Assembly (NCBI RefSeq): GCF_902506165.1
Contig: NZ_LR733817.1
Coordinates: 2,387,408-2,451,407 of the forward strand
Direction: 5' to 3'
DNA length: 64,000 bases
Source: Bosea sp. 29B
GTDB lineage: Bacteria; Pseudomonadota; Alphaproteobacteria; Rhizobiales; Beijerinckiaceae
Part shown: piece after piece, positions 1-64,000 of the stretch
Layout of the letters: each line of letters opens with the position of its first letter
Position numbering within the stretch: position 1 is the stretch's first letter
Translations under genes and position numbers: made by a program
The notes under the pieces: model-generated
The model's input: only the letters and a program-made list of their open reading frames with translations
Database searches by the model: none
What the model was told of the DNA's origin: nothing

Positions 1-384
1 CGGACTGCGCTCGTCGATCGTGCCGAGCGCCGGGTCGCGCTGGCTGAAGACGGTGCGGGCGACGGCGATGTCGAGGCCGCTCTTGCGGACGAGCTCGCCC
101 ATGGCGATCGCCGTCTCGACCGTGCCGCCGGTCGAGTAGACCAGCAGCGGCAGCTTGCGCCCGTTCAGCTCGGCGAGCGCCCGGCGCAGTTCGGCGAGCG
201 TGTCCTTGCCGATCGCGCCCTGGGCGGCGAGCCATTCGCGGCAATCGGGTTCGCAGGGCTCGGCGCTGCGCGTCAGCACGATGCGCATCGGCTCCGGCGG
301 AGGTGCCGCAGCAGGCTTGTCCTGCGCCACAGCCGGCAAGGCGGCTAGGCACAGGGCGAACGCCAGGAGACGGGCGATGCGCAT
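1..384 (-). CDS. Exported protein, possible ClpP/crotonase-like fold (partial)
   Basis: The gene runs off the left edge of the window, so only the first 128 residues are visible. Residues 1-20 form a signal peptide ending Ala-Val-Ala-Gln, so the protein is probably periplasmic. The segment LLVYSTGGTVETAIAMGELV near residue 87 resembles the Ser-Pro-Gly-Gly loop plus following helix of periplasmic ClpP/crotonase-fold proteins common in Rhizobiales, but with Ser-Thr-Gly-Gly instead. Two Cys residues (CEPDC) follow the signal peptide by about 25 residues. The start is the only ATG that gives the signal peptide. The fold assignment is an inference from one motif; the function is unknown. Confidence 0.6.
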   Translation of the reverse strand, partial: MRIARLLAFALCLAALPAVAQDKPAAAPPPEPMRIVLTRSAEPCEPDCREWLAAQGAIGKDTLAELRRALAELNGRKLPLLVYSTGGTVETAIAMGELVRKSGLDIAVARTVFSQRDPALGTIDERSP

Positions 385-537
385 CACGGAGTCGGCGGCC
401 TCAACTGCAATTGCGCAAGGGAAACCCAGGCGCGGGGATTTGACAACAGTCTCCCTGCCCCGTCGCATGGACAGTGAGACAGCGTAAACGCTTTCGCTTG
501 GCGGTTGGGCTTCTTTGAGGCGCTCTCGCGGCCGATT

Positions 538-1476
538 TCAGCGCGTGATCGCGTCGATCTCGGCGAGCTCCTCCGGGGTCAGCACCCAGTCCGCCGCCTT
601 GACGTTGGCTGCAACCTGCTCCGGCTTCGTCGCACCGGCGATGACGCTGGAGACGACTGGCTGAGCCGCGAGCCAGGAGAAGGCGAGCTCCAGCAGCGTT
701 TTTCCGCGTGCGTCGCAGAAGGCGGCGAGCTTCTCGGTCCTGGCCCAGTTCGTTTCGGTCAGCACCTCGCCGGCGCGCTGCGCCTCGCGGGTCATGCGCG
801 CACCCACCGGCATCGGGGCGCCGCGCTGGTACTTGCCGGTGAGCAGGCCGTTGGCGAGCGGGAAATAGGGCAGAAGCCCCATGCCGAAATGGCTGATGGC
901 CGGGATCAGCTCCTTCTCGGCGCCGCGCACCAGCAGGCTGTACTCGTCCTGGGCCGAAGCGAAGCCTTCAAGGCCGAGCGTCTTGGCCGTCCAATGTGCG
1001 TCGGCGACCTGCCAGGACGGCAAGTTCGAGCAGCCGATATAGCGGACCTTGCCCTGGCGGATCAGGTCGTCGAGGGCGCGCAGCGTTTCCTCGATCGGAG
1101 TCAGCGGGTCGGGCCGGTGCAACTGGTAGAGATCGATCCAGTCGGTCTTCATCCGCTTCAGCGAGGCCTCGACCGCCTCGATGATGTAGCGCCGCGAGCC
1201 GCCCTTCTTCACGCCCTCCTCGTCCATGTTCATGCCGAACTTGCTGGCGAGCACGATGTCCTTGCGGCGGGCGCCGAGCAGTTCGCCGAGCGCCAGCTCC
1301 GAACCGCCGCGATTGCCGTACATGTCGGCGGTGTCGAACAGGGTGATGCCCTGCTCGATCGCGGCGTCGACCACCTTGCGCGCCGCCTCGAGGTCGATCC
1401 GGCCGCCGAAATTGTTGCAGCCGAGGCCGACGAGCGAGACGCGCAGGCCGGAGCGGCCGAGATTGCGGAACTGCAT
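538..1476 (-). CDS. Aldo/keto reductase
   Basis: NADPH-dependent oxidoreductase of the aldo/keto reductase superfamily, 312 residues, the usual length for one (beta/alpha)8 barrel. The catalytic tetrad is visible: Asp48 and Tyr53 in FDTADMYG, Lys79 in LASKF and His120 in YQLHRPD. It belongs to the YajO/potassium-channel-beta-like branch by its overall pattern, and the substrate cannot be told. The start was set at 1476 because GGAAGG lies just upstream of that ATG and the N terminus MQFRNLGRSGLRVS is the normal family start. The reading frame stays open further upstream, but that part is not family-like. It lies tail-on to the partial gene at the left edge and upstream of nothing obviously related. 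Confidence 0.9.
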   Translation of the reverse strand: MQFRNLGRSGLRVSLVGLGCNNFGGRIDLEAARKVVDAAIEQGITLFDTADMYGNRGGSELALGELLGARRKDIVLASKFGMNMDEEGVKKGGSRRYIIEAVEASLKRMKTDWIDLYQLHRPDPLTPIEETLRALDDLIRQGKVRYIGCSNLPSWQVADAHWTAKTLGLEGFASAQDEYSLLVRGAEKELIPAISHFGMGLLPYFPLANGLLTGKYQRGAPMPVGARMTREAQRAGEVLTETNWARTEKLAAFCDARGKTLLELAFSWLAAQPVVSSVIAGATKPEQVAANVKAADWVLTPEELAEIDAITR

Positions 1477-1596
1477 GGTGACATCCTTCCCCTTTGAGCG
1501 GAGCGCAAGGGAGCAGAGCTGAAAGCGGGAGACAATCGCACCTGTTGCAAGGCAGGCCCGCAATGGCTGAGCAGCCCGACCTCGTTAGCCCAAGCT

Positions 1597-2160
1597 TTAC
1601 AGCCAACCGGCCTTGCTGAGCACGTCACGGGCCAGCTCGGGCGGAGTGCGGCCGTCGGTATCGATTATGACGAAACCGTCCGGCGCCTCGCCTGCCATCC
1701 GGCTGGCCTGCCGCAACGAGCGTTCGATCTGGGCCTCACGCCCCGCGCCCGTCTCCCGGCGGTCGAGACGCTCGAGCAACGCCTCGTCGCCGGCGCGCAG
1801 CCGCACCACGGTGATGCGGGCGTCGGGAATGGCGGCGAGGATCCAGCTTTTGTCGAAACCGACATGCAGCATCACGCCCGACATGATCAAGCGGGTATGG
1901 CCGAGCGCGCGATAGGTGCCCCAGAGAGCGGCGAGATTGAGCTGGCTGAGGTCGCGGGCGCCGGGCGCAAGGGGAGCGAGTTCCTCCGCACCGGGCTTGG
2001 GGAAGACGCGATCGAGTTCGTCGCTCTCGATCGCGACATGGGCGATGCCGGCCTCAGCCAGCACATCCCCCATCTCCCAGCACAGGGTCGACTTGCCGAC
2101 CCCGGCCGGGCCGGTGATCAGCAGGATCTCGACGGGAGCGTTGGCAGCGGCCAGGCTCAG
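1597..2160 (-). CDS. P-loop NTPase / small kinase-like protein
   Basis: A protein of about 187 residues with a Walker A motif GPAGVGKST close to its N terminus, resembling small AAA/shikimate-kinase-like nucleotide kinases. Substrate unknown. The first in-frame ATG (2073) lies downstream of the Walker A, so it cannot be the true start. Reading upstream, the only plausible initiator before a long arginine/glutamine-rich shadow region is a CTG at 2160, which overlaps the typA stop codon (CTGA). This would make it translationally coupled to typA. The start is therefore tentative. The C-terminal half contains a conserved-looking DTDGRTPPE segment. Confidence 0.65.
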   Translation of the reverse strand: MSLAAANAPVEILLITGPAGVGKSTLCWEMGDVLAEAGIAHVAIESDELDRVFPKPGAEELAPLAPGARDLSQLNLAALWGTYRALGHTRLIMSGVMLHVGFDKSWILAAIPDARITVVRLRAGDEALLERLDRRETGAGREAQIERSLRQASRMAGEAPDGFVIIDTDGRTPPELARDVLSKAGWL

Positions 2161-3980
2161 GCGACTTCCGCCTTGATCTTCTGCGAGCGCTTGCGCTCGT
2201 TGGGGTCGAGGATGCCCTTGCGCAGGCGGATCGACTTCGGGGTGACCTCGACCAGCTCGTCATCGTCGATCCAGGCGAGCGAGCGCTCCAGGGTCATCCG
2301 GATCGGCGGCGTGAGGCGGACGGCCTCGTCCTTCGACGTCGTGCGGATGTTGGTGAGCTTCTTGCCCTTGAGCACGTTCACCTCGAGATCGTTCTCGCGG
2401 GTGTGCTCGCCGACGATCATGCCCTGATAGACCTTCCAGCCGGGCTCGATCATCATCGGGCCGCGGTCTTCGAGGTTCCAGAGCGCGTAGGCGACGGCCT
2501 CGCCGGTCTCCATCGCGATCAGCACGCCGTTGCGGCGCCCGCCGATCTCGCCCTTATAGGGCAGGTAGTCGTGGAACAGCCGGTTCATGATCGCGGTGCC
2601 GCGCGTGTCGGTCAGCAGTTCGCCCTGATAGCCGATCAGGCCGCGGGTCGGGGCGTGGAAGACGAGGCGCAGGCGATTGCCGCCCGACGGACGCATCTCC
2701 AGCATGTCGGCCTTGCGCTCGGACATCTTCTGCACGACGACGCCGGAATGCTCCTCGTCGACGTCGATGACGACCTCCTCGATCGGCTCCAGCAGCTGGC
2801 CGGCCTCGTCGCGCTTCAGCACGACGCGCGGACGCGAGACGCCGAGCTCGAAGCCCTCGCGGCGCATCTGCTCGATCAGGATGGCGAGCTGCAATTCGCC
2901 GCGGCCGGAGACGATGTAGCTGTCCTTGTCGGAAGCTTCCTCGATCTTCAGCGCAACATTGCCCTCGGCCTCCTTGAACAGGCGGTCGCGGATGACGCGG
3001 GTGGTGACCTTGTCGCCTTCGGTGCCGGCGAGCGGGGAATCGTTGACCATGAAGGTCATCGACACCGTCGGCGGATCGATCGGCTGGGCCTTGATCGGGG
3101 TCTCGACCGAGGGGTCGCAGAAGGTGTCGGCGACCGAGCCCTTGACCAGGCCGGCGATCGAGACGATGTCGCCCGGGATCGCTTCCTCGATCGGCGTGCG
3201 CTCGAGCCCGCGGAAGGCGAGGATCTTGGTGATGCGGCCGGTCTCGACGGTCGAGCCGTCACCCGAGAGAACCTTGACGGTCTGGTTCGGCTTGGCCGTG
3301 CCCGAGACGACGCGGCCGGTGATGATGCGGCCGAGATAGGGGTTGGCCTCGAGCAGCGTGCCGATCATCCGGAACGGCCCCTCCTCGATGCGCGGCTCCG
3401 GCACATGCTTCAGGATCAGGTCGTACATCGGCGCCAGGCCCTGGTCCTGCGGACCTTCCGGCGAGGGCGCCATCCAGCCCTGCTTGCCCGAACCGTAGAG
3501 GATCGGGAAGTCGAGCTGCTCGTCGGTGGCGTCGAGCGCGGCGAAGAGGTCGAAGACCTCGTTGATCACCTCGGTGACGCGGGCGTCGGGCTTGTCGACC
3601 TTGTTGATCGCGACGATCGGGCGAAGGCCGAGCTTCAGCGCCTTGGAGACCACGAATTTGGTCTGCGGCATCGGGCCCTCGGCAGCGTCGACCAGCACGA
3701 TCGCGCTATCGACCATGTTGAGGATGCGCTCGACCTCGCCGCCGAAATCGGCGTGGCCGGGGGTGTCGACGATGTTGATGCGCGTATCCTTCCAGACCAC
3801 CGAGGTGGCCTTGGCCAGGATGGTGATGCCGCGCTCCTTCTCGAGGTCGTTGGAATCCATCACCCGCTCGGCGACGCGCTGGTTCTCGCGGAAGGCGCCG
3901 GACTGCTGCAGCAGCTTGTCGACGAGCGTGGTTTTGCCGTGGTCGACGTGGGCGATGATGGCGATGTTGCGCATGGACAT
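2157..3980 (-). CDS. typA: Translational GTPase TypA/BipA
   Basis: Ribosome-associated GTPase of the EF-G family that acts in stress adaptation and 50S assembly. It is 607 residues, the normal length. G motifs are intact: AHVDHGKTT at residues 10-18, RGITI at 50-54, DTPGHADF from 72 and a NKVD specificity motif. The EF-G-like domains and the BipA-specific C-terminal domain follow. The start MSMRN has a second possible ATG two codons in; either is compatible with the family. It is divergent from the Rrf2 gene, sharing a 194-base upstream region, and its stop overlaps the likely start of the P-loop gene. Confidence 0.97.
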
Positions 3981-4154
3981 GCGAGAAGCGGCCTTGGTTC
4001 AAGACCGCGAGCCGGCAGGGAAAACCCGGCCGGCGCAGCCTGTGCGTTGCGTGAATCTGGAATTCGTTGCGCTGCACATAAACGCTTGACGCCGTTTGGG
4101 CAACCGCAACCGCGCGATGCCCGTACTTCACGGGGCGCTTGACAGGGTCATAAT

Positions 4155-4177
4155 CATGTAACATTGAAAGTTACATG
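4155..4177 (+). promoter_or_regulatory. Palindromic operator overlapping the rrf2-like start codon
   Basis: A perfect inverted repeat with 8-base arms, CATGTAAC and GTTACATG, separated by 7 bases. The right arm contains the ATG of the Rrf2-family gene. Rrf2 proteins bind such dyads, often at their own promoters, so this is most simply an autoregulatory site that would block transcription or initiation. No assay or alignment supports it beyond the symmetry and position. Confidence 0.65.
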
Positions 4178-4636
4178 AAACAGGACAGCCGGCTCTCAGC
4201 CACCCTGCACGTGCTGCTGCACATGGCCGATCGCGGCGCCCCGATGACCTCGGAGGAGCTCGCGGCTTGCCTCGGCACCAATCCGGTCGTGATCCGCCGC
4301 ACCATGGCGGGCCTCAGGGAAACCGGGCTGGTTCGCTCCGAAAAAGGCCATGGCGGCGGCTGGACGCTGGCGCGTGCGCTCGATGCGATCACGCTTGGTG
4401 ACGTCCACCGCGCGCTGGGCGAGCCCGCTTTGATCGCACTCGGCCATCGCAGCGAGCAACCGCAATGCCTAGTCGAGCAGGCGGTCAACGCGGCGCTGGG
4501 TGAAGCGTTCGCGGAAGCCGAGGCGCTGCTCGCCGGCCATTTCGACCGGGTCCGGCTGTCCGATCTCGCGGCGGATTTCAGCCGCCGCTTCGATGAACGG
4601 AGACAAGCCCATGCCAAACGCGACCACGCCCTATGA
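4175..4636 (+). CDS. Rrf2 family transcriptional regulator
   Basis: DNA-binding regulator of 153 residues with the Rrf2 winged-helix pattern: TSEELAACLGTNPVVIRRTMAGL as the helix-turn-helix and GHGGGWTLAR as the wing. It lacks the three-Cys cluster of IscR/NsrR, having only Cys29 and one C-terminal Cys, so it is of the YwnA-like, non-Fe-S type that may sense redox through a thiol. The start codon sits inside a 23-base palindrome. The downstream flavoprotein gene begins 26 bases before this gene ends, so the two are co-transcribed and the flavoprotein is the likely target. Confidence 0.88.
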   Translation: MKQDSRLSATLHVLLHMADRGAPMTSEELAACLGTNPVVIRRTMAGLRETGLVRSEKGHGGGWTLARALDAITLGDVHRALGEPALIALGHRSEQPQCLVEQAVNAALGEAFAEAEALLAGHFDRVRLSDLAADFSRRFDERRQAHAKRDHAL

Positions 4637-5516
4637 CGCCATCATCGTCGGCGGCAGCTTCGCCGGCCTCTCGGCCAGTTTGCAGCTGGCGCGGGCGCGC
4701 CGCCGCATCCTGGTGATCGACGAAGGCCAGCGGCGCAACCGCTTCTCCAGCCATTCGCATGGCTTCCTCGGCCAGGATGGGCGCGAGCCGGCGGCGATCG
4801 TCGCAGAGGCGAAGGCGCAGCTCCTCGCCTATCCGACTGTTGCGTGGCGGGACGCCAGGGCGAACAATGCCGAGATCAAAGAAGACGGTTTTGCGGTCGC
4901 GGATTCCGGTGGTCATCAGCACCAGGCGCGCCGCCTCCTGCTCGCGACCGGCGTGCGCGACGAGCTGCCCGCGATCCCCGGCCTGAGGGAACGCTGGGGC
5001 AAGAGCGTGCTGCACTGTCCCTATTGCGACGGCTACGAACTCGGGGGCGGCAAGCTCGGCGTGCTGGCGAGCGGCTCCTTCTCTGCCCTGAAGGCGGCGC
5101 TCGTCGCCGATTGGGGCGACGTCACGCTGTTCCTCAACGGTGAGGCCGAGCCGGACGCCGAGGCGGCCGCCCTGCTGGAGCGGCGCGGCGTTGCTGTCGA
5201 GCGTGCTCGGATCGTGGCAGCCGAGGGCGACGGGACGGCGATGGCGGGCCTGCGCCTCGCCGATGGCCGGTTGGCACCGGTCAAGGCGCTGTTCGTGGCC
5301 GCCGGCATCTGCCCGGCGAGCCCGCTGGCGGAAGAGCTCGGCTGCGCTTTCGATGACGGCCCCTTCGGTCCGCTGCTGCGCGTCGATGGGATGAAGCAGA
5401 CGAGCATTGCCGGCGTCTACGCGGCGGGCGATGCCGCAACGGCCCGGCACAGCGTCGCGCTTGCGGTCGCCGACGGTGTCGTCGCCGGGACCGGCCTGCA
5501 CATGTCCCTGCTCTAG
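4611..5516 (+). CDS. Thioredoxin-reductase-like NAD(P)/FAD oxidoreductase
   Basis: Flavoprotein of 301 residues. The N-terminal FAD site IIVGGSFAGLSA (residues 11-22), a redox-active CPYC pair at 136-139 in HCPYCDGYE, a second nucleotide-binding region and a C-terminal GVYAAGDAA FAD motif match the class II thioredoxin reductase family. It is close to the branch often paired with Rrf2 or other redox regulators, whose reductant and substrate are not settled. It overlaps the 3' end of the Rrf2 gene. The start at 4611 gives the standard family N terminus; the frame is open 111 bases further upstream without family similarity. Confidence 0.9.
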   Translation: MPNATTPYDAIIVGGSFAGLSASLQLARARRRILVIDEGQRRNRFSSHSHGFLGQDGREPAAIVAEAKAQLLAYPTVAWRDARANNAEIKEDGFAVADSGGHQHQARRLLLATGVRDELPAIPGLRERWGKSVLHCPYCDGYELGGGKLGVLASGSFSALKAALVADWGDVTLFLNGEAEPDAEAAALLERRGVAVERARIVAAEGDGTAMAGLRLADGRLAPVKALFVAAGICPASPLAEELGCAFDDGPFGPLLRVDGMKQTSIAGVYAAGDAATARHSVALAVADGVVAGTGLHMSLL

Positions 5517-5523
5517 CGCCGGG

Positions 5524-5859
5524 TCACGACTTCCGGCAAGCGTAGGGCATGAAGGTCGAGGAGAGCCTCGCATTCATGCCCGCCATCACCATGACATTGG
5601 CGAAGTTGAGCTCCTCGGCGCTGCGCGGGCAGACGTCGAGCGGGCTCTGACAGCCGGAGGCGATGAAGGCGTCGTTGCCGGCGATGAATTCCTGCCCGAG
5701 CCCCTTCCTGCCGAAGCGCTTGAGCGCCTCGTCATAGGCGCTGCGCCAGCGCTCGCATTTCACCTGCGGCCAGTTCTCCGGGACCTGAGCGTGGAGCGGC
5801 ACGGTAGCGGAGAGCGCCAGCAGCGTCCCGAGGGCAAGAGAGGCGAAGGCGGAAGTCAT
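5524..5859 (-). CDS. Small secreted protein, unknown
   Basis: A 111-residue protein with a clear signal peptide (ATVPLHAQ cleavage region) and four Cys residues in the mature part (VKCERW, SGCQS, DVCPR, YACRKS), suggesting two disulfides in the periplasm. No family is recognised. An alternative in-frame ATG at 5901 would add 14 residues rich in Arg; neither start has a strong ribosome-binding site. It is convergent with the flavoprotein gene, and the stop codons are only a few bases apart. Confidence 0.65.
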   Translation of the reverse strand: MTSAFASLALGTLLALSATVPLHAQVPENWPQVKCERWRSAYDEALKRFGRKGLGQEFIAGNDAFIASGCQSPLDVCPRSAEELNFANVMVMAGMNARLSSTFMPYACRKS

Positions 5860-5931
5860 GAGGAAGTCTCGAAGCTGTCGGTGCGGTCGCGCCACCCGCA
5901 TGAACGCGCTTTGCGGCAGGAATAAAGCTGA

Positions 5932-7227
5932 TCACTCGGCTTCCGCTTCGGCCAGGACGATGCGCCTCTCGGTCGCCGCGCGGCCGAGCTGGTCCATCGC
6001 GAAGCGATAGGCTCCGATACCGCCGGAATCGATATCGCCACGCGCATAATTCGCCAGCACGCCGGCGAGGATGGCATCGGCCTCGCGCTCCATCGCCGCC
6101 AGATCCGGCTCGTCCTCGGCGGTCCGCATCGCCGCGAGCAGGACGACGAGACGGCTGAGGTCCGCCATCGCGCGCTTGCGGCGCGTCGAGCTGTCGTAGC
6201 CGAGCAGGCCGGCCGCGCCGGAGCCGACCAGCGAGAGGGCCATCACGCCGAGATAGAACCAGTCGCCATAGCGCTCGAAGAAGGTTTCCTGCTCGCCATC
6301 GATGAAGGCGGCAGCGCCGGTATGCACGGCGAGCGGCGCGTCCTTGTCGGTCTCCGGCGTCTCCAGCCCCTGGATCGCCGGCAGGTCGGTGGCGAGCGTG
6401 ACGCGCAGCGACAGGATCGCGCTGACGAGCTCGCCGACCCTGGCGTCGTCGAGCGATTGCGCCGCCATCAGGCGCGAGGTGATCGAGATGCTCGGCAGGT
6501 TCTCGGCCGGCACAGGCGGATCGCCGCCGAGCGCGCCGCGGACGATCTCGCCGCTCTCGATGGCGCGGTTGCGGGCGGCGAGCGCGTCGGCCTCGCGGAT
6601 CGGGATGATGGTCGGGCTCTCGCCGAACGCCCGGTGCAGGCGCGTGCCGACCTCGGTGACGACGCGGGCATTCAGCACGTTGACGGCGAAGAGCACGTCG
6701 ATATGGCCATCGGCGATGGCGGCAGAGACATCCTCGGGTCCGAGCGGAACGATCGTCACCGCTTCCGGCGAGACCTCGTATTGCGAGAGCACGAGCTTCA
6801 GGAGGTCGAGATTGCCGGATGGCGCCCGCACCACGCCGATCCGCTTGCCGCGCAAGCCCGAAATCCGGTCAGTGCCGAGATCCTTGGAGCCGATGAAGAA
6901 CGGGAAGGAACGGCGGGTGATCAGCGCGGTATCGGCCTTGGCCGGCAGCGCGACATCGGGGCGGACGATGGCGAGGTCGACCTTGCCGGCATCGATCTTC
7001 CTGGCGCTCTCGGCCGAGCCCTCGGTCAGGACGAGCCGCAGGCGCACCGGCTTCTTCTCGCGGCTGAGGCCCTGGACGAGGGCGGCGGCGAGCCTGGCAT
7101 CGTCGGAGCCGAGCGGGCCGACCGCGAGCTTCAGCGTCCGGGGCTGGCTCCACATGTAGATGCCGAGCGCAACGAGACCAGCCATCAGCAGGAGCGCCGC
7201 CAGACCTGCAAAGAAACGCCGCCCCAT
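5932..7227 (-). CDS. TAXI-family TRAP substrate-binding protein, membrane-anchored
   Basis: A 431-residue protein. Residues 6-27 are a hydrophobic N-terminal anchor. Residues from about 33 to 310 follow the TAXI solute-receptor pattern (LKLAVGP, an early [16 protein letters not shown] segment, [11 protein letters not shown]). A second transmembrane segment ([22 protein letters not shown]) is followed by a cytoplasmic charged C-terminal tail. TAXI receptors normally deliver ligand to a TRAP permease, but no DctM/Q-type permease is next to it. The two membrane segments suggest a membrane-tethered sensor or receptor instead of a free periplasmic binding protein. It is divergent from trpF. Confidence 0.8.
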
Positions 7228-7315
7228 TCGTCGCCCGCTCTCGCCCCCGTGCTTCGGTTTCGACCGGCATCATGTCACGAGTGCGGCGGGGAGGGCTATG
7301 TGCTAGAGCGCCCGA

Positions 7316-7999
7316 ATGACACATGGCGACGCCTTTTCGATCAAGATCTGCGGCCTCTCGACTCCGGAGACGCTGGAGGCCGCGCTCGCTGCCGGCGCCG
7401 ACATGATCGGCCTCAACTTCCATCCGAAGAGCCCGCGCTATGTCACGCCGCAGCGCGCTGCGGAGCTGGCCGACCAGGCACGCGGCCGGACCGGGATCGT
7501 CGCGCTGGTCGTCGACTACACACTTCAGCAGGCGGCCGAGCTCGCGCGGATCGTCCGGCCGGACTGGATGCAATTGCACGGCAAGGAGGCGCCGGAGCTG
7601 GTCGCCGCGATCAAGGTCGCGACAGGTCTGCCGGTGATGAAGGCGCTGGGCGTCGCCAGCGCTGCCGACCTGGAGCATGTCGCGCGCTATCACGGCATCG
7701 CCGACCATATCCTGCTCGACGCCAAGCCGCCGAAGGACGCCGCCTATCCCGGCGGGCACGGCCGGCCCTTCGACTGGGGCCTGCTCGCCGGCCTCGACCC
7801 GGCTTTCCGCTTCATGCTATCGGGCGGGCTCGATCCGGCGAATGTCGCGGAGGCCATCCGTGCCACACGACCGGCCGGCGTCGACGTCTCCTCCGGGGTC
7901 GAAAGCGCGCCCGGCATCAAGGATGCCAGGAAGATCGCGGAATTCGTCAGGGCTGCCCGTTCGGCGGCTGCACAGTTGAAGAAGGCAGGCCAGGCATGA
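7316..7999 (+). CDS. trpF: Phosphoribosylanthranilate isomerase
   Basis: Third step of tryptophan synthesis, converting N-(5-phosphoribosyl)anthranilate to CdRP. It has 227 residues and a (beta/alpha)8 barrel. The catalytic Cys12 is in FSIKICGLS and the catalytic Asp135 in HILLDAKPP, and the C-terminal phosphate-binding region DVSSGVES is present. Its stop codon overlaps the trpB start (ATGA), so the pair is translationally coupled. Confidence 0.96.
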
Positions 8000-9213
8000 A
8001 CGCGCCGCACGCACCGAACAGCTTCCGGAACGGCCCGGACGAGAATGGCCGCTTCGGCCAGTTCGGCGGCCGCTTCGTCGCCGAGACGCTGATGCCGCTG
8101 ATCCTCGAGCTGGAGCAGGCCTACAACGCCGCCAAGGCCGACCCCGCCTATCAGGCCGAGATGACGAGCGGGCTGAAGCACTATGTCGGCCGGCCCTCGC
8201 CGCTCTATCTCGCCGAGCGTCTGACCGAGCATTTCGGCGGCGCCAAGGTCTACCTGAAGCGTGAGGAGCTGAACCACACCGGCTCGCACAAGGTGAACAA
8301 CGTGCTCGGCCAGATCCTGCTCGCCCGGCGCATGGGCAAGAAAAGGATCATTGCCGAGACCGGCGCCGGCCAGCACGGCGTCGCCACCGCGACGCTCTGC
8401 GCCCGCTATGGCCTGGAATGCATCGTCTACATGGGTGCGGTCGACGTCGCCCGGCAGGCGCCGAATGTCTTCCGCATGCAGATGCTGGGTGCGACGGTGG
8501 TGCCGGTCGAATCCGGCACCAAGACGCTGAAGGACGCGATGAACGAGGCGCTGCGCGACTGGGTGACCAATGTCGCGTCGACCTTCTACTGCATCGGCAC
8601 CGTCGCCGGTCCCCATCCCTATCCGGCGATGGTGCGCGATTTCCAGTCGATCATCGGCAAGGAGACGCGCGAGCAGATGCAGGAGATGGAAGGCCGCCTG
8701 CCGGATTCGCTGATCGCCTGCATCGGCGGCGGCTCCAATGCAATGGGCCTGTTCCATCCCTTCCTCGACGATCCGAGTGTCGAGATCTACGGCGTCGAGG
8801 CCGCCGGCCACGGCATCCCGTCGGGCCTGCACGCGGCTTCGCTGACCGGCGGGCGCCCCGGCGTGCTGCACGGCAACCGCACCTACCTCTTGATGAACGA
8901 GGACGGGCAGATCAACGACGCCCATTCGATCTCGGCCGGGCTCGACTATCCCGGCATCGGCCCGGAGCATTCCTGGCTGCACGATATCGGCCGCGCCACC
9001 TATCTCTCGGCGACGGACGAGGAGGCGCTCGAGGCGTTCCAGCTGATCTCGAAGCTTGAAGGCATCATCCCGGCGCTGGAATCGGCGCATGCGCTCGCCC
9101 GCGTCGCCGAGCTCGCCCCGAAGAAGCCGAAGGACCATCTGATGGTCGTCAACCTCTCCGGCCGCGGCGACAAGGACATCCCGCAGGTGGCGGAGATTCT
9201 GGCGGGGCGGTGA
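7996..9213 (+). CDS. trpB: Tryptophan synthase beta subunit
   Basis: PLP enzyme joining indole and serine, the last step of tryptophan synthesis, working in a complex with TrpA. It has 405 residues. The PLP lysine is Lys99 in HTGSHKVNN and the phosphate-binding loop GGGSNA is at 244-249. The start at 7996 gives the normal N terminus and overlaps the trpF stop. The alpha subunit gene is not adjacent: trpA lies about 5.4 kb away on the opposite strand. Confidence 0.97.
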
Positions 9214-9309
9214 CGCGCAGCGTCGTGATGTTGCCCCAATAGGTTGCGCATGGTCGCGCCGTGGAAGCGGTATCCGCTTCTGCGGACTAATCCTCAGCGA
9301 AGGACGATC

Positions 9310-10047
9310 ATGACGAAGACCAAGAAGGCCCTGCTCATCGCCGCGCTCGCGGCGCTCGCCGCTCCCGTGCACGCCCAGACCGCTGGGCCACTGGCGCCGG
9401 CGGAAGGCATCGTGATCCAGACCACCGGCGAAATCAGGGTGAGGCCCGATCTTGCCACCGTCCATGCCGGCGTGGTCAGCGAGGGCAAGACCGCCGCGGA
9501 AGCGTTGTCGAAGAACACCCCGGCGCTGGCCAGGCTGATCGAGGCGGTCAAGGCCGCCGGCGTCGTCCAGGGCGACCTCTCGACCTCGCAGATCGCACTG
9601 ACGCCGCGCATGACGCAGCCTTCGGCCTCGTCCTCGCCGCAGGCGCGCGCGCCGAAGATAGACGGCTATGAGGCGCGCACCGGCATCACCGTGATTGTGC
9701 GCGATCTCGCCAAGGCCGGCCCGCTGATCGATGCGCTGGTCGCCGCCGGGGCCAACGACATGTCGGGCATCAGCTTCGGCCTTGCCGACGAGGACAAGGC
9801 CAAGGACCAGGCCCGCGACAAGGCGGCTGAAGCGGCGCGCACCCGGGCCGAGATCTATGCCAAGCGTCTCGGCGTCAAGGTCGGCGAGCTCGTCTCGATC
9901 GTCGAGGCGGAAGCCGAGCCGCCGATGCGGCCGATGGGCGATACACGCGCCTATCGCATGGCCGCCGGCGCCGCGCCGGTGCAGGTCGAGCCGGGCGAGG
10001 TCACCGTCAGCGCCGCGCTGCGCACGGTCTGGCGGATCGAGAAGTAA
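9310..10047 (+). CDS. SIMPL domain (DUF541) periplasmic protein
   Basis: A 245-residue protein with a signal peptide (ALAALAAPVHAQ) and the SIMPL/DUF541 pattern: IVIQTTGEIRVRPDLATVHAGV, then NDMSGISFGLADEDKAKDQARDKA and a C-terminal VSAALRTVWRIEK strand. Family members such as E. coli YggE reduce oxidative stress by an unknown mechanism. AAGGA lies 8 bases before the chosen ATG; the frame is open upstream but not signal-peptide-like. Convergent with the next gene, only 3 bases between stops. Confidence 0.88.
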   Translation: MTKTKKALLIAALAALAAPVHAQTAGPLAPAEGIVIQTTGEIRVRPDLATVHAGVVSEGKTAAEALSKNTPALARLIEAVKAAGVVQGDLSTSQIALTPRMTQPSASSSPQARAPKIDGYEARTGITVIVRDLAKAGPLIDALVAAGANDMSGISFGLADEDKAKDQARDKAAEAARTRAEIYAKRLGVKVGELVSIVEAEAEPPMRPMGDTRAYRMAAGAAPVQVEPGEVTVSAALRTVWRIEK

Positions 10048-10050
10048 CCG

Positions 10051-10896
10051 CTATAGCATCGGCAGCCCGCGCGGTTTCGGACCGCGCGGGAAGGCGGCAT
10101 CGAGCCGGGCGATGTCCTCGGCACTAAGTTCAAGCTTCAGCGCACCGGCATTGTCTTCGGCATGGCTTGCTTTCGCGGCTTTCGGGATCGCGAAGATGCT
10201 GGGATTGCGCGTCAGGAAGGCGAGAGCCACTTGCCGTGGGCTCGCGCCATGCGCGGCGGCGATTTCGGCCAAGACCTTGCCTTGCGCCGAGCCTCCCTCC
10301 GGAAAATCATCTTGCCCGAACGGGCTGTAGGCGGTGACCGCGACGCCATTGCGCTCGCACCAGGGGATCACGGCGTGTTCGATCGCCCGCTCGCGCAGAT
10401 GGTAGAGCACCTGGTTGCAGGCGATCTTGCCTAGGCCGGCGGCCCGCAGGGCCTCGTCGAGATCGGCGACGTCGAAATTGCTGACGCCCCAGGACAGGAT
10501 CTTGCCCTCGGCCTTGAGCTCCTCGAACGCCGCGAAGGTCTCGGCCAACGGATAGGAGCCGCGCCAGTGCAGCAGGTAGCAGTCGAGCCGGTCGGTCCTG
10601 AGCCGGCGCAGCGACTGCTCACAGGCCTTGCGCGTGCCGGTTCTCGAGGCGCTGTGCGGCAGTACCTTCGAGACAAGGAAGACCTCGTCGCGTAGTCCGG
10701 CGAGCGCTTCGCCGGTGATCTCCTCGGCGCGACCATCGCCATACATCTCGGCGGTGTCGATATGGGAGAGGCCGAGGTCGAGCCCGCGCCGCAGCGCCGC
10801 GATCGCCTCGCTGCGCGGGGCACGTTCGATGTTCCAGGTGCCCTGGCCGATCCGTGAGACCGCGGGGCCGCCTTTGCCGAATGCTGCTGTCGTCAT
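10051..10896 (-). CDS. Aldo/keto reductase
   Basis: NADPH-dependent oxidoreductase, 281 residues. Tetrad visible: Asp47 and Tyr52 in HIDTAEMYG, Lys77 in FLVSKVLP and His110 in YLLHWRG. It is the type that ends FLTRNPSIFAIPKAAKASHAEDN, close to the YeaE/2,5-diketogluconate reductase group, though the substrate is unknown. A second ATG two codons upstream (10902) is possible; AGGA spacing favours 10896. A long open frame continues to 11493 but is not family-like. Confidence 0.9.
   Translation of the reverse strand: MTTAAFGKGGPAVSRIGQGTWNIERAPRSEAIAALRRGLDLGLSHIDTAEMYGDGRAEEITGEALAGLRDEVFLVSKVLPHSASRTGTRKACEQSLRRLRTDRLDCYLLHWRGSYPLAETFAAFEELKAEGKILSWGVSNFDVADLDEALRAAGLGKIACNQVLYHLRERAIEHAVIPWCERNGVAVTAYSPFGQDDFPEGGSAQGKVLAEIAAAHGASPRQVALAFLTRNPSIFAIPKAAKASHAEDNAGALKLELSAEDIARLDAAFPRGPKPRGLPML
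10066..10090. terminator. Perfect hairpin at the convergent trpB-side/AKR boundary
   Basis: A 10-base-pair stem (CCCGCGCGGT / ACCGCGCGGG) with a 5-base loop, encoded within the last codons of the aldo/keto reductase. It lies 19 bases after the stop of the SIMPL gene, so it could act as a shared transcription barrier. There is no U-tract, so the terminator role is an inference. Confidence 0.35.
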
Positions 10897-11004
10897 GCGC
10901 ATGATCCTAGCGATCCTGTTCGGGCAAGGCCATGGCGGGGGCGTCCTTGTCGTCACCCGCGGAAGCTGCAATCCATTGGAGATGTCGCGGCTGGGGAGCT
11001 GATA

Positions 11005-11835
11005 ATGCGCAGGATCGTTGCAGCACTGGCTTCGGCCGGAGTGGTCCTTATGCTCGCTGCTGCCGCGGCGGCTGAAACGGTCGAGGCCCTGCAGGCGCGC
11101 GTCGATGATCGGCAGATCGCCGTCTATGTCCACAGGCCGGCGGGATCCGGTCCTTTCCCGGTTCTGGTGTTGTCGCATGGCAGCCCGCGCGATGCGGCGG
11201 GCCGGGCAGAGTTCGGCAAGGGCACGCTCGCTGCGGTGGCGCGCCATTTCACGGCGCGCGGCGTGATGGTCGCGGTGCCGATCCGGCGCGGCTATGGCGC
11301 GGAAGGCGGCGGCTGGGCCGAAGGCTATGGCGCCTGCGACCGGGCCGAGTTCCATCGCGCCGGTTTGAACAGCGCGCGCGACATTCGCGCGGCGCTCGAT
11401 GCGGTGCTGTCGCGGCCGGATGCCGACGGCCGCCGCGTCGTGCTGATGGGCGTGTCGGCCGGCGGCTGGGGCTCGCTCGCGGCCGCCTCGCAATCCGTTC
11501 CCGGCCTTCTCGGTGTCGTCAATTTCGCGGGCGGCCGCGGCTCGCTGAAGGCCGGCGAGGTCTGCTCCCCGGATGCGCTGGTCTCGGCCGCAGCGCGCTA
11601 TGGCAGCGGCTCACGCGTGCCGCAGCTCTGGCTTTACAGCAGCAATGACCGCTTCTTCGGACCCGAGATCGCCGGCCGGCTCCACCGCGCCTTCCAGGAG
11701 GCGGGAGGCAGGGCGGAATTCGTCGCAGCGCCGCCCTTCGGCGAGGACGGGCATCGCTATATCCGCGCGATCGGCCAGTGGCAGGGCAAGGTGGACGGCT
11801 TCCTGGCGACGATCGGCTTCACCGGCCGGCGCTGA
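11005..11835 (+). CDS. Secreted alpha/beta hydrolase
   Basis: A 276-residue protein with a signal peptide (VVLMLAAAAAAE) and the alpha/beta hydrolase fold of the dienelactone-hydrolase/CocE-like kind. The nucleophile elbow is GVSAGGWGS (about residues 151-158), an acid is likely Asp in LYSSNDRFFG and the His is in FGEDGHRY. VLVLSHGSP carries the oxyanion-hole His-Gly. Periplasmic esterase or peptidase-like activity is likely; substrate unknown. Divergent from the aldo/keto reductase across about 108 bases. Confidence 0.85.
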   Translation: MRRIVAALASAGVVLMLAAAAAAETVEALQARVDDRQIAVYVHRPAGSGPFPVLVLSHGSPRDAAGRAEFGKGTLAAVARHFTARGVMVAVPIRRGYGAEGGGWAEGYGACDRAEFHRAGLNSARDIRAALDAVLSRPDADGRRVVLMGVSAGGWGSLAAASQSVPGLLGVVNFAGGRGSLKAGEVCSPDALVSAAARYGSGSRVPQLWLYSSNDRFFGPEIAGRLHRAFQEAGGRAEFVAAPPFGEDGHRYIRAIGQWQGKVDGFLATIGFTGRR

Positions 11836-11844
11836 CGGCCGGCT

Positions 11845-12258
11845 TCAACGGACATCCACCTCATAGCGGCCATGGCGGATCTCGCCATCGGAATAGCGCA
11901 CGCGCACCTCGAAAGCGTCCCGGCCGCGATAGTCGGGAGCGGAGGTGTATTCGAAGGCGAGTGCCTTGCCGACCTTGCCGTCGCAGTGCTGGTAGGCGCC
12001 GGGGCCGTAGACGGCTGTGGCCTTGCGCGTCAGCATCCGCACGCTGCCATGCTGCGGCTTCTGGGTCAGCACGGCGGTCGGCCGCTTCACCTGCCGGCAA
12101 CGCGTGTCCATGGTCATGTAGGTCTGCTGCATGAAGGTCGGCTCGCCGGCAGCCGCGCGGTCGACGCCGTCAGCGCCCTTGTCGCCCGAGGTCACGCAGC
12201 CGCCGAGCGCCCCGCAGAGCAGGATGAGGCCGAGCGTCGTCAATTCGGAGATCGGCAT
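11845..12258 (-). CDS. Small lipoprotein with Ig-like C terminus
   Basis: A 137-residue protein with a lipobox (LILLCGALGGC, Cys21), so probably an outer-membrane or inner-membrane lipoprotein. The C-terminal half (FEYTSAPDYRGRDAFEVRV, then SDGEIRHGRYEVDV) reads like one beta-sandwich repeat of the cadherin/Ig-like kind used in surface proteins. Function unknown. It lies just downstream of folC on the same strand (22 bases), so it may be the last gene of the trpA-accD-folC transcript. Confidence 0.7.
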   Translation of the reverse strand: MPISELTTLGLILLCGALGGCVTSGDKGADGVDRAAAGEPTFMQQTYMTMDTRCRQVKRPTAVLTQKPQHGSVRMLTRKATAVYGPGAYQHCDGKVGKALAFEYTSAPDYRGRDAFEVRVRYSDGEIRHGRYEVDVR

Positions 12259-12280
12259 GGCGCTCCTCGTCGCGGGTGGG

Positions 12281-13603
12281 TCAAACCGGCGGTGTGCCGT
12301 TGGCCGCCAGCACCTCGCCGGCGAGGTAGAGCGAGCCGCAGATCAGGATGCGCGGCGGTGCCGGCCAGTTCCGCGACGCGATCTCCCGCAGCGCCTGTTC
12401 CACCGAGCCGGCGACCTCGGCCTTCAGGCCCGCTTCGCGTGCCAGGGTCGCGACCTCTTCGGCCGTGCGCGCCGCGAGCTGGTTCTGCATGGACACGGCG
12501 AACAGGACCTGCGCCAGCCCCTTGAAATGGCCGAGCGTGGCGCGCGCATCCTTGGTCGCGAGCAGGCCGGCGATCATCACGAGCGGGGCCGGGTTCTTCT
12601 CCTCGAGATCGGCCATCGCCTGGGCGAGCACGCGCCCGCCATCGGGATTGTGGCCGCCGTCGAGCCAGAGCTCGGCGCCCACAGGTGCGAGCTCGGCGAG
12701 CTTGCCGCGCGCCAGCCTCTGGAGGCGCGCCGGCCATTCGGCCTCGGTCATGCCGCGCTCGAAGGCGGAGGCCGGCAGGCCGCCATAGCCGGCGGCGCGC
12801 AGGGCCGCGATCGCGGTGCCGGCATTGATGTGCTGGTGGCGCCCGGCGAGGCGCGGCAAGGGCAGGTCGAGCAGGCCGTCTGCATCCTCATAGACCAGCC
12901 GGCCGCCATCCTCGTGGACGTTGAAATCCTGCATGCCGACCAGCAGCTTCGAGGCGCCGACGCGCTCGGCCGCGGCTTCCAGCACCGCGGTTGGTTCCGG
13001 CTCCTGCGGCGCGATCACTGCCGGGGCGCCGCGCTTGAAGATGCCGGCCTTCTCGCCGGCGATCTTGGTGACGGTGTCGCCGAGATATTCGGCATGGTCG
13101 AGCGAGACCGACGTCACCACCGTGCAGGCGGGGTGGTCGATGACGTTGGTCGCGTCGAAGCGTCCGCCGAGCCCGACTTCGAGCAGCACGACGTCGGCCT
13201 TGTGCTCTGAGAAGAGCAGGAAAGCGGCGGCGTTGGTGATCTCGAAGAAGGTGATGGGATCGCCGGCATTGGCCTTCTCGCAGCGCTCCAGCGCATCGAC
13301 CAGCAGCGCTTCGTCAACGAAGCGCCCGCCGCCCGGTTGGCCGAGCCGGATGCGCTCGTGGAAGCGCACCAGATGCGGCGAGGTATAGACATGGACGCAG
13401 AGGCCCGCCGCTTCGAGGATCGCCCGCATGAAGGCGATGGTCGAGCCCTTGCCGTTGGTGCCGGCGACATGGATCACCGGCGGCAGCTTCTTCTGCGGAT
13501 CGCCCAACCGCTCCAGCAGGCGCAGGATGCGCCCGAGCGAGAGGTCGATCAGCTTGGGATGCAGCGCGAGGAAGCGCGCCAGCAAGAGGTCGGATGTGCT
13601 CAT
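12281..13603 (-). CDS. folC: Folylpolyglutamate synthase / dihydrofolate synthase
   Basis: Adds glutamate to dihydropteroate and to folates. It has 440 residues. The P-loop AGTNGKGST is at 47-55, followed by TSPHLVRFHERIR, and the Mur-ligase-like central domain carries LLEVGLGGRFDATN. The C-terminal domain has LWLDGGHNPDGGR. It follows accD with a 35-base gap on the same strand, the usual trpA-accD-folC order in Rhizobiales. Confidence 0.95.
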   Translation of the reverse strand: MSTSDLLLARFLALHPKLIDLSLGRILRLLERLGDPQKKLPPVIHVAGTNGKGSTIAFMRAILEAAGLCVHVYTSPHLVRFHERIRLGQPGGGRFVDEALLVDALERCEKANAGDPITFFEITNAAAFLLFSEHKADVVLLEVGLGGRFDATNVIDHPACTVVTSVSLDHAEYLGDTVTKIAGEKAGIFKRGAPAVIAPQEPEPTAVLEAAAERVGASKLLVGMQDFNVHEDGGRLVYEDADGLLDLPLPRLAGRHQHINAGTAIAALRAAGYGGLPASAFERGMTEAEWPARLQRLARGKLAELAPVGAELWLDGGHNPDGGRVLAQAMADLEEKNPAPLVMIAGLLATKDARATLGHFKGLAQVLFAVSMQNQLAARTAEEVATLAREAGLKAEVAGSVEQALREIASRNWPAPPRILICGSLYLAGEVLAANGTPPV

Positions 13604-13638
13604 GCGGACACCGGCCTCCCGGCCGGGGGTGAAAGCGA

Positions 13639-14538
13639 TCAGGCGGCGCTGGCCGGCAGCGGCTCGGGTTCAGGGGCGTTGACGGCCGGCAGCGGCTGCT
13701 TCGTGAAAAAGCGGCCGAGCCGCGCCAGCGTTGCCGGAATCTCGTGGCGGTGGACGACCATGTCGACCATGCCGTGCTCTTTCAGATATTCGGCGCGCTG
13801 GAAGCCATCAGGCAGTTTTTCGCGGATCGTCTGCTCGATCACGCGCGGTCCGGCGAAGCCGATGAGGGCGCCCGGCTCGGCGATGTGGACATCGCCCAGC
13901 ATGGCGTAGGACGCCGTGATGCCGCCGGTCGTCGGATCGGTGAGCACCACGAAATACGGCAGCTTGGCTGCCTTGAGGCGCCGCACGGCCACGGTCGTGC
14001 GCGGCATCTGCATCAGGGACAGGATACCCTCCTGCATGCGCATCCCGCCGCCGCAGGCGAACACGACCAGAGGCGTCTTCTTCTCCAGCGCCGTCTCGGC
14101 GGCCTTGATGAAGGCCTCGCCGGCGGACATGCCGAGCGAGCCGGCCATGAAGTGGAAGTCCTGGACGGCGACCGTCATGGGCAGGCCCTGGACGCGGCCA
14201 TAGCCGACCTTGATGGAGTCCGCTGCGCCGGTCTTGGTGCGGGCGTCCTTGATCCGGTCGGTATAGCGCTTCTCGTCGCGGAACTTGAGCGGATCGGCCA
14301 CGGTCTCGGGGAGGGCGACGTCGATCCACTTGCCTTCGTCGAAGGTCAGCCGCAGCCGGTCCTGCGCGGTGACGCGCATATGGTGGTCGGAGCCGGGGAT
14401 GACGAAGCCATTGGCCTCGACATCCTTGTGGAAGACCATCTGCCCGGAATCCGGGCATTTGATCCAGAGATTCTCCGGGGTCTCGCGCTTGAACAGCGTC
14501 TTGATGCGCGGACGGACGACTTCGGAAATCCAGTTCAT
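13639..14538 (-). CDS. accD: Acetyl-CoA carboxylase carboxyltransferase beta subunit
   Basis: Beta half of the carboxyltransferase making malonyl-CoA for fatty acid synthesis. It has 299 residues. The crotonase-like core contains [19 protein letters not shown], the acyl-CoA site. The N-terminal region [16 protein letters not shown]...[11 protein letters not shown] is where E. coli AccD carries a four-Cys zinc ribbon. Here only one of the four Cys remains, which I recall as typical of Rhizobiales AccD, so this is probably a lineage trait and not a defect. Confidence 0.95.
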
Positions 14539-14627
14539 CGGATCATCCTTGAATTACGCTGGAGCCGGATCCGATGAGATCGCTTCGAAGCGACCGGTGA
14601 ATCCGTCTCTCTTTCCAGTCTGGCGAC

Positions 14628-15473
14628 TCACGCCGCCTTGGCGACCGAGCGGACGCCGGCCGCGAGCTCGGCGACCAGCGAGGTGACAGCCGAAACCGTC
14701 TTTTCCGTGGCCTTGCCATCGGCGTCGAGCGAGAGGCGGACGCGGTCGACCAGCGCCGAGCCGACGACGACGCCGTCGGCGCCCTTGGCAATCGCGATCG
14801 CATCCTCCGGCGTCTTGACGCCGAAGCCGACCGCGACCGGCAGCGTGGTGTGCTGCTTGATCCGGGCGACTGCCGCGCCGACCGCGTCGTAATTGGCGAT
14901 AGCGCCACCGGTCACGCCGGTCATCGAGACGTAGTAGACGAAGCCGGAGGTGTTCTGCAGCACGCGCGGCAGGCGCTTGTCGTCGGTGGTCGGCGTCGCC
15001 AGGCGGATGAAGCTGACGCCCGCGGCCAGTGCCGGCAGGCAGAGCTCCTCGTCTTCCTCGGGCGGCAGGTCGACGACGATCAGCCCATCGATCCCGGCAG
15101 CGCGGGCATCCTTGAGGAAGGCGTCGACGCCATAGGCCCAGATCGGGTTGTAATAGCCCATCAGCACGATCGGCGTGTCGTGGCCGGCCTTGCGGAAGGC
15201 CGTGACCATGGCGAGCGTCTTGCGCAGGGTCTGTCCGGCCTTGAGGGCGCGCTGGCCGGCGAGCTGCACCGGGATGCCATCGGCCATCGGATCGGTGAAG
15301 GGCACGCCGAGCTCGATGATGTCGGCGCCGGCCGCCGGCAAGGCGTTCAGGATCGCGCTGCCGGTGTCGAAATCGGGATCACCGGCGGTGACATAAGTCA
15401 CCAGCGCGGCGCGGCCCGCCGCGGCGCAGGCGGCAAAGCGGGCTTGGATGCGGGCTTGTCCAGTCTCGGTCAT
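14628..15473 (-). CDS. trpA: Tryptophan synthase alpha subunit
   Basis: Cleaves indole-3-glycerol phosphate to indole and G3P and passes indole to TrpB. It has 281 residues. Catalytic Glu54 and Asp61 sit in [15 protein letters not shown], and the C-terminal [11 protein letters not shown] phosphate loop is present. First gene of the minus-strand trpA-accD-folC group. Its partner trpB is more than 5 kb away, on the other strand. Confidence 0.96.
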
Positions 15474-15531
15474 GCCGGAGCGGTTAGCATGGCCGCGCCC
15501 GGCTGGCGAGAGGGCGCGGGTTCTTGCGGGA

Positions 15532-15918
15532 TCAGGCGATGCTGGCGCCGCGCTCGGTCAGCAGCGTCCGCAGCACCGAGCGATGGCAATGCGCCTCGTT
15601 CTCGCAATAGCAGCCGACCGAGAAGTCGCTGCCATGCGACAGGGTCGCCAGCAGGTCGAGCGCGTGGCGCGGTGCCGGCTCTGCCATCTCGGCCTTGAAG
15701 GCGCGGGTGAAGCCGGCCCAGTCCTTCTCGCTCTCGGCGGCCTTGGCTTGCGCCATCAATTCGGGCGTCGGCGACAGCACCGGGAACCAGACGTCGAACC
15801 AGTTCTCGCTGGCATAGCGCTCCTTCGGCACGCCGCGCGGCACGCGCCGGACCGTGCCGATGCGCGTGCCCTCACCGGGCTCGCGCGCGCTGCCGAGACG
15901 GACGATGCGGACGCTCAT
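15532..15918 (-). CDS. DUF488 family protein
   Basis: A 128-residue protein with the DUF488 signature: an N-terminal [23 protein letters not shown] strand-turn and the C-terminal [16 protein letters not shown] motif with three Cys and two His that probably bind metal. Biochemical role unknown. A 58-base gap separates it from trpA upstream on the same strand's far side; no clear operon. Confidence 0.85.
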
Positions 15919-15992
15919 GCGCCTATCCTTTCATCGCTGGCTACCGGCGCGAAATCCGGCCCGCCTCCGTAGCATTGCCCAAAGCGGTACCG

Positions 15993-16928
15993 CTATGCCA
16001 CCAGGCTCTTCGGCAGCATGCAGTGGATGCCCTTGGAGCCGTTGACCGTCTGGGTCACCCTGAGATCGGCGGCGAGGCTGCACAGCATATAGGCCTCGTC
16101 CCGCGTCAGCTTCGTCCGCGAGATGATCAGGTCGATCATCTCCCGCAGCGCATTCTGGGCGCAGATGTCGAGATCGGGATCGATGCCCATGGTGATGTGG
16201 TGGGTCTTGGTCTCGCCCCGCGGCATCGCGAAGGAGAGATCCTCGCGCAGATGGAATTCGAAGGTGCCCTCCAGCGCCGTCTCGATCGCGGTGATGCAGA
16301 CCTCGCCGTCGCCTTGCGCGCCATGGCCGTCGCCGCAGGAGAACAGCGCGCCCTCGACGAAGACGGGCAGATAGAGCGTCGCCCCGGCGCCGAGCTCCTT
16401 GTTGTCGATATTGCCACCGAAGGCGCGCGGGATCAGCGAGGTCACCCGGCCCCAATGCGCCGGCGGCGCCGTGCCCATCACCCCGAAGAACGGCGAAAGC
16501 GGCAGCTCCATGCCCCAGGGCAGGTTCGCGATGTTCCGCTCGCGGTCGAGATGGATGTAGCGGAAGGCGTGATAATCGAACTCGTCCGGCAGCGTGCCGC
16601 CGAGCGGGCGGAACATGGTGTAGCCGAAATCGGTGCGCGGCTTCACGCTCCTGATCTGCACCTCCAGCACCTGGCCGGGCCTGGCGCCCTTCACCGCGAT
16701 CGGGCCGGTCAGGATATGGCCGGGCACCATCCGCTCGGCCTTTTCGTGAATCTCATGGATCTCCGGCGGAATCGTCGCATTGCCCTCGGGAAGATGGGCG
16801 GAGCCGCCGGTGACGGTGCGGATGGTGACGCTGTCGCCGCTCTCGATCTCCAGAACCGGCTTCAACCCGGCGTCGAAATAGCCCCAATGGCAGGTGGCAA
16901 GGGAAGCGTCGAGCTGATGATGCGCCAT
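15993..16928 (-). CDS. Acetamidase/formamidase family amidase
   Basis: A 311-residue member of the FmdA/AmdA family, which hydrolyses formamide, acetamide or other small amides to the acid and ammonia. Motifs: SGDSVTIRTVTGGSAH, the metal-binding FSCGDGHGAQGDGEV and MGIDPDLDICAQNALR. The start at 16928 gives the family N terminus MAHHQLDAS; the frame is open to 17216 without similarity. It lies 20 bases downstream of the DMT permease, so the two form a likely operon and the permease may export or import the amide or its product. Confidence 0.88.
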   Translation of the reverse strand: MAHHQLDASLATCHWGYFDAGLKPVLEIESGDSVTIRTVTGGSAHLPEGNATIPPEIHEIHEKAERMVPGHILTGPIAVKGARPGQVLEVQIRSVKPRTDFGYTMFRPLGGTLPDEFDYHAFRYIHLDRERNIANLPWGMELPLSPFFGVMGTAPPAHWGRVTSLIPRAFGGNIDNKELGAGATLYLPVFVEGALFSCGDGHGAQGDGEVCITAIETALEGTFEFHLREDLSFAMPRGETKTHHITMGIDPDLDICAQNALREMIDLIISRTKLTRDEAYMLCSLAADLRVTQTVNGSKGIHCMLPKSLVA

Positions 16929-16948
16929 GGTCGGGTCTCGTTTGTCGG

Positions 16949-18043
16949 TCAGGGCGGGGAAGAAAGGTCGGAGCCGGGGCGGCCGCGGGCGTTGCGGCGC
17001 ATCGTGTAGAGTGTCGCACCGATGACGATGGCGGCGCCGGCGAGCGTCGTCAGCGATGGCACCTCGGCGAAGAAGACGAAGCCGGTGAAGCCGGCCAGGA
17101 TCAGACGGCTGAAATCGAGCGGCGCCAAGGCGGCGGCCTCGCCGACCTGATAGGCCTTGGTGATCAGCCATTGCCCGGCGGTGCCGAACAGGCTGAGCAG
17201 CACCAGCCAGAACCATTGCTCAGGCGTAGGCCAGACCCAAAGCGCCCAGGCCGGCCAGGCGAGCACGACCATCAGAACGAGGCCTTGATAGATCAGGATC
17301 GTCTCGGTGCGCTCGCTGGTGCCGAGGATGCGCACGCTGATGGTGATGCCGGCCCCGAACAGCGCCCCGCCGACCGACATCAGCGCCCAGACATTCAGCC
17401 CCTCGCCCGAAGGGTTGAGCATGATCAGCACGCCGACGAAGCCGAGGCCGGTCGCGATCCAGCGCGCCGCGTCGACGCGCTCCTTCAGGATCAGCACGGC
17501 GGCGACGGTGACGAACAGCACCTGGCTGAAGCTGATCGCGGTCGCCTGGGCGAGCGGGATGTGGACGAGGGCGCTGAAGCCGCACAGCATCGAGGCCAGC
17601 GTGATCAGGCCGCGGAAGATCTGCAGGCCCGGCCGGTCGGTCTTGAACGCCAGAGGCAGGCTGCGACCAGCGATGACGAAGACCACCGCGCTCATGATGA
17701 TCTGGCGGATCATCAACGTCTCGATCAGCGGAATCGCCGTGCCCAGATGTTTGAAGGCGCCGACCATCACCGCGTAAACCAGCAGCGCCGTGATCATGTA
17801 GACGGTGCCGCGCAGATTGGGGCTCGCCCCGCGCCACCAGAGGCGCGTGCGATTGCGGCGCGCGGCGAGCCAGCTCTCGCGGGAGGGGGCGGACAGAACC
17901 GGCGGCAACGGCCGGTCGGACGGACACGATTCCGGAGGTTCCGGCGGAGTGCTGTCCTCGTCCGTGGCAGTGGGCCGCGCTTCGGCCAAGCCGATGGCCT
18001 CGCTGCCGCGACCGGTCGTGTCCGAAAGGCGGTCTTCGCTCAT
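16949..18043 (-). CDS. DMT-superfamily (EamA) permease
   Basis: A 364-residue integral membrane protein with about ten transmembrane helices in two EamA repeats (first about residues 78-210, second about 218-345). A charged, proline-rich N-terminal tail of about 75 residues is unusual for the family, so the true start may be internal. Substrate unknown. It is directly upstream of the acetamidase gene and divergent from the AbrB-family gene. Confidence 0.85.
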   Translation of the reverse strand: MSEDRLSDTTGRGSEAIGLAEARPTATDEDSTPPEPPESCPSDRPLPPVLSAPSRESWLAARRNRTRLWWRGASPNLRGTVYMITALLVYAVMVGAFKHLGTAIPLIETLMIRQIIMSAVVFVIAGRSLPLAFKTDRPGLQIFRGLITLASMLCGFSALVHIPLAQATAISFSQVLFVTVAAVLILKERVDAARWIATGLGFVGVLIMLNPSGEGLNVWALMSVGGALFGAGITISVRILGTSERTETILIYQGLVLMVVLAWPAWALWVWPTPEQWFWLVLLSLFGTAGQWLITKAYQVGEAAALAPLDFSRLILAGFTGFVFFAEVPSLTTLAGAAIVIGATLYTMRRNARGRPGSDLSSPP

Positions 18044-18268
18044 CGCTGCCCCGAGCCGGGCGGACGACGCCGACGGCCTGTCAGATATCCTGCAGGATTC
18101 GACTGTCGCCGATTTTTTGCCCGTTCGTCAGTGGCTTGCGGGCATGGCAGGGTTGCCCGTCACGGCTGCCGTCACGTCCATTCGCTCCGCCGCGAGGGCA
18201 GAGGCGACATGCCGACAAAGCCCTGTCATCGCTATGCGGATGGCGTATAGCAACGCCGTGGCGCTGCC

Positions 18269-19396
18269 ATGGACATGCGTCTCAGGGAGATGATCGGGGC
18301 GATGCGGGATCTGCTGAGGGACGCGGTCGATGGCATCCGCGAATTGTCGTCGCGACGATTTCCCTGGCGCCGTTTCCTGTTCGCCCTCGCGCTCGGCACG
18401 ATCGGCGGCTGGCTCTTTGCCTATTACCGCCTGCCATTGCCCTGGATGCTCGGCTCGATGGTGTTCTGCACCGTAGCCGCAATTGCCCGTGCGCCGGTGG
18501 CGGCGCCCTCGGTGATCCGCCCGCCCATGTCGGCAGTGATCGGGGTGATGCTGGGCTCCGGCTTCAAGCCGGAGATCATCGCGCAGATGCCGAACTGGCT
18601 GCCGACCATCGGCGGTCTCGTGCTGTTCATGGCCGCCTGCGGCCTGTGCTGCGTCACTTATTTTCGCCGCGTCGCCGGCTACGACCCCGTGACCGCCTTC
18701 TTCTCCGGCATGCCGGGCGGCCTCGTCGAGATGGTGATCACCGGCGAGGAGAAGGGCGGCGATGCCCGCACCATCGCGCTGATCCACTCAGCCCGCATCC
18801 TGCTGGTGGTGATGACGCTGCCCTTCATCGTGCAATGGCTTGAAGGCGTCTCGCTCGGCATCAACCGCAACCAGGGCCCGTCGATGTTCCAGACGACGGC
18901 GCTGGGCTGGTTCTGGCTGGTCGCCAGCGCGATTGCCGGCGTGATGCTCGCCCATGCGCTGCGCCTGCCGGCAAAGCAATTGCTCGGGCCGATGCTGGTC
19001 TCGGCCATCGTGCATCTCGTCGGCTTCAGCGATTCCGTGCCACCCTACGAGATCGTCAACGTCGCCCAGCTCATTCTCGGCGTCACCATCGGCTGCCGTT
19101 TCGTCGGCACGCCGCCGCAGGCGATCCTGCGCATCCTGCTGATCTCGGTCGGCTCGACCGTGATCCTGGTGGTGCTGACGCTGATCTTCGCCTTCCTGGT
19201 GGCGCATGTCTCGAGCTACAAGCCGGTGCCGCTGATCCTGGCCTATTCGCCGGGGGGACTCGCCGAGATGAGCCTGATCGCGCTGGCGCTGCATACCGAG
19301 GTCGCCTTCGTCGCGGCCCACCACATCATCCGGGTCTTCCTGGTGATGATCGGTGCCGGCCCGTTCTTCGGCTTCATCGTCGGGAAGAAGCCTTAG
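18269..19396 (+). CDS. AbrB-family membrane protein (AmoA-like)
   Basis: A 375-residue protein of the AbrB/'ammonia monooxygenase-related' membrane family. Two internally similar halves each carry a Pro-Gly-Gly loop: SGMPGGLVEMVI near residue 151 and YSPGGLAEMSLIAL near 329. About ten hydrophobic segments. In spite of names used for the family it is a probable transporter or membrane regulator of unknown substrate, not a DNA-binding AbrB. The stop codon lies at the left end of an intergenic repeat. Confidence 0.85.
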   Translation: MDMRLREMIGAMRDLLRDAVDGIRELSSRRFPWRRFLFALALGTIGGWLFAYYRLPLPWMLGSMVFCTVAAIARAPVAAPSVIRPPMSAVIGVMLGSGFKPEIIAQMPNWLPTIGGLVLFMAACGLCCVTYFRRVAGYDPVTAFFSGMPGGLVEMVITGEEKGGDARTIALIHSARILLVVMTLPFIVQWLEGVSLGINRNQGPSMFQTTALGWFWLVASAIAGVMLAHALRLPAKQLLGPMLVSAIVHLVGFSDSVPPYEIVNVAQLILGVTIGCRFVGTPPQAILRILLISVGSTVILVVLTLIFAFLVAHVSSYKPVPLILAYSPGGLAEMSLIALALHTEVAFVAAHHIIRVFLVMIGAGPFFGFIVGKKP

Positions 19397-19543
19397 AGCA
19401 TTTTCGAGCGAAGTGGACACCGGTTCGCGTGAAGAAAATGCGATAAAACAAAGACCTAGAACAGTTCCGTGATTCGGAGAATTACGGAACTGCTCTAGCG
19501 TCGGACCGAAAAGTGGAATCCGCTTTTCGGGGCAATCCGACGC
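19394..19543. repeat. Palindromic intergenic repeat element
   Basis: A mosaic of three inverted repeats that begins at the stop codon of the AbrB-family gene. AGAGCATTTTCGAGC is its left part. ACAGTTCCGT pairs with ACGGAACTGC. The last part (19498-19543) has the nested stems GCGTCGGA/TCCGACGC and CCGAAAAG/CTTTTCGG. This matches, in style, the AGAGCAT...CCGAAAAGTGG repeats scattered through Rhizobiales genomes. It could act as a transcription barrier between the convergent genes on each side. Confidence 0.75.
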
Positions 19544-19566
19544 GTCACTGAAAGGTCTGATCGCCC

Positions 19567-20367
19567 TCAGGCGCCGCGCCGCGCCAGCTTCTGGCGCAGC
19601 ACGCGCAGGAGGAAGGCGGGGTTGCCGACGACATAGCGCCGCCAGAGCCGGCGCGGTTCCAGCCAGAGGCGGTAGGTCCACTCGATTCTGAGGACGCGGA
19701 AGGTTTCCGGCGCCCGCGCCACCTCGCCGGCGAGGAAATCGAACAGCGCGCCGATGCCGGCCGCGACGGCGCAATGGCGGGCATCGATATGGTCGGCGAT
19801 CCACCGCTCCTGCCGCGGGTTGCCGAAGGCGACCAGCAGCAGGTCGGGCCGCTCATGCGCGAGCCGCGCCAGCAGGGCCGCCTCCTCGTCCGCTCCGAAA
19901 TAGCCGTGGCTCAGCACCGAGAAGCGATGCTGCGGATGGTCCGCACGCAGCCTTGCCGCCGCGCGCTCTGCGACATCAGGCCGGCCGCCCAGCAGCATCA
20001 CGCGCAGCGGCTGCTTGCGGGCGGAGAGGATGGCGGGCGTGAAGTCGGTGCCGTTGAGATTGGCGGGGAAGGGGGCGCCGTAGAGCAGGCGCGAGGCGAT
20101 GTCGACGCCGATTCCGTCGGGCAGGATCAGGAAATCGGCGAGACGCTCGCGCAAGGCGGCATCGCGTGCGGCGATGTTGACGAGGTTGGCGTTGCAATAG
20201 GCCAGGTGGAGATGGCCGCCGCCGTCGAAGGCGTGGCCGATCAGCGCGAGCGCTTCGTCGCGCGTCAGCGCCGCGACCGGGACGCTGGCGATGTCGCGGC
20301 GCGGCGGTTCGAGCGGGGCGGCGAGGGCAGCCGGGCGCTGCGAAGGTTTGAAGAGAACGACGTTCAT
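19567..20367 (-). CDS. WecG/TagA family glycosyltransferase
   Basis: GT26-family enzyme that transfers ManNAc-like or other sugars to a lipid-linked saccharide. It has about 266 residues. Family motifs: HLAYCNANLVNIA, the LILPDGIGVDIASRLL Asp motif, NGTDFTPAIL, LLLVAFGNPRQERWI and the C-terminal EPRRLWRRYVVGNPAFLLRVL. ATGs at 20391 and 20397 are alternative starts. It is divergent from the polyprenyl sugar-phosphate transferase, and together they suggest a small exopolysaccharide initiation pair. Confidence 0.88.
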   Translation of the reverse strand: MNVVLFKPSQRPAALAAPLEPPRRDIASVPVAALTRDEALALIGHAFDGGGHLHLAYCNANLVNIAARDAALRERLADFLILPDGIGVDIASRLLYGAPFPANLNGTDFTPAILSARKQPLRVMLLGGRPDVAERAAARLRADHPQHRFSVLSHGYFGADEEAALLARLAHERPDLLLVAFGNPRQERWIADHIDARHCAVAAGIGALFDFLAGEVARAPETFRVLRIEWTYRLWLEPRRLWRRYVVGNPAFLLRVLRQKLARRGA

Positions 20368-20720
20368 CTCGATCGCTGCTGGCGCACGCATCGCCATGCT
20401 GACGGCGTAGGCCTTTGTCTTCGTTGCGTTTCCGGCCGGGGTCAAGCGGAACCCCGCCATAGGATGAACGCGGCCTTTCCCGGATCTCATAGCCGATCTC
20501 GCCGCCTCGGCGGCGCCTTGTCTCGGCGGTTGTCCCGTTATGGCACGCCTTGTCGTCATGCCTCGCTCGACATTGGCCGGACGAGCTAGATTCCCCTGCG
20601 TTTTCGCAGAAATCGCCGCAATGCCGCTGCGGCATCGCCCTTGCCACTTCGACTGGCAAGGCGGCCTCCGGCGCATCTCCTGTGCCGAATCCGGACTGCC
20701 TGTGACCGAGTGAGCGCGGC
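20368..20720. promoter_or_regulatory. Divergent promoter region between two polysaccharide genes
   Basis: About 350 bases between the GT26 gene and the polyprenyl glycosylphosphotransferase. It must hold both promoters, but I see no strong consensus -35/-10 pair, operator or RNA motif in it. Open frames through it are arginine-rich and look like shadows of the high GC content. Confidence 0.4.
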
Positions 20721-22178
20721 ATGATGAGCGTCAACGACCTGGACTATGAAGTCGCAACAGCAGCCGACCAGCGCGCCAACGCGCTGCGGCATTGGATCGG
20801 GTTGATCACCGCTTTGGTCGACGCGGCGACTGTGGCGACCGTGGTCGCCAGCACTTCGATCGTCTATCACTTCGTCGCCTATCGCCATCTCGGCAACGAC
20901 AAGGTCACGGTCGAGCTCGCCTCGATGATCGCCGCGATCTTCGTCTTCACCAATATGATGCGCGGCCGCTATCGGCTGGAAAATTACCTCTCGACCAAGG
21001 GTCAGATCGCCTCCGCCTTCGCGGTCTGGAACCTGACGATGATCGCCTTCGTCGCCATCGTCTTCATGGCCAAGATCAACGACCAGTATTCGCGTGCGGT
21101 CGTGCTCGCCACCTATCTCGCCGGCGCCCCGCTGATCGCGCTTGCTCGGTCGGCGATCGTGCGCACCATCTCGATGGCCTCCAAGACCGGCCGCATCACC
21201 TCAGAGCGGGTCTTCCTGATCGGCCGCGAGAGCGAGGTGATGTCCTTCGTCTCGCGGCACCAGCCCTGGAACATCGGCTTCTCGATCGTCGACGTCGCCT
21301 TCCTGCGCAGCAACGATCCGCGCCGCATCAACGATCCGCAGGCGGCGCTCGCCGCCGACCTTGTCACCGCTTCGGCCCGTGCCCGCGACCTCAAGCCGGA
21401 TGCCGTCTTCATCGCCCTGCCCTGGTCGGACCAGGAGACGATCGACGCCTGCATCGACGCCTTCATGAACCTGCCGGTCGCGATCCACCTGACGCCGGAG
21501 CGCGTCATGGACCGTTTCGACAATCCCCATATCGTGCGGATCGGCTCGCTCGCCTCGCTCAGGCTGACGCGGCCGGCCCTGTCCTTCGCCCAGATCATGT
21601 TCAAGCGCGTCTTCGACGTCTTCGCCGCGAGCGCCATCCTGCTGGCCAGCCTGCCGGTGCTGCTGCTGGTCGCGATCGCGATCAAGCTCGACTCGCAAGG
21701 GCCGGTGCTGTTCCTGCAGCGCCGCTACGGCTTCAACCAGGAGCCGTTCCGGATCTTCAAGTTCCGCACGATGACGACGACGGACGATGGCGAGGTGGTC
21801 AAGCAGGCGACGCGCAACGATCCGCGCATCACAAGGATCGGCGGTTTCTTGCGGCGCTACAATCTCGACGAGCTGCCGCAGCTCCTGAACGTGATCGCCG
21901 GACAGATGTCGCTTGTCGGCCCGCGACCGCATGCGCTCGCCCATGACCGCGAGTTCCAGCGCAAGATCGCGCTCTATGCCAGGCGCCACAATGTCAAGCC
22001 CGGCATCACCGGCTGGGCCCAGGTCAACGGCCTGCGCGGCGAGACCGACACCGACGACAAGATGGCCCGCCGTATCGCCTATGATCACTGGTACATCGAC
22101 AACTGGTCGTTCTGGCTCGACATCGGCATCCTGCTGCGCACTGCGTTCAGCCCGCGCGCCTTCCGCAACGCCCGCTGA
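20721..22178 (+). CDS. Undecaprenyl-phosphate sugar phosphotransferase (WbaP/ExoY type)
   Basis: A 485-residue polyprenyl glycosylphosphotransferase. It has about four N-terminal transmembrane helices, a CoA-binding-like central region and the C-terminal catalytic bacterial sugar-transferase domain: KRVFDVFAASAILLAS membrane entry, GPVLFLQRRYGFNQEPFRIFKFRTM, LRRYNLDELPQLLNVI, SLVGPRP and PGITGWAQVNG. It loads the first sugar onto undecaprenyl phosphate for exopolysaccharide or capsule synthesis at the inner membrane. The start carries two Met codons in a row. Confidence 0.92.
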   Translation: MMSVNDLDYEVATAADQRANALRHWIGLITALVDAATVATVVASTSIVYHFVAYRHLGNDKVTVELASMIAAIFVFTNMMRGRYRLENYLSTKGQIASAFAVWNLTMIAFVAIVFMAKINDQYSRAVVLATYLAGAPLIALARSAIVRTISMASKTGRITSERVFLIGRESEVMSFVSRHQPWNIGFSIVDVAFLRSNDPRRINDPQAALAADLVTASARARDLKPDAVFIALPWSDQETIDACIDAFMNLPVAIHLTPERVMDRFDNPHIVRIGSLASLRLTRPALSFAQIMFKRVFDVFAASAILLASLPVLLLVAIAIKLDSQGPVLFLQRRYGFNQEPFRIFKFRTMTTTDDGEVVKQATRNDPRITRIGGFLRRYNLDELPQLLNVIAGQMSLVGPRPHALAHDREFQRKIALYARRHNVKPGITGWAQVNGLRGETDTDDKMARRIAYDHWYIDNWSFWLDIGILLRTAFSPRAFRNAR

Positions 22179-22256
22179 GGGATTCCGACGCCGTAAGTCC
22201 GATACGACAAGCAAATAGGTAGATCACGGTTGCCGCGTCCATTCGGGCGCGGCGAT

Positions 22257-23225
22257 CTAGGGAATGGTCACGACGACGTTGCCGATCGTCCCCTGTTCCA
22301 CCGCTTCATGCGCTGCGGCAGTTTCGGCAAGCGGAAAGCTCGGCCCGATGCGGCTGACCAACCACCCTTGCTCGAGCGCGCGGGTGACGCCGGCGATGGC
22401 GCGATCGCGCTGCTCCGCGTCGAGCTGGTAGATCAGGAAGAAGCGCAGCGTGACGGAGTTGACCAGGCAGGCGAAGGCCGGGATCGTCGCCTCCGCATCG
22501 GTGCCGTAGACGATCACGCGGCCCTTCGGCCGCAATGTCGCGGATATCAGGCCGGCATTGGCCGCCAGGTTCATCTCGATGATCGCATCGACGCCGTGCC
22601 CGGCGGTGATCTCGGCGACGCGCGCACCGACATCCTCGCGCCTGTAGTCGATGCAATGATCGGCGCCGGCTTCGCGTGCGGCCACAGCCTTGTCCGGCGA
22701 GGATATCGTCGTGACGACGCTCGCGCCCCGCGCTTTGGCGAACTGGATGGCGTATTGGCTCACGCAGCCCGCGCCGCCCGATACGAGCACGGTCGCGCCG
22801 TTCTCGGCTCTGGCCAGCTCGACGGCATGGAAGCCGGTCAGCGCGGGTATCCCGAGCGTAGCCCCTTCCGCAAAGCCGATATCGTCAGGCAGGCGCACCG
22901 CCTGCCGGGCAGGCAGCGCGATCTGCTCGGCGGCTGTTCCGAACGGGCGCTGCCATTGCCCGTTCCAGATCCAGACGCGCTCGCCGATACGCGATTGCGG
23001 GACGCCCGCACCGACCGCCTCGATCTGGCCGGCGCCGTCGCTATGCGGGATCACCCTGGGAAAGGCCGATTTGCGATGGCCGCGGCTCTTCACGTCCGAG
23101 GGATTGACGCCCGAGGTCCGCAGGCGCACTCGCACCTCACCGGGGCCAGGATCAGGCGTCGGCATCTCGCCGATCCGCAGCACGTCCCGAGCAGGCCCAT
23201 TGGCTTCGTAGAACACGGCGCGCAT
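22257..23225 (-). CDS. NADPH:quinone oxidoreductase-like MDR enzyme
   Basis: A 322-residue medium-chain dehydrogenase/reductase without the zinc-binding Cys set. The N-terminal GroES-like part includes GVNPSDVKSRG and the cofactor site is VLVSGGAGCVSQYAIQFAK, where the usual GVGxxA is changed to CVSQYA. The C terminus ends GNVVVTIP, as in quinone oxidoreductases. Start at 23225 gives MRAVFYEANG, the family N terminus. Substrate unknown; gene stands alone. Confidence 0.88.
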   Translation of the reverse strand: MRAVFYEANGPARDVLRIGEMPTPDPGPGEVRVRLRTSGVNPSDVKSRGHRKSAFPRVIPHSDGAGQIEAVGAGVPQSRIGERVWIWNGQWQRPFGTAAEQIALPARQAVRLPDDIGFAEGATLGIPALTGFHAVELARAENGATVLVSGGAGCVSQYAIQFAKARGASVVTTISSPDKAVAAREAGADHCIDYRREDVGARVAEITAGHGVDAIIEMNLAANAGLISATLRPKGRVIVYGTDAEATIPAFACLVNSVTLRFFLIYQLDAEQRDRAIAGVTRALEQGWLVSRIGPSFPLAETAAAHEAVEQGTIGNVVVTIP

Positions 23226-23402
23226 GACGGCCGCCTCCACATTCAGGAGCATGCTCGGCAGAATAACGGGATGGAGCCGCTCTGACGAGCCTTGATACGA
23301 TCGAGACGCCGGGCGAATGCAACCCTCTCATGTGAAATGGGATGTTCGTCAGCGCGCCCTTTCGGTTAGGCTTCTCCCGACGTCACAAGGGGCATTCTTT
23401 CA

Positions 23403-24149
23403 ATGAACCAAATCGATTTAAAGGGCCGGGTCGCCATCATCACCGGCGGGGCGCAGGGGATCGGCCGGGCCGTTGCCGAACGTCTCGCCGCCAGCGGCGC
23501 CAAGGTCGCGATCTGGGATCTCGACGGCAAGCTCGCCAATGAGGCCGCCGCCGCGATCGGCCCGGCTGCGAGCGGCCTTGCCATCGACGTGACCGACGCC
23601 AAGGCCGTGAATGCGGCCGCTGCCGAGCTCGAACAGCGCCATGGCAGCGTCGACATCCTCGTCACCAGCGCCGGCATCGCCGGGCCGAACCTGAAGACCT
23701 GGGAATACCCGCTCGACGAATGGGCCAAGATCATGCGCCTCAATGTCGACGGCACCCTGCATTGCTGCCAGGCGGTGATCCCCGGTATGATCAAGCGCAA
23801 TTACGGCCGGCTGGTGCTGGTCGCCTCGATCGCCGGCAAGGAGGGCAACCCCAACGCCTCGGCCTATTCGGCCTCGAAGGCGGCGGTGATCGCCCTGACC
23901 AAATCGCTCGGCAAGGAACTGGCCCAGCAGGACATCGCGGTGAACTGCATCACCCCGGCCGCCGCCCGCACCCGCATCTTCGACCAGATGAGCGAAGAGC
24001 ATATCGGCTACATGCTGGCCAAGATCCCGCGCGGGCGCTTCCTGCAGCCCGACGAGGTCGCCTCGATGGTCGCCTTCCTGGCCTCGGCCGAGAACAGCTT
24101 CACGACGGGGGCGGTCTTCGACCTCTCGGGCGGGCGCGCGACTTACTAG
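23403..24149 (+). CDS. SDR-family oxidoreductase
   Basis: A 248-residue classical short-chain dehydrogenase. The cofactor motif is TGGAQGIG (14-21); Asp40-Leu-Asp suggests NAD preference. The catalytic Ser142, Tyr155 and Lys159 (YSASK) are in place. It is similar to FabG-like and 3-hydroxyacyl or sugar dehydrogenases; substrate unknown. The stop codon TAG is also the start of the palindromic element 24146-24222. Confidence 0.9.
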   Translation: MNQIDLKGRVAIITGGAQGIGRAVAERLAASGAKVAIWDLDGKLANEAAAAIGPAASGLAIDVTDAKAVNAAAAELEQRHGSVDILVTSAGIAGPNLKTWEYPLDEWAKIMRLNVDGTLHCCQAVIPGMIKRNYGRLVLVASIAGKEGNPNASAYSASKAAVIALTKSLGKELAQQDIAVNCITPAAARTRIFDQMSEEHIGYMLAKIPRGRFLQPDEVASMVAFLASAENSFTTGAVFDLSGGRATY

Positions 24150-24222
24150 TGTCCCGATTCTGAAATTCGCCACTGCCCGATATCAAGTGCGGAGCGAATT
24201 TCAGAATCATCAGGGACACTAG
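24146..24222. repeat. Hairpin repeat element, copy 1
   Basis: A 77-base imperfect palindrome bounded by CTAGTGTCCC and GGGACACTAG. The stem arms GATTCTGAAATTCGC and GCGAATTTCAGAATC are perfectly complementary and the loop contains CGATATCAAGTGCGGA. It is related to copy 2 in inverted orientation. Its left end supplies the stop codon of the SDR gene. Confidence 0.8.
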
Positions 24223-24236
24223 CAACTCTTTGATTT

Positions 24237-24314
24237 CTAGTGTCGTTCTTTGATTTCGAAGTTCGCTCCGCACCTGATATCGACCGAGAGCGAACTTCGA
24301 AATCACGACACTAG
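24237..24314. repeat. Hairpin repeat element, copy 2 (inverted)
   Basis: A 78-base palindrome bounded by CTAGTGTCG and CGACACTAG, with stem GATTTCGAAGTTCGC against GCGAACTTCGAAATC. Read on the minus strand it aligns with copy 1, including CGATATCA(G/A)GTGCGGAGCGAA. Stem differences between the copies are compensated on the other arm, so base pairing is conserved. Confidence 0.8.
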
Positions 24315-24383
24315 TTCGCCAATCGATCCTGTCGCGCTAAAGCGGGCTGGCCACGTCCACGGCCGGCCCGTTAGATTGAAGCC

Positions 24384-25643
24384 ATGACCACGACCCTGCC
24401 TTCTCCCGCCGTCCTTGGCGCCCGTGCCTTCGCTACGCTCGCCGGCCTCAACCGCTTCAGCGACGAACCAGGCAAGCTGACCCGGCTTTACCTCTCGCCC
24501 TCTCACCGGCAGGGCGCGGAATACGTCAAGGGCGCGATGGAGGTTGCGGGGCTGACCACCTTCATCGACGCGGCCGGCTCGGTGCAGGGGCGGCGCGAAG
24601 GCGCGAGCCTCGGTCTGCCGGCGGTTCTGATCGGCTCGCATATCGACACGGTCCGCGATGGCGGCCGCTTCGACGGCAATCTCGGCGTCGTCGCCGGTAT
24701 CCTGGCGGCGCAGGCAATCCGCGACGCCGGCATCATCCTGCCCTTCGCGCTCGAAGTGATCGCCTTCGGCGACGAGGAGACGGTGCGCTTCCCGACCTCG
24801 CTCTCGACCTCCTCGGCGCTGATCGGCCATTACGATCCGGCCTGGCTCGATTCACGCGATGCCGAGGGCGTCGTGCTGCGTGACGCCCTCGTCGCCTTCG
24901 GCGGCGATCCCGCGGGGATCGCGGCGCTCGCCCGCAAGCCGGGCTCGGTCAAGGCCTATCTCGAGGTCCATATCGAGCAGGGCCCGGTGCTCGAGGTCGA
25001 GAACGAGGCGGTCGGCATCGTCACCGCGATCAATGCCCAGAGCCGCGCTGCCGTGCGCGTCAACGGCGAGGCCGGCCATGCCGGCACCGTTCCCATGAAG
25101 CTCCGCAAGGATGCGCTGACCGCCGCCGCCGAGATGGCGCTGGCGCTGGAGGAGATCGCAGGCAGCCATGATCAGGCGGTCGGCACGGTCGGCGTCTTCC
25201 GGCCGGATCCGGGGGCCACGAACGTCGTGCCCGGCGCGGTCGACTTCACCATCGACTATCGCGCGCCCATTGGCGCGACCGTCGCCGCCATGGAACGGCA
25301 GATCCAGCAGCGTTTCGGCGAGATCGCGGCCCGGCGCGGCGTCGGCCTGACCATCACACCCTATTCGCGCGAGGATGCGACGCCGATGGCGGCCGAGCTG
25401 CAGGAGGCGCTCGCCACCGGCATCGCCCGCACCGGCTCGAATCTCTCGGCCCGCCGCCTGCCCTCCGGCGCGGGCCACGACGCCATGGCGATGGCACGGC
25501 TCTGCCCCTCGGCCATGCTGTTCGTGCGCTGCGAGAAGGGCATCAGCCATTCGCCGCTGGAGAACATGACCGAGCTCGATGCCGGCATCGCCATCCGCGT
25601 CCTGATCGAGACGATCCTGGAACTGGCGCGGCGCGAGGGCTGA
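24384..25643 (+). CDS. M20 hydantoinase/carbamoylase family amidohydrolase
   Basis: A 419-residue zinc/manganese hydrolase of the allantoate amidohydrolase / N-carbamoyl-L-amino-acid hydrolase family. Metal ligands visible: GSHIDTV, FDGNLG, the Glu-Glu pair in FGDEETVRFPTSLS, the His of YLEVHIEQGP and the His of GISHSPLEN. The dimerisation domain contains GEAGHAGTVPMKLRKDAL. It releases ammonia and carbon dioxide from N-carbamoyl or ureido substrates, so purine or pyrimidine breakdown is likely. The exact substrate cannot be read; an AllC-type role fits best. Confidence 0.9.
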   Translation: MTTTLPSPAVLGARAFATLAGLNRFSDEPGKLTRLYLSPSHRQGAEYVKGAMEVAGLTTFIDAAGSVQGRREGASLGLPAVLIGSHIDTVRDGGRFDGNLGVVAGILAAQAIRDAGIILPFALEVIAFGDEETVRFPTSLSTSSALIGHYDPAWLDSRDAEGVVLRDALVAFGGDPAGIAALARKPGSVKAYLEVHIEQGPVLEVENEAVGIVTAINAQSRAAVRVNGEAGHAGTVPMKLRKDALTAAAEMALALEEIAGSHDQAVGTVGVFRPDPGATNVVPGAVDFTIDYRAPIGATVAAMERQIQQRFGEIAARRGVGLTITPYSREDATPMAAELQEALATGIARTGSNLSARRLPSGAGHDAMAMARLCPSAMLFVRCEKGISHSPLENMTELDAGIAIRVLIETILELARREG

Positions 25644-25646
25644 ACC

Positions 25647-26555
25647 TCAGCCGCCGGCGGCTTCTGAGGCCATCGCGGGCCGGCGTTGGCGCCGCTCAGG
25701 CTTCGGTGCCGGTTTGCGGAAGAGGTGCAGGACCGCCAGCGCGAGCCCGGTGAGCGCGATCCAGTGGCCGGGCCGCAGTGCCGCCCAGTCCTGGTAGACG
25801 ACGATGTCGGCATTGGCCTGGAAGATCAGCCAGGCCGAGGCGCCCGTGGCGAAGGCATACCAAGCCGTCTCGGCTAGTGCGGTGGCAAGACCGGTCGCGA
25901 GGCCCGTCAGCGCCAGCGAGGTGAAGCTCAACGGAATTTTGAACCGGTTGAGGCCGCGGCAAGCGATCAGCAACGCGAACAGCCCGGTCAGCAGCACCGG
26001 CTGGGTGACGTCGATCTTCGACTGCAGCGCGAAATGGAACAGGCCGAGGCAGGCGATCACGTAGACGATGTTGTGCAGGCGCTGCCAGCGGCCCGAGCCG
26101 AGCCGGCGGATCATCCCGTCGGTCGAGGTGACGCCGAGCGCCACAAGGCCGATCAGGGCGGTGATGCCGACGACGAGATAGAAGCGCTTGACGATCTCGG
26201 AGAGGATAAGCCCCCAGTCGAAGGCGAGGTCGATGCAATAGAGCGCGAGATGGCCGAGTGCATAAGCCATGGCCGACAAGCCGAGCATGCGGCGGATGCC
26301 GATCAGCTTGTTCCAGTCGAGAATGCGGCGCAGCGGCGTGATCGCGAGCGTGATGACGAGGATGCGCAGCGCCCAGGTGCCGGTGTCGTGCACGGCCTGC
26401 GTCCACGGCTTCGAGCCGAGCTGGTGCGTCCAGGCCTGGAAGGCGAGGATCAGCGCCGGGACGAGCACGAGCGCGAAGCAGGCGGCGCGCAGAGCGGAGA
26501 AGCGCCCCTGCCGGTCATTCCATGGCCAATAGCTGCCTGTTCCCACTGAATCCAT
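25647..26555 (-). CDS. msrQ: MsrQ haem-binding membrane subunit
   Basis: A 302-residue membrane protein of the ferric-reductase-like MsrQ/YedZ family. It passes electrons from the quinone pool or Fre flavin to the periplasmic methionine-sulfoxide reductase MsrP. Six transmembrane helices; haem-ligand His candidates in GHLALYCIDL and RLHNIVYVIACLGLFHFALQ. The C terminus is basic. The msrP gene, normally adjacent, is not seen next to it. The start at 26555 gives the family-like N terminus; the frame continues upstream to 26630. Confidence 0.85.
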   Translation of the reverse strand: MDSVGTGSYWPWNDRQGRFSALRAACFALVLVPALILAFQAWTHQLGSKPWTQAVHDTGTWALRILVITLAITPLRRILDWNKLIGIRRMLGLSAMAYALGHLALYCIDLAFDWGLILSEIVKRFYLVVGITALIGLVALGVTSTDGMIRRLGSGRWQRLHNIVYVIACLGLFHFALQSKIDVTQPVLLTGLFALLIACRGLNRFKIPLSFTSLALTGLATGLATALAETAWYAFATGASAWLIFQANADIVVYQDWAALRPGHWIALTGLALAVLHLFRKPAPKPERRQRRPAMASEAAGG

Positions 26556-26683
26556 GAACTGTGCCTTGTTGCCGAGCCTCAACGCGAATACGCCAGAATC
26601 GGTGTGAAGGTTACGCCAGCCCGCACACAAGGGCGTGAGTCGCGTCGACCCCGTCGCCGCAAACGGAGTGGAGAAGCCTATCC

Positions 26684-27295
26684 ATGCCTGCCAATCGCAA
26701 GGTCGTGTTCGACGTCGGCAATGTCCTGCTGCGCTGGGATCCGTTCCATCTCTACCGCAGCTTGATCCCGGATGATGCCAAGCGCGACTGGTTCCTCAGG
26801 AATGTCTGCACCGCCGCCTGGAATATCGAGCAGGATCGCGGTCGGCCCTGGTCCGAAGCAGTCGGGCTGCTGGTCGCCGAGCATCCGGAATGGGAAGCCG
26901 AGATCAAGGCCTATGACGAGCGCTGGCATGAGACGGTGCCCTCGACGATCGAAGCCAGCGTCGCGACGCTTGCCGCGCTCAAGGCGAAGGGCGAACAGGT
27001 CTATGCCATCACCAATTTCTCGCGCGAGAAATGGGCGGAGTGCCTGATCCGCTTCCCGTTCCTGCAGAGTTTCGACGGCGTCATCGTCTCGGCGCATGAG
27101 CGGCTGCTCAAGCCTGACCCGGCGATCTACAACGTCCTGCTGGAGCGTTATGGGCTTGATGCCGGCGAGTGCATCTTCGTCGACGATAGCGCCAAGAATG
27201 TCGAGGCGGCCCGCTCGGTCGGGATGCAGGCGGTGCATTTCGTCGAGCCGATCGACCTCAGGGCCGAGTTGCGCGGGCTCGGCGCCAATCTCTGA
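26684..27295 (+). CDS. HAD-family phosphatase
   Basis: A 203-residue HAD-IA hydrolase of the YihX type. Motif I FDVGNVLL with nucleophile Asp10; the second motif I acid is the Asn of the DxGN form found in this subgroup. Motif II is AITNFS, motif III has the Lys of LLKPDPAIY and motif IV is FVDDSAKNV. Small sugar phosphates are usual substrates. A 9-base-pair hairpin follows the stop. Confidence 0.9.
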   Translation: MPANRKVVFDVGNVLLRWDPFHLYRSLIPDDAKRDWFLRNVCTAAWNIEQDRGRPWSEAVGLLVAEHPEWEAEIKAYDERWHETVPSTIEASVATLAALKAKGEQVYAITNFSREKWAECLIRFPFLQSFDGVIVSAHERLLKPDPAIYNVLLERYGLDAGECIFVDDSAKNVEAARSVGMQAVHFVEPIDLRAELRGLGANL

Positions 27296-27305
27296 CCCGT
27301 GCTTT

Positions 27306-27336
27306 CCATCCTGCGCAGCCGAACTGTGCAGGATGG
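27306..27336. terminator. Hairpin between convergent genes
   Basis: A perfect 9-base-pair stem (CCATCCTGC / GCAGGATGG) with a 13-base loop, in the 54-base gap between the HAD phosphatase and the Tyr/Arg-rich protein gene, whose stops face each other. A shared bidirectional terminator is likely, though without a U-tract. Confidence 0.5.
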
Positions 27337-27349
27337 TCACGCTGGAACG

Positions 27350-27658
27350 CTACCAGTAGCGGCGGCGATAATAATAGCGCGGCCGGTAATAGCGGCGGCG
27401 GTAGTAGTAACGCGGCCGATAGTAGTAGCGGCGGCGGCGCCAGTAACGCCTGCGCCAGCGCCGCCGACGGCGATAATAATACCGGGCGTAGTCGGCGTCG
27501 GCCTTGTCGAGCGCTTCCGCATCAACCTGCGGCGCAGGCTCCGGCAGGGGCGGCTCTACTGCCGATTTCGGCTGCGGTGCCGCGAGCACCGCCGTGCCAA
27601 GACTGCCGGCCGCTGCCAGGCCGCCGATCAGGCTCACGAGGAATGAGCGTCTGTCCAT
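27350..27658 (-). CDS. Secreted Tyr/Arg-rich low-complexity protein
   Basis: A 102-residue protein. The N terminus MDRRSFLVSLIGGL is a Tat-like signal (Arg-Arg-Ser-Phe-Leu) with cleavage near AVLAAPQ. After an acidic, proline-rich linker, the last about 45 residues are almost only Tyr, Arg and Trp, in repeats of the type RYYYRRR and RYYRPRYYY. Nothing enzymatic is visible. Similar short exported proteins occur in Rhizobiales and are unexplained. The low-complexity tail may bind nucleic acid, polyphosphate or cell-wall polymer, which is speculation. The coding strand is GC-poor for the region at its Tyr codons (TAT/TAC). Confidence 0.75.
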   Translation of the reverse strand: MDRRSFLVSLIGGLAAAGSLGTAVLAAPQPKSAVEPPLPEPAPQVDAEALDKADADYARYYYRRRRRWRRRYWRRRRYYYRPRYYYRRRYYRPRYYYRRRYW

Positions 27659-27753
27659 GATGCTGTCCTCCCTTCGGTTGAAGGCTGGAGGATCAACATC
27701 GTGCCGGGGGAAATGGTTCCCGACCTGTGGACGCTTCGGCCGAGCCTCGCGGC

Positions 27754-29559
<1,806 letters not shown>

Positions 29560-29626
29560 GCGCGCGCCATAGCAGTGTGCGCGGGTTGCGCCAAGGGTCA
29601 CACCACTGGTTTGCTGCGCCGCCGCG

Positions 29627-30394
29627 CTATTCTGCCGCGAGTTGGCGCTCCTGCGCCCAGTTGAGCGCCCGATAGTCGAAGCCCGCTTCCAGCGTCGGCT
29701 TGACCACGGCGAAATAGGGCGAGATGTCGAAATCGCGCGGCATGTAGAGCGAATGATGCCGGATGTGCAAGACTTCACGGAGTTCCTCCGCGCCCATCGC
29801 CTGCGCATACTCGACGGTCGGCAGCACCGGATAGCGCGCCGCCTCGAAGGCCTGGGCGATCAGCGTCGAGCAGATCGCCCGCGTCGGATCGCCGGAGCCG
29901 AGCGCGATCATGCGCCGGCGCCAGCTCGCCGGCGCCCATGGGATCGGGACCAGCCAGCGCGCCAGGTCGAGGATGTTCTTGAGGTCGTATTGCGTGCCGA
30001 GCCGGGCGAGGACGTAATCGACGGCGCTCTGACGGCCTTCGCGGTCGAGCGCCTGCGGCCGGCAGATGCGGGTGCCGAAGGCGCCGTATTTCGACAGCGG
30101 CGAGAGCACGCAGCCGACATCCATCTCGACCTCGGCCAGCACCAGCGGCTCGCCCTCGGGGCTGAACTGCCCGGTTTCGCCGACATAGAGCGCGGCATGC
30201 GACCAGGTGGACTGCGTCAGGTACTTGATCGCGGCCGAGACTTTCATGTGCCCTTCGACCAGCAGCACATCGCCCGGCCGCAGCGCCGCCTTGAGCCGGG
30301 CCAGCGCCTTCGCGTCGACCGGAGCTGCCTGCGGCTTGCCGCGCGTGATGAAGCGGACCACCGACCGGCCGATGAAGTCCAGTCCCCTGTTCAT
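29627..30394 (-). CDS. NlpC/P60-like YiiX-type cysteine hydrolase
   Basis: A 255-residue protein. The segment [32 protein letters not shown] has the His of a permuted papain-like fold, and [13 protein letters not shown] carries the Cys as in the YiiX/YebB family of the NlpC/P60 clan. These are proposed to cleave amide bonds in lipids or peptidoglycan. There is no signal peptide; the short basic N-terminal helix could attach to membrane. GGGGAGG lies upstream of the chosen ATG. Divergent from the GNAT gene. Confidence 0.8.
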
Positions 30395-30568
30395 CGACGC
30401 CTCCCCTTGCGCCGGCGCCGTTTCCGGCGTCTTCCGGCTCCGAGTAAACCGCGAGCCCGTGACTTTTTCGGAAATCACCTGGCTGATTTGGGCAGGGGAG
30501 ACCGGAATTCGCCGAACGTCGTAAAATCCGGGTTGACGGCGAGCTGCAGCGATCTTGCCCTGACTTCA

Positions 30569-30601
30569 TCCATTATGTTGGAATTAATCTTGCATAATGG
30601 A
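30569..30601 (+). promoter_or_regulatory. Inverted repeat upstream of the GNAT gene
   Basis: Perfect 9-base arms TCCATTATG and CATAATGGA with a 15-base spacer, 36 bases before the GNAT start. Symmetry and location fit an operator; a stem-loop in the leader RNA is the alternative. Confidence 0.45.
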
Positions 30602-30636
30602 TTGTGCCGCTGATTGGCGGTGCGAGGAGAGGGATC

Positions 30637-31170
30637 ATGACGGTGCCGGACATGATGATCATCGAGCAGTTCGATGGGGATGCAACGCAGGCCGCTGTGC
30701 CGGCCTTGGCGGAGATCCTGCGCGATTCCGTGGCGAACGGCGCCTCGGTTGGCTTCATGGACTGGAACACATCTGCCGATTTCGAGAGCTTCTGGCGTGG
30801 CATTGCGGTGGAGGTCGCCGCTGGCCGCATCCAGCTCTTCGTTGCGCGTGACGGCAGCGGCATCGTCGGCACGGCCCAGCTTCACCCGGTCGGGAAGCCC
30901 AACCAGCCGCATCGCGCCGAGATCGCCAAGGTGCTGGTGCATTCGCGGGCGCGTCGCCGCGGCATCGGCGAGGCGCTGATGCTGGCGGCGGAGGCCACCG
31001 CGCTGGCGCTTGGGCGCGACCTGCTGGTGCTTGATACCGACGAGGCCGGAGCCGCACGCCGGCTTTACAACCGGCTGGGCTGGACGGAGGTCGGCACCAT
31101 CCCGCGCTATGCGTTGATGCCTGATGGGCGCGATTGCGGCTCGACCTTCTTCTACAAACAGTTGGGCTAA
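30637..31170 (+). CDS. GNAT family N-acetyltransferase
   Basis: A 177-residue acyl-CoA transferase. The pyrophosphate-binding motif is VLVHSRARRRGIGEALMLAAE and the C-terminal strand carries ARRLYNRLGWTEVGTIP. Acceptor unknown; an antibiotic or small amine substrate is common in this branch. AGGAGAGG lies just upstream of the chosen ATG. Its stop overlaps the stop of the convergent MarR gene by four bases. Confidence 0.87.
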   Translation: MTVPDMMIIEQFDGDATQAAVPALAEILRDSVANGASVGFMDWNTSADFESFWRGIAVEVAAGRIQLFVARDGSGIVGTAQLHPVGKPNQPHRAEIAKVLVHSRARRRGIGEALMLAAEATALALGRDLLVLDTDEAGAARRLYNRLGWTEVGTIPRYALMPDGRDCGSTFFYKQLG

Positions 31171-31610
31171 CCGAGCTCGGCGCTGCGCGACAATAATCCG
31201 ACGATCCGGCGCAAGCCTGACAGCAGCACTTCGCGTTCTGCTTCGGAAAAACCGGCCAAAGCGCGCGTATTGACGCCCTTGGCCGCCGCAAGGGCCGGCG
31301 CCTGCAGCGCCCGTGCTCGCGCAGTGAGCTGGATGCGGCGGGCGCGGGCATCGGCCTGATCGGGGCGGCGCTCGATCAACCCGTCGCGCTCCATTCGGGC
31401 GAGCGTTGCCGCCATGGTCGCCTGCTCGACATCGAGCCGGCCGACCAGGTCCTTCTGCGTCAACCTGTCCTCGCGCCAGAGCTCGAGCAGCACCATGAAC
31501 TGCGCCGGCGCGAGGCCGAGCGGGCGCACCGCCTCGGCGAGCTCGCGCGCGAACAGGCGGGCGACATGATTGGCGAGATAGCCGGCGGAGCTGGTCTTGA
31601 AGCTGGTCAT
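31167..31610 (-). CDS. MarR family regulator
   Basis: A 147-residue winged-helix repressor: TQKDLVGRLDVEQATMAATLARMERDGLIERRPDQADARARRI is the helix-turn-helix and wing. It is divergent from the DUF1772 gene across 84 bases with two identical palindromes, so it probably represses itself and that gene in response to a phenolic or other small ligand. Confidence 0.9.
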   Translation of the reverse strand: MTSFKTSSAGYLANHVARLFARELAEAVRPLGLAPAQFMVLLELWREDRLTQKDLVGRLDVEQATMAATLARMERDGLIERRPDQADARARRIQLTARARALQAPALAAAKGVNTRALAGFSEAEREVLLSGLRRIVGLLSRSAELG

Positions 31611-31643
31611 GCAGGGCTCGATCCGGAAAGCTTGCAGTTGAAC

Positions 31644-31675
31644 AGCATGCTATGCAATAATATATAGCATGCTAT
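31644..31675. promoter_or_regulatory. Twin palindromic MarR-type operators
   Basis: The 8-base palindrome AGCATGCT occurs at 31644-31651 and 31666-31673, each followed by AT. The repeat distance is 22 bases, two helical turns, so two dimers could bind on one face. It lies between the divergent MarR and DUF1772 genes. An AT-rich TATATA between the copies may be the -10 region. Confidence 0.7.
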
Positions 31676-31694
31676 TCATTTCGAGGAGATGGCC

Positions 31695-32198
31695 ATGCCT
31701 GACTCCAGTCTCGATGCGACCGCGCAGAAAAGCGGTGCTTCCGCCACGGGCCTCGTCGCGCTGATCCTGGCGACGCTGTTCGCTGGCGCGGCGATCTACA
31801 TCCTCATCGCCGAGCAGCCGGCGCGGCTCGCGCTCACCGATGCTCCGCTGCTGCTGCACTGGCAGGAAAGCTACCCGCGCGCGGCGCGGATGCAGGCCGG
31901 GCTCGCGGTGCTGGCGAGCCTTGCAGGCGCGCTCGCCTTCTGGCGGATGCGGAACCCGCTCTGGCTGGTCGGCTCGGCGCTGATATTCGCCAACCTGCCG
32001 TTCACGCTGATCGTGATCGCGCCGGTGAACAATGCACTGCTAGTACTCGGAGCCGAGCAGGCGGGAGCGGCGAGCCGGGCATTGATCGAGCGCTGGGGAT
32101 CGCTCCACGCCGTGCGTGCCGGACTATCGGTGCTGGCGACCGCCGCTTTCGCGCTGGCGATCGCCCGCGGCAAGCCTCATTCCGCGCTGCGGAAATAG
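31695..32198 (+). CDS. DUF1772 membrane protein
   Basis: A 167-residue protein with four transmembrane helices of the DUF1772 type, ending in a short basic tail. Family members in actinobacteria and proteobacteria are often MarR-controlled and of unknown function. GAGGAG lies seven bases before the ATG at 31695; an ATG at 31689 would abut it and is less likely. Confidence 0.8.
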   Translation: MPDSSLDATAQKSGASATGLVALILATLFAGAAIYILIAEQPARLALTDAPLLLHWQESYPRAARMQAGLAVLASLAGALAFWRMRNPLWLVGSALIFANLPFTLIVIAPVNNALLVLGAEQAGAASRALIERWGSLHAVRAGLSVLATAAFALAIARGKPHSALRK

Positions 32199-32419
32199 GG
32201 CTCGACCGCGCCTTTGAGCTTCACCGTCATCGGGTTGCCGTGGCGGTCCTTGGCATTGCCGGCGGTGAGGCGGACCCAGCCCTCGCTGATGCAGTATTCC
32301 TCGACATTGGTCTTCTCGACGCCCTTGAAGCGGACGCCGATATCCCGTGCCAGCAGCTCTTCGTTGTAGAAGGGGCTGTTGGGGTTGGAGGACAGCCGGT
32401 CGGGAAGGGTGTCGGTCAT
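32177..32419 (-). CDS. DUF3297 small protein
   Basis: An 80-residue protein with the DUF3297 pattern: LSSNPNSPFYNEELLARDIGVRFKG and GNPMTVKLKGAVEPYF. Conserved in proteobacteria, function unknown. Its 3' end overlaps the convergent DUF1772 gene by 22 bases. Confidence 0.85.
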   Translation of the reverse strand: MTDTLPDRLSSNPNSPFYNEELLARDIGVRFKGVEKTNVEEYCISEGWVRLTAGNAKDRHGNPMTVKLKGAVEPYFRSAE

Positions 32420-32505
32420 GGCGCTACTCGTCTGCAGAGGTGATTTGCCGGACAGGTAGCAGGCCATGGCGCGTTCGGCAAAAGTGCAAGGCGGACCGCG
32501 AATGC

Positions 32506-32541
32506 AGAACGGCCGGCCTGAAGGTAAAGGCCGGCCGTTCT
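32506..32541. terminator. Strong hairpin downstream of fpr
   Basis: A perfect 14-base-pair stem (AGAACGGCCGGCCT / AGGCCGGCCGTTCT) with an 8-base loop, 19 bases beyond the stop of the fpr gene on the minus strand. There is no U-run, but the stem is strong enough to stop or protect the transcript. Confidence 0.6.
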
Positions 32542-32560
32542 GAATGATCTATGCCGGATC

Positions 32561-33334
32561 TCAGCGTTCGGCGAAGGCCTTCTCGATGACGTAGTCGCCG
32601 GCCTCGCCGTGATTGCCTTCCTCGAGGCCGCGCTCCTCGAAGATCTGCTTGAGGTCGACCAGCATCTGCGGGCTGCCGCAGAGCATGAAGCGGTCGCCGG
32701 CCGGATCGAACGGGCCCAGGCCGGTATCGCTGAAGAGCTGGCCGGAGGTGATGAGGTCGGTGATGCGGCCGCGGTTCCGGAAGGGCTCGCGCGTCACGGT
32801 CGGGTAGTAGATCAGCTGCTCGCGGATCATCTCGCCCAAAAACTCGTCGTTCGGCAGTTCCTTCTGGATGCGCTCGCCATAGGCGAGTTCCGAGACCTGG
32901 CGGCAGCCATGCATGAGCACGACCTTCTCGTAGCGCTCGTAGGTCTCGGGATCGCGGATCAGCGACAGGAACGGTGCGAGGCCCGTGCCGGTGCCGAGCA
33001 GGAACAGCCGCTTGCCGTCCTTGAGGTTGTCGAGCACCAGCGTGCCCGTCGCCTTCTTGCCGATGATGATGGGGTCGCCGACCTGCAGGTTCTGCAGGCG
33101 TGAGGTCAGCGGGCCATCCGGCACCTTGATCGAGAAGAACTCGAGGTTCTCGTCGTAATTGGTGCTGGCGACGCTGTAGGCGCGCAGCAGCGGCTTCTCG
33201 CCGACCTTGAGCCCAATCATCGTGAACTGGCCGTTCTTGAAGCGGAAGGTCGTGTCGCGGGTCGTCGTGAAGCTGAAGAGCGTATCGGTCCAGTGATGGA
33301 CGGAGAGGACGCGCTCCTCGTAGAAATTGCTCAT
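32561..33334 (-). CDS. fpr: Ferredoxin--NADP+ reductase
   Basis: A 257-residue FAD enzyme exchanging electrons between NADPH and ferredoxin or flavodoxin. FAD site RAYSVAST, NADP site LGTGTGLAPFLSL and the CGSPQM loop; C terminus ends AFAER. It follows the 7Fe ferredoxin gene on the same strand with a 60-base gap, and the two are natural redox partners. Confidence 0.95.
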   Translation of the reverse strand: MSNFYEERVLSVHHWTDTLFSFTTTRDTTFRFKNGQFTMIGLKVGEKPLLRAYSVASTNYDENLEFFSIKVPDGPLTSRLQNLQVGDPIIIGKKATGTLVLDNLKDGKRLFLLGTGTGLAPFLSLIRDPETYERYEKVVLMHGCRQVSELAYGERIQKELPNDEFLGEMIREQLIYYPTVTREPFRNRGRITDLITSGQLFSDTGLGPFDPAGDRFMLCGSPQMLVDLKQIFEERGLEEGNHGEAGDYVIEKAFAER

Positions 33335-33394
33335 CTCGTCGATCCTCAGATAGTCTAGCGATTTAGCAGATTATCGGATACAGGCCACCCAATA

Positions 33395-33724
33395 TCATAC
33401 TGCTGGGCGTTCGGAAAGCAGGTCGATCTTGTCCGGTATTCCCTTCCAGTCGTCGGCATCAGCCGGCGGCTCGCTCTTCTGCGTGATGTTCGGCCAGAGC
33501 GGCGCCAGCCGGGCATTCAAGGTCAGCCATTGCTCGGCTCCGTCGGCGCTGTCGGCGACGATCGCCTCGGCCGGGCATTCCGGCTCGCAGACGCCGCAGT
33601 CGATGCATTCGTCCGGGTGGATGACGAGCATGTTCTCGCCCTCATAGAAGCAGTCGACCGGACAGACCTCGACGCAATCCATGTACTTGCAACGGATGCA
33701 GGCGCTGGTGACGGCGTAAGGCAT
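33395..33724 (-). CDS. fdxA: 7Fe ferredoxin FdxA
   Basis: A 109-residue ferredoxin carrying one 3Fe-4S and one 4Fe-4S cluster: [18 protein letters not shown] and [16 protein letters not shown]. Long C-terminal extension typical of the FdxA family. Starts at 33724; the frame is open to 33784 but without a ferredoxin-like extension. It probably receives electrons from the adjacent Fpr. Confidence 0.95.
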
Positions 33725-33772
33725 GCGCGATCCTTGCTGCTTGACAGCCGGGGCCGGACGGGGCAGAAATTC

Positions 33773-33789
33773 ATTCGTATACAAACAAT
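33773..33789 (+). promoter_or_regulatory. GTATAC palindrome upstream of the enamidase-like gene
   Basis: The sequence ATTCGTATACAAACAAT holds TTCGTATACAAA, a near-perfect dyad around GTATAC. The same 17-base pattern recurs before nicA at 35291. GntR-type regulators often bind dyads of this form. No GntR gene is in the window, so the regulator is not identified. Confidence 0.55.
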
Positions 33790-33876
33790 ATGTCGCGCCC
33801 CACCGTGCTTGTCAACCGGGCTCGTGGCGATGAGGATGGCGGCGGATTTCTGGCAACGGACGACAGGGCGGATACG

Positions 33877-35073
33877 ATGGCTGAACAGCAGGCGACGACG
33901 GTCAGCAGCACCCACAAGCTGGTGGTGAAGAATATCGGCCTGATGCTCTCCGGCGACATCGAGCGTCCGATCCTCGAAGCCGATACGCTCATTGCCATCG
34001 GCGGCCGGATCGCCGCGGTCGGTCGCTTCAAGGATCTCGATACAGAGGGGGCAGACACCGTCATCGACGCCAACGGCACCGTGCTCTCGCCCGGGCTGAT
34101 CGACAGCCATGTCCACCCGGTCGCCGGCGACTGGACGCCGCGTCAGAACCAGCTCGGCTGGATCGATTCAACCATGCACGGCGGCGTCACCACCATGATC
34201 TCGGCCGGCGAGGTGCATACGCCCGGCCGACCCAAGGACATCGTTGGCCTGAAAGCCATGGCGATCTACGCGCAGCGCGCCTTCACCGCCTTCCGCCCCG
34301 GCGGCGTCAAGGTCCATGCCGGCGCGCCGGTGATCGAGCCCGGCATGGTCGAGCAGGACTTCAAGGACCTGGCCGATGCCGGCGTGAAGCTGCTCGGCGA
34401 GGTCGGGCTAGGCGGCGTCAAGGACGGCGCGCGCGCCAGGGAGATGGTGGCCTGGGCCCGCAAATACGGCATCCAGTCGACGATCCACACCGGCGGCCCC
34501 TCGATCCCCGGCTCCGGACTGATCGGTGCCGACGTCGTGCTGGAAGCCGATACCGACGTGGTCGGCCACATCAATGGCGGCCATACCGCTTTGCCGGACA
34601 AGGAGATCCGCTGCATCTGCGAGGGCTGCAAGCGCGGCCTCGAACTGGTCCATAACGGTAATGAGCGCGCCGCGCTCTATACGCTGCGTGTCGCTCGCGA
34701 AATGGGCGATCTCAAGCGTGTCATTCTCGGCACCGACGGGCCGGCCGGTTCCGGCGTGCAGCCGCTCGGCATTGTCCGCATGGTTTCAATGCTGTCCTCG
34801 CTCGGCGATGTCCCGGCCGAAGTCGCGTTCTGCTTCGCTACCGGCAACACCGCCCGGATGCGCAGCCTCGATTGCGGGCTGATCGAAGTCGGCCGCACTG
34901 CCGATTTCGTCTTCATGGACAAGGCCCAGCACTCGGCCGGCAGGAACTTCCTCGATTCGATCCAGCTCGGCGACCTGCCTGGCATCGGCATGATCGTGAT
35001 CGACGGCATCGTCCGCAGCGGCATCAGCCGCAACACCCCGCCGGCGGAGAAGATCCCGTCGGTGGGGCACTGA
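33877..35073 (+). CDS. Enamidase-like amidohydrolase
   Basis: A 398-residue metal-dependent amidohydrolase. LSPGLIDSHVHPVAGDW holds the HxH metal pair; other likely ligands are in IHTGGPS, VGHINGGHTALP and the Asp of LGTDGPAGSG. This pattern resembles Eubacterium barkeri enamidase, which opens 1,4,5,6-tetrahydro-6-oxonicotinate to 2-formylglutarate and ammonia. The NicA/NicB-like genes next door support a role in nicotinate breakdown. The start at 33877 is preceded by AGGGCGG; an upstream frame to 33790 is not family-like. Confidence 0.8.
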   Translation: MAEQQATTVSSTHKLVVKNIGLMLSGDIERPILEADTLIAIGGRIAAVGRFKDLDTEGADTVIDANGTVLSPGLIDSHVHPVAGDWTPRQNQLGWIDSTMHGGVTTMISAGEVHTPGRPKDIVGLKAMAIYAQRAFTAFRPGGVKVHAGAPVIEPGMVEQDFKDLADAGVKLLGEVGLGGVKDGARAREMVAWARKYGIQSTIHTGGPSIPGSGLIGADVVLEADTDVVGHINGGHTALPDKEIRCICEGCKRGLELVHNGNERAALYTLRVAREMGDLKRVILGTDGPAGSGVQPLGIVRMVSMLSSLGDVPAEVAFCFATGNTARMRSLDCGLIEVGRTADFVFMDKAQHSAGRNFLDSIQLGDLPGIGMIVIDGIVRSGISRNTPPAEKIPSVGH

Positions 35074-35096
35074 GCGGCCGTTCGCAGGCTCCACGG

Positions 35097-35238
35097 TCAT
35101 TCCGGGGCGCCGCGTCGCGGCGAACCCGGAACCCATGAACACGACGTTCCGACGTAGCACTCGGCGCTCTCAGGGGCCTTATGGACCGGCGGCATGGTCA
35201 TGGGTTCCGGGCTCAGGCCTTCGGCCTGCCCCGGAAAG
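35097..35238. repeat. Palindromic intergenic repeat
   Basis: A long imperfect inverted repeat bounded by TTCCGGGGC and GCCCCGGAA, with inner arms AACCCGGAACCCATGA and CATGGGTTCCGGG. The pattern (CCGGGGCGC...CGAACCCGGA...) matches a repeat family common in Bradyrhizobium-like genomes. It separates the enamidase gene from nicA. Confidence 0.75.
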
Positions 35239-35290
35239 ACAGTGCGCGGTAAATCCCGCTTGCGGCGCGCTTCGATTTGTCATTATTCTC

Positions 35291-35306
35291 ATTCGTATAC
35301 GAACGA
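35291..35306 (+). promoter_or_regulatory. GTATAC palindrome upstream of nicA
   Basis: ATTCGTATACGAACGA includes the perfect 12-base palindrome TTCGTATACGAA, 59 bases before the nicA start. Near-identical to the site before the enamidase-like gene, so both are probably controlled by one regulator. Confidence 0.6.
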
Positions 35307-35364
35307 TCTCGGTGGCCGTGACGATCAGGACGATCAGGCGCGCCTCGCCCCGCTCGGGCGAGCC

Positions 35365-35856
35365 ATGAGGGCGACGCAGCGCTTCACGCTTCGCGTCAAC
35401 GGCGCGAGCCATGAGGTCGAGGGCGAAGCCCGGACGCCGCTGCTGTTCTTCCTGCGCAACGACCTCTGCCTCAACAGTCCGAAATTCGGCTGCGGCCTTG
35501 GCGAATGTGGCGCCTGCACGGTGCTGATCGACGGTCAGGCGGCGCGCGCCTGTGCCCTGCCGGTCAGGTTGGCGGCGGAGCGCGAGATCGTCACGCTCGA
35601 AGGGCTCGGCAGCGTGGAAGCGCCGCACCTAATCCAGCAGGCCTTCATCGATGCGCAGGCGGCGCAATGCGGCTATTGCATCGCCGGCATGGTGATGACG
35701 GCGAAAGCCTTCCTCGACGTGCAGCCCAATCCGAGCGAGGCGGAGGTGCGCGAGGCACTGCGCCATAATCTCTGTCGCTGCGGCACCCATGTCGAGATCG
35801 TCAGGGCGGTGATGCTCGCCGCCGAGCACAGCCGGCAGGATGCGGCGGCGTCATGA
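35365..35856 (+). CDS. nicA: NicA-type 2Fe-2S subunit of molybdenum hydroxylase
   Basis: A 163-residue protein with two 2Fe-2S clusters, as in the small subunit of xanthine-dehydrogenase-family enzymes. The plant-type cluster uses GCGLGECGACTVLIDGQAARAC and the C-terminal cluster CGYC and CRCG. Its stop overlaps the start of the large subunit (ATGA). Similar in length and layout to Pseudomonas putida NicA, the small subunit of nicotinate hydroxylase. The substrate is inferred from the neighbours. Confidence 0.85.
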   Translation: MRATQRFTLRVNGASHEVEGEARTPLLFFLRNDLCLNSPKFGCGLGECGACTVLIDGQAARACALPVRLAAEREIVTLEGLGSVEAPHLIQQAFIDAQAAQCGYCIAGMVMTAKAFLDVQPNPSEAEVREALRHNLCRCGTHVEIVRAVMLAAEHSRQDAAAS

Positions 35857-38800
35857 GCGAACCCATCTCCCGCAAGGCGCTGTTGAAGCGCGCCGGCGTG
35901 ATCGGCGTTGTGGCGCCGCGCAAGGGCGCAGCCGCGGACGCCGCGCCGGAGGACGGGCTTGACCTGCATGTCTGCCTGACGGCGGAAGGCCGCGTCCTCG
36001 CTTTCAACGGCCATGTCGACCTCGGTACCGGCATCCGCACGGCGCTGGCCCAGATGGTGGCGGAGGAGCTCGATTTCCCGCTTGCGGCCGTCGAGATGGT
36101 GCTCGGCGACACCACCGCGACGCCCGATCAGGGCCCGACCATCGCCAGCGAGACGATCCAGGTCACCTCGGTCGCGATACGGATCGCGGCGACCCAGATT
36201 CGCGCCAGATTGATCACGCTCGCGGCTGCTGCGCTCAGTTGCGGCGAGGACGAGATCGCGCTGAGCGAGGGCGTGATCTCGCGCAAGGGTGAGACGGTCC
36301 CCGCCATCGCGCTCGATGCGCTGCTCGCCAATGAGCGCATCCTGCTGCCGCTGGCCGAGAGCGCTGAGTTCAAGCAGGTCGACCAGCACAAGCTGGTCGG
36401 CCGCTCGGTCGCCCGCGTCGACATCCCCGCCAAGGTCACCGGCAGCTTCGCTTACGTCCATGACGTCCGCGTCGCCGGCATGCTGCATGGCCGGGTGGTG
36501 CGCCCGCCCTATGCCGGCATGGATGCCGGCGATTTCGTCGGCTGGAGCCTGATCTCGGTCGATCGCGACTCGATTGCCGACGTGCCCGGCATCCGCGCCG
36601 TGGTGGTCGAGGGCGATTTCATTGGTATCGTCGCCGAGCGCGAGGAGCAGGCGGCGGAAGCGGCGCTGAAGCTGAAGGCGCAATGGCGCGACTTCACCCC
36701 GCCCGACCTCTCCGATCTCGGCCAGGCGCTGCGCGCCCATCCCTCGACGCCGCGCCTGCTCGCCGAGGAGGGCGATGTCGAGACGGCGCTGGAGGGCCTC
36801 GAGACCCGGCTCGACCGATCTTACGTCTGGCCCTACCACATGCACGGCTCGATCGGCCCGTCCTGTGCCGTCGCCGATGTGCGCGAGGGCGGGATCACTG
36901 TCTGGACCGGCAGCCAGAACCCCTATCCGCTGCAGAACGACCTTGCCGTGCTCACCGGCCTGCCGAAGGAGCGGATCGACGTCATCCGCTTCGAGGCCGC
37001 CGGCTGCTATGGCCGCAACTGCGCCGACGACGTCGTCGCCGATGCGGTGCTGCTGTCGCGGGCGGTCGGCGCTCCGGTGCGGGTCCAGCTCACTCGCGAG
37101 CAGGAGCATCTCTGGGAGCCGAAGGGCGCGGCCCAGCTGATCGACATCAAGGGCGGGCTCGGCCCCGGCGGCTCGCTGAAAGCCTACGACTTCCACACCT
37201 GGTACCCGTCCAATGCCGCGCCGACCCTGGCGCTGCTGCTGACCGGGCGGATCCCGAACCAGCCGGCGACGCTGCGGATGGGCGATCGCACGGCGGTGCC
37301 GTCCTACAACTACGAGAACATGCGGCTGACGGCTTATGACATGCCGCCGATCATTAGGGCGTCCTGGCTGCGCGGCGTCTCGGCCATGCCGAACGTCTTC
37401 GCCCATGAGAGCTATATCGACGAGCTCGCGCATGAGGCCGGCGTCGACCCCGTCGACTTCCGCCTGCGCCACATCAATGACGAGCGCGCCGCCGAGCTGA
37501 CGCGGGCGACGGCCGAGCGGGCGAACTGGCAGCCGCATGTCGGCCCGCGCATGCAAGCCGACGGCGAGGTGCTGCGCGGGCGCGGCTTCGCCCAGGCGCG
37601 CTATGTCCATGGCAGCTGGCCGGGAGTCGGCGCCGCCTGGGCCGCCTGGGTCGCCGATGTCGCGGTCAATCGGACGACCGGCGAGGTCACGGTCAATCGC
37701 GTCACCGTCGGCCAGGACACCGGCATGATGGTCAACCCCGCCGGGGTGACGCACCAGATCCACGGCAATGTCTTGCAATCGACCAGCCGGGTGCTGCGCG
37801 AGGAGGTGACGTTCTCGCAGACCACGGCCGTCGCCAGCCGCGACTGGGGCTCCTATCCGGTGCTGACCTTCCCGGAGCTGCCGGCGATCGACGTCATGCT
37901 GATGGACCGGCAGCATCTGCCGCCGATGGGCGCGGGCGAGTCGGCCTCGGTCCCGAGCGCGGCGGCGATCGTCAACGCGGTCTATGATGCGACCGGGGTG
38001 CGCTTTCGCGAGTTGCCGCTGACGCCGGAGCGCGTGCTCGCCGGCCTCAACGGCTCGATGCTGCTGAAAGCCCCGCCGCGCGAGCCGGCAAAACGCCAGC
38101 CCTGGTGGAGCAAGCTCGGCGCCGCGGTCGCGGGAGCAGCGACCTTCGCCGCGGTCTCGCTCGCCTTCGCCCCGTCGATCGCCCCGATCGCCCGGCCGGA
38201 CCCTTCGACCTGGTCGGCGGCGACGATCGAGCGCGGCCGCCAGCTCGCGGCGCTCGGCGCCTGCGCCGTCTGCCATACCGGCAAGGACGGCGTGCCTTAT
38301 GCTGGCGGCTTCGCACTGCCGACGCCCTTCGGCACGGTGATGACCACCAACATCACGCCCGATGTCGAGACCGGCATCGGCACCTGGTCCTATGCCGCCT
38401 TCGAGCGGGCGATGCGCGCCGGCCTGCATCGCGACGGCCGCCAGCTCTATCCGGCCTTCCCCTATCCGAGCTTCGCGAAAGCGAGCGAGGCCGATCTGCA
38501 GGCGCTCTACGCCTTCCTGATGTCGCAGCCGGCGGTGCGGCAGGAGAACGAGCCGAGCAAGCTCACCTTTCCCTTCAACCTGCGCCCATTGCTGGCCGGC
38601 TGGAACCTGCTGTTCAATCGCGGCGGCGAGCTGAAATCCGATCCCGCCCGCTCCGCCGAATGGAATCGCGGGCGCTATCTCGTCGACGGCCTCGGCCATT
38701 GCGGCGCCTGTCACACGCCGCGCAACGCGCTCGGTGCCGAGAAGGGCGGCAGCGCCTATCTCGCTGGCGGCGAAGCCGAGGGCTGGGTGGCGCCGGCGCT

Positions 38801-39377
38801 GACAAAGCTCTCGGCCGGGCCGATCCCGTGGAGCGAAGCCGAACTCTACGCCTATCTGAAAACCGGCACCTCGCAGCAGCACGGCGCAGCCTCGGGCCCG
38901 ATGGCGCCTGTCATCGCCGAGCTGAAAGAGCTGCCCGACGCCGATATCCGAGCGATGGCGACCTATCTGGCTTCCTTGAACGAACCTCTACCCGCAGCCG
39001 AAGCCGAAGCGCTGGCGGCGCGGATCGAGCAGCAGACGGCGCGGGTCAACAATCCCGCGACCTCGCCGGTTGCGCGCCTCTATGACGGCGCCTGCGCCGC
39101 CTGCCACGAGACCGGCCGCGCCGCGCCTCTGCTCAATGCCGGCCCGATGCTGGGCCTCTCATCCAAGCTGCATGCCGCGACGCCGACCAACCTCGTCAAC
39201 ATGCTGCTCGAAGGCGGCCAGCACGGCATCGGCTCGATGCCGTCCTTCGCGACCGCGCTCGACGATCGGCAGCTTGCCGAGTTGGCGGCCTATCTGCGCG
39301 GGCGCTTTGCGCCGGAGAAGCCGGCCTGGAGCGATGTCGAGGGTACGATTGCCCGGGCACGCAAGGCGGCGCACTGA
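35853..39377 (+). CDS. nicB: NicB-type molybdopterin hydroxylase fused to three c-type haem domains
   Basis: A 1174-residue protein with two parts. Residues about 1-740 are the molybdopterin-binding domain of the xanthine-dehydrogenase/isoquinoline-oxidoreductase type, with GHVDLGTGIRTALAQMVAEELDF, a heavily substituted Moco site and the likely catalytic Glu696 in MGAGESAS. A hydrophobic segment (about 756-778) follows. Three c-type haem motifs then lie at CAVCH 804-808, CGACH 950-954 and CAACH 1081-1085. This matches the unusual P. putida NicB architecture, where electrons leave through fused cytochrome c instead of FAD. The enzyme hydroxylates a ring nitrogen compound, most likely nicotinate. 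If exported for haem loading, the Moco part would have to cross too; no signal peptide is obvious. Confidence 0.85.
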   Translation: MSEPISRKALLKRAGVIGVVAPRKGAAADAAPEDGLDLHVCLTAEGRVLAFNGHVDLGTGIRTALAQMVAEELDFPLAAVEMVLGDTTATPDQGPTIASETIQVTSVAIRIAATQIRARLITLAAAALSCGEDEIALSEGVISRKGETVPAIALDALLANERILLPLAESAEFKQVDQHKLVGRSVARVDIPAKVTGSFAYVHDVRVAGMLHGRVVRPPYAGMDAGDFVGWSLISVDRDSIADVPGIRAVVVEGDFIGIVAEREEQAAEAALKLKAQWRDFTPPDLSDLGQALRAHPSTPRLLAEEGDVETALEGLETRLDRSYVWPYHMHGSIGPSCAVADVREGGITVWTGSQNPYPLQNDLAVLTGLPKERIDVIRFEAAGCYGRNCADDVVADAVLLSRAVGAPVRVQLTREQEHLWEPKGAAQLIDIKGGLGPGGSLKAYDFHTWYPSNAAPTLALLLTGRIPNQPATLRMGDRTAVPSYNYENMRLTAYDMPPIIRASWLRGVSAMPNVFAHESYIDELAHEAGVDPVDFRLRHINDERAAELTRATAERANWQPHVGPRMQADGEVLRGRGFAQARYVHGSWPGVGAAWAAWVADVAVNRTTGEVTVNRVTVGQDTGMMVNPAGVTHQIHGNVLQSTSRVLREEVTFSQTTAVASRDWGSYPVLTFPELPAIDVMLMDRQHLPPMGAGESASVPSAAAIVNAVYDATGVRFRELPLTPERVLAGLNGSMLLKAPPREPAKRQPWWSKLGAAVAGAATFAAVSLAFAPSIAPIARPDPSTWSAATIERGRQLAALGACAVCHTGKDGVPYAGGFALPTPFGTVMTTNITPDVETGIGTWSYAAFERAMRAGLHRDGRQLYPAFPYPSFAKASEADLQALYAFLMSQPAVRQENEPSKLTFPFNLRPLLAGWNLLFNRGGELKSDPARSAEWNRGRYLVDGLGHCGACHTPRNALGAEKGGSAYLAGGEAEGWVAPALTKLSAGPIPWSEAELYAYLKTGTSQQHGAASGPMAPVIAELKELPDADIRAMATYLASLNEPLPAAEAEALAARIEQQTARVNNPATSPVARLYDGACAACHETGRAAPLLNAGPMLGLSSKLHAATPTNLVNMLLEGGQHGIGSMPSFATALDDRQLAELAAYLRGRFAPEKPAWSDVEGTIARARKAAH

Positions 39378-39455
39378 GCGCGCAGGTTCGGGCCACTCTT
39401 GCGATTCCGGACGGCGGAAACCGGGCCCGCTGGTCGAGCGAGCCCGGCCGATCGT

Positions 39456-39818
39456 TCAGGCCGTGGCGTGCGGCTCGTGCCGGTAGTCCCAGACCGCCCA
39501 GGCCGAGACGAGCGCCGTGAGCAGGCCGAGGATCAGATGCGTCCGGAACGCGCCGGTATTGCCGGTGAAGCCGAGCACCCAGGGCGCGGCGATCAGCCAG
39601 AGGCCGAGCGCCAGGTTCACCCATTCCTCCCATTCCGCGAAGGCGGTGAGCGCCGCGATCGCGATCAGGGCGAGCACGGCCCCGACGAGCCAGGCATTGC
39701 GGGTCGGCATGGTGTCGGCCAGGAAACCCATCATCCAGGGCGAGATGAACAGGAGTGCGCCGAGGATCAGGTTGAGCCAGTCCTGCGGCCGTTTTCCACT
39801 CATATTCGCGGTTAACAT
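39456..39818 (-). CDS. SPW-repeat membrane protein
   Basis: A 120-residue protein with four transmembrane helices and two SPW-type repeats: LGALLFISPWMMGF and LGLWLIAAPWVLGF. Function unknown. GGAGGTGAT lies just upstream of the chosen ATG, and a good sigma-70-type promoter is 67-95 bases upstream. Confidence 0.85.
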   Translation of the reverse strand: MLTANMSGKRPQDWLNLILGALLFISPWMMGFLADTMPTRNAWLVGAVLALIAIAALTAFAEWEEWVNLALGLWLIAAPWVLGFTGNTGAFRTHLILGLLTALVSAWAVWDYRHEPHATA

Positions 39819-39884
39819 GATCACCTCCATCGGTGAAGATCATCCAACCACGGCGCCTCACGCACGAGGCGCTTGGTCGCGATC

Positions 39885-39913
39885 ATTATACGCCTAAGAT
39901 AGAAGCAGCTCAA
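39885..39913 (-). promoter_or_regulatory. Promoter for the SPW protein gene
   Basis: On the minus strand, TTGAGC and TATAAT are exactly 17 bases apart. The transcript would start about 60 bases upstream of the SPW start codon. A perfect 7-base-pair hairpin (GCGCCTC / GAGGCGC) lies in the leader. Confidence 0.65.
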
Positions 39914-40019
39914 GGACTGGGCGATAAACGGACATGGCCGGCGAGAGCCGGCCATGAGACGCCTGACGACTTTGTGCAGGTAGTATTCGACTTCGCCGTG
40001 ACTTGGCGAGCCGCGCGGC

Positions 40020-41378
40020 TCATTTGGCCGTGAGCAGTTCCTTGACCTGCAGCAGCACCAGCTCGTTGTCATCCGCCTTCTTCGGATCGCGCGACGACGA
40101 GAACGGCAGATTGTTGTCGTTGCCGACGACGATGATGCCGTTGGCGAGATCGACCACGTCGACGTTCTCGATGGTGAAGAACGGGAAGGGCAGCACGCCG
40201 TCGATCGCGCCCTGCTTCGCCTTCTTGTCGGGATCGGCGATCTTCATCAGGTCGATATAGCCGACCTTGCGCACGGGCTTGCCGACATTGGCGTCGGTCA
40301 TCTCGATCTTCACGATCCGCTTGAACTTGGCGAGGTCGTGGAAGCAGTCCGGGCCCTTCTGGCCGGCAGCGCAAGCGCGGTCGGCGGTGCCCTCGCCGTT
40401 ATCGCGCTCGATGATCAGCGCGGTGGTGGCGTCGATCATGTTGAAATCGCCGATGGCGAGGCCTTTCTGCTCCAGCGGGAAGAACCAGGAGCGGCCGGTC
40501 CACTTCTCGTTCTGCACGTCGAATTCGAGGATGCGCAGCACTTCCTTGCCGTCGACCTCTTCATTGCCCTTGGTCTCGGCGTTCCAGAGCGGGCCTTCCA
40601 GCAGCGGATAGAGGAAGCGGCCGTCCGGGGACTGCGCCATGCCCTCATAGCCCTTGGAGCGGCGGACATTGAACTCGACCGGCAGGTTCGGCGCAGCCGG
40701 CGTGGTCACGGCGTAATGGTCGGGCGAGCGGGCCGGCTTGCCGTCGACGGTGGTTTCGAACACCGCCTCGACCTTGCCGTTGGCGTCGACGCGGATCAGG
40801 TAGGGGCCGAACTCCTCGCCGATCCAGTACTTGCCGCCGATCGGCTGGATCGATTCCGGATCGAAATCCGCGCCGGTCAGATAGCGCTTCTCGGTGCCTT
40901 CATGGACGATGCGGAACGGCACCTTCTTGTCGGGATCGTGCAGGAAGGTGGTCGCGGTGCGCTCGATCTTGCCGCCCTCGAAATCGGCCTTGAGCTTATG
41001 GAAGAACAGCATCGCGTCCGGCGAGTTCGCCTTGGCGCCGAAGCCGTTGTCGGTCAGCACCAGGAACTCGCCATTGCCCAGCGAGCGGATGCCGGAGAAG
41101 CCCTGCACCGGCTGGCCGGCGAAGGGGGTGGAGAGGCCGGTCGGACGGCCGCCCGAGGTGCCCATTACCGCGCCGACCTGCTCGACGCGCTTGCCCGGGG
41201 TGGTGAACTTGCCGGAAACCTTGAGATCGGCCGGCGCATCGGCCGGAGCCGGGATGATGGTGTTGGCCGGCAGCAGGGCATGGCCGACCAGCTTGGCCGG
41301 GAACTCCTTGGGCGCATCCTGCGCGCCGGCGAGCATGGTGGACGACAGAAGCAGGGCGGCGGCGAGGCGCAGACGCAT
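40020..41378 (-). CDS. Esterase-like / phytase-family secreted protein
   Basis: A 452-residue protein with a signal peptide (LLSSTMLAGAQ). The body matches the 'esterase-like activity of phytase' family: FSGIRSLGNGEFLVLTDNGFGAK, GADFDPESIQPIGGKYWIGEEFGPYLIRVDANG and a SKGYEGMAQSPDGRFLYPLLEG motif, suggesting a beta-propeller. Such proteins may cleave phosphate or carboxylic esters in the periplasm. No partner gene. Confidence 0.85.
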   Translation of the reverse strand: MRLRLAAALLLSSTMLAGAQDAPKEFPAKLVGHALLPANTIIPAPADAPADLKVSGKFTTPGKRVEQVGAVMGTSGGRPTGLSTPFAGQPVQGFSGIRSLGNGEFLVLTDNGFGAKANSPDAMLFFHKLKADFEGGKIERTATTFLHDPDKKVPFRIVHEGTEKRYLTGADFDPESIQPIGGKYWIGEEFGPYLIRVDANGKVEAVFETTVDGKPARSPDHYAVTTPAAPNLPVEFNVRRSKGYEGMAQSPDGRFLYPLLEGPLWNAETKGNEEVDGKEVLRILEFDVQNEKWTGRSWFFPLEQKGLAIGDFNMIDATTALIIERDNGEGTADRACAAGQKGPDCFHDLAKFKRIVKIEMTDANVGKPVRKVGYIDLMKIADPDKKAKQGAIDGVLPFPFFTIENVDVVDLANGIIVVGNDNNLPFSSSRDPKKADDNELVLLQVKELLTAK

Positions 41379-41471
41379 GGAACACTCCGGGTTCAGGAAA
41401 AGCGGGACGGCCCCGCTTCGCGTCCGGAGTTTGCAGAGGCGCGACAGCGCCGTGACGCTTGCGTGACGGCG

Positions 41472-41915
41472 CTATCTGCCTTCCGCCTTGCGGATAGCCT
41501 CATCGAGATCCTGCCACTCATGGCAGCGGCCGCAGAGCCTGGCGAGCTTGTCGAGATTGGCCTTGGCCGAGGCCATGTCGCCGGTCTCGATGAACCATTC
41601 GCCCTGGTATTCCAGCGCTGGCAGATAGGTCGGATCGCGCACCAGCGCGGCGTCGTAGAACTGCTTCGAGACCGGGTAGTTCTTCAGCTTGCGCTGCGAG
41701 AAGGCGATCCAGTTCAGCAGCACCGGCGAATCCGGCTGATGCTTCAGCAGGGTCATCAGCTTTTCGACCGCCGGGGCGTAGTTCTTCTCCTCGATCCAGC
41801 GCCGTGCCTGACGGTAATCGGCGTCCTCGTCGAGATGGGTCCAGTCGGGGCCGACCGCCTGCGCCGTCCCGAGCGAGAGAAACAGCGCCAGCACGCCGCC
41901 GACAGAACCGCGCAT
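41472..41915 (-). CDS. TPR-like secreted protein
   Basis: A 147-residue protein with a signal peptide (VLALFLSLGTAQA) and two or three tetratricopeptide-like helix pairs from about 35 to 135 (NYAPAVEKLMTLLKHQPDSPVLLNWIAFSQRKLKNY and YLPALEYQGEWFIETGDMASAKANL). A CxxC (LCGRCHEW) occurs near the C terminus; it is CxxCH, so a haem c site is possible. GGGAGG precedes the chosen ATG. Confidence 0.75.
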   Translation of the reverse strand: MRGSVGGVLALFLSLGTAQAVGPDWTHLDEDADYRQARRWIEEKNYAPAVEKLMTLLKHQPDSPVLLNWIAFSQRKLKNYPVSKQFYDAALVRDPTYLPALEYQGEWFIETGDMASAKANLDKLARLCGRCHEWQDLDEAIRKAEGR

Positions 41916-41989
41916 CCCATCCTCCCTGCCGCCAGCCGAAACCAAAGCACGGCCCCGACGTTTCCACCAGCAGAGCACGGAGCTGCAAC

Positions 41990-42211
41990 GTGACGACGAC
42001 ATTCAAGACGGACACCAAGGTGACCTGGCGCTGGGGCGCCCACACGGCCAGAGGCCGCGTCGAACAGGTCTTCACCGAACCGGTGACCCGCACGATCAAG
42101 GGCATTGAAGTCCGACGCAACGCCTCGCCGGAAAACCCGGCCTATCTGGTGACGCAGCCGCGCGGCGGCTACGCGCTGAAGTCGCACAGCGAACTCGAGG
42201 AAGACAGATGA
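41990..42211 (+). CDS. DUF2945 (Tudor-like) small protein
   Basis: A 73-residue protein. TKVTWRWGAHTARGRVEQVFTEPVTRTIKGIEVRRNASPENPAYLV matches the DUF2945 / hypervirulence-associated Tudor-like family. Starts with GTG preceded by CGGAG. The next gene starts within its stop (ATGA). Confidence 0.85.
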   Translation: MTTTFKTDTKVTWRWGAHTARGRVEQVFTEPVTRTIKGIEVRRNASPENPAYLVTQPRGGYALKSHSELEEDR

Positions 42212-42393
42212 GCATCGCCCATGTCGACCTGACCCCGAAGCATCGCGTCGCCGAGAATGCCGGGATGGGCCTGCGCCTGCGCCTGCGCCGTGAGTTCAAC
42301 CGCGGCGGCACCGTGATCGGCGTCGCCCGGGCGCGCGATCTCAGCAACCGCCGCCGGCTGAGCGCCGAGACGGTCGAGCGCATGGTCAGCTAG
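42208..42393 (+). CDS. Small basic protein with GVARARDL motif
   Basis: A 61-residue protein: HRVAENAGMGLRLRLRREFNRGGTVIGVARARDLSNRRRLSAETVERM. The motif GGTxxGVARARxLxxRxxLSxETVxRM is conserved in short proteins found in many proteobacteria and phages, sometimes beside other stress-related small genes. Function unknown. Overlaps the DUF2945 stop, so co-translated with it. Its stop shares bases with the stop of the opposite-strand fragment. Confidence 0.7.
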   Translation: MSIAHVDLTPKHRVAENAGMGLRLRLRREFNRGGTVIGVARARDLSNRRRLSAETVERMVS

Positions 42394-42572
42394 GCGACCG
42401 CTTCGGCATCGCTCGTCGGAGGCTGCGGGCGCTCCGTCCGCAGCAGCTCGCAGAACTCGCTGATGAAGGATGGGAACGATGCTCGTTCCGCCCCTTCCGA
42501 CATGCGCCAGCGTACGATGAAGGCCTCGACCTCCGTCGCATCGGGCGAGCTCCCGTCCCCCACCATGCCCAC
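42390..42572 (-). pseudogene. Truncated N terminus of an MmeI-like restriction-modification enzyme
   Basis: A 60-codon frame whose central part, [39 protein letters not shown], matches the opening of large type IIL (MmeI-like) DNA methyltransferase/nuclease proteins. Those are about 900 residues or more; this one stops within 60. No further homology continues on the minus strand, where the DUF2945-linked small genes lie. It is best explained as the remnant of a deleted restriction-modification gene. An AT-rich promoter-like stretch (42573-42625) remains upstream. Confidence 0.6.
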
Positions 42573-42706
42573 TTCTTTCGAGTGTATTTTATGGTAAGCT
42601 CACGTTAAAGTTGAAATCATTTCTCCTGTCAACTCCTGTCACCAATGCGCTCACGCCAGCGCCGCGCCCTCTCGCATCCGCCGCAAATCGCGCCCATATT
42701 CCGGCC

Positions 42707-45382
42707 ATGCCCAAGAGCACCGACAACACCACCGACACTGCCCCCAGCAAGGCAAAGGCCGCGAAGAAATCCGCCGCGACTCGCACGCCGAACTCGAAGG
42801 CGAGCAAGCCCGAGCTCAAGCCGCTCGACGGCTATCTCGCCGACCTGCTCAACCCGGCGATCAACCGCGGCAAGGCGGTGCCGGGCGGCGCGTCAGGCTT
42901 CAGCGACACACCGCAGGCCGGTTACGAGGCGCGGCCGAGCGCGCCGGGCGAGAGCAAGCCGCGAAAACTCTCCAAAAAAGCCGATGCCGCCTTCGATCCT
43001 GACAGCGACAGCGCGGCCTCGCTGACGGCGAAGTCGCTGCAGGCGCTGCTCGAGACCGGCAGCCCCTTCATCGAGCCCGGCAAGCCCTGGACGCCGCACC
43101 GGCCCGATCGTCCCGAGAAGTCGGAGGGCGGCGTCCGCTTCCAGATGAAGTCGGATTTTGAGCCGGCCGGCGACCAGCCGACCGCGATCGCCGATCTCGT
43201 CGACGGCGTCCGCCGGCAGGAGCGCGACCAGGTGCTGCTCGGCGTCACCGGCTCGGGCAAGACCTTCACCATGGCGCAGGTGATCGAGAAGACGCAGCGC
43301 CCGGCGCTGATCCTGGCGCCGAACAAGACGCTGGCGGCCCAGCTCTATGGCGAGTTCAAGAGCTTCTTCCCCGACAACGCGGTCGAGTACTTCGTCTCCT
43401 ATTACGACTATTACCAGCCGGAGGCCTACGTCCCGCGCTCGGACACCTATATCGAGAAGGAATCCTCGATCAACGAGCAGATCGACCGCATGCGCCATTC
43501 GGCGACGCGCTCGCTGCTGGAGCGCGACGACGTCATCATCGTCGCCTCGGTCTCCTGCATCTACGGTATCGGCTCGGTCGAGACCTACACGGCGATGACC
43601 TTCTCGCTGAAGCTCGGCGAGCGCATCGAGCAGCGCCAGCTGATCGCCGACCTCGTGGCGCTGCAATACAAGCGCACCCAGCATGACTTCGCCCGCGGTT
43701 CGTTCCGAGTGAGGGGCGACACGGTCGAGCTCTTCCCGGCCCACTATGAGGACCGCGCCTGGCGCATCGGCCTGTTCGGCGACGAGGTCGAGTCGATCTC
43801 GGAATTCGATCCGCTGACCGGGCAGAAGACCGGCGAGCTCGAATTCATCAAGGTCTACGGCAATTCGCACTACACCACGCCGCGCCCGACGCTGAACCAG
43901 GCGGTCAAGTCGATCAAGGAGGAGCTCAAGGGCCGGCTCGACGAGCTCAACCGCATGGGCCGCTATTTGGAGGCGCAGCGGCTCGACCAGCGCTGCACCT
44001 TCGACATCGAGATGATCGAGGCGACTGGCTCCTGCAACGGCATCGAGAACTATTCGCGCTACCTCACCGGCCGCAAGCCGGGCGAGCCGCCGCCGACCCT
44101 GTTTGAGTACCTGCCCGACAACGCCCTCGTCTTCACCGACGAGAGCCACGTCACGGTGCCGCAGATCGGCGCGATGTATAAAGGCGACTTCCGCCGCAAG
44201 GCGACTTTGGCCGAATACGGCTTCCGCCTGCCCTCCTGCATGGACAACCGGCCGCTGCGCTTCGAGGAATGGGATGCGATGCGCCCGTCCTCGGTCCATG
44301 TCTCGGCGACGCCCGGCGGCTGGGAGATGGACCAGACCGGCGGCGTCTTCACCGAGCAGGTCATCCGCCCGACCGGGCTGATCGACCCGCCGGTCGAGAT
44401 CCGCCCGGCCAAGCACCAGGTCGCCGACCTCTTGGACGAGGTCAAGGAGGTCGCGGCCAAGGGCTACCGCACCCTCGTCACCGTGCTGACCAAGCGCATG
44501 GCCGAGGACCTGACCGAGTACCTGCACGAGAACGGCGTGCGCGTGCGCTACATGCACTCCGACATCGACACGATCGAGCGCATCGAGATCCTGCGCGATC
44601 TGCGCCTCGGCGCCTTCGACGTGCTGGTCGGCATCAACCTGCTACGCGAGGGCCTCGACATCCCCGAATGCGGCTTCGTCGCCATTCTCGACGCCGACAA
44701 GGAGGGTTTTCTGCGCTCCGAGACCTCATTGATCCAGACCATCGGCCGCGCCGCCCGCAATGTCGACGGCAAGGTCGTGCTCTATGCCGACCATGTCACC
44801 GGCTCGATGGAGCGCGCGATGGCCGAGACCAATCGCCGCCGCGAGAAGCAGGAGGCCTACAACGCCCAGCACGGCATCACGCCGCAGACGATCAAGCGCG
44901 CCATCGGCGACATCCTCGGCTCGGTCTATGAGCGCGACCATGTCACCGTCGACAAGGGCCTGGTCGAAGGCCCGACCAGCGGCCACAACCTCAAGGCCGC
45001 GATCGCCGATCTCGAGAAGCGCATGCGCGAGGCCGCTGCCGACCTCGAATTCGAGACCGCCGCCCGCCTGCGCGACGAGATCAAGCGCCTGCAGGCGACC
45101 GAACTCGCCATCGCCGACGACCCGCTCGCCCGCCAAAGCGATGTCGAATCCTCCGCCGGCAAATACCGGGGCGAGCGCAGCTACGGCGCCTCGGCCAATC
45201 TGCCGACCCGCGCCCGCAAGCCGACCGACGCCGACATGGGCCCGCACAACTGGGGCGGCGGGGAGGGGAAGCCGAAGGCGAGCGTCGCACGGCCGAGGAA
45301 GCCTACGCTGGACGAGATGGGCCCGGTGCCGGAGGCGCGGCCGAAGGGGGCGGGGGAGAGAAGGAGAAGGAGGGGGAGATAA
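42707..45382 (+). CDS. uvrB: Excinuclease ABC subunit B
   Basis: DNA-damage recognition helicase of nucleotide excision repair, 891 residues. Walker [15 protein letters not shown] with Lys185, [20 protein letters not shown] beta-hairpin, DESHVT Walker B, helicase motifs ATPGGWE and QTIGRAARN and a C-terminal UVR motif ([30 protein letters not shown]). Compared with E. coli (Lys45) it has about 140 extra N-terminal residues, Lys/Ala/Ser-rich, and a long basic tail. I saw no LexA-type GTTC repeat upstream. Confidence 0.97.
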
Positions 45383-45416
45383 TGCACCCTCTATCCAATT
45401 TTCGGACCAGTTATGT

Positions 45417-47624
45417 TCACTTGACCTCCTTTAATTGACCAGCATCAATGGCAGGCTTGAGAGTTTTGGTGATTCCACCTGCGTCTTTCGAGGCAATTAT
45501 TAACAATTTTCTTTCAGCTCGACTAAGCCCAAGATACAATTCAGATAAGAATCGCCTGAAATGGTAACTTCTATATTTTCCTTCCGGAACCTGATCTTCA
45601 TTTGCGTCTATCAGTATGACGGTATCAAATTGAAGGCCGGCCACGTATTCTGGGGTACTCAGAATGGAACGCTTTCCTGAGTAACGCAGTTTCTCGGTGT
45701 CATCCCTCGAAGATATAGTCACAATTTCTGGATATTGAGTAACCGTCGCTGCTAGATATTCCCCAAATCTATCTGAATCCATACAAAGAATTGCAACTCG
45801 CCCCTTTCTCTGTTGGGCTTGCTTCCCAAGGTCGAGGGCGGACGTTATCGCAAGTTTATAAACCTGAAGTTTTCCATCAACGGTGCGGAACTCAGGGATG
45901 TCCCCGCTCTCCGTTGAGCTAGAGCCTTGCGGAACATCCCAATCTTCAGGAAAGTCAAGGCCAGGCGCGGCATCGTGGACCGAGCGGATTACGCGTCCTA
46001 TCTCCGGGGTGTATCTGTACACTTGTAAGAGATCGATTTTTTCAGAGTTAGGTAGGCGCGCGCGCTCAAGTATCCCTTCAGAGCCATTGTCACGCTCATC
46101 ACTAATATTCGTAAATGTCTCTCGCGGTGATTGTTTCGGATCGAGAGCCATTATCACCGTGGGTGGATTCTCAGCGTTTCTCAAAAGATTATGGAATATC
46201 AATCTCTCCTGCGCATTGAAAAGGTGCATCTCATCAACAAAGACTACATCGTATCCGTTCTTTTGACGTGCGGCTTCCCAGAAGAATGTTGATAAATCAT
46301 TCAGATAGTCGCTAATAATTTGATCTGAGGAAATCCAGCGCTTCTCGCGCAGAGCGCTCATAAACATCGCCCAAAGAGCGAAAACGGCAGATTTTTCAGC
46401 CGCGTTGTCTAGCGGCATCATCCAGCGCAAGCGCCTAACGCGAAGGTATCGCTCCCGATCGGCAGCATGGGTGAGAATGCCCTGAGCAGCAAGTACGCAG
46501 CCGAATTCTACCAAGAGGTCCCAACTGAATAGCTTTCGCGCCGTTGAGCCGGGTGCCGCTTCCACGAGTCCAACAAAATCCTCGGTACAACCACTGCGAT
46601 AGGCGATCCAATCCCCGGCTACAAACTCATCGATAACACTGGAGATTTCGCGAAGAGCAAGGCGCTTTCCGTCCTCGCTATCAATGCCAAGTGGCTCTCG
46701 ATCGATTCGAGAATAATCACGATTATTTGCTAAATACAGAAGTGGTATTACTGATATATCTGAAATTGAATCTGGAAAAATATCCATCTTGCTTATCAAT
46801 CTGTCGACGTTCTCAGCCATCGCCCAGCTATGGGTAACAAATAGAATTCGCTTCGGGTCTCCAGATTCATCGGCATCATATTTTGTCTTCAGTGCTTTTA
46901 TAATCATGGCGAGAGTTTTGCCAGTGCCGGCGCTGCCTCTCAGTCTCAGAGGTCCCGATAAGGGGTTGTCCACAAAGCGAAGTTGATCTTTAGAGAGATG
47001 TAGTGGATACCAGTCAGAATAGGTGAATCCCTGAGATATGCTGCTCGGCTCAACGTCGCTCAGGTCTATGCTGCCCTCTGAAAAATCCTTTTTGCTGAGC
47101 GGAACAGCTGACAGTGCGAGCGGGAGTCCTTCTCTCGCGCGCTTATATACATCTAAATCAGGTTGGTAGGTTGCCAAATCCTGCATCTTAGGATCTGTCC
47201 CAAACCCATACACGTAGACGTCGGCTGAACCAAGGGGGCCTTGCTCCGCCGCTATCCGATCGGAACGTCCATATCCGAACGCAAATATGGAAATCTTATT
47301 CCCCGCATGAAACGGCATCCAGCGAGGGTTTAGGCTCACGGCGCTGTCAAAATAGCGAAACGCTATGCGCGCGCAGCGGTCAAACACCGATCTTCTATCT
47401 CTAGAATCTATTCCCTCAAACAGCCCTTGCTTTTGCCTCTGTATTATTAGGATTCTGGTGTCCGGGCTGCAGCTGTGAGTAGCTATATATATCGCCTCAG
47501 GACGTGCAATAATAAATATATCTCTCAATGAGATAAGGTCATCAAAGTTGACGAGCCAATCCGGTGCCAATGCTGACGACGAAAGGATATGTAGCGCATT
47601 CTCCGTAACAACAATAGGTATCAT
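45417..47624 (-). CDS. UvrD-like superfamily 1 helicase of an AT-rich island
   Basis: A 735-residue protein with SF1 helicase motifs: Walker A LRGSAGTGKT (Lys236), Walker B DVVFVDEMHLF (Asp464-Glu465), LDPKQSPRET as motif III, VYRYTPEIGRV as motif IV and STPEYVAGLQFDTVILIDA plus LYLGLSRAERKLLII as motifs V and VI. About 220 N-terminal residues before the Walker A match no domain I know. The start was put at 47624, 1 base after the partner's TAA. GC content is far below the surroundings (for example 17 of 60 bases at 46741-46800), so this gene is acquired. With the partner gene it is a candidate defence system. Confidence 0.85.
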   Translation of the reverse strand: MIPIVVTENALHILSSSALAPDWLVNFDDLISLRDIFIIARPEAIYIATHSCSPDTRILIIQRQKQGLFEGIDSRDRRSVFDRCARIAFRYFDSAVSLNPRWMPFHAGNKISIFAFGYGRSDRIAAEQGPLGSADVYVYGFGTDPKMQDLATYQPDLDVYKRAREGLPLALSAVPLSKKDFSEGSIDLSDVEPSSISQGFTYSDWYPLHLSKDQLRFVDNPLSGPLRLRGSAGTGKTLAMIIKALKTKYDADESGDPKRILFVTHSWAMAENVDRLISKMDIFPDSISDISVIPLLYLANNRDYSRIDREPLGIDSEDGKRLALREISSVIDEFVAGDWIAYRSGCTEDFVGLVEAAPGSTARKLFSWDLLVEFGCVLAAQGILTHAADRERYLRVRRLRWMMPLDNAAEKSAVFALWAMFMSALREKRWISSDQIISDYLNDLSTFFWEAARQKNGYDVVFVDEMHLFNAQERLIFHNLLRNAENPPTVIMALDPKQSPRETFTNISDERDNGSEGILERARLPNSEKIDLLQVYRYTPEIGRVIRSVHDAAPGLDFPEDWDVPQGSSSTESGDIPEFRTVDGKLQVYKLAITSALDLGKQAQQRKGRVAILCMDSDRFGEYLAATVTQYPEIVTISSRDDTEKLRYSGKRSILSTPEYVAGLQFDTVILIDANEDQVPEGKYRSYHFRRFLSELYLGLSRAERKLLIIASKDAGGITKTLKPAIDAGQLKEVK

Positions 47625-47625
47625 T

Positions 47626-48483
47626 TTACGCAATCCTTTCAAAAAATCTTGTAGAAGTGCTCTTGCAGCGATCTTGATAGGAATTTGGTAGACCAATATC
47701 AGTAAACACTCGCGCCAAATTTTGCATAATCGCAAATTTGTAAGGTGCGGCAATTCTTCCAACCCGGCGAGCTTTTGCCTCTCCGCTTTGAAGATCGCTT
47801 GGCTTCAATGCTATATCGCTGATATTACATTGAGAAATATGACGAAGCATCAAGAATATTCCGTCATCAGGCTCTGATTCGACATGCGGTATATGAAAAA
47901 CATCACCCGGCAAGCTCGAAACGCTTGACTGGAATTCTAATGCTAGTTCGCTATCTGTTTCTGACGTGGCCTTGGCATTTTTAAGCGGGTAACATTTTCT
48001 AAGCAGATTAATATCAGGTTCCATTTTAGTGGAGAGTTCTCTAAGTTCTAGTACAGATTGGGTCAACGCTTTCAAAGAAAGGCGCTGTCCATTATCTGCA
48101 ATATTCAGTTCATCGATTAATTGATCGATTCCCACCCGCTCCAGCCAGGAAATAGCAGCGAGTTCTGAAATTTCAGTTCTAATTTTTTCTTTTTCCATAA
48201 GTATAGAGTTTATTTTCTTAACAAATTTCTTTATTGTTTTTTCAATTGTTGATTCAAATTTGCTGTCCTTCCAGAAATGCCAAATATAATCTTCTGTTAT
48301 TAAGGCTGGAATATAGGAAATTATTCCTCTAGTTTTCTTTCTTTCTAGATCGCAGTCTGCTGTGATTACGAGCGAGTATGTCTTCCAAGGCCTTGTATAG
48401 CTTGGACCTTCCCAGCAAAACATGTCGCCCTGCCTAAGGGGGCGGTCGCCCAATTCCGTCTCATACTCAGCATCGGAAATCAT
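47626..48483 (-). CDS. Unknown partner of the SF1 helicase
   Basis: A 285-residue protein not assigned to any family. Near the N terminus LRQGDMFCWEGPSYTRPWKTYSLVITADCDLERKK has an ordered strand-like pattern with TADCD as its core. A Lys/Glu/Ile-rich coiled-coil-like stretch follows (about residues 77-106), and the C terminus is basic (KSTSTRFFERIA). There is no signal or membrane segment, so it is cytoplasmic. It is AT-rich like the helicase and one base upstream of it, hence clearly one operon. Weak ribosome-binding site. A TADCD protein paired with a helicase is the core of the proposed system. Confidence 0.75.
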   Translation of the reverse strand: MISDAEYETELGDRPLRQGDMFCWEGPSYTRPWKTYSLVITADCDLERKKTRGIISYIPALITEDYIWHFWKDSKFESTIEKTIKKFVKKINSILMEKEKIRTEISELAAISWLERVGIDQLIDELNIADNGQRLSLKALTQSVLELRELSTKMEPDINLLRKCYPLKNAKATSETDSELALEFQSSVSSLPGDVFHIPHVESEPDDGIFLMLRHISQCNISDIALKPSDLQSGEAKARRVGRIAAPYKFAIMQNLARVFTDIGLPNSYQDRCKSTSTRFFERIA

Positions 48484-49100
48484 AGTGGAAGTCGCTAGTT
48501 TAGGTTCTGACGAGTGTTTCGCTTAATGCATGCGTTGATTCTGCATCAAATCCAAGATGCGGATTAAGGGCAACTCGTATCGATCAACCGAAGGTAGCTA
48601 GTGCGGGTTGCTGAGTGCGGCGCCAATGCTCACCCGTTCCGTAAAGCGTATCGGCATAAATGCCGGAACGGACGATCAGGGCCGTTGCGCTTATCCCCGC
48701 CCTCCGAACCTCCCGTATAATCCTTGCACCCATCCCCGAGGGGCGGCCGACCGGAGGCATGTCGTTTGGCGGGGTGGGCGCGGTGCCTGCGGGCGAGGGT
48801 TGCGCCTCGCTCCCGGGAGGCTTCGGGAACCGACCTGGGGGTACTACGGCCCCTGCGCGAGGAGCTCGCTAGACCGCGCCGGCTCACACCGGCGCGACAG
48901 AAGCGCGGCCCGGAGCTTTCAAATCGCCGCCTGGCGGAGCGCCACGGGGCGTGCGGATGGTGGCTCAATCCATCCGCGCCGCGTCCGTAGCTCACGGAAG
49001 CGGATCACAAACCAGCGCCTCGCGGCGCTCCGCTGCCCCTCACATGCGACAACGCCCGCAGGATGAGCCTGCGGGCGGGGAAAAGCTTGGGCGCGATCTT
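48484..49100. other. Long non-coding stretch upstream of the AT-rich operon
   Basis: More than 600 bases with no convincing gene. 48484-48610 is AT-rich and holds the operon's promoter; GCATC(8 bases)GATGC at 48543-48560 could be an operator. 48634-48671 is an inverted repeat CCGTTCCG / CGGAACGG with an inner GGCATAAATGCC. 48716-48721 reads TATAAT. 48731-49000 is very GC-rich with several perfect stems, for example GCGAGG/CCTCGC near 48792 and GCGCCGG/CCGGCGC near 48887. 49053-49077 forms CGCCCGCAGG/CCTGCGGGCG. A structured RNA is possible. No known RNA signature (RNase P, tmRNA, SRP, 6S) was recognised. Confidence 0.5.
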
Positions 49101-49236
49101 CCTTCTCCCCTCGGGGGAGAAGGTGGCAGCGCGAAGCGCTGACGGATGAGGGAAGTGAGGTGCTGTGCTTGAAAGCGTCTCATCCGGTCGTTCCGCCCTC
49201 ATCCCCTGCCGGACCTTCTCCCCCGAGGGGAGAAGG
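49101..49236. repeat. RIME-like palindromic element, copy 1
   Basis: An inverted repeat bounded by CCTTCTCCCCTCG and CGAGGGGAGAAGG, with GGTGGCAGCGCGAAGCGCTGACGG next to the left arm. This matches the Rhizobiales RIME-type intergenic repeat. A second copy is at 63199-63339. Confidence 0.85.
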
Positions 49237-49305
49237 AGGCTGAAAAACTCCCGCGCCCTTCGCCCTTGGGGGGACAGGGAGGCGAAGGGCGCGGGGCACG
49301 GCCGC

Positions 49306-49602
49306 CTAGAAGCGGTCGTAACGGTCGTGATGGCGGCGGCCATGGGCCGGGGCCCAGGGCGGCGGGCCGCCGCGGCGATGGCCGTAGCCATAGCCGCGGT
49401 CATAGCCGCGATGGTGGCGGCCATAGCGCTGCTGGCGCTCCATATTGCGCTGGATCTCCCACATCCGGTGCTCGCGGTTGTGCCGGACATAGGTCGCCTC
49501 GACCTTGTCGAGCGCGGCTGCGCCGCTGAAGGTTTCGCTGGCGGCGGCCGGGGTCACGGCGGCGCCGAGTGCTATCGCCGCGGCGATGAGAAGGTGTCGC
49601 AT
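49306..49602 (-). CDS. Secreted Gly/His/Arg/Tyr-rich protein
   Basis: A 98-residue protein with a signal peptide (AAAIALGAAVTPAAAS). Residues 25-58 are helical and charged; the last 40 are Gly, Arg, His, Tyr and Pro-rich (RGYDRGYGYGHRRGGPPPW). Low-complexity exported proteins of this kind are common in Rhizobiales and have no assigned role. It stands alone. Confidence 0.7.
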   Translation of the reverse strand: MRHLLIAAAIALGAAVTPAAASETFSGAAALDKVEATYVRHNREHRMWEIQRNMERQQRYGRHHRGYDRGYGYGHRRGGPPPWAPAHGRRHHDRYDRF

Positions 49603-49713
49603 GGGGCATCTCCTTTGGTTGCCGCGATAAAAGCGGGTCTGTCCAGAACTCCGCCTGAACGGAATAGTTCGCTGGCGTTCATCTTCGTTGTGCTCCCGCA
49701 GCGCCCCGGGACG

Positions 49714-50100
49714 TCAGGCGTTCGGCCCGCCCTCGATCTCGCTGGCCCAGGCCAAAGCCGCATCGAAGGCGTCGGGCTTGAAGCTCCTGACCTCGACGAA
49801 GGGCACGAGCGGCCCGGCGATCGCGACCAGCGTCTCGATCCAGCCCTTGTCGGTGACCACGGCCTCGCGCGGGAAGCGATGCCATTGCAGGATCTTGCCG
49901 AAGCCGTAGCGGGCATCCCTGAGGCCGGCGCGGAAGGTCATGTCCTCGAAGCCGCTGAGGTCGGCGAGGATGCCGAGCTTTTCATGCCGCTTGAGCTTGC
50001 TCTCGATCTCGGCGATCAGCCGGTCGAAATCCGGCTCGTCGAGCGTGCCGGTGACGCGGAAGGCCGCGACATGGTCGGCGGCGGGAAGAATCTGGAGCAC
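49714..50100 (-). CDS. SpoIIAA-like STAS protein
   Basis: A 128-residue protein of the SpoIIAA-like family, also found with stress or carbon-metabolism genes. FRVTGTLDEPDFDRLIAEIESKLKRHEKLGILADLSGFEDM and KGWIETLVAIAGPLVPFVEVRSFKPDAFDAALAWA are visible. Start is GTG preceded by GGAGG, 7 bases away; a longer in-frame ATG upstream is not family-like. Confidence 0.82.
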   Translation of the reverse strand: MLQILPAADHVAAFRVTGTLDEPDFDRLIAEIESKLKRHEKLGILADLSGFEDMTFRAGLRDARYGFGKILQWHRFPREAVVTDKGWIETLVAIAGPLVPFVEVRSFKPDAFDAALAWASEIEGGPNA

Positions 50101-50222
50101 GGGTGCCTCCTGGTCTGCGTCAGGGACAACGCAGGGCTGCCGGCGAAGTTCGCAGGCGAACCATCGCCGGGCCGAGGCGTTGGCTTCAGGCTGGGGGGCA
50201 GACGCACGCAAAGGAGACGATG

Positions 50223-50438
50223 ATGGCCAATGCAGGCGGCAAGCTCGGTCCGAGCATCAAGGGCAAGGGCGACGGCACCGGCGCGACGAGCACGCGGCCG
50301 GCCTCGCTTCAGGATCACAAGGTGCTCTCCAATCGCGACAAGACGCAGCTCAACCGCGGCCGCGGCCTCGACGGCAAATGGATCGAGAACGAGCAGGTCT
50401 ACGAGACGCAAGGAAACCAGCGCTCGCAGGGCGAGTGA
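50223..50438 (+). CDS. Small hydrophilic protein
   Basis: A 71-residue protein rich in Gly, Lys, Asn and Gln (KLGPSIKGKGDG, KTQLNRGRGLDGKWIENEQVYE) with no hydrophobic part. AAGGAG lies before two consecutive ATGs; the second is used here. Possibly an intrinsically disordered stress protein, unknown otherwise. Confidence 0.6.
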   Translation: MANAGGKLGPSIKGKGDGTGATSTRPASLQDHKVLSNRDKTQLNRGRGLDGKWIENEQVYETQGNQRSQGE

Positions 50439-50441
50439 GCC

Positions 50442-51155
50442 TTATTTCAACGCGACGATCAGCATCAGGAAGACGAGGATGATCAGGACCTGCTTCAGGC
50501 TCCAGTTGATCCGCCGGAGCTGCTCGGCGACCAGGTCTTCCGGCTCTTCGCTATCCTGATCTGATTGGCCGGGCGCGAGGAAACCCTCGGCAGTTGGCTC
50601 CGCAGGCCGCCAGCTGATGCTCTGCACCCGGCCATGCGCCTGCGCGGGGCGGCCATCGGTCTCCGGTGCGAAATGGAAGACCGGCGGCTCCTCGTCGCCG
50701 GCGCCCTCGCGCAGCCAGAGATTGGTCGTCGCGGTCAGGGAGAGGCTGCTGGCGCGGCCCTCGGCGAGGTCCTGCCGCAGTCCTGCGAACAAGGGTTGCG
50801 GCAGGAAGAGTTCGGCGGCGAGCCGGGCGTCGAGATCGCCTTGTGCCCCCACGGGAAAGCTCAGCCGCAGCAATGGCGCGCTGTCGCCTGGGAATGAGCG
50901 GATGGTCAGGGACAAGTCCTGCGCCGGTCCGGCCTGGTCGATGCGGGCGAGCGTCGCGCCATCCGGCCGGACATGGCCTTCGATCCGGGCAGCGTCGTGC
51001 AGCACGCCATCGCGCCATTCGTGCCCGGAGATCGCGACGAGTCCATCCGCCGCGAAGGCGAGCGGCCTGGCGACGTCCTGCACGAAGGCACCGGCCGCGC
51101 CCGGCAGCGTCATCCGTCCGTCCACGATGCTGGCGCCGTCCGTCCTATCGTTCAT
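50442..51155 (-). CDS. Tail-anchored protein, unknown
   Basis: A 237-residue protein with a single C-terminal membrane helix (WSLKQVLIILVFLMLIVALK) and a cytoplasmic N-terminal part reminiscent of a beta-rich sensor domain. No family is recognised. It overlaps nothing and faces the previous gene. Confidence 0.65.
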   Translation of the reverse strand: MNDRTDGASIVDGRMTLPGAAGAFVQDVARPLAFAADGLVAISGHEWRDGVLHDAARIEGHVRPDGATLARIDQAGPAQDLSLTIRSFPGDSAPLLRLSFPVGAQGDLDARLAAELFLPQPLFAGLRQDLAEGRASSLSLTATTNLWLREGAGDEEPPVFHFAPETDGRPAQAHGRVQSISWRPAEPTAEGFLAPGQSDQDSEEPEDLVAEQLRRINWSLKQVLIILVFLMLIVALK

Positions 51156-51384
51156 CGCATCCCCGCCGTGAGTCGGTGCGGACGATAGCAGGTCGGCCTC
51201 GCGAAGCCAGAATGGCATGTTGTTCTACGCCGAGGGAGGAATGGCCCGCGCCGGAAAAGAAAATTTCCTTCTCCGCCCGTTCGGCGAAAGGCTCTTCCTG
51301 ATCGGAGCGTACCTTTAAAAGAACGTTTGGATTGACATGCAGAACGAGGTCGCCTAGATTGCGGACGTCGTCGGGTCACCGATG

Positions 51385-51436
51385 GCCGCGGAGATTTGAG
51401 CGAGCAGCTTGCGCCGCGTCACCAAACGCTAAAGCG
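51385..51436 (+). ncRNA. SAM-II (metA-type) riboswitch
   Basis: The conserved elements of the SAM-II H-type pseudoknot are in order. P1 is CGCGG (51387-51391) with CCGCG (51414-51418). The loop carries GATTTG and GCTTGC, and the 3' strand holds CAAACGCTAAAGCG, with the invariant GCUAAA. SAM-II aptamers control methionine and SAM genes in alphaproteobacteria, and the operon downstream is a methionine-type ABC transporter. An S-adenosylmethionine-responsive element is therefore very likely. Unusually, a leader ORF starts 42 bases downstream, instead of a main gene. Confidence 0.75.
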
Positions 51437-51477
51437 CCACGACGTGGTCGTGGGCTCCCCAGCTTGAGGAGATGAAC

Positions 51478-51546
51478 ATGACCGGCTCCGTTCTCCGCCC
51501 TGTCGAACCGCTCGTCCGTTCGATGATGTGTTGTTGTCGTCGCTGA
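51478..51546 (+). CDS. Leader peptide ending Met-Met-Cys-Cys-Cys-Arg-Arg
   Basis: A 22-codon ORF with GAGGAG 7 bases upstream (an ATG at 51472 would abut it). The last codons are ATG ATG TGT TGT TGT CGT CGC TGA. The Met-Met-Cys-Cys-Cys run before a methionine-type transporter strongly suggests ribosome stalling on sulfur amino acid-charged tRNA, giving attenuation. GCTCC-GGAG pairing just upstream might hide its ribosome-binding site. Poly-Cys leaders are known in mycobacteria. A hairpin follows at 51601. Confidence 0.6.
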   Translation: MTGSVLRPVEPLVRSMMCCCRR

Positions 51547-51600
51547 TCCAGCGCTGACGCCGTTCTGCGGCATCACCTCCGACATCACCGCAATATAGGG

Positions 51601-51615
51601 CGCCGCAACGCGGCG
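51601..51615 (+). promoter_or_regulatory. Hairpin after the leader ORF
   Basis: A perfect 6-base-pair stem CGCCGC/GCGGCG with a 3-base loop, followed by AAAATTATCATG, the start of the next small gene. Located between the leader stop and the next coding region, it could be the attenuator or a structure hiding the following start. A second stem (GCCG/CGGC at 51559-51571) precedes it. Confidence 0.4.
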
Positions 51616-51624
51616 AAAATTATC

Positions 51625-51864
51625 ATGTCGTTCCAGTCCCAGGTCATTCCCAGCCCGCCGGCCCGTCAGGCTTATGTCATCGAGATCGGCGAAACCCAGG
51701 CGGGCCTCGTCGCCCGCGGCGCCGATGAGCGCTTCTTCACCTTCATCTCCGCCTCGGCCGCCTTCGATCGGCTCGAAGGCCAGCGCTTCGCGACGCCGGT
51801 CGCGGCCGAACTGGCAGCGCGCCAGCTCGTCCGTTCGCGTCCCGGCCTGCGCTTGGCGGCCTGA
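51625..51864 (+). CDS. Small unknown protein upstream of metN
   Basis: A 79-residue protein (YVIEIGETQAGLVARGADERFFTFISASAAFDRLEGQ) with no recognised domain or signal. It has a weak ribosome-binding site and lies immediately after the hairpin at 51601, so its translation may be controlled by the leader. Codon usage and GC are ordinary. It precedes another small ORF and metN. Confidence 0.55.
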   Translation: MSFQSQVIPSPPARQAYVIEIGETQAGLVARGADERFFTFISASAAFDRLEGQRFATPVAAELAARQLVRSRPGLRLAA

Positions 51865-51875
51865 GGAGCACGTCG

Positions 51876-52070
51876 GTGACGCTGTTCGAGACACTGCGCG
51901 CGGCATTCGCCGCCTGGTTCGAGCGGGCCGTGCCCGCCGAACCGAGCGAGCCGCGCTGGCTGGAGCGCTCCCTCGCCGAGCTCGGCGCCGAGGAGCGCCG
52001 CCGCTCGATCCGCGAGGTCACGCTCGAGCAATTGGGCATTGCGCACTGGTCGTGCCACACGCATTTCTGA
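51876..52070 (+). CDS. Small unknown protein with C-terminal Cys/His
   Basis: A 64-residue protein starting at GTG with GAGGAG upstream. An amphipathic N terminus (LFETLRAAFAAWFERAV) and a C terminus GIAHWSCHTHF that holds one Cys and two His. No family assigned. It ends 7 bases before metN and is likely part of the transcript. Confidence 0.55.
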   Translation: MTLFETLRAAFAAWFERAVPAEPSEPRWLERSLAELGAEERRRSIREVTLEQLGIAHWSCHTHF

Positions 52071-52077
52071 GGACATG

Positions 52078-53187
52078 ATGAACGCCCCCGTTAAGCCCGG
52101 CGCCTTTCGCGTCGAGGACATCCTTCCAGCGCCACCCTCCGACGCGATCATTCGCTTCGAGGCGGTCGGCAAGACCTTCGCCGGCCGTGACAGCCAGGAG
52201 CCGGTGACGGCTCTCGCCGGCATCGACCTCGCCGTGCCGCGCGGCAGCATCGTCGGCGTGATCGGCCGCTCCGGCGCCGGCAAGTCGACGCTGATCCGCC
52301 TCGTCAACGGGCTGGAGCGCGCCACCTCCGGCCGCATCCTGATCGAGGGTGAGGACGTCACCAATCTGACCGAGGCCGGCTGGCGCGAGCGCCGCCGTGC
52401 CACCGGCATGATCTTCCAGCATTTCAACCTGCTGTCGTCGCGTACGGTGTTCGGCAATGTCGCGCTGCCGCTCGAGATCGCCGGCGTGCCCAAGGCGAAG
52501 ATCGAGGCGCAGGTCAGCCGCCTGCTCGCTCTGGTCGGGCTCGCCGACAAGCGCGAGCGCTACCCGGCCGAGCTTTCAGGCGGCCAGAAGCAGCGTGTCG
52601 GCATCGCCCGCGCCTTGGCGACCGAGCCTAAGGTGCTCCTCTGCGACGAGGCGACCTCGGCGCTCGATCCCGAGACGACCCGCGCGATCCTGGCGCTGCT
52701 CAAGCAGGTCAATCGCGAGCTCGGCATCACCATCCTTCTGATCACCCACGAGATCCCGGTGATCAAGGAGATCTGCGACCGCGTCGCGGTGATCGAGGGC
52801 GGCCACATCGTCGAGGAGGGCGAGACCTTCGAGGTGATGACAAGGCCGCGCCATCCGACCACGGCGAGCTTCGTCGAGGCGGTAACCGGCGTCGAGGTGC
52901 CCGAATACCTCGCCGGCCGCATCCATAAGCAGGCGCTCGCCGGCGACAGCGCCGTGCTGCGCATCGCCTTCACCGGCGAGAACGCGACGACGCCGGTGAT
53001 CAGCCGTCTCAGCGCCGTGATCGGCGTCGACGTCAACATCCTCGCCGGCCGCATCGACGCGATCGGTGAAAAGCCCTTCGGCAGCCTGCTGGTCTCGGTG
53101 CCGGCGAGCGAGCCCGAACTCGCCGCCGTCTTCGGCGCGCTGAAATCCCTCGATCTCAAGGCGGAGCTGGTCGGCCATGTCTCCTGA
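52078..53187 (+). CDS. metN: Methionine ABC transporter ATP-binding protein
   Basis: ATPase of the MetNIQ importer, 369 residues. Walker A IGRSGAGKST at residues 62-71, signature ELSGGQKQRVGIARAL, Walker B LLCDEATSALDP and the C-terminal regulatory NIL domain (FTGENATTPVISRLSAVIGVDVNILAGRID). An ATG three bases earlier is an alternative start. The next gene, metI, starts 11 bases before the end. Confidence 0.95.
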   Translation: MNAPVKPGAFRVEDILPAPPSDAIIRFEAVGKTFAGRDSQEPVTALAGIDLAVPRGSIVGVIGRSGAGKSTLIRLVNGLERATSGRILIEGEDVTNLTEAGWRERRRATGMIFQHFNLLSSRTVFGNVALPLEIAGVPKAKIEAQVSRLLALVGLADKRERYPAELSGGQKQRVGIARALATEPKVLLCDEATSALDPETTRAILALLKQVNRELGITILLITHEIPVIKEICDRVAVIEGGHIVEEGETFEVMTRPRHPTTASFVEAVTGVEVPEYLAGRIHKQALAGDSAVLRIAFTGENATTPVISRLSAVIGVDVNILAGRIDAIGEKPFGSLLVSVPASEPELAAVFGALKSLDLKAELVGHVS

Positions 53188-53842
53188 ACTCATCCGGCTG
53201 ATCATCGAAGCGACCGGCGATACCTTGCTGATGGTCGCGATCGCCGCCGGGCTCGGCACCGCGCTCGGCCTGCCGCTCGGTGTCTTCCTGGCGACCAGCA
53301 AGAAGGGCGAGCTTTTCGCCGCGCCTGCGGTGAACGCCGTGCTCGGCGCGCTGGTCAACGCGACGCGTTCGACGCCCTTCATCATCCTGGTCGTCGCGAT
53401 CATCCCGTTCACCCGGCTGATCGCCGGCACCTCGATCGGCACCTTCGCCGCGACCGTGCCGCTGACCGTGGCGGCGACCCCTTTCATCGCCCGCCTGATC
53501 GAGGGCGCCATCCGCGAGGTCGACCAGGGCCTGGTCGAGGCGGCCCGCTCGATGGGCGCGACCCCGCTGCAGATCGTCCGCAAGGTGCTGGTGCCCGAGG
53601 CGCTGCCGGCGATCGTGCTCGGCCTGACACTGGCGCTGGTCAGCCTGCTCGGCTTCTCGGCTATGGTTGGCGCCGTCGGCGGTGGAGGCTTGGGCGATCT
53701 CGGTATCCGCTACGGCTATCAGCGCTTCATGCCGGATGTGATGGCGATCGTCGTCGCCGTGCTGATCGTCCTCGTCCAGACCGTGCAGAGCGTCGGCGAC
53801 CGTCTCTCGCGCCGCCTCAACAAGCGCCTGCGCCACGCCTGA
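53177..53842 (+). CDS. metI: Methionine ABC transporter permease
   Basis: A 221-residue integral membrane permease with five to six helices and the EAA-like loop EGAIREVDQGLVEAARSMGATPLQIVRKVLVPEALP, where MetN docks. It overlaps metN and is followed by the two binding proteins. Confidence 0.95.
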   Translation: MSPELIRLIIEATGDTLLMVAIAAGLGTALGLPLGVFLATSKKGELFAAPAVNAVLGALVNATRSTPFIILVVAIIPFTRLIAGTSIGTFAATVPLTVAATPFIARLIEGAIREVDQGLVEAARSMGATPLQIVRKVLVPEALPAIVLGLTLALVSLLGFSAMVGAVGGGGLGDLGIRYGYQRFMPDVMAIVVAVLIVLVQTVQSVGDRLSRRLNKRLRHA

Positions 53843-53881
53843 GCAACCGCTTACTCAACGACCGACTACTGGAAGCAGAAG

Positions 53882-54682
53882 ATGCCCAAGTTCCTCTCCC
53901 GTCGCAGCCTGCTCGCTGCGGCCGCCGCCCTCTCCTTGTCTGCCGGCGGCGCCTTCGCCCAGCAGAACCAGGTAATCCGCATCGGCGTCACGCCCGGCCC
54001 GCACGCCGAGATCGCCGAGCAGATCAAGCCACTCCTCGCCAAGAAGGGCTACGATCTCAAGATCTTCGAATTCTCGGATTTCGTCATCCCGAACCAGGCG
54101 CTCGACACCGGTGACCTCGAGGCCAATGCCTTCCAGCACCAGCCCTATCTCGACAACCAGGTGAAGGATCGCGGCTTCAAGATCTTCAGCGCTGCGACCA
54201 CCGTGAACTTCCCGATGGGCATCTACTCCCAGAAGTACAAAAGCTGGGCCGAGTTGCCCGACGGCGTGACCGTCTCGATCCAGAACGATCCGACCAATGG
54301 CGGACGCGCGCTCCTGCTGTTGCAGGACAACGGCGTGATCAAGTTGAAGCCGGGCACCGGCTTCAAGCCGACCGTTCTCGACATCACCGAGAACCCCAAA
54401 AAGCTGAAGATCATCGAGATCGAGGCCGGGCAGACCGTGCGCTCGCTCGCCGATGTCGCGGCCGCTGCGATCAATACGAGCTATGCCGTCGACGCCAAGA
54501 TCGACCCGAATTCGGCGATCCTGCGCGAGGAACCGAAGGGCCCTTATACCAACCTGATCGCGGTGCGCGCCGCCGACAAGGACAAGCCTTTCGTCCAGGC
54601 GCTGGTCGAGAGCTATCGCTCGCCCGAGATCAAGACCTTCGTCGCCGACCGCTTCAAGGGCTCGATCCTTCCGAGCTGGTGA
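53882..54682 (+). CDS. metQ: MetQ-family substrate-binding protein, copy 1
   Basis: A 266-residue NlpA/MetQ-family protein with a signal peptide (ALSLSAGGAFAQQ). Strand patterns IRIGVTPGPHAEIAEQIKP, NAFQHQPYLDNQVKDRGF, IQNDPTNGGRALLLLQDNGVIKLK. It binds methionine or a derivative. Almost a duplicate of the next gene. Confidence 0.95.
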   Translation: MPKFLSRRSLLAAAAALSLSAGGAFAQQNQVIRIGVTPGPHAEIAEQIKPLLAKKGYDLKIFEFSDFVIPNQALDTGDLEANAFQHQPYLDNQVKDRGFKIFSAATTVNFPMGIYSQKYKSWAELPDGVTVSIQNDPTNGGRALLLLQDNGVIKLKPGTGFKPTVLDITENPKKLKIIEIEAGQTVRSLADVAAAAINTSYAVDAKIDPNSAILREEPKGPYTNLIAVRAADKDKPFVQALVESYRSPEIKTFVADRFKGSILPSW

Positions 54683-54727
54683 AGCCCTGCTTTTCCCGAA
54701 TTCCCTCTTCGTAACGGAGCCTCTCCC

Positions 54728-55519
54728 ATGACCACCCGCAGGATCATCCTCGCGACCGCACTTGCCGCCGTCGCCTTCACCGCCCCGGCGCTCGCTCAGC
54801 AGAACCAGGTCGTTCGCATCGGCGCCTCGCCCGGTCCGCATGCCGAGATCCTCGAGAAGGTGAAGCCGATCGCCGCCAAGAATGGGCTCGACCTCAAGAT
54901 CATCGAGTTCTCCGATTATGTCGTGCCGAACCAGGCGCTGGCCGCCGGCGAGCTCGAGGCGAACTCCTTCCAGAACCAGCCCTATCTCGACAACCAGGTG
55001 AAGGATCGCGGCTTCAAGCTGGTCAGCGTCGGCCTCACCGTGAACTTCCCGCTCGGCATCTACTCGTCGAAGTACAAGAGCTGGGCCGAGGTGCCGGATG
55101 GCGCCACCGTCGCGATCCAGAACGACCCGACCAATGGCGGCCGCTCGCTGCTGCTGCTGCAGGACAAGGGCGCGATCAAGCTCAAGGACGGCGTCGGATT
55201 CAAGCCGACCGTCGCCGACATCGTCAGCAACCCGAAGAAGCTGAAGATCATCGAGATCGAGGCCGCCCAGACGCCGCGTTCGCTGGCCGACGTCGCCGCC
55301 GCCGCGATCAACACCAATTACGCCGTCGACGCCAAGATCGAGCCGACCTCGGCGATCCTGCGCGAGGACCCGAAGGGCCCCTATGTCAACCTGATCGCGG
55401 TGCGCGAGGCCGACAAGGACAAGCCCTGGGTCAAGGCGCTGCTCGCCTCCTATCACACCCCCGAGATCAAGGCCTTCGTCGCCGAGCGCTTCAAGGGCTC
55501 GGTCCTCGCCGGCTGGTAA
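54728..55519 (+). CDS. metQ: MetQ-family substrate-binding protein, copy 2
   Basis: A 263-residue paralogue of the preceding gene, sharing motifs such as YLDNQVKDRGFK, IQNDPTNGGR, YAVDAKI and KGPY, with a different signal peptide. The pair probably arose by tandem duplication; they may have different ligands, such as L- and D-methionine or methionine sulfoxide, which I cannot tell. Confidence 0.95.
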   Translation: MTTRRIILATALAAVAFTAPALAQQNQVVRIGASPGPHAEILEKVKPIAAKNGLDLKIIEFSDYVVPNQALAAGELEANSFQNQPYLDNQVKDRGFKLVSVGLTVNFPLGIYSSKYKSWAEVPDGATVAIQNDPTNGGRSLLLLQDKGAIKLKDGVGFKPTVADIVSNPKKLKIIEIEAAQTPRSLADVAAAAINTNYAVDAKIEPTSAILREDPKGPYVNLIAVREADKDKPWVKALLASYHTPEIKAFVAERFKGSVLAGW

Positions 55520-55556
55520 GGCTCCTCCCCCGGCCGTGGTCACGGCCGGGCACCTG

Positions 55557-55585
55557 CCCCGGAAGCGCAAGCTTCCGGGGTTTTT
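55557..55585 (+). terminator. Rho-independent terminator of the met operon
   Basis: A 10-base-pair stem CCCCGGAAGC/GCTTCCGGGG with a GCAA loop followed by TTTTT. A second stem (CCGGCCGTG/CACGGCCGG) lies just before it. Well placed after the second metQ gene. Confidence 0.9.
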
Positions 55586-55593
55586 CGTTGGCG

Positions 55594-56295
55594 TCACACC
55601 GACAGGTACTGCGCCCTTACCGCCTCGTCGGCCTTGAGCTCGTCCATCGTCCCGGTGAAGCGGATCAGCCCCTTCTCGATGATGGTGGCGCGGTCGGCGA
55701 CCGAGCCGGCGAAGTGCAGGTTCTGCTCGGAGATCAGCACCGAGAGCCCTTCGCCCTTCAGCGCCAGGATGGTCTTGGCCATCTCCTCGACGATGACAGG
55801 CGCGAGGCCTTCCGAGGGCTCGTCGAGCAGGACGAGCTTGGGATTGCCCATCAGCGTGCGGGCGATCGTCAGCATCTGCTGTTCGCCGCCCGACATCGCT
55901 CCGCCTGGCCGGTCGCGCATGCGCCCGAGATTGGGGAAGAGCTGGAACAGGCGTTCCGGCGTCCAGTGCGGCGCGCCCTCGCGCTTGGGCCGCTGCGCGA
56001 CGGAGAGGTTCTCCATCACGCTGAGCTCGGAAAAGACGCGGCGCTCCTCCGGGACATAGCCGATGCCGAGGCGGGCGATCTCGAACGGCTCGCGCCCGAC
56101 GATCGTGTGTCCCTCGAAGACGACGCGGCCTGCCTGGGGCGGCACCAGCCCCATCACCGCCTTCATGGTGGTCGACTTGCCGGCGCCGTTGCGGCCCATC
56201 AAGGCCAGCACTTCGCCGCGGCCCATCGAGAAGCCGACACCGTGCAGGATATGGGCGCGGCCGTAATAGGCGTTGAGCCCTTCGATCTCGAGCAT
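55594..56295 (-). CDS. livF: Liv-type ABC transporter ATP-binding protein LivF
   Basis: A 233-residue ABC ATPase. Walker A MGRNGAGKST at 33-42, signature AMSGGEQQMLTIARTL and Walker B KLVLLDEPSEGLAP. LivF-type sequence. Its start shares a base with the livG stop. Confidence 0.93.
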   Translation of the reverse strand: MLEIEGLNAYYGRAHILHGVGFSMGRGEVLALMGRNGAGKSTTMKAVMGLVPPQAGRVVFEGHTIVGREPFEIARLGIGYVPEERRVFSELSVMENLSVAQRPKREGAPHWTPERLFQLFPNLGRMRDRPGGAMSGGEQQMLTIARTLMGNPKLVLLDEPSEGLAPVIVEEMAKTILALKGEGLSVLISEQNLHFAGSVADRATIIEKGLIRFTGTMDELKADEAVRAQYLSV

Positions 56296-57056
56296 CAGTG
56301 GCCTCCCGAGGTCGCGCCGGAGCCGAGATAGACCGCGCGCACGGCCGGATCGTTGCGGACCTCCTCGGCCCGGCCCTTGGCGATCAGCTTGCCGCGGTCG
56401 AGCACCAGGATCGCGTCGGAATGGGCGAAGACCACGTCCATGTCGTGCTCGGTGAAGAGCACGGCGATGCCGCGTTCCCGGGCGATCTCGGCAGTCAGCG
56501 CCATCAGGGCGATGCGCTCGCGCGGCGCCATGCCGGCGGTCGGCTCATCCATCAGCAGGAGCTTCGGCTTGTTGGCGATCGCAACCGCGAGCTCGACCCG
56601 CTTCAAATCGCCATAGGCGAGCACGCCGCAGGCGCGCTCGGCCTGGTCGAGCATGCCGACCTGCTTCAGCAGCGCGTCGGCCTCGGCGACATGGCGGTCC
56701 CTGGCGCGGCCGAACAGCGTCCAGGTCTCGCCGGCATGCGAGATCAGCGCCATCTGCACGTTCTCGCGCACGCTCATCGAGGCGAAGGTCGCGGTGATCT
56801 GGAAGGTGCGGCCGACGCCGAGCCGCCAGACTTCGCGCGGCTTCAGGCCGGTGATCTTCCTGCCGTCGAAGATCACCTCGCCGCGGTCGGACGGGAGCTG
56901 GCCGTTCAGCATGTTGAAGCAGGTGGTCTTGCCGGCGCCGTTCGGGCCGATCAGCGCCAAGAGCTTGCCGGCTTCGACCGAGAAGCTGACATCGTCGACG
57001 GCGCGCACACCGCCGAAGGACTTGCCGAGATTGCGGACTTCGAGGACCGGGCTCAT
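56295..57056 (-). CDS. livG: Liv-type ABC transporter ATP-binding protein LivG
   Basis: A 253-residue ABC ATPase. Walker A IGPNGAGKTT at 36-45, LLMDEPTAGMAP as Walker B and the LivG-type variant signature LAYGDLKRVELAVAI. The open frame continues far upstream through livHM in another frame but only this part is coding. Its start overlaps the livHM stop. Confidence 0.93.
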   Translation of the reverse strand: MSPVLEVRNLGKSFGGVRAVDDVSFSVEAGKLLALIGPNGAGKTTCFNMLNGQLPSDRGEVIFDGRKITGLKPREVWRLGVGRTFQITATFASMSVRENVQMALISHAGETWTLFGRARDRHVAEADALLKQVGMLDQAERACGVLAYGDLKRVELAVAIANKPKLLLMDEPTAGMAPRERIALMALTAEIARERGIAVLFTEHDMDVVFAHSDAILVLDRGKLIAKGRAEEVRNDPAVRAVYLGSGATSGGH

Positions 57057-58945
57057 CGGGCGGGCTCCGGCGTGGCGGCGACAGGCGGAGCGGGCTCGGC
57101 CTCGCGGCGCCTTTCCGCGAAGGCCAGCGCCGTGCCGACGAGGCCGCGCGGGAACAGGATGACGAGCAGCACGATCGAGGCGCCCAAGACGAAGCGCCAG
57201 TACATCGTCGCCTTCATCAGCTGCTCCTGCAGGCCCATATAGGCGAAGGCGCCGACGATCGGGCCCGAGACGGTCTGGACACCGCCGAGCAGCACCATCA
57301 GGAGTCCATCGACCGAACGCGGGATCGCCATATAGGTCGGGAAGACCGAGCCTTTGAAGAAGGCGAAGAGGGCGCCGGCGATGCCGGCCGCGATCGCGGC
57401 TATGATGAAGGCGAGCCACTGGATCCGCATCACCGGCAGGCCGATCGCTTCGGCCCGCAGCGGGCTGTCGCGCCCGGCTCGCAAGGCATAGCCGAAGGGC
57501 GCGAAGACGACGACGCGAAGGCAGAGGATCGCGGCGACGCAGATCGCCAGCGCGAGATAATAATAGACCAGCTTCGAGCTCGCCCAGGCCGCCGGCCAGA
57601 CACCCAGGATGCCGTTGTCGCCGCCGGTGAGGTCGACCCATTGGAAGGCGGTCGCCCAGGCGATCTGGGCGAAGGCGAGCGTCAGCATGGCCAAGTAGAC
57701 GCCCGATAGCCGCACGCAGAACCAGCCGAAGACGACGCCGGCGATGCCGGCGAGGAAGGGTGCGAAGGCGAGCGCCGGCACCATCGGCATGCCCAGCCAT
57801 TTCACCGCCAGCGCCGCGCCATAGGCCCCTAGGCCGAAATAGGCGGCGTGGCCGAAGGAGGCCATGCCGCCCGGGCCCATCATGAAGTGCAGCGACGCGG
57901 CGAACAGCGCGAAGATCGAGAGCTCGGTCAGTGTCAGCAGCCAGTGGTCGGCGACGATGAAGGGCGCGAGCAGCAGCACGGCAAGCGCGGCCAGCCCGAT
58001 CAGCTTGACGTTGGCACTGGCGGGCAGCAGCAGCGGCTCGACCGGGCCATGCGCATGGGCACTGCCGACCGGGCGCTTGCCCATCAGCCCATAGGGCTTG
58101 ATCACCAGCACGACGGCCATCACCAGGAAGACCAGCACCAGCGTGATCTTCGGGAAGATCAGGATGCCGAAGGCGTGGATGATGCCGATCAGCACCGCGG
58201 CGAGATAGGCGCCGGTGACGCTGCCGAGCCCGCCGACGACCACGACGACGAAGGCCTCCGAGATCATCGAGAGGTCCATGTGCAGGTTCACCGCCTCGCG
58301 CGGCAACTGCAGTGCGCCGCCGAGCGCAGCAAGGCCGGCGCCGAAGGCGAAGACCGAGGTGAAGAGCAGGCGCTGGTTGACGCCGAGCGCGCCGACCATC
58401 TCGCGGTCCTGCGTCGCGGCCCGTACCAAAGTGCCCCAGCGCGTCTTCTGGAACAGGAACCAGAGCAGGCCGAGCATGATCGGCCCGACCACGATCAGGA
58501 AGAGCTCGTAGCTCGGGAAGCGGCTGTCCATCAGCACGACGAAGCTCTTGAAGCCGGGCGCGCGCGGGCCGAGCTTGTCCTCCGGCCCCCAGATGCCGAG
58601 CGCAATGTCCTGCACCATCAGCACGAGGCCGAAGGTCGCGAGCAGCTGGAACAGCTCCGGCGCCTGGTAGATCCGGCGCAAGATGACGATCTCGACGATG
58701 GCGCCGAGCGCCGCGACGATCAGCGCCGCCAGCAGCACCCCGCCCCAGAAGCCGAGCGCATCGGCCGGCCCGAAGCGCGTCACCAGCGTGAAGGCGAGAT
58801 AGGCGCCCAGCATGTAGAAGGAGCCATGCGCGAAGTTCACGATCCGCGTCACGCCGAAGATGATCGACAGCCCGCAGGCGACGAGGAAGAGCGACGAGGC
58901 CGAGGCCAGGCCGTTGAGCGTCTGCGCGAAGATCAGATCGATCAT
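57053..58945 (-). CDS. LivH-LivM fused permease
   Basis: A 630-residue membrane protein combining two permeases of branched-chain amino acid ABC transporters. Residues about 1-285 match LivH (LASASSLFLVACGLSIIFGVTRIVNFAHGSFYMLGAY, EMVGALGVNQRLLF). Residues about 320-600 match LivM (GPGGMASFGHAAYFGLGAYGAALA, GILGVWPAAW, PFGYALRAGRDSPLRAEAIGL). Normally they are separate genes. No stop or frameshift separates them. Confidence 0.92.
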   Translation of the reverse strand: MIDLIFAQTLNGLASASSLFLVACGLSIIFGVTRIVNFAHGSFYMLGAYLAFTLVTRFGPADALGFWGGVLLAALIVAALGAIVEIVILRRIYQAPELFQLLATFGLVLMVQDIALGIWGPEDKLGPRAPGFKSFVVLMDSRFPSYELFLIVVGPIMLGLLWFLFQKTRWGTLVRAATQDREMVGALGVNQRLLFTSVFAFGAGLAALGGALQLPREAVNLHMDLSMISEAFVVVVVGGLGSVTGAYLAAVLIGIIHAFGILIFPKITLVLVFLVMAVVLVIKPYGLMGKRPVGSAHAHGPVEPLLLPASANVKLIGLAALAVLLLAPFIVADHWLLTLTELSIFALFAASLHFMMGPGGMASFGHAAYFGLGAYGAALAVKWLGMPMVPALAFAPFLAGIAGVVFGWFCVRLSGVYLAMLTLAFAQIAWATAFQWVDLTGGDNGILGVWPAAWASSKLVYYYLALAICVAAILCLRVVVFAPFGYALRAGRDSPLRAEAIGLPVMRIQWLAFIIAAIAAGIAGALFAFFKGSVFPTYMAIPRSVDGLLMVLLGGVQTVSGPIVGAFAYMGLQEQLMKATMYWRFVLGASIVLLVILFPRGLVGTALAFAERRREAEPAPPVAATPEPAR

Positions 58946-59050
58946 GCGAGGTCCCGTCGAAATAACCGAAAAAGGGCACAATCCTCCCGCGGCCGCAGCG
59001 GGGCGCTGCGGCCGGGTATCCTAGTCTAGATCAGGTCGAACTCCGGCGCT

Positions 59051-60259
59051 TCAGCCCGCCGGGCGAAGCGTCTTCACCTCTGCATCCGAAGGCAGGTACT
59101 TGGCGCCGTCGGCATAGCGCCAGTCGACCATGACGCCCTTGCCATCCTTGACCGCGGTCTTGCCGACATAGGCGCCGAGCGTCGACTGATGGTCGGAGGC
59201 GCGGAACTCCACCGGGCCGAAGGCCGAGGTGAACTTCAGCCCCTTCATGGCGTCGATGAGCTTCTCGTTGTCGGTCGTGCCCGCCTTGGCGATGCCGGCA
59301 GCGATGGCGTTCATGGTGTCGAAGCCGACCACCGAGCCGAGCCGGGGATAGTCGTTGTACTTCGCCTTGTAGGCATCGCGGAACTTGACGTGGTCCGGCG
59401 TCTGGATGTCGGCGTGCGGATAGCCGGTGACGATCCAGCCGACCGGCGTCTCGGCGCCGAGCGGATCGAGATATTCCGGCTCGCCGGTCAGCATCGAGAC
59501 GACCGTACGGCCTTCGAACAGGCCGCGGGTATTGCCCTGGCGCACGAAGTTCGAGAGATCGGCCGCAAAGGTGACGTTGAAGATCGCATCGGGCTTGGCG
59601 GCTTCGAGCGCCTGCACGGTCGCGCCGGCATCGATGCGGCCGAGCGCCGGGAATTGCTCGGCGACGAACTCGACGTCGGGCTTGGCCTTCTTCAGCAGTT
59701 CCTTGAACCACTTCACCGCCGACTGGCCGTATTCGTAGTTGGGCGCCACGAGCGCCCACTTCTTCGCCGGGAGCTTGGCCGCTTCCTCGACCAGCATCGC
59801 CGCCTGCATGTAGGTCGAGGGCCGCAGGCGGAAGGTGTAGCGGTTGCCCTTGGCCCAGACGATCGCGTCCGAGAGCGGCTCGGAGGCGACGTAGAGCCGC
59901 TTGTTCTGCAGGGCGTAGTCGGCGATGGCGAGGCCGACATTGGAGAGGAAGCCGCCCGAGAGCAGGTCGACCTTCTCGGCGTTGATCAGCTCGCCGGCGA
60001 GCCGCACCGAATCTTCGGGCTTGCCGGCATCGTCGCGGAACAGCGTCTCGACCTTGCGGCCGAGCACCCCGCCGGCGGCGTTGACCTGCTCCAGTGCCAG
60101 TTCCCAGCCCTGGCGATAGGGCTTCAGGAAGGCCGGCTGCGAGGTGTAGCTGTTGATCTCGCCGATCTTGATCGGCGCGCCTTGGGCGCGCAGCAGAGAC
60201 GGCGTGGCCAGCGCGACGGCGCCGAGCGCAGCTCCGCTGACGAATTGGCGACGGTCCAT
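59051..60259 (-). CDS. Liv-type ABC transporter substrate-binding protein
   Basis: A 402-residue periplasmic-binding protein of the LivK/branched-chain-amino-acid-like family. The N terminus MDRRQFVSGAALGAVALATP is a Tat-type signal, unlike most LivK proteins, so it is probably exported folded. Fold signature GEINSYTSQPAF, EQVNAAGGVLGRKVETLFRDDAG, GFLSNVGLAIADYA. Ligand unknown; the asparaginase and keto reductase genes upstream suggest an amide or amino acid. Confidence 0.88.
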   Translation of the reverse strand: MDRRQFVSGAALGAVALATPSLLRAQGAPIKIGEINSYTSQPAFLKPYRQGWELALEQVNAAGGVLGRKVETLFRDDAGKPEDSVRLAGELINAEKVDLLSGGFLSNVGLAIADYALQNKRLYVASEPLSDAIVWAKGNRYTFRLRPSTYMQAAMLVEEAAKLPAKKWALVAPNYEYGQSAVKWFKELLKKAKPDVEFVAEQFPALGRIDAGATVQALEAAKPDAIFNVTFAADLSNFVRQGNTRGLFEGRTVVSMLTGEPEYLDPLGAETPVGWIVTGYPHADIQTPDHVKFRDAYKAKYNDYPRLGSVVGFDTMNAIAAGIAKAGTTDNEKLIDAMKGLKFTSAFGPVEFRASDHQSTLGAYVGKTAVKDGKGVMVDWRYADGAKYLPSDAEVKTLRPAG

Positions 60260-60332
60260 TCGGTGGCTCTCCCGTTGATCGCTCGTCTTACGCATCCACA
60301 GCCCCTCGCTGCGCGATTTCCTACCCTAGGCC

Positions 60333-60345
60333 AGTGCAACGCACT
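60333..60345. promoter_or_regulatory. Palindrome in the liv promoter region
   Basis: AGTGC AAC GCACT, a perfect 5-base dyad with 3-base spacer, about 75 bases upstream of the binding protein gene. Next to it, GTTTGTATGCGTATGAAT (60369-60386) loosely resembles the GTATAC-type sites at 33773 and 35291. Either could be an operator. Confidence 0.4.
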
Positions 60346-60463
60346 GCAACAAGCCAGGGTGGAAATTCGTTTGTATGCGTATGAATTCTCGACCGGGGAT
60401 TTTGGTTTGTCAATCATTCAAAACTGGACCGGCGTGCCTCTTGGGTAGGCAGGCCGCGACGGC

Positions 60464-61219
60464 TCAGGATCGCCCGCCATCGACCGAGAGAATCTGGCCG
60501 GTCACCCAGCTTGCCTGCTCGGACAGGAAGAACAGGCTGGCATGGGCGATATCCTCGGATGTGCCGAGCCGGCGAGTGTGGATGCTCTCGATCAGCCGCT
60601 TCTGGCCGTCCGGGCCATAGGATTCCCATTGCCGTTCGGTCGCCGGGTTGGAACGCACGAAGCCGGGTGCGACCGAGTTCACGGTGATACCGTGTGGGCC
60701 GAATTCCCAGGCGAGCTGCCTGGTCAGCCCGACCAGCGCGTGCTTGGCGCTGGCATAAGCCTGGATGCCGGTCAGGCTCGGGCGCAGGCCGGCGCCGGAG
60801 GAAATGTTGACGATGCGGCCATATCCGGCCTGCTTCATCGCCGGGGCGACGGCTTGCGAGAGGAAGAAGGCGGCGTCGACATTGGCGGCGAAGACGGCGC
60901 GCCAGTCGCTCTCGGAGATCTCCTCGATCGGCCGGCCGACCTGGCCGCGCACGCCGCCGGCTGCATTGACCAGCAGGTCGAGCCGGCCCTCGCTAGCAAG
61001 CAGCTTGCCCACCAGCTCCTTCGTCGCCTCCGGGCTGCCGAGATCGGCGACATGGGCGCTTGCGCCGAGCGCTTCTGCGCTGGCGGCGACGCCGTCGGCA
61101 TCGAGATCGGCGAGGTGGACCTTCGCGCCGGCCTCGGCCAGCGCGGCGGCGATGGCGCGGCCGATGCCCTGGGCTGCGCCGGTAACGAGGGCTACGCGGT
61201 TGTCGAAGCGGATCTGCAT
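60464..61219 (-). CDS. SDR-family oxidoreductase
   Basis: A 251-residue classical SDR. Cofactor motif TGAAQGIG (13-20), Asp38-Leu-Asp for NAD, and Tyr155/Lys159 in YASAK; C terminus ends LSVDGGRS. Similar to FabG or 3-hydroxyacid dehydrogenases. Its start overlaps the previous gene by 28 bases, so co-translated. Confidence 0.9.
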   Translation of the reverse strand: MQIRFDNRVALVTGAAQGIGRAIAAALAEAGAKVHLADLDADGVAASAEALGASAHVADLGSPEATKELVGKLLASEGRLDLLVNAAGGVRGQVGRPIEEISESDWRAVFAANVDAAFFLSQAVAPAMKQAGYGRIVNISSGAGLRPSLTGIQAYASAKHALVGLTRQLAWEFGPHGITVNSVAPGFVRSNPATERQWESYGPDGQKRLIESIHTRRLGTSEDIAHASLFFLSEQASWVTGQILSVDGGRS

Positions 61220-62232
61220 TGCTCGATCAGGACCTTCAGCGTGTCCGGGGACATCGGGCGGCGGCCCTCCTCGATGTCCTGAATCAGGGATACCAACAGT
61301 TCCAGGGCCGGCGTGGCCACGCCGACCTCGCGGCCGAGCCGCGAGATGATGCCGATCTGCGCCTGGCCTTCGGTCTTGCGCTTGCGCACGGCAAGATCGC
61401 GCCAGATTCCGGAATGGGTCTTGGCCGTCTTCGAGGTGTAGTCGGCGAGCCAGGCGATCGTTTCGACCTGCGGACCTTCCGGCGCGCCCGGCGCGAACAC
61501 GGCGGGGTCGAATGCGCCGAAGCCGAGCGAGGTGACGCCGCGCGCCGCCGCGACCGCGCCGACCTCGCGCCCGAGCACCAGCCAGACCGGCAACCGCTGC
61601 GGATCGGCGAAGTTCGCCGACATCGAATCATTGGTCAGGGCTGTCCCGAACAGCATCGCGCCATAGGCGAGCTTGCCCCAGAGATAGCCGTAGATGTTGT
61701 CGGTCAGGATGGCGTCCGGCTCGAACAGCGCGAGCAGCCTGTGCATCTCGCGCACCCGCTCCGTCATCGCTCCATCGAGCTCGCCGACGACCACTGCGCC
61801 GCGATTGCCGTAGAGGATCTCTCCCGGCCCATGCCAGTCGGCGCCGAAATTGACGAAGCAACCCATGGTCCGCTCTTCGCCGACCGCCTTGGCGATGGTG
61901 ATCTCGTTGAGCCCGTTCTGGGCCGAGAGCACGAAGCCGCCGGCGGCGAGATGCGGCTTCAGGGCGGCAAGCGCAGCCTCGGTGGCGCCAGCCTTCACCG
62001 CCAGCACGATGCGCGAATAGGTTCCGGTCAATTCCTGCGGCGTCACCGCCGGCACGATCTGCCGGAACTCCTCGACCGGACCGGTGATCGATAGCCCCGA
62101 CGTTCGGCAGGCCTCGACATGCTTCGCGACGATGTCGACCAGCAGCACCGGTACGCCGGCCCTTGCCCAATAGGCGCCGAGCGTGCCGCCGATCGCGCCG
62201 GCGCCCCAGATCAGGATGGGTTCGCTGCTCAT
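61192..62232 (-). CDS. Ketopantoate reductase-like protein
   Basis: A 346-residue protein of the PanE/ApbA family: GAGAIGG at 10-16 and SAQNGLNEITIAKAVGEERTMGC with the central catalytic Lys in LVLGREVGAV or YLWGKLAYG. The C-terminal domain contains LLVSLIQDIEEGRRPMS. PanE reduces 2-dehydropantoate, but catabolic branches act on other 2-keto acids, and its setting here with an SDR and asparaginase suggests such a role. Confidence 0.85.
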   Translation of the reverse strand: MSSEPILIWGAGAIGGTLGAYWARAGVPVLLVDIVAKHVEACRTSGLSITGPVEEFRQIVPAVTPQELTGTYSRIVLAVKAGATEAALAALKPHLAAGGFVLSAQNGLNEITIAKAVGEERTMGCFVNFGADWHGPGEILYGNRGAVVVGELDGAMTERVREMHRLLALFEPDAILTDNIYGYLWGKLAYGAMLFGTALTNDSMSANFADPQRLPVWLVLGREVGAVAAARGVTSLGFGAFDPAVFAPGAPEGPQVETIAWLADYTSKTAKTHSGIWRDLAVRKRKTEGQAQIGIISRLGREVGVATPALELLVSLIQDIEEGRRPMSPDTLKVLIEQCRSASTTA

Positions 62233-63176
62233 GCCTGCCCCATCACCTCGACATCGGCATGGGTTGCGACATGGACGAGCCCGTCCGGCGTCACCCAGCC
62301 GCGATACATGCCCTCGGAATTATAGGGCGCGACGATGGTTCCATCGGCGCCGACGGCGACGAGTCCAGCTCCGATCTTGTGTGCGGTGAGCTCGGCGATG
62401 GCGCGGTCGGCCGCATCCTTCAGCGAGAGGCCGGCATAGCCGACCAGCGACGCGATCTCGTGGCCGACGCAATAGCGGATGAAGAACTCGCCCTTGCCGG
62501 TGCCCGAAACTGCGCAGCGCCCATCGCGGGCATAGGTGCCGGCGCCGATGATCGGGGAATCGCCGACGCGGCCCGGAGGCTTGTTGGTGTAGCCGCCGGT
62601 CGAGGTCGCGGCGGCGAGGTGGCCATGGGAGTCGCACGCGACCGCGCCGACCGTGCCGTGCTTCTCGGCCTCGCTCGCTTCGTCGGCAGTGCCGACGAGC
62701 TCGCGGATCTTCATCGAAGCGAGGTTCTTGCGCCGCCGCTCCGTCGAGAAATACTCGTTCTCGACCATGTCGAGACCCTCGGTCTGGGCGAAGGCGTCGC
62801 CGGCCGGGCCGCTCAGCAAGAGCGGATCGCCGCGATGCATCAGCGCCTTGGCGGCGCTGACCGGGTTGCGGATGCGCTTGACCGCGCAGAGCGCGCCGGC
62901 GGCCAGCGTCGAGCCATCCATGATCGAGGCGTCGAGCTCGTGCTCGCCATCGGCATTGAAGGCAGCGCCATGGCCGGCGTTGAAATGAACGGAATCCTCC
63001 ATCACCAGCACGGAGGCCTCGACCGCGTCGACTGCGCTTCCGCCCTTGGCGAGGACCGCCCAGCCGGCACGCAGCGATTTGGCGAGATGGGCCTTGGCCT
63101 CCGCCCATTCGGCGTCGGTCATCTCGGCCTTGGGCAAGGTGCCGCAGCCGCCATGGATGGCGAGAGCGATGGTCAT
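62229..63176 (-). CDS. Isoaspartyl peptidase/L-asparaginase
   Basis: A 315-residue N-terminal-nucleophile (Ntn) hydrolase that autocleaves. The nucleophile is Thr175 in EKHGTVGAVA; supporting residues are in GRVGDSPIIGAGTY and GTGKGEFF. It hydrolyses isoaspartyl dipeptides or asparagine. The stop overlaps the next gene's start (ATGA), and the RIME repeat precedes it. Confidence 0.92.
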   Translation of the reverse strand: MTIALAIHGGCGTLPKAEMTDAEWAEAKAHLAKSLRAGWAVLAKGGSAVDAVEASVLVMEDSVHFNAGHGAAFNADGEHELDASIMDGSTLAAGALCAVKRIRNPVSAAKALMHRGDPLLLSGPAGDAFAQTEGLDMVENEYFSTERRRKNLASMKIRELVGTADEASEAEKHGTVGAVACDSHGHLAAATSTGGYTNKPPGRVGDSPIIGAGTYARDGRCAVSGTGKGEFFIRYCVGHEIASLVGYAGLSLKDAADRAIAELTAHKIGAGLVAVGADGTIVAPYNSEGMYRGWVTPDGLVHVATHADVEVMGQA

Positions 63177-63198
63177 GATGAAATCCTCAGGTGCAATC

Positions 63199-63339
63199 CC
63201 TTCTCCCCTCGGGGGAGAAGGTGGCAGCGCGCAGCGCTGACGGATGAGGGAAGGACAGGCAAGTCGGCTGCCGCCTCACCCGGTCGCACTGCCCTCATCC
63301 GTCTGCTTCGCAGACACCTTCTCCCCCGAGGGGAGAAGG
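63199..63339. repeat. RIME-like palindromic element, copy 2
   Basis: Bounded by CCTTCTCCCCTCG and CGAGGGGAGAAGG and again carrying GGTGGCAGCGCG(C/A)AGCGCTGACGG. Lies between the asparaginase gene and the binding-protein gene. Compare 49101-49236. Confidence 0.85.
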
Positions 63340-63349
63340 CAAAGGAGCC

Positions 63350-64000
63350 TCACTTCGCCGGCTTGATGTCCATCGCCAGCGTGTCCTCGTCGACGCGCGG
63401 GCGGATCGTCACCTTGGCCTTCTGCATCGCCCAGGCCGAGCCAACGGCGAGGATCGGCAGGCGCGGCCGGTCCTTGGCGACGATCGCGTTGGCCTGCGAG
63501 AGCAGGTCGTTGCGCTTGGCCTCGTCCATCTCGACGGCGGCATCCTCGATCAGCTTGTCGAGCTCGGCATTCTTGTAGGCGAGCACGTTGAAGGCGCCGA
63601 GCTTCTTGGCTGGGTCGTTCGAGTGTACCACCGAGGACAGCGTGTAGTTCGCCTCGCCCGTCAGCGTGCCCCAGCCCGACATCGACATCGAGAACTCGCC
63701 GCGCAGGCGCGCCGGGAAGAAGACGGCGCCGGGCTGGGCGTTGGCGTTCACCTCGATGCCGATGCGCGCCAGCATCTGCGCGATCGAGGTGCCAACCTGG
63801 CGGTCGCCCGGCAGACGGTCATTGGTGAAGGAGAACGAGACCTTGAAGCCGTTCGGGTAGCCGGCCTCCTCCATCAACTTCTTCGCCTTGGCGAGATCCG
63901 GCTTCAGCGGCGGCAGGCTCTTGTTGTAGCCAGCGATATCGGGCGTCACCAGCTGGTTGACCGGGGCGCCCAGGCCCTCCATCGCGATCTCGGCCAGCGC
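63350..64000 (-). CDS. ABC transporter substrate-binding protein, peptide type (partial)
   Basis: The C-terminal 216 residues of a periplasmic-binding protein of the dipeptide/oligopeptide (SBP_bac_5) family: LVTPDIAGYNKSLPPLKPDLAKAKKLMEEAGYPNG and GEFSMSMSGWGTLTGEANYTLSSV. The N terminus lies beyond the right edge. It probably feeds peptides to a dipeptide permease outside the window; an isoaspartyl peptidase downstream is in keeping with peptide use. Confidence 0.85.
   Translation of the reverse strand, partial: ALAEIAMEGLGAPVNQLVTPDIAGYNKSLPPLKPDLAKAKKLMEEAGYPNGFKVSFSFTNDRLPGDRQVGTSIAQMLARIGIEVNANAQPGAVFFPARLRGEFSMSMSGWGTLTGEANYTLSSVVHSNDPAKKLGAFNVLAYKNAELDKLIEDAAVEMDEAKRNDLLSQANAIVAKDRPRLPILAVGSAWAMQKAKVTIRPRVDEDTLAMDIKPAK

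Follow-up and report, generated by a model that had tools for sequence, protein, structure and literature searches.

The two minus-strand genes at 45417..48483 of the window, the 64,000-nucleotide stretch of Bosea sp. 29B DNA that we analysed, probably, on balance, make up a mobile two-gene anti-phage module, in which a UvrD-like motor and an effector of predicted MazF fold would form a complex directed at the nucleic acid of phages. The computed support comes from operon pairing at nearly every locus examined, correlated divergence of the two genes, the motor motifs, the predicted fold of the partner protein, an insertion hotspot and carriage on mobile elements.

The helicase gene (45417..47624, minus strand) encodes 735 amino acids from its ATG and the partner gene (47626..48483, minus strand) encodes 285; as an earlier note on this DNA had stated, they are exactly one base apart (47625). 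A 781-residue helicase frame is the identical ORF begun at an upstream TTG, and it overlaps the partner gene. The leader 5′ of the partner (48484..48689) is a probable promoter region, judged by position only. The AT-rich island described in the earlier note is real: the GC fraction of the pair is 0.458 versus 0.670 for the remaining window, and 17 of the 60 bases at 46741-46800 are G or C. Across the rest of the stretch, overlapping windows of 3,067 bases average a GC of 0.670 (standard deviation 0.014, minimum 0.641), which puts the pair about 15 standard deviations lower. Its acquisition from elsewhere, also proposed earlier, is supported by this composition, by the different DNA that relatives carry at this site, and by the occurrence of any match in only 3 of 61 genomes of the genus, where the window's own is the only close one and the other two show 24-26% identity. 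A low GC is also common among related loci: of the 70 with flanks, 57 have a pair that falls short of them by more than 3 points (median -0.10), and one shows the opposite. The adjacent gene is indeed uvrB (42611..45382, plus strand). A truncated restriction gene, claimed to lie nearby, was not recognised among the first 45 residues of every ORF called in the window.

The helicase is an SF1 protein of the UvrD/Rep type, with Walker A, DExx and motifs III-VI intact. It matches PF00580 in Pfam (27.4 bits, cut-off 23), and checked translations place its Walker A motif GSAGTGKT at residues 230-237 (46914..46937, minus strand) and motif II, FVDEM, at residues 462-466 (46227..46241, minus strand). 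Q214, D464-E465, D495, Q498, R537, G663, Q665 and R702 are also present, so that the earlier claim of a full set of SF1 motifs holds: the 14 key residues checked, among them G230, G233, G235, K236 and T237 of Walker A and both D464 and E465 of motif II, are the same letter in 36/36 aligned rows, the window's included. In searches of solved structures the helicase sequence alone reached a best E-value of 0.26, and real matches came from its profile only, the best being HelD; the rows of the fold search cover mainly residues 195-735. The N-terminal region (residues 1-200, 47025..47624, minus strand) is alpha/beta in the predicted model, and no family was found for its approximately 200 residues in Pfam, PADLOC, NCBIfam or PHROGs, in agreement with the earlier note. 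A RelE/ParE origin of this region, first suggested by the order of its secondary-structure elements, was unsupported in comparison with shuffled sequences: the score was 13.5 over 11 columns for residues 1-95 (25 shuffles gave at most 12.1) and 11.9 for residues 1-195 (shuffles up to 17.2). The corresponding scores with PemK were 14.7 (shuffles 14.4) and 15.0 (shuffles 18.9).

The partner had been described as a protein of no known family with a TADCD motif, and both parts of the description stand. It had no match up to an E-value of 10 in Pfam, NCBIfam, PHROGs or PADLOC, in searches where the HMMER filters discard most weak matches, and the translation of the motif was checked (residues 41-45, 48349..48363, minus strand); its Cys44-Asp45 is invariant, with C and D in 78/78 aligned rows. 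The predicted structure (pLDDT 94.5) has the MazF/CcdB toxin fold, with a barrel and C-terminal helix spanning almost the entire MazF chain, and an insert of about 130 residues (residues ~63-190, 47914..48297, minus strand) made of predicted helices between the barrel halves. The E-values from Foldseek by itself were weak (best 0.08), and the solved-structure search reached a best E-value of 1.1 with the partner sequence and 0.14 with its profile. In a viral structure library a single match fell below an E-value of 0.001 (9.8e-4, with a low TM-score), followed by phage proteins resembling PemK, with E-values from 0.085 upwards. The profile of the partner barrel resembles that of PemK; the comparison failed with the full-length partner profile (probability 2.7), where the aligner ran into the insert. 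The Gly at the beginning of strand 1 is shared by 76/78 partners and 26/27 PemK proteins. The catalytic residues of MazF/PemK mRNA interferases are an Arg before strand 2 and a Thr/Ser after strand 3. In an alignment that is itself weak, the PemK Arg (24/27) corresponds to partner residue 35, which is Arg in 18/78 partners, and the PemK Thr/Ser (26/27) to residue 61, which is Leu, Val or Ile in 63/78. Because these residues are not conserved in the partner, the chemistry of the effector is a guess. The window partner has no Pfam match to PF02452, the interferase family, and PemK is absent from the Pfam matches listed (25 of 28 families) for 52 rows of the partner family. An assignment of the partner to sirtuin- or Argonaute-associated proteins was set aside, with matches of single members only: a distant homologue in L075 matched the Aga_SIR2 model over part of its length (1.1e-5), and one partner-family row matched the PDC-M61A model (3.4e-4). 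The nucleic-acid targeting proposed earlier is supported for the helicase, and for the partner solely by the MazF/CcdB fold predicted for it.

Homologous pairs recur elsewhere, in some loci with known defence genes close by. A scan of one genome per species (84,980 species) yielded 141 relatives, the best 80 of which gave 79 loci; with three loci of the genus, including the window, these make 82. In 78 of these 82 (from the best 80 of 141 relatives and the genus) the partner lies directly upstream on the same strand. The four exceptions, with partner scores of at most 15 bits, are L063 and L067, which are cut by contig ends, L071, whose contig begins with a fragment (14 bits), and L079 (13 bits), where the sub-threshold neighbour is by eye a partner homologue. 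Viewed from the partner side, the helicase adjoins in 3/3 plasmids and 2/2 viral contigs. Among viral contigs, L181 starts within or just before the helicase, and L182 has a helicase of 34 bits without a partner match. In L020, L036, L041 and L077, mutation or assembly error has broken the partner frame into two neighbouring ORFs. Two proteins, P0042 (Bradyrhizobium) and P0065, are chimaeras of a partner start and a helicase end, joined at different points; they are apparently decayed copies, with deletions as if removing the motor.

The helicase and partner genes diverge together (r 0.914, rho 0.645 between their distances in 29 of 30 genomes, one with a split partner being dropped). The helicase and uvrB distances gave r 0.521 and rho 0.702, and since this rank correlation exceeds the 0.645 of the pair, co-divergence is not claimable beyond each gene following its host. 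Our confidence rests mainly on the operon pairing, the fold and the hotspot, so that the uvrB rank correlation leaves it unchanged. Of 75 complete helicases, the window's left out, 46 are from Pseudomonadota, 22 from Actinomycetota and 7 from four other phyla. Their tree requires 6 phylum changes, where the minimum is 5, which indicates that transfer between phyla is rare; together with the 16 class changes (minimum 7), this points to an old family, mostly kept within phyla and transferred inside them.

The site downstream of uvrB is strongly supported as a genus-wide cargo hotspot, and nothing else argues as strongly for placing the pair in the pool of defence and conflict genes. A uvrB match at E 1e-300 was found in 61 relatives of the genus, and 50 were used, uvrB lying close to the end of a contig in many of the other 11. 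L222 (contig end) and L143, both among the 50, had no downstream sequence. The remaining 48 (L140-L142, L144-L149 and L183-L221), a few of them short, were analysed together with window positions 45383-48689. The left edge of the hotspot is uvrB itself, which the relatives' DNA match covers to about 25 bases from its end (10/10). At the right edge (48690..49083) the match restarts, past different DNA, at 48690-48693 in 18/48 stretches and by 48773 in 23/48. This edge is conserved behind quite different cargo in about half of the relatives' stretches and may serve in attachment or recombination, or else encode a novel RNA; no Rfam match was found at the hotspot site or its right edge, and no tRNA at 48690-49083. 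One or more AT-rich ORFs, called mechanically (at least 100 amino acids, GC below 0.585; some, e.g., L205-L207, may be spurious), lie behind uvrB in 35 of the 49 genomes (48 relatives and the window's). Their products form 48 protein clusters, only three of which are common to more than one genome. In the 43 stretches that were long enough, the first 1.2 kb had a GC content below 58% in 28, and DNA 4.5-5.7 kb away in none. The pair itself occupies the site in the window's genome only, out of the 49 examined, so its position is not maintained across the genus. The cargo that could be identified, a minority of the clusters, comprises DarT, GmrSD_N (three genomes), RelA_SpoT, ResIII/DEAD, SLFN_AlbA_2 and DUF7946. 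RelA/SpoT-domain and AlbA_2/Schlafen-type proteins, which are candidate defence genes, were seen at the uvrB site in two close relatives (L145 12434-13702 and L147 2894-4204). The hotspot suggested by the earlier note therefore stands through the variable cargo behind uvrB across the genus, and not through a truncated restriction gene.

The family is also found on mobile elements. Near-identical copies covering at least 80% of an E. coli version, whose helicase is 23% identical to that of the window, occur in 109 of 5,426 complete E. coli genomes, and any match in 113, plasmid-borne without exception. Among plasmid records with a helicase match, 83/91 are predicted to be conjugative, and in a P2-like (Peduoviridae) Klebsiella phage the pair lies between the portal gene and the integrase-side block. 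No third gene of the module was seen, as the commonest other neighbour family, by eye an ABC-type ATPase, appeared in 7/79 loci and the next in 5/79. Neighbours in L013 match PADLOC models for the phospholipase, cyclase and E1-E2 proteins of CBASS, and those in L031 an E1-E2 model of CBASS; the patatin family of L013 also occurs near the pair in L015 and L022, and type I restriction near that in L004. Multiubiquitin, ThiF and DUF6527 genes were near the pair in 3/6 annotated plasmid regions examined. In these three plasmids, from two genera (L087, L138 and L139), they adjoin the pair, and in two a second, larger UvrD-type helicase lies nearby. Five of ten hand-picked neighbour proteins had no PADLOC match. 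At E 1e-10, PADLOC reported 82 models among 124 neighbours of the pair in 20 loci and 8 among 126 neighbours of uvrB in the same 20 genomes, a contrast that is overstated because the models are redundant: 30 of them match one L013 protein, and those among the matches listed are E1-E2 models. Some of the matches on both the pair and uvrB sides look like housekeeping proteins, ClpB among them. The anti-phage role proposed earlier is thus favoured by location (a hotspot with DarT and GmrSD, CBASS and restriction neighbours, prophage and plasmid carriage), and the function itself we infer, with the caution that known defence genes adjoin the pair in only some loci.

In the anti-phage module that we favour, the SF1 motor, powered by ATP and carrying its own N-terminal domain, would engage abnormal or invading nucleic acid. 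The partner, its inserted helical domain probably docking on the helicase in a physical complex, would be the effector, directed at nucleic acid or its machinery, and would act via a pocket around the invariant Cys44-Asp45, not through the Arg-Thr pair of MazF. A further, tentative possibility is an immune module of a new class, spread over at least six phyla. Here the MazF/CcdB fold, familiar from the toxins of toxin-antitoxin systems, would have been rebuilt through the helical insert into an effector with a new Cys-Asp(-Lys-Gln) active site, and the UvrD-family motor would drive or license this effector in a helicase-guided defence.

The main rival, which we regard as unlikely and which could coexist with defence, is a toxin-antitoxin-like pair, with the MazF-fold protein as a toxin kept in check by the helicase; such an addiction or abortive-infection device would serve in the first place to maintain the mobile element. 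The toxin-like predicted fold, the near-constant pairing and the predicted conjugative nature of most plasmids with the helicase agree with this, and helicase-containing toxin-antitoxin pairs, e.g., PsyrTA, exist. However, a 735-residue ATPase with all motor motifs seems expensive as a mere antitoxin, and neither Arg nor Thr of PemK is conserved in the partner. The partner resembles MazF, PemK and CcdB in its predicted barrel and PemK in its strand-1 Gly, and differs from them in its insert, its invariant Cys-Asp and the helicase gene that stands in the place of the antitoxin.

GajA is an OLD/TOPRIM nuclease, and Gabija, like the present pair, has two genes, one of them encoding a UvrD-like SF1 protein. 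A Gabija-like complex, in which the helicase would serve as scaffold or sensor without unwinding DNA and a nuclease, the partner, would be restrained until infection, nevertheless seems improbable to us. The commonest PADLOC GajB model matches 15/36 helicase rows, weakly (best GajB E-value 2e-8), and GajB is reported as UvrD-like, without DNA unwinding, and complexed with GajA (PMC10681800). However, no GajA-type OLD-like ATPase or TOPRIM domain was found in the partner by Pfam and PADLOC searches, the helicase here has its N-terminal region and full motor motifs, and it is not GajB but PADLOC C3a187, "NERD+UvrD", that reaches the lowest E-value in the helicase rows (2.4e-12). C3a187, Nhi and AbiO share the SF1 core (matching 8, 10 and 16 of the 36 rows, respectively; AbiO 7.4e-6 and Nhi 3.3e-5 for the window helicase), but their best stretches span only part of the core in the window helicase, and Pfam found no NERD domain in this protein. 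Helicase-DUF2290, reported in PMC9122126 from P4-like satellites and prophage hotspots, likewise combines a helicase with a small partner, but DUF2290 is absent among the Pfam matches listed (25 of 28 families) for the partner family. Least probable is a HelD-like pair for DNA repair or transcription conflicts, gained for its contribution to stress tolerance and not for defence. The housekeeping helicases UvrD, Rep and PcrA have neither the N-terminal region nor the partner.

No system in PADLOC-DB 2.0.0 (2023) fits the pair, with the partner unmatched at E 10 and weak matches only for the helicase, nor did we come across a described helicase system that includes this partner. We found no paper describing a helicase paired with a MazF-fold protein in the literature searched, with supplements and most subscription papers outside our reach. 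What we take to be new is the composition of the proposed two-gene module of helicase plus effector; its UvrD-like component is common to Gabija and its predicted fold to MazF. If the anti-phage reading is true, it would add a widespread, readily cloned two-gene system to bacterial immunity and tie the MazF/CcdB toxin fold to helicase-based defence, with the invariant Cys-Asp as a testable site in the partner. The hotspot behind uvrB, with its small, AT-rich and mostly differing cargo in most genomes of the genus examined, offers a ready list of candidate defence genes.
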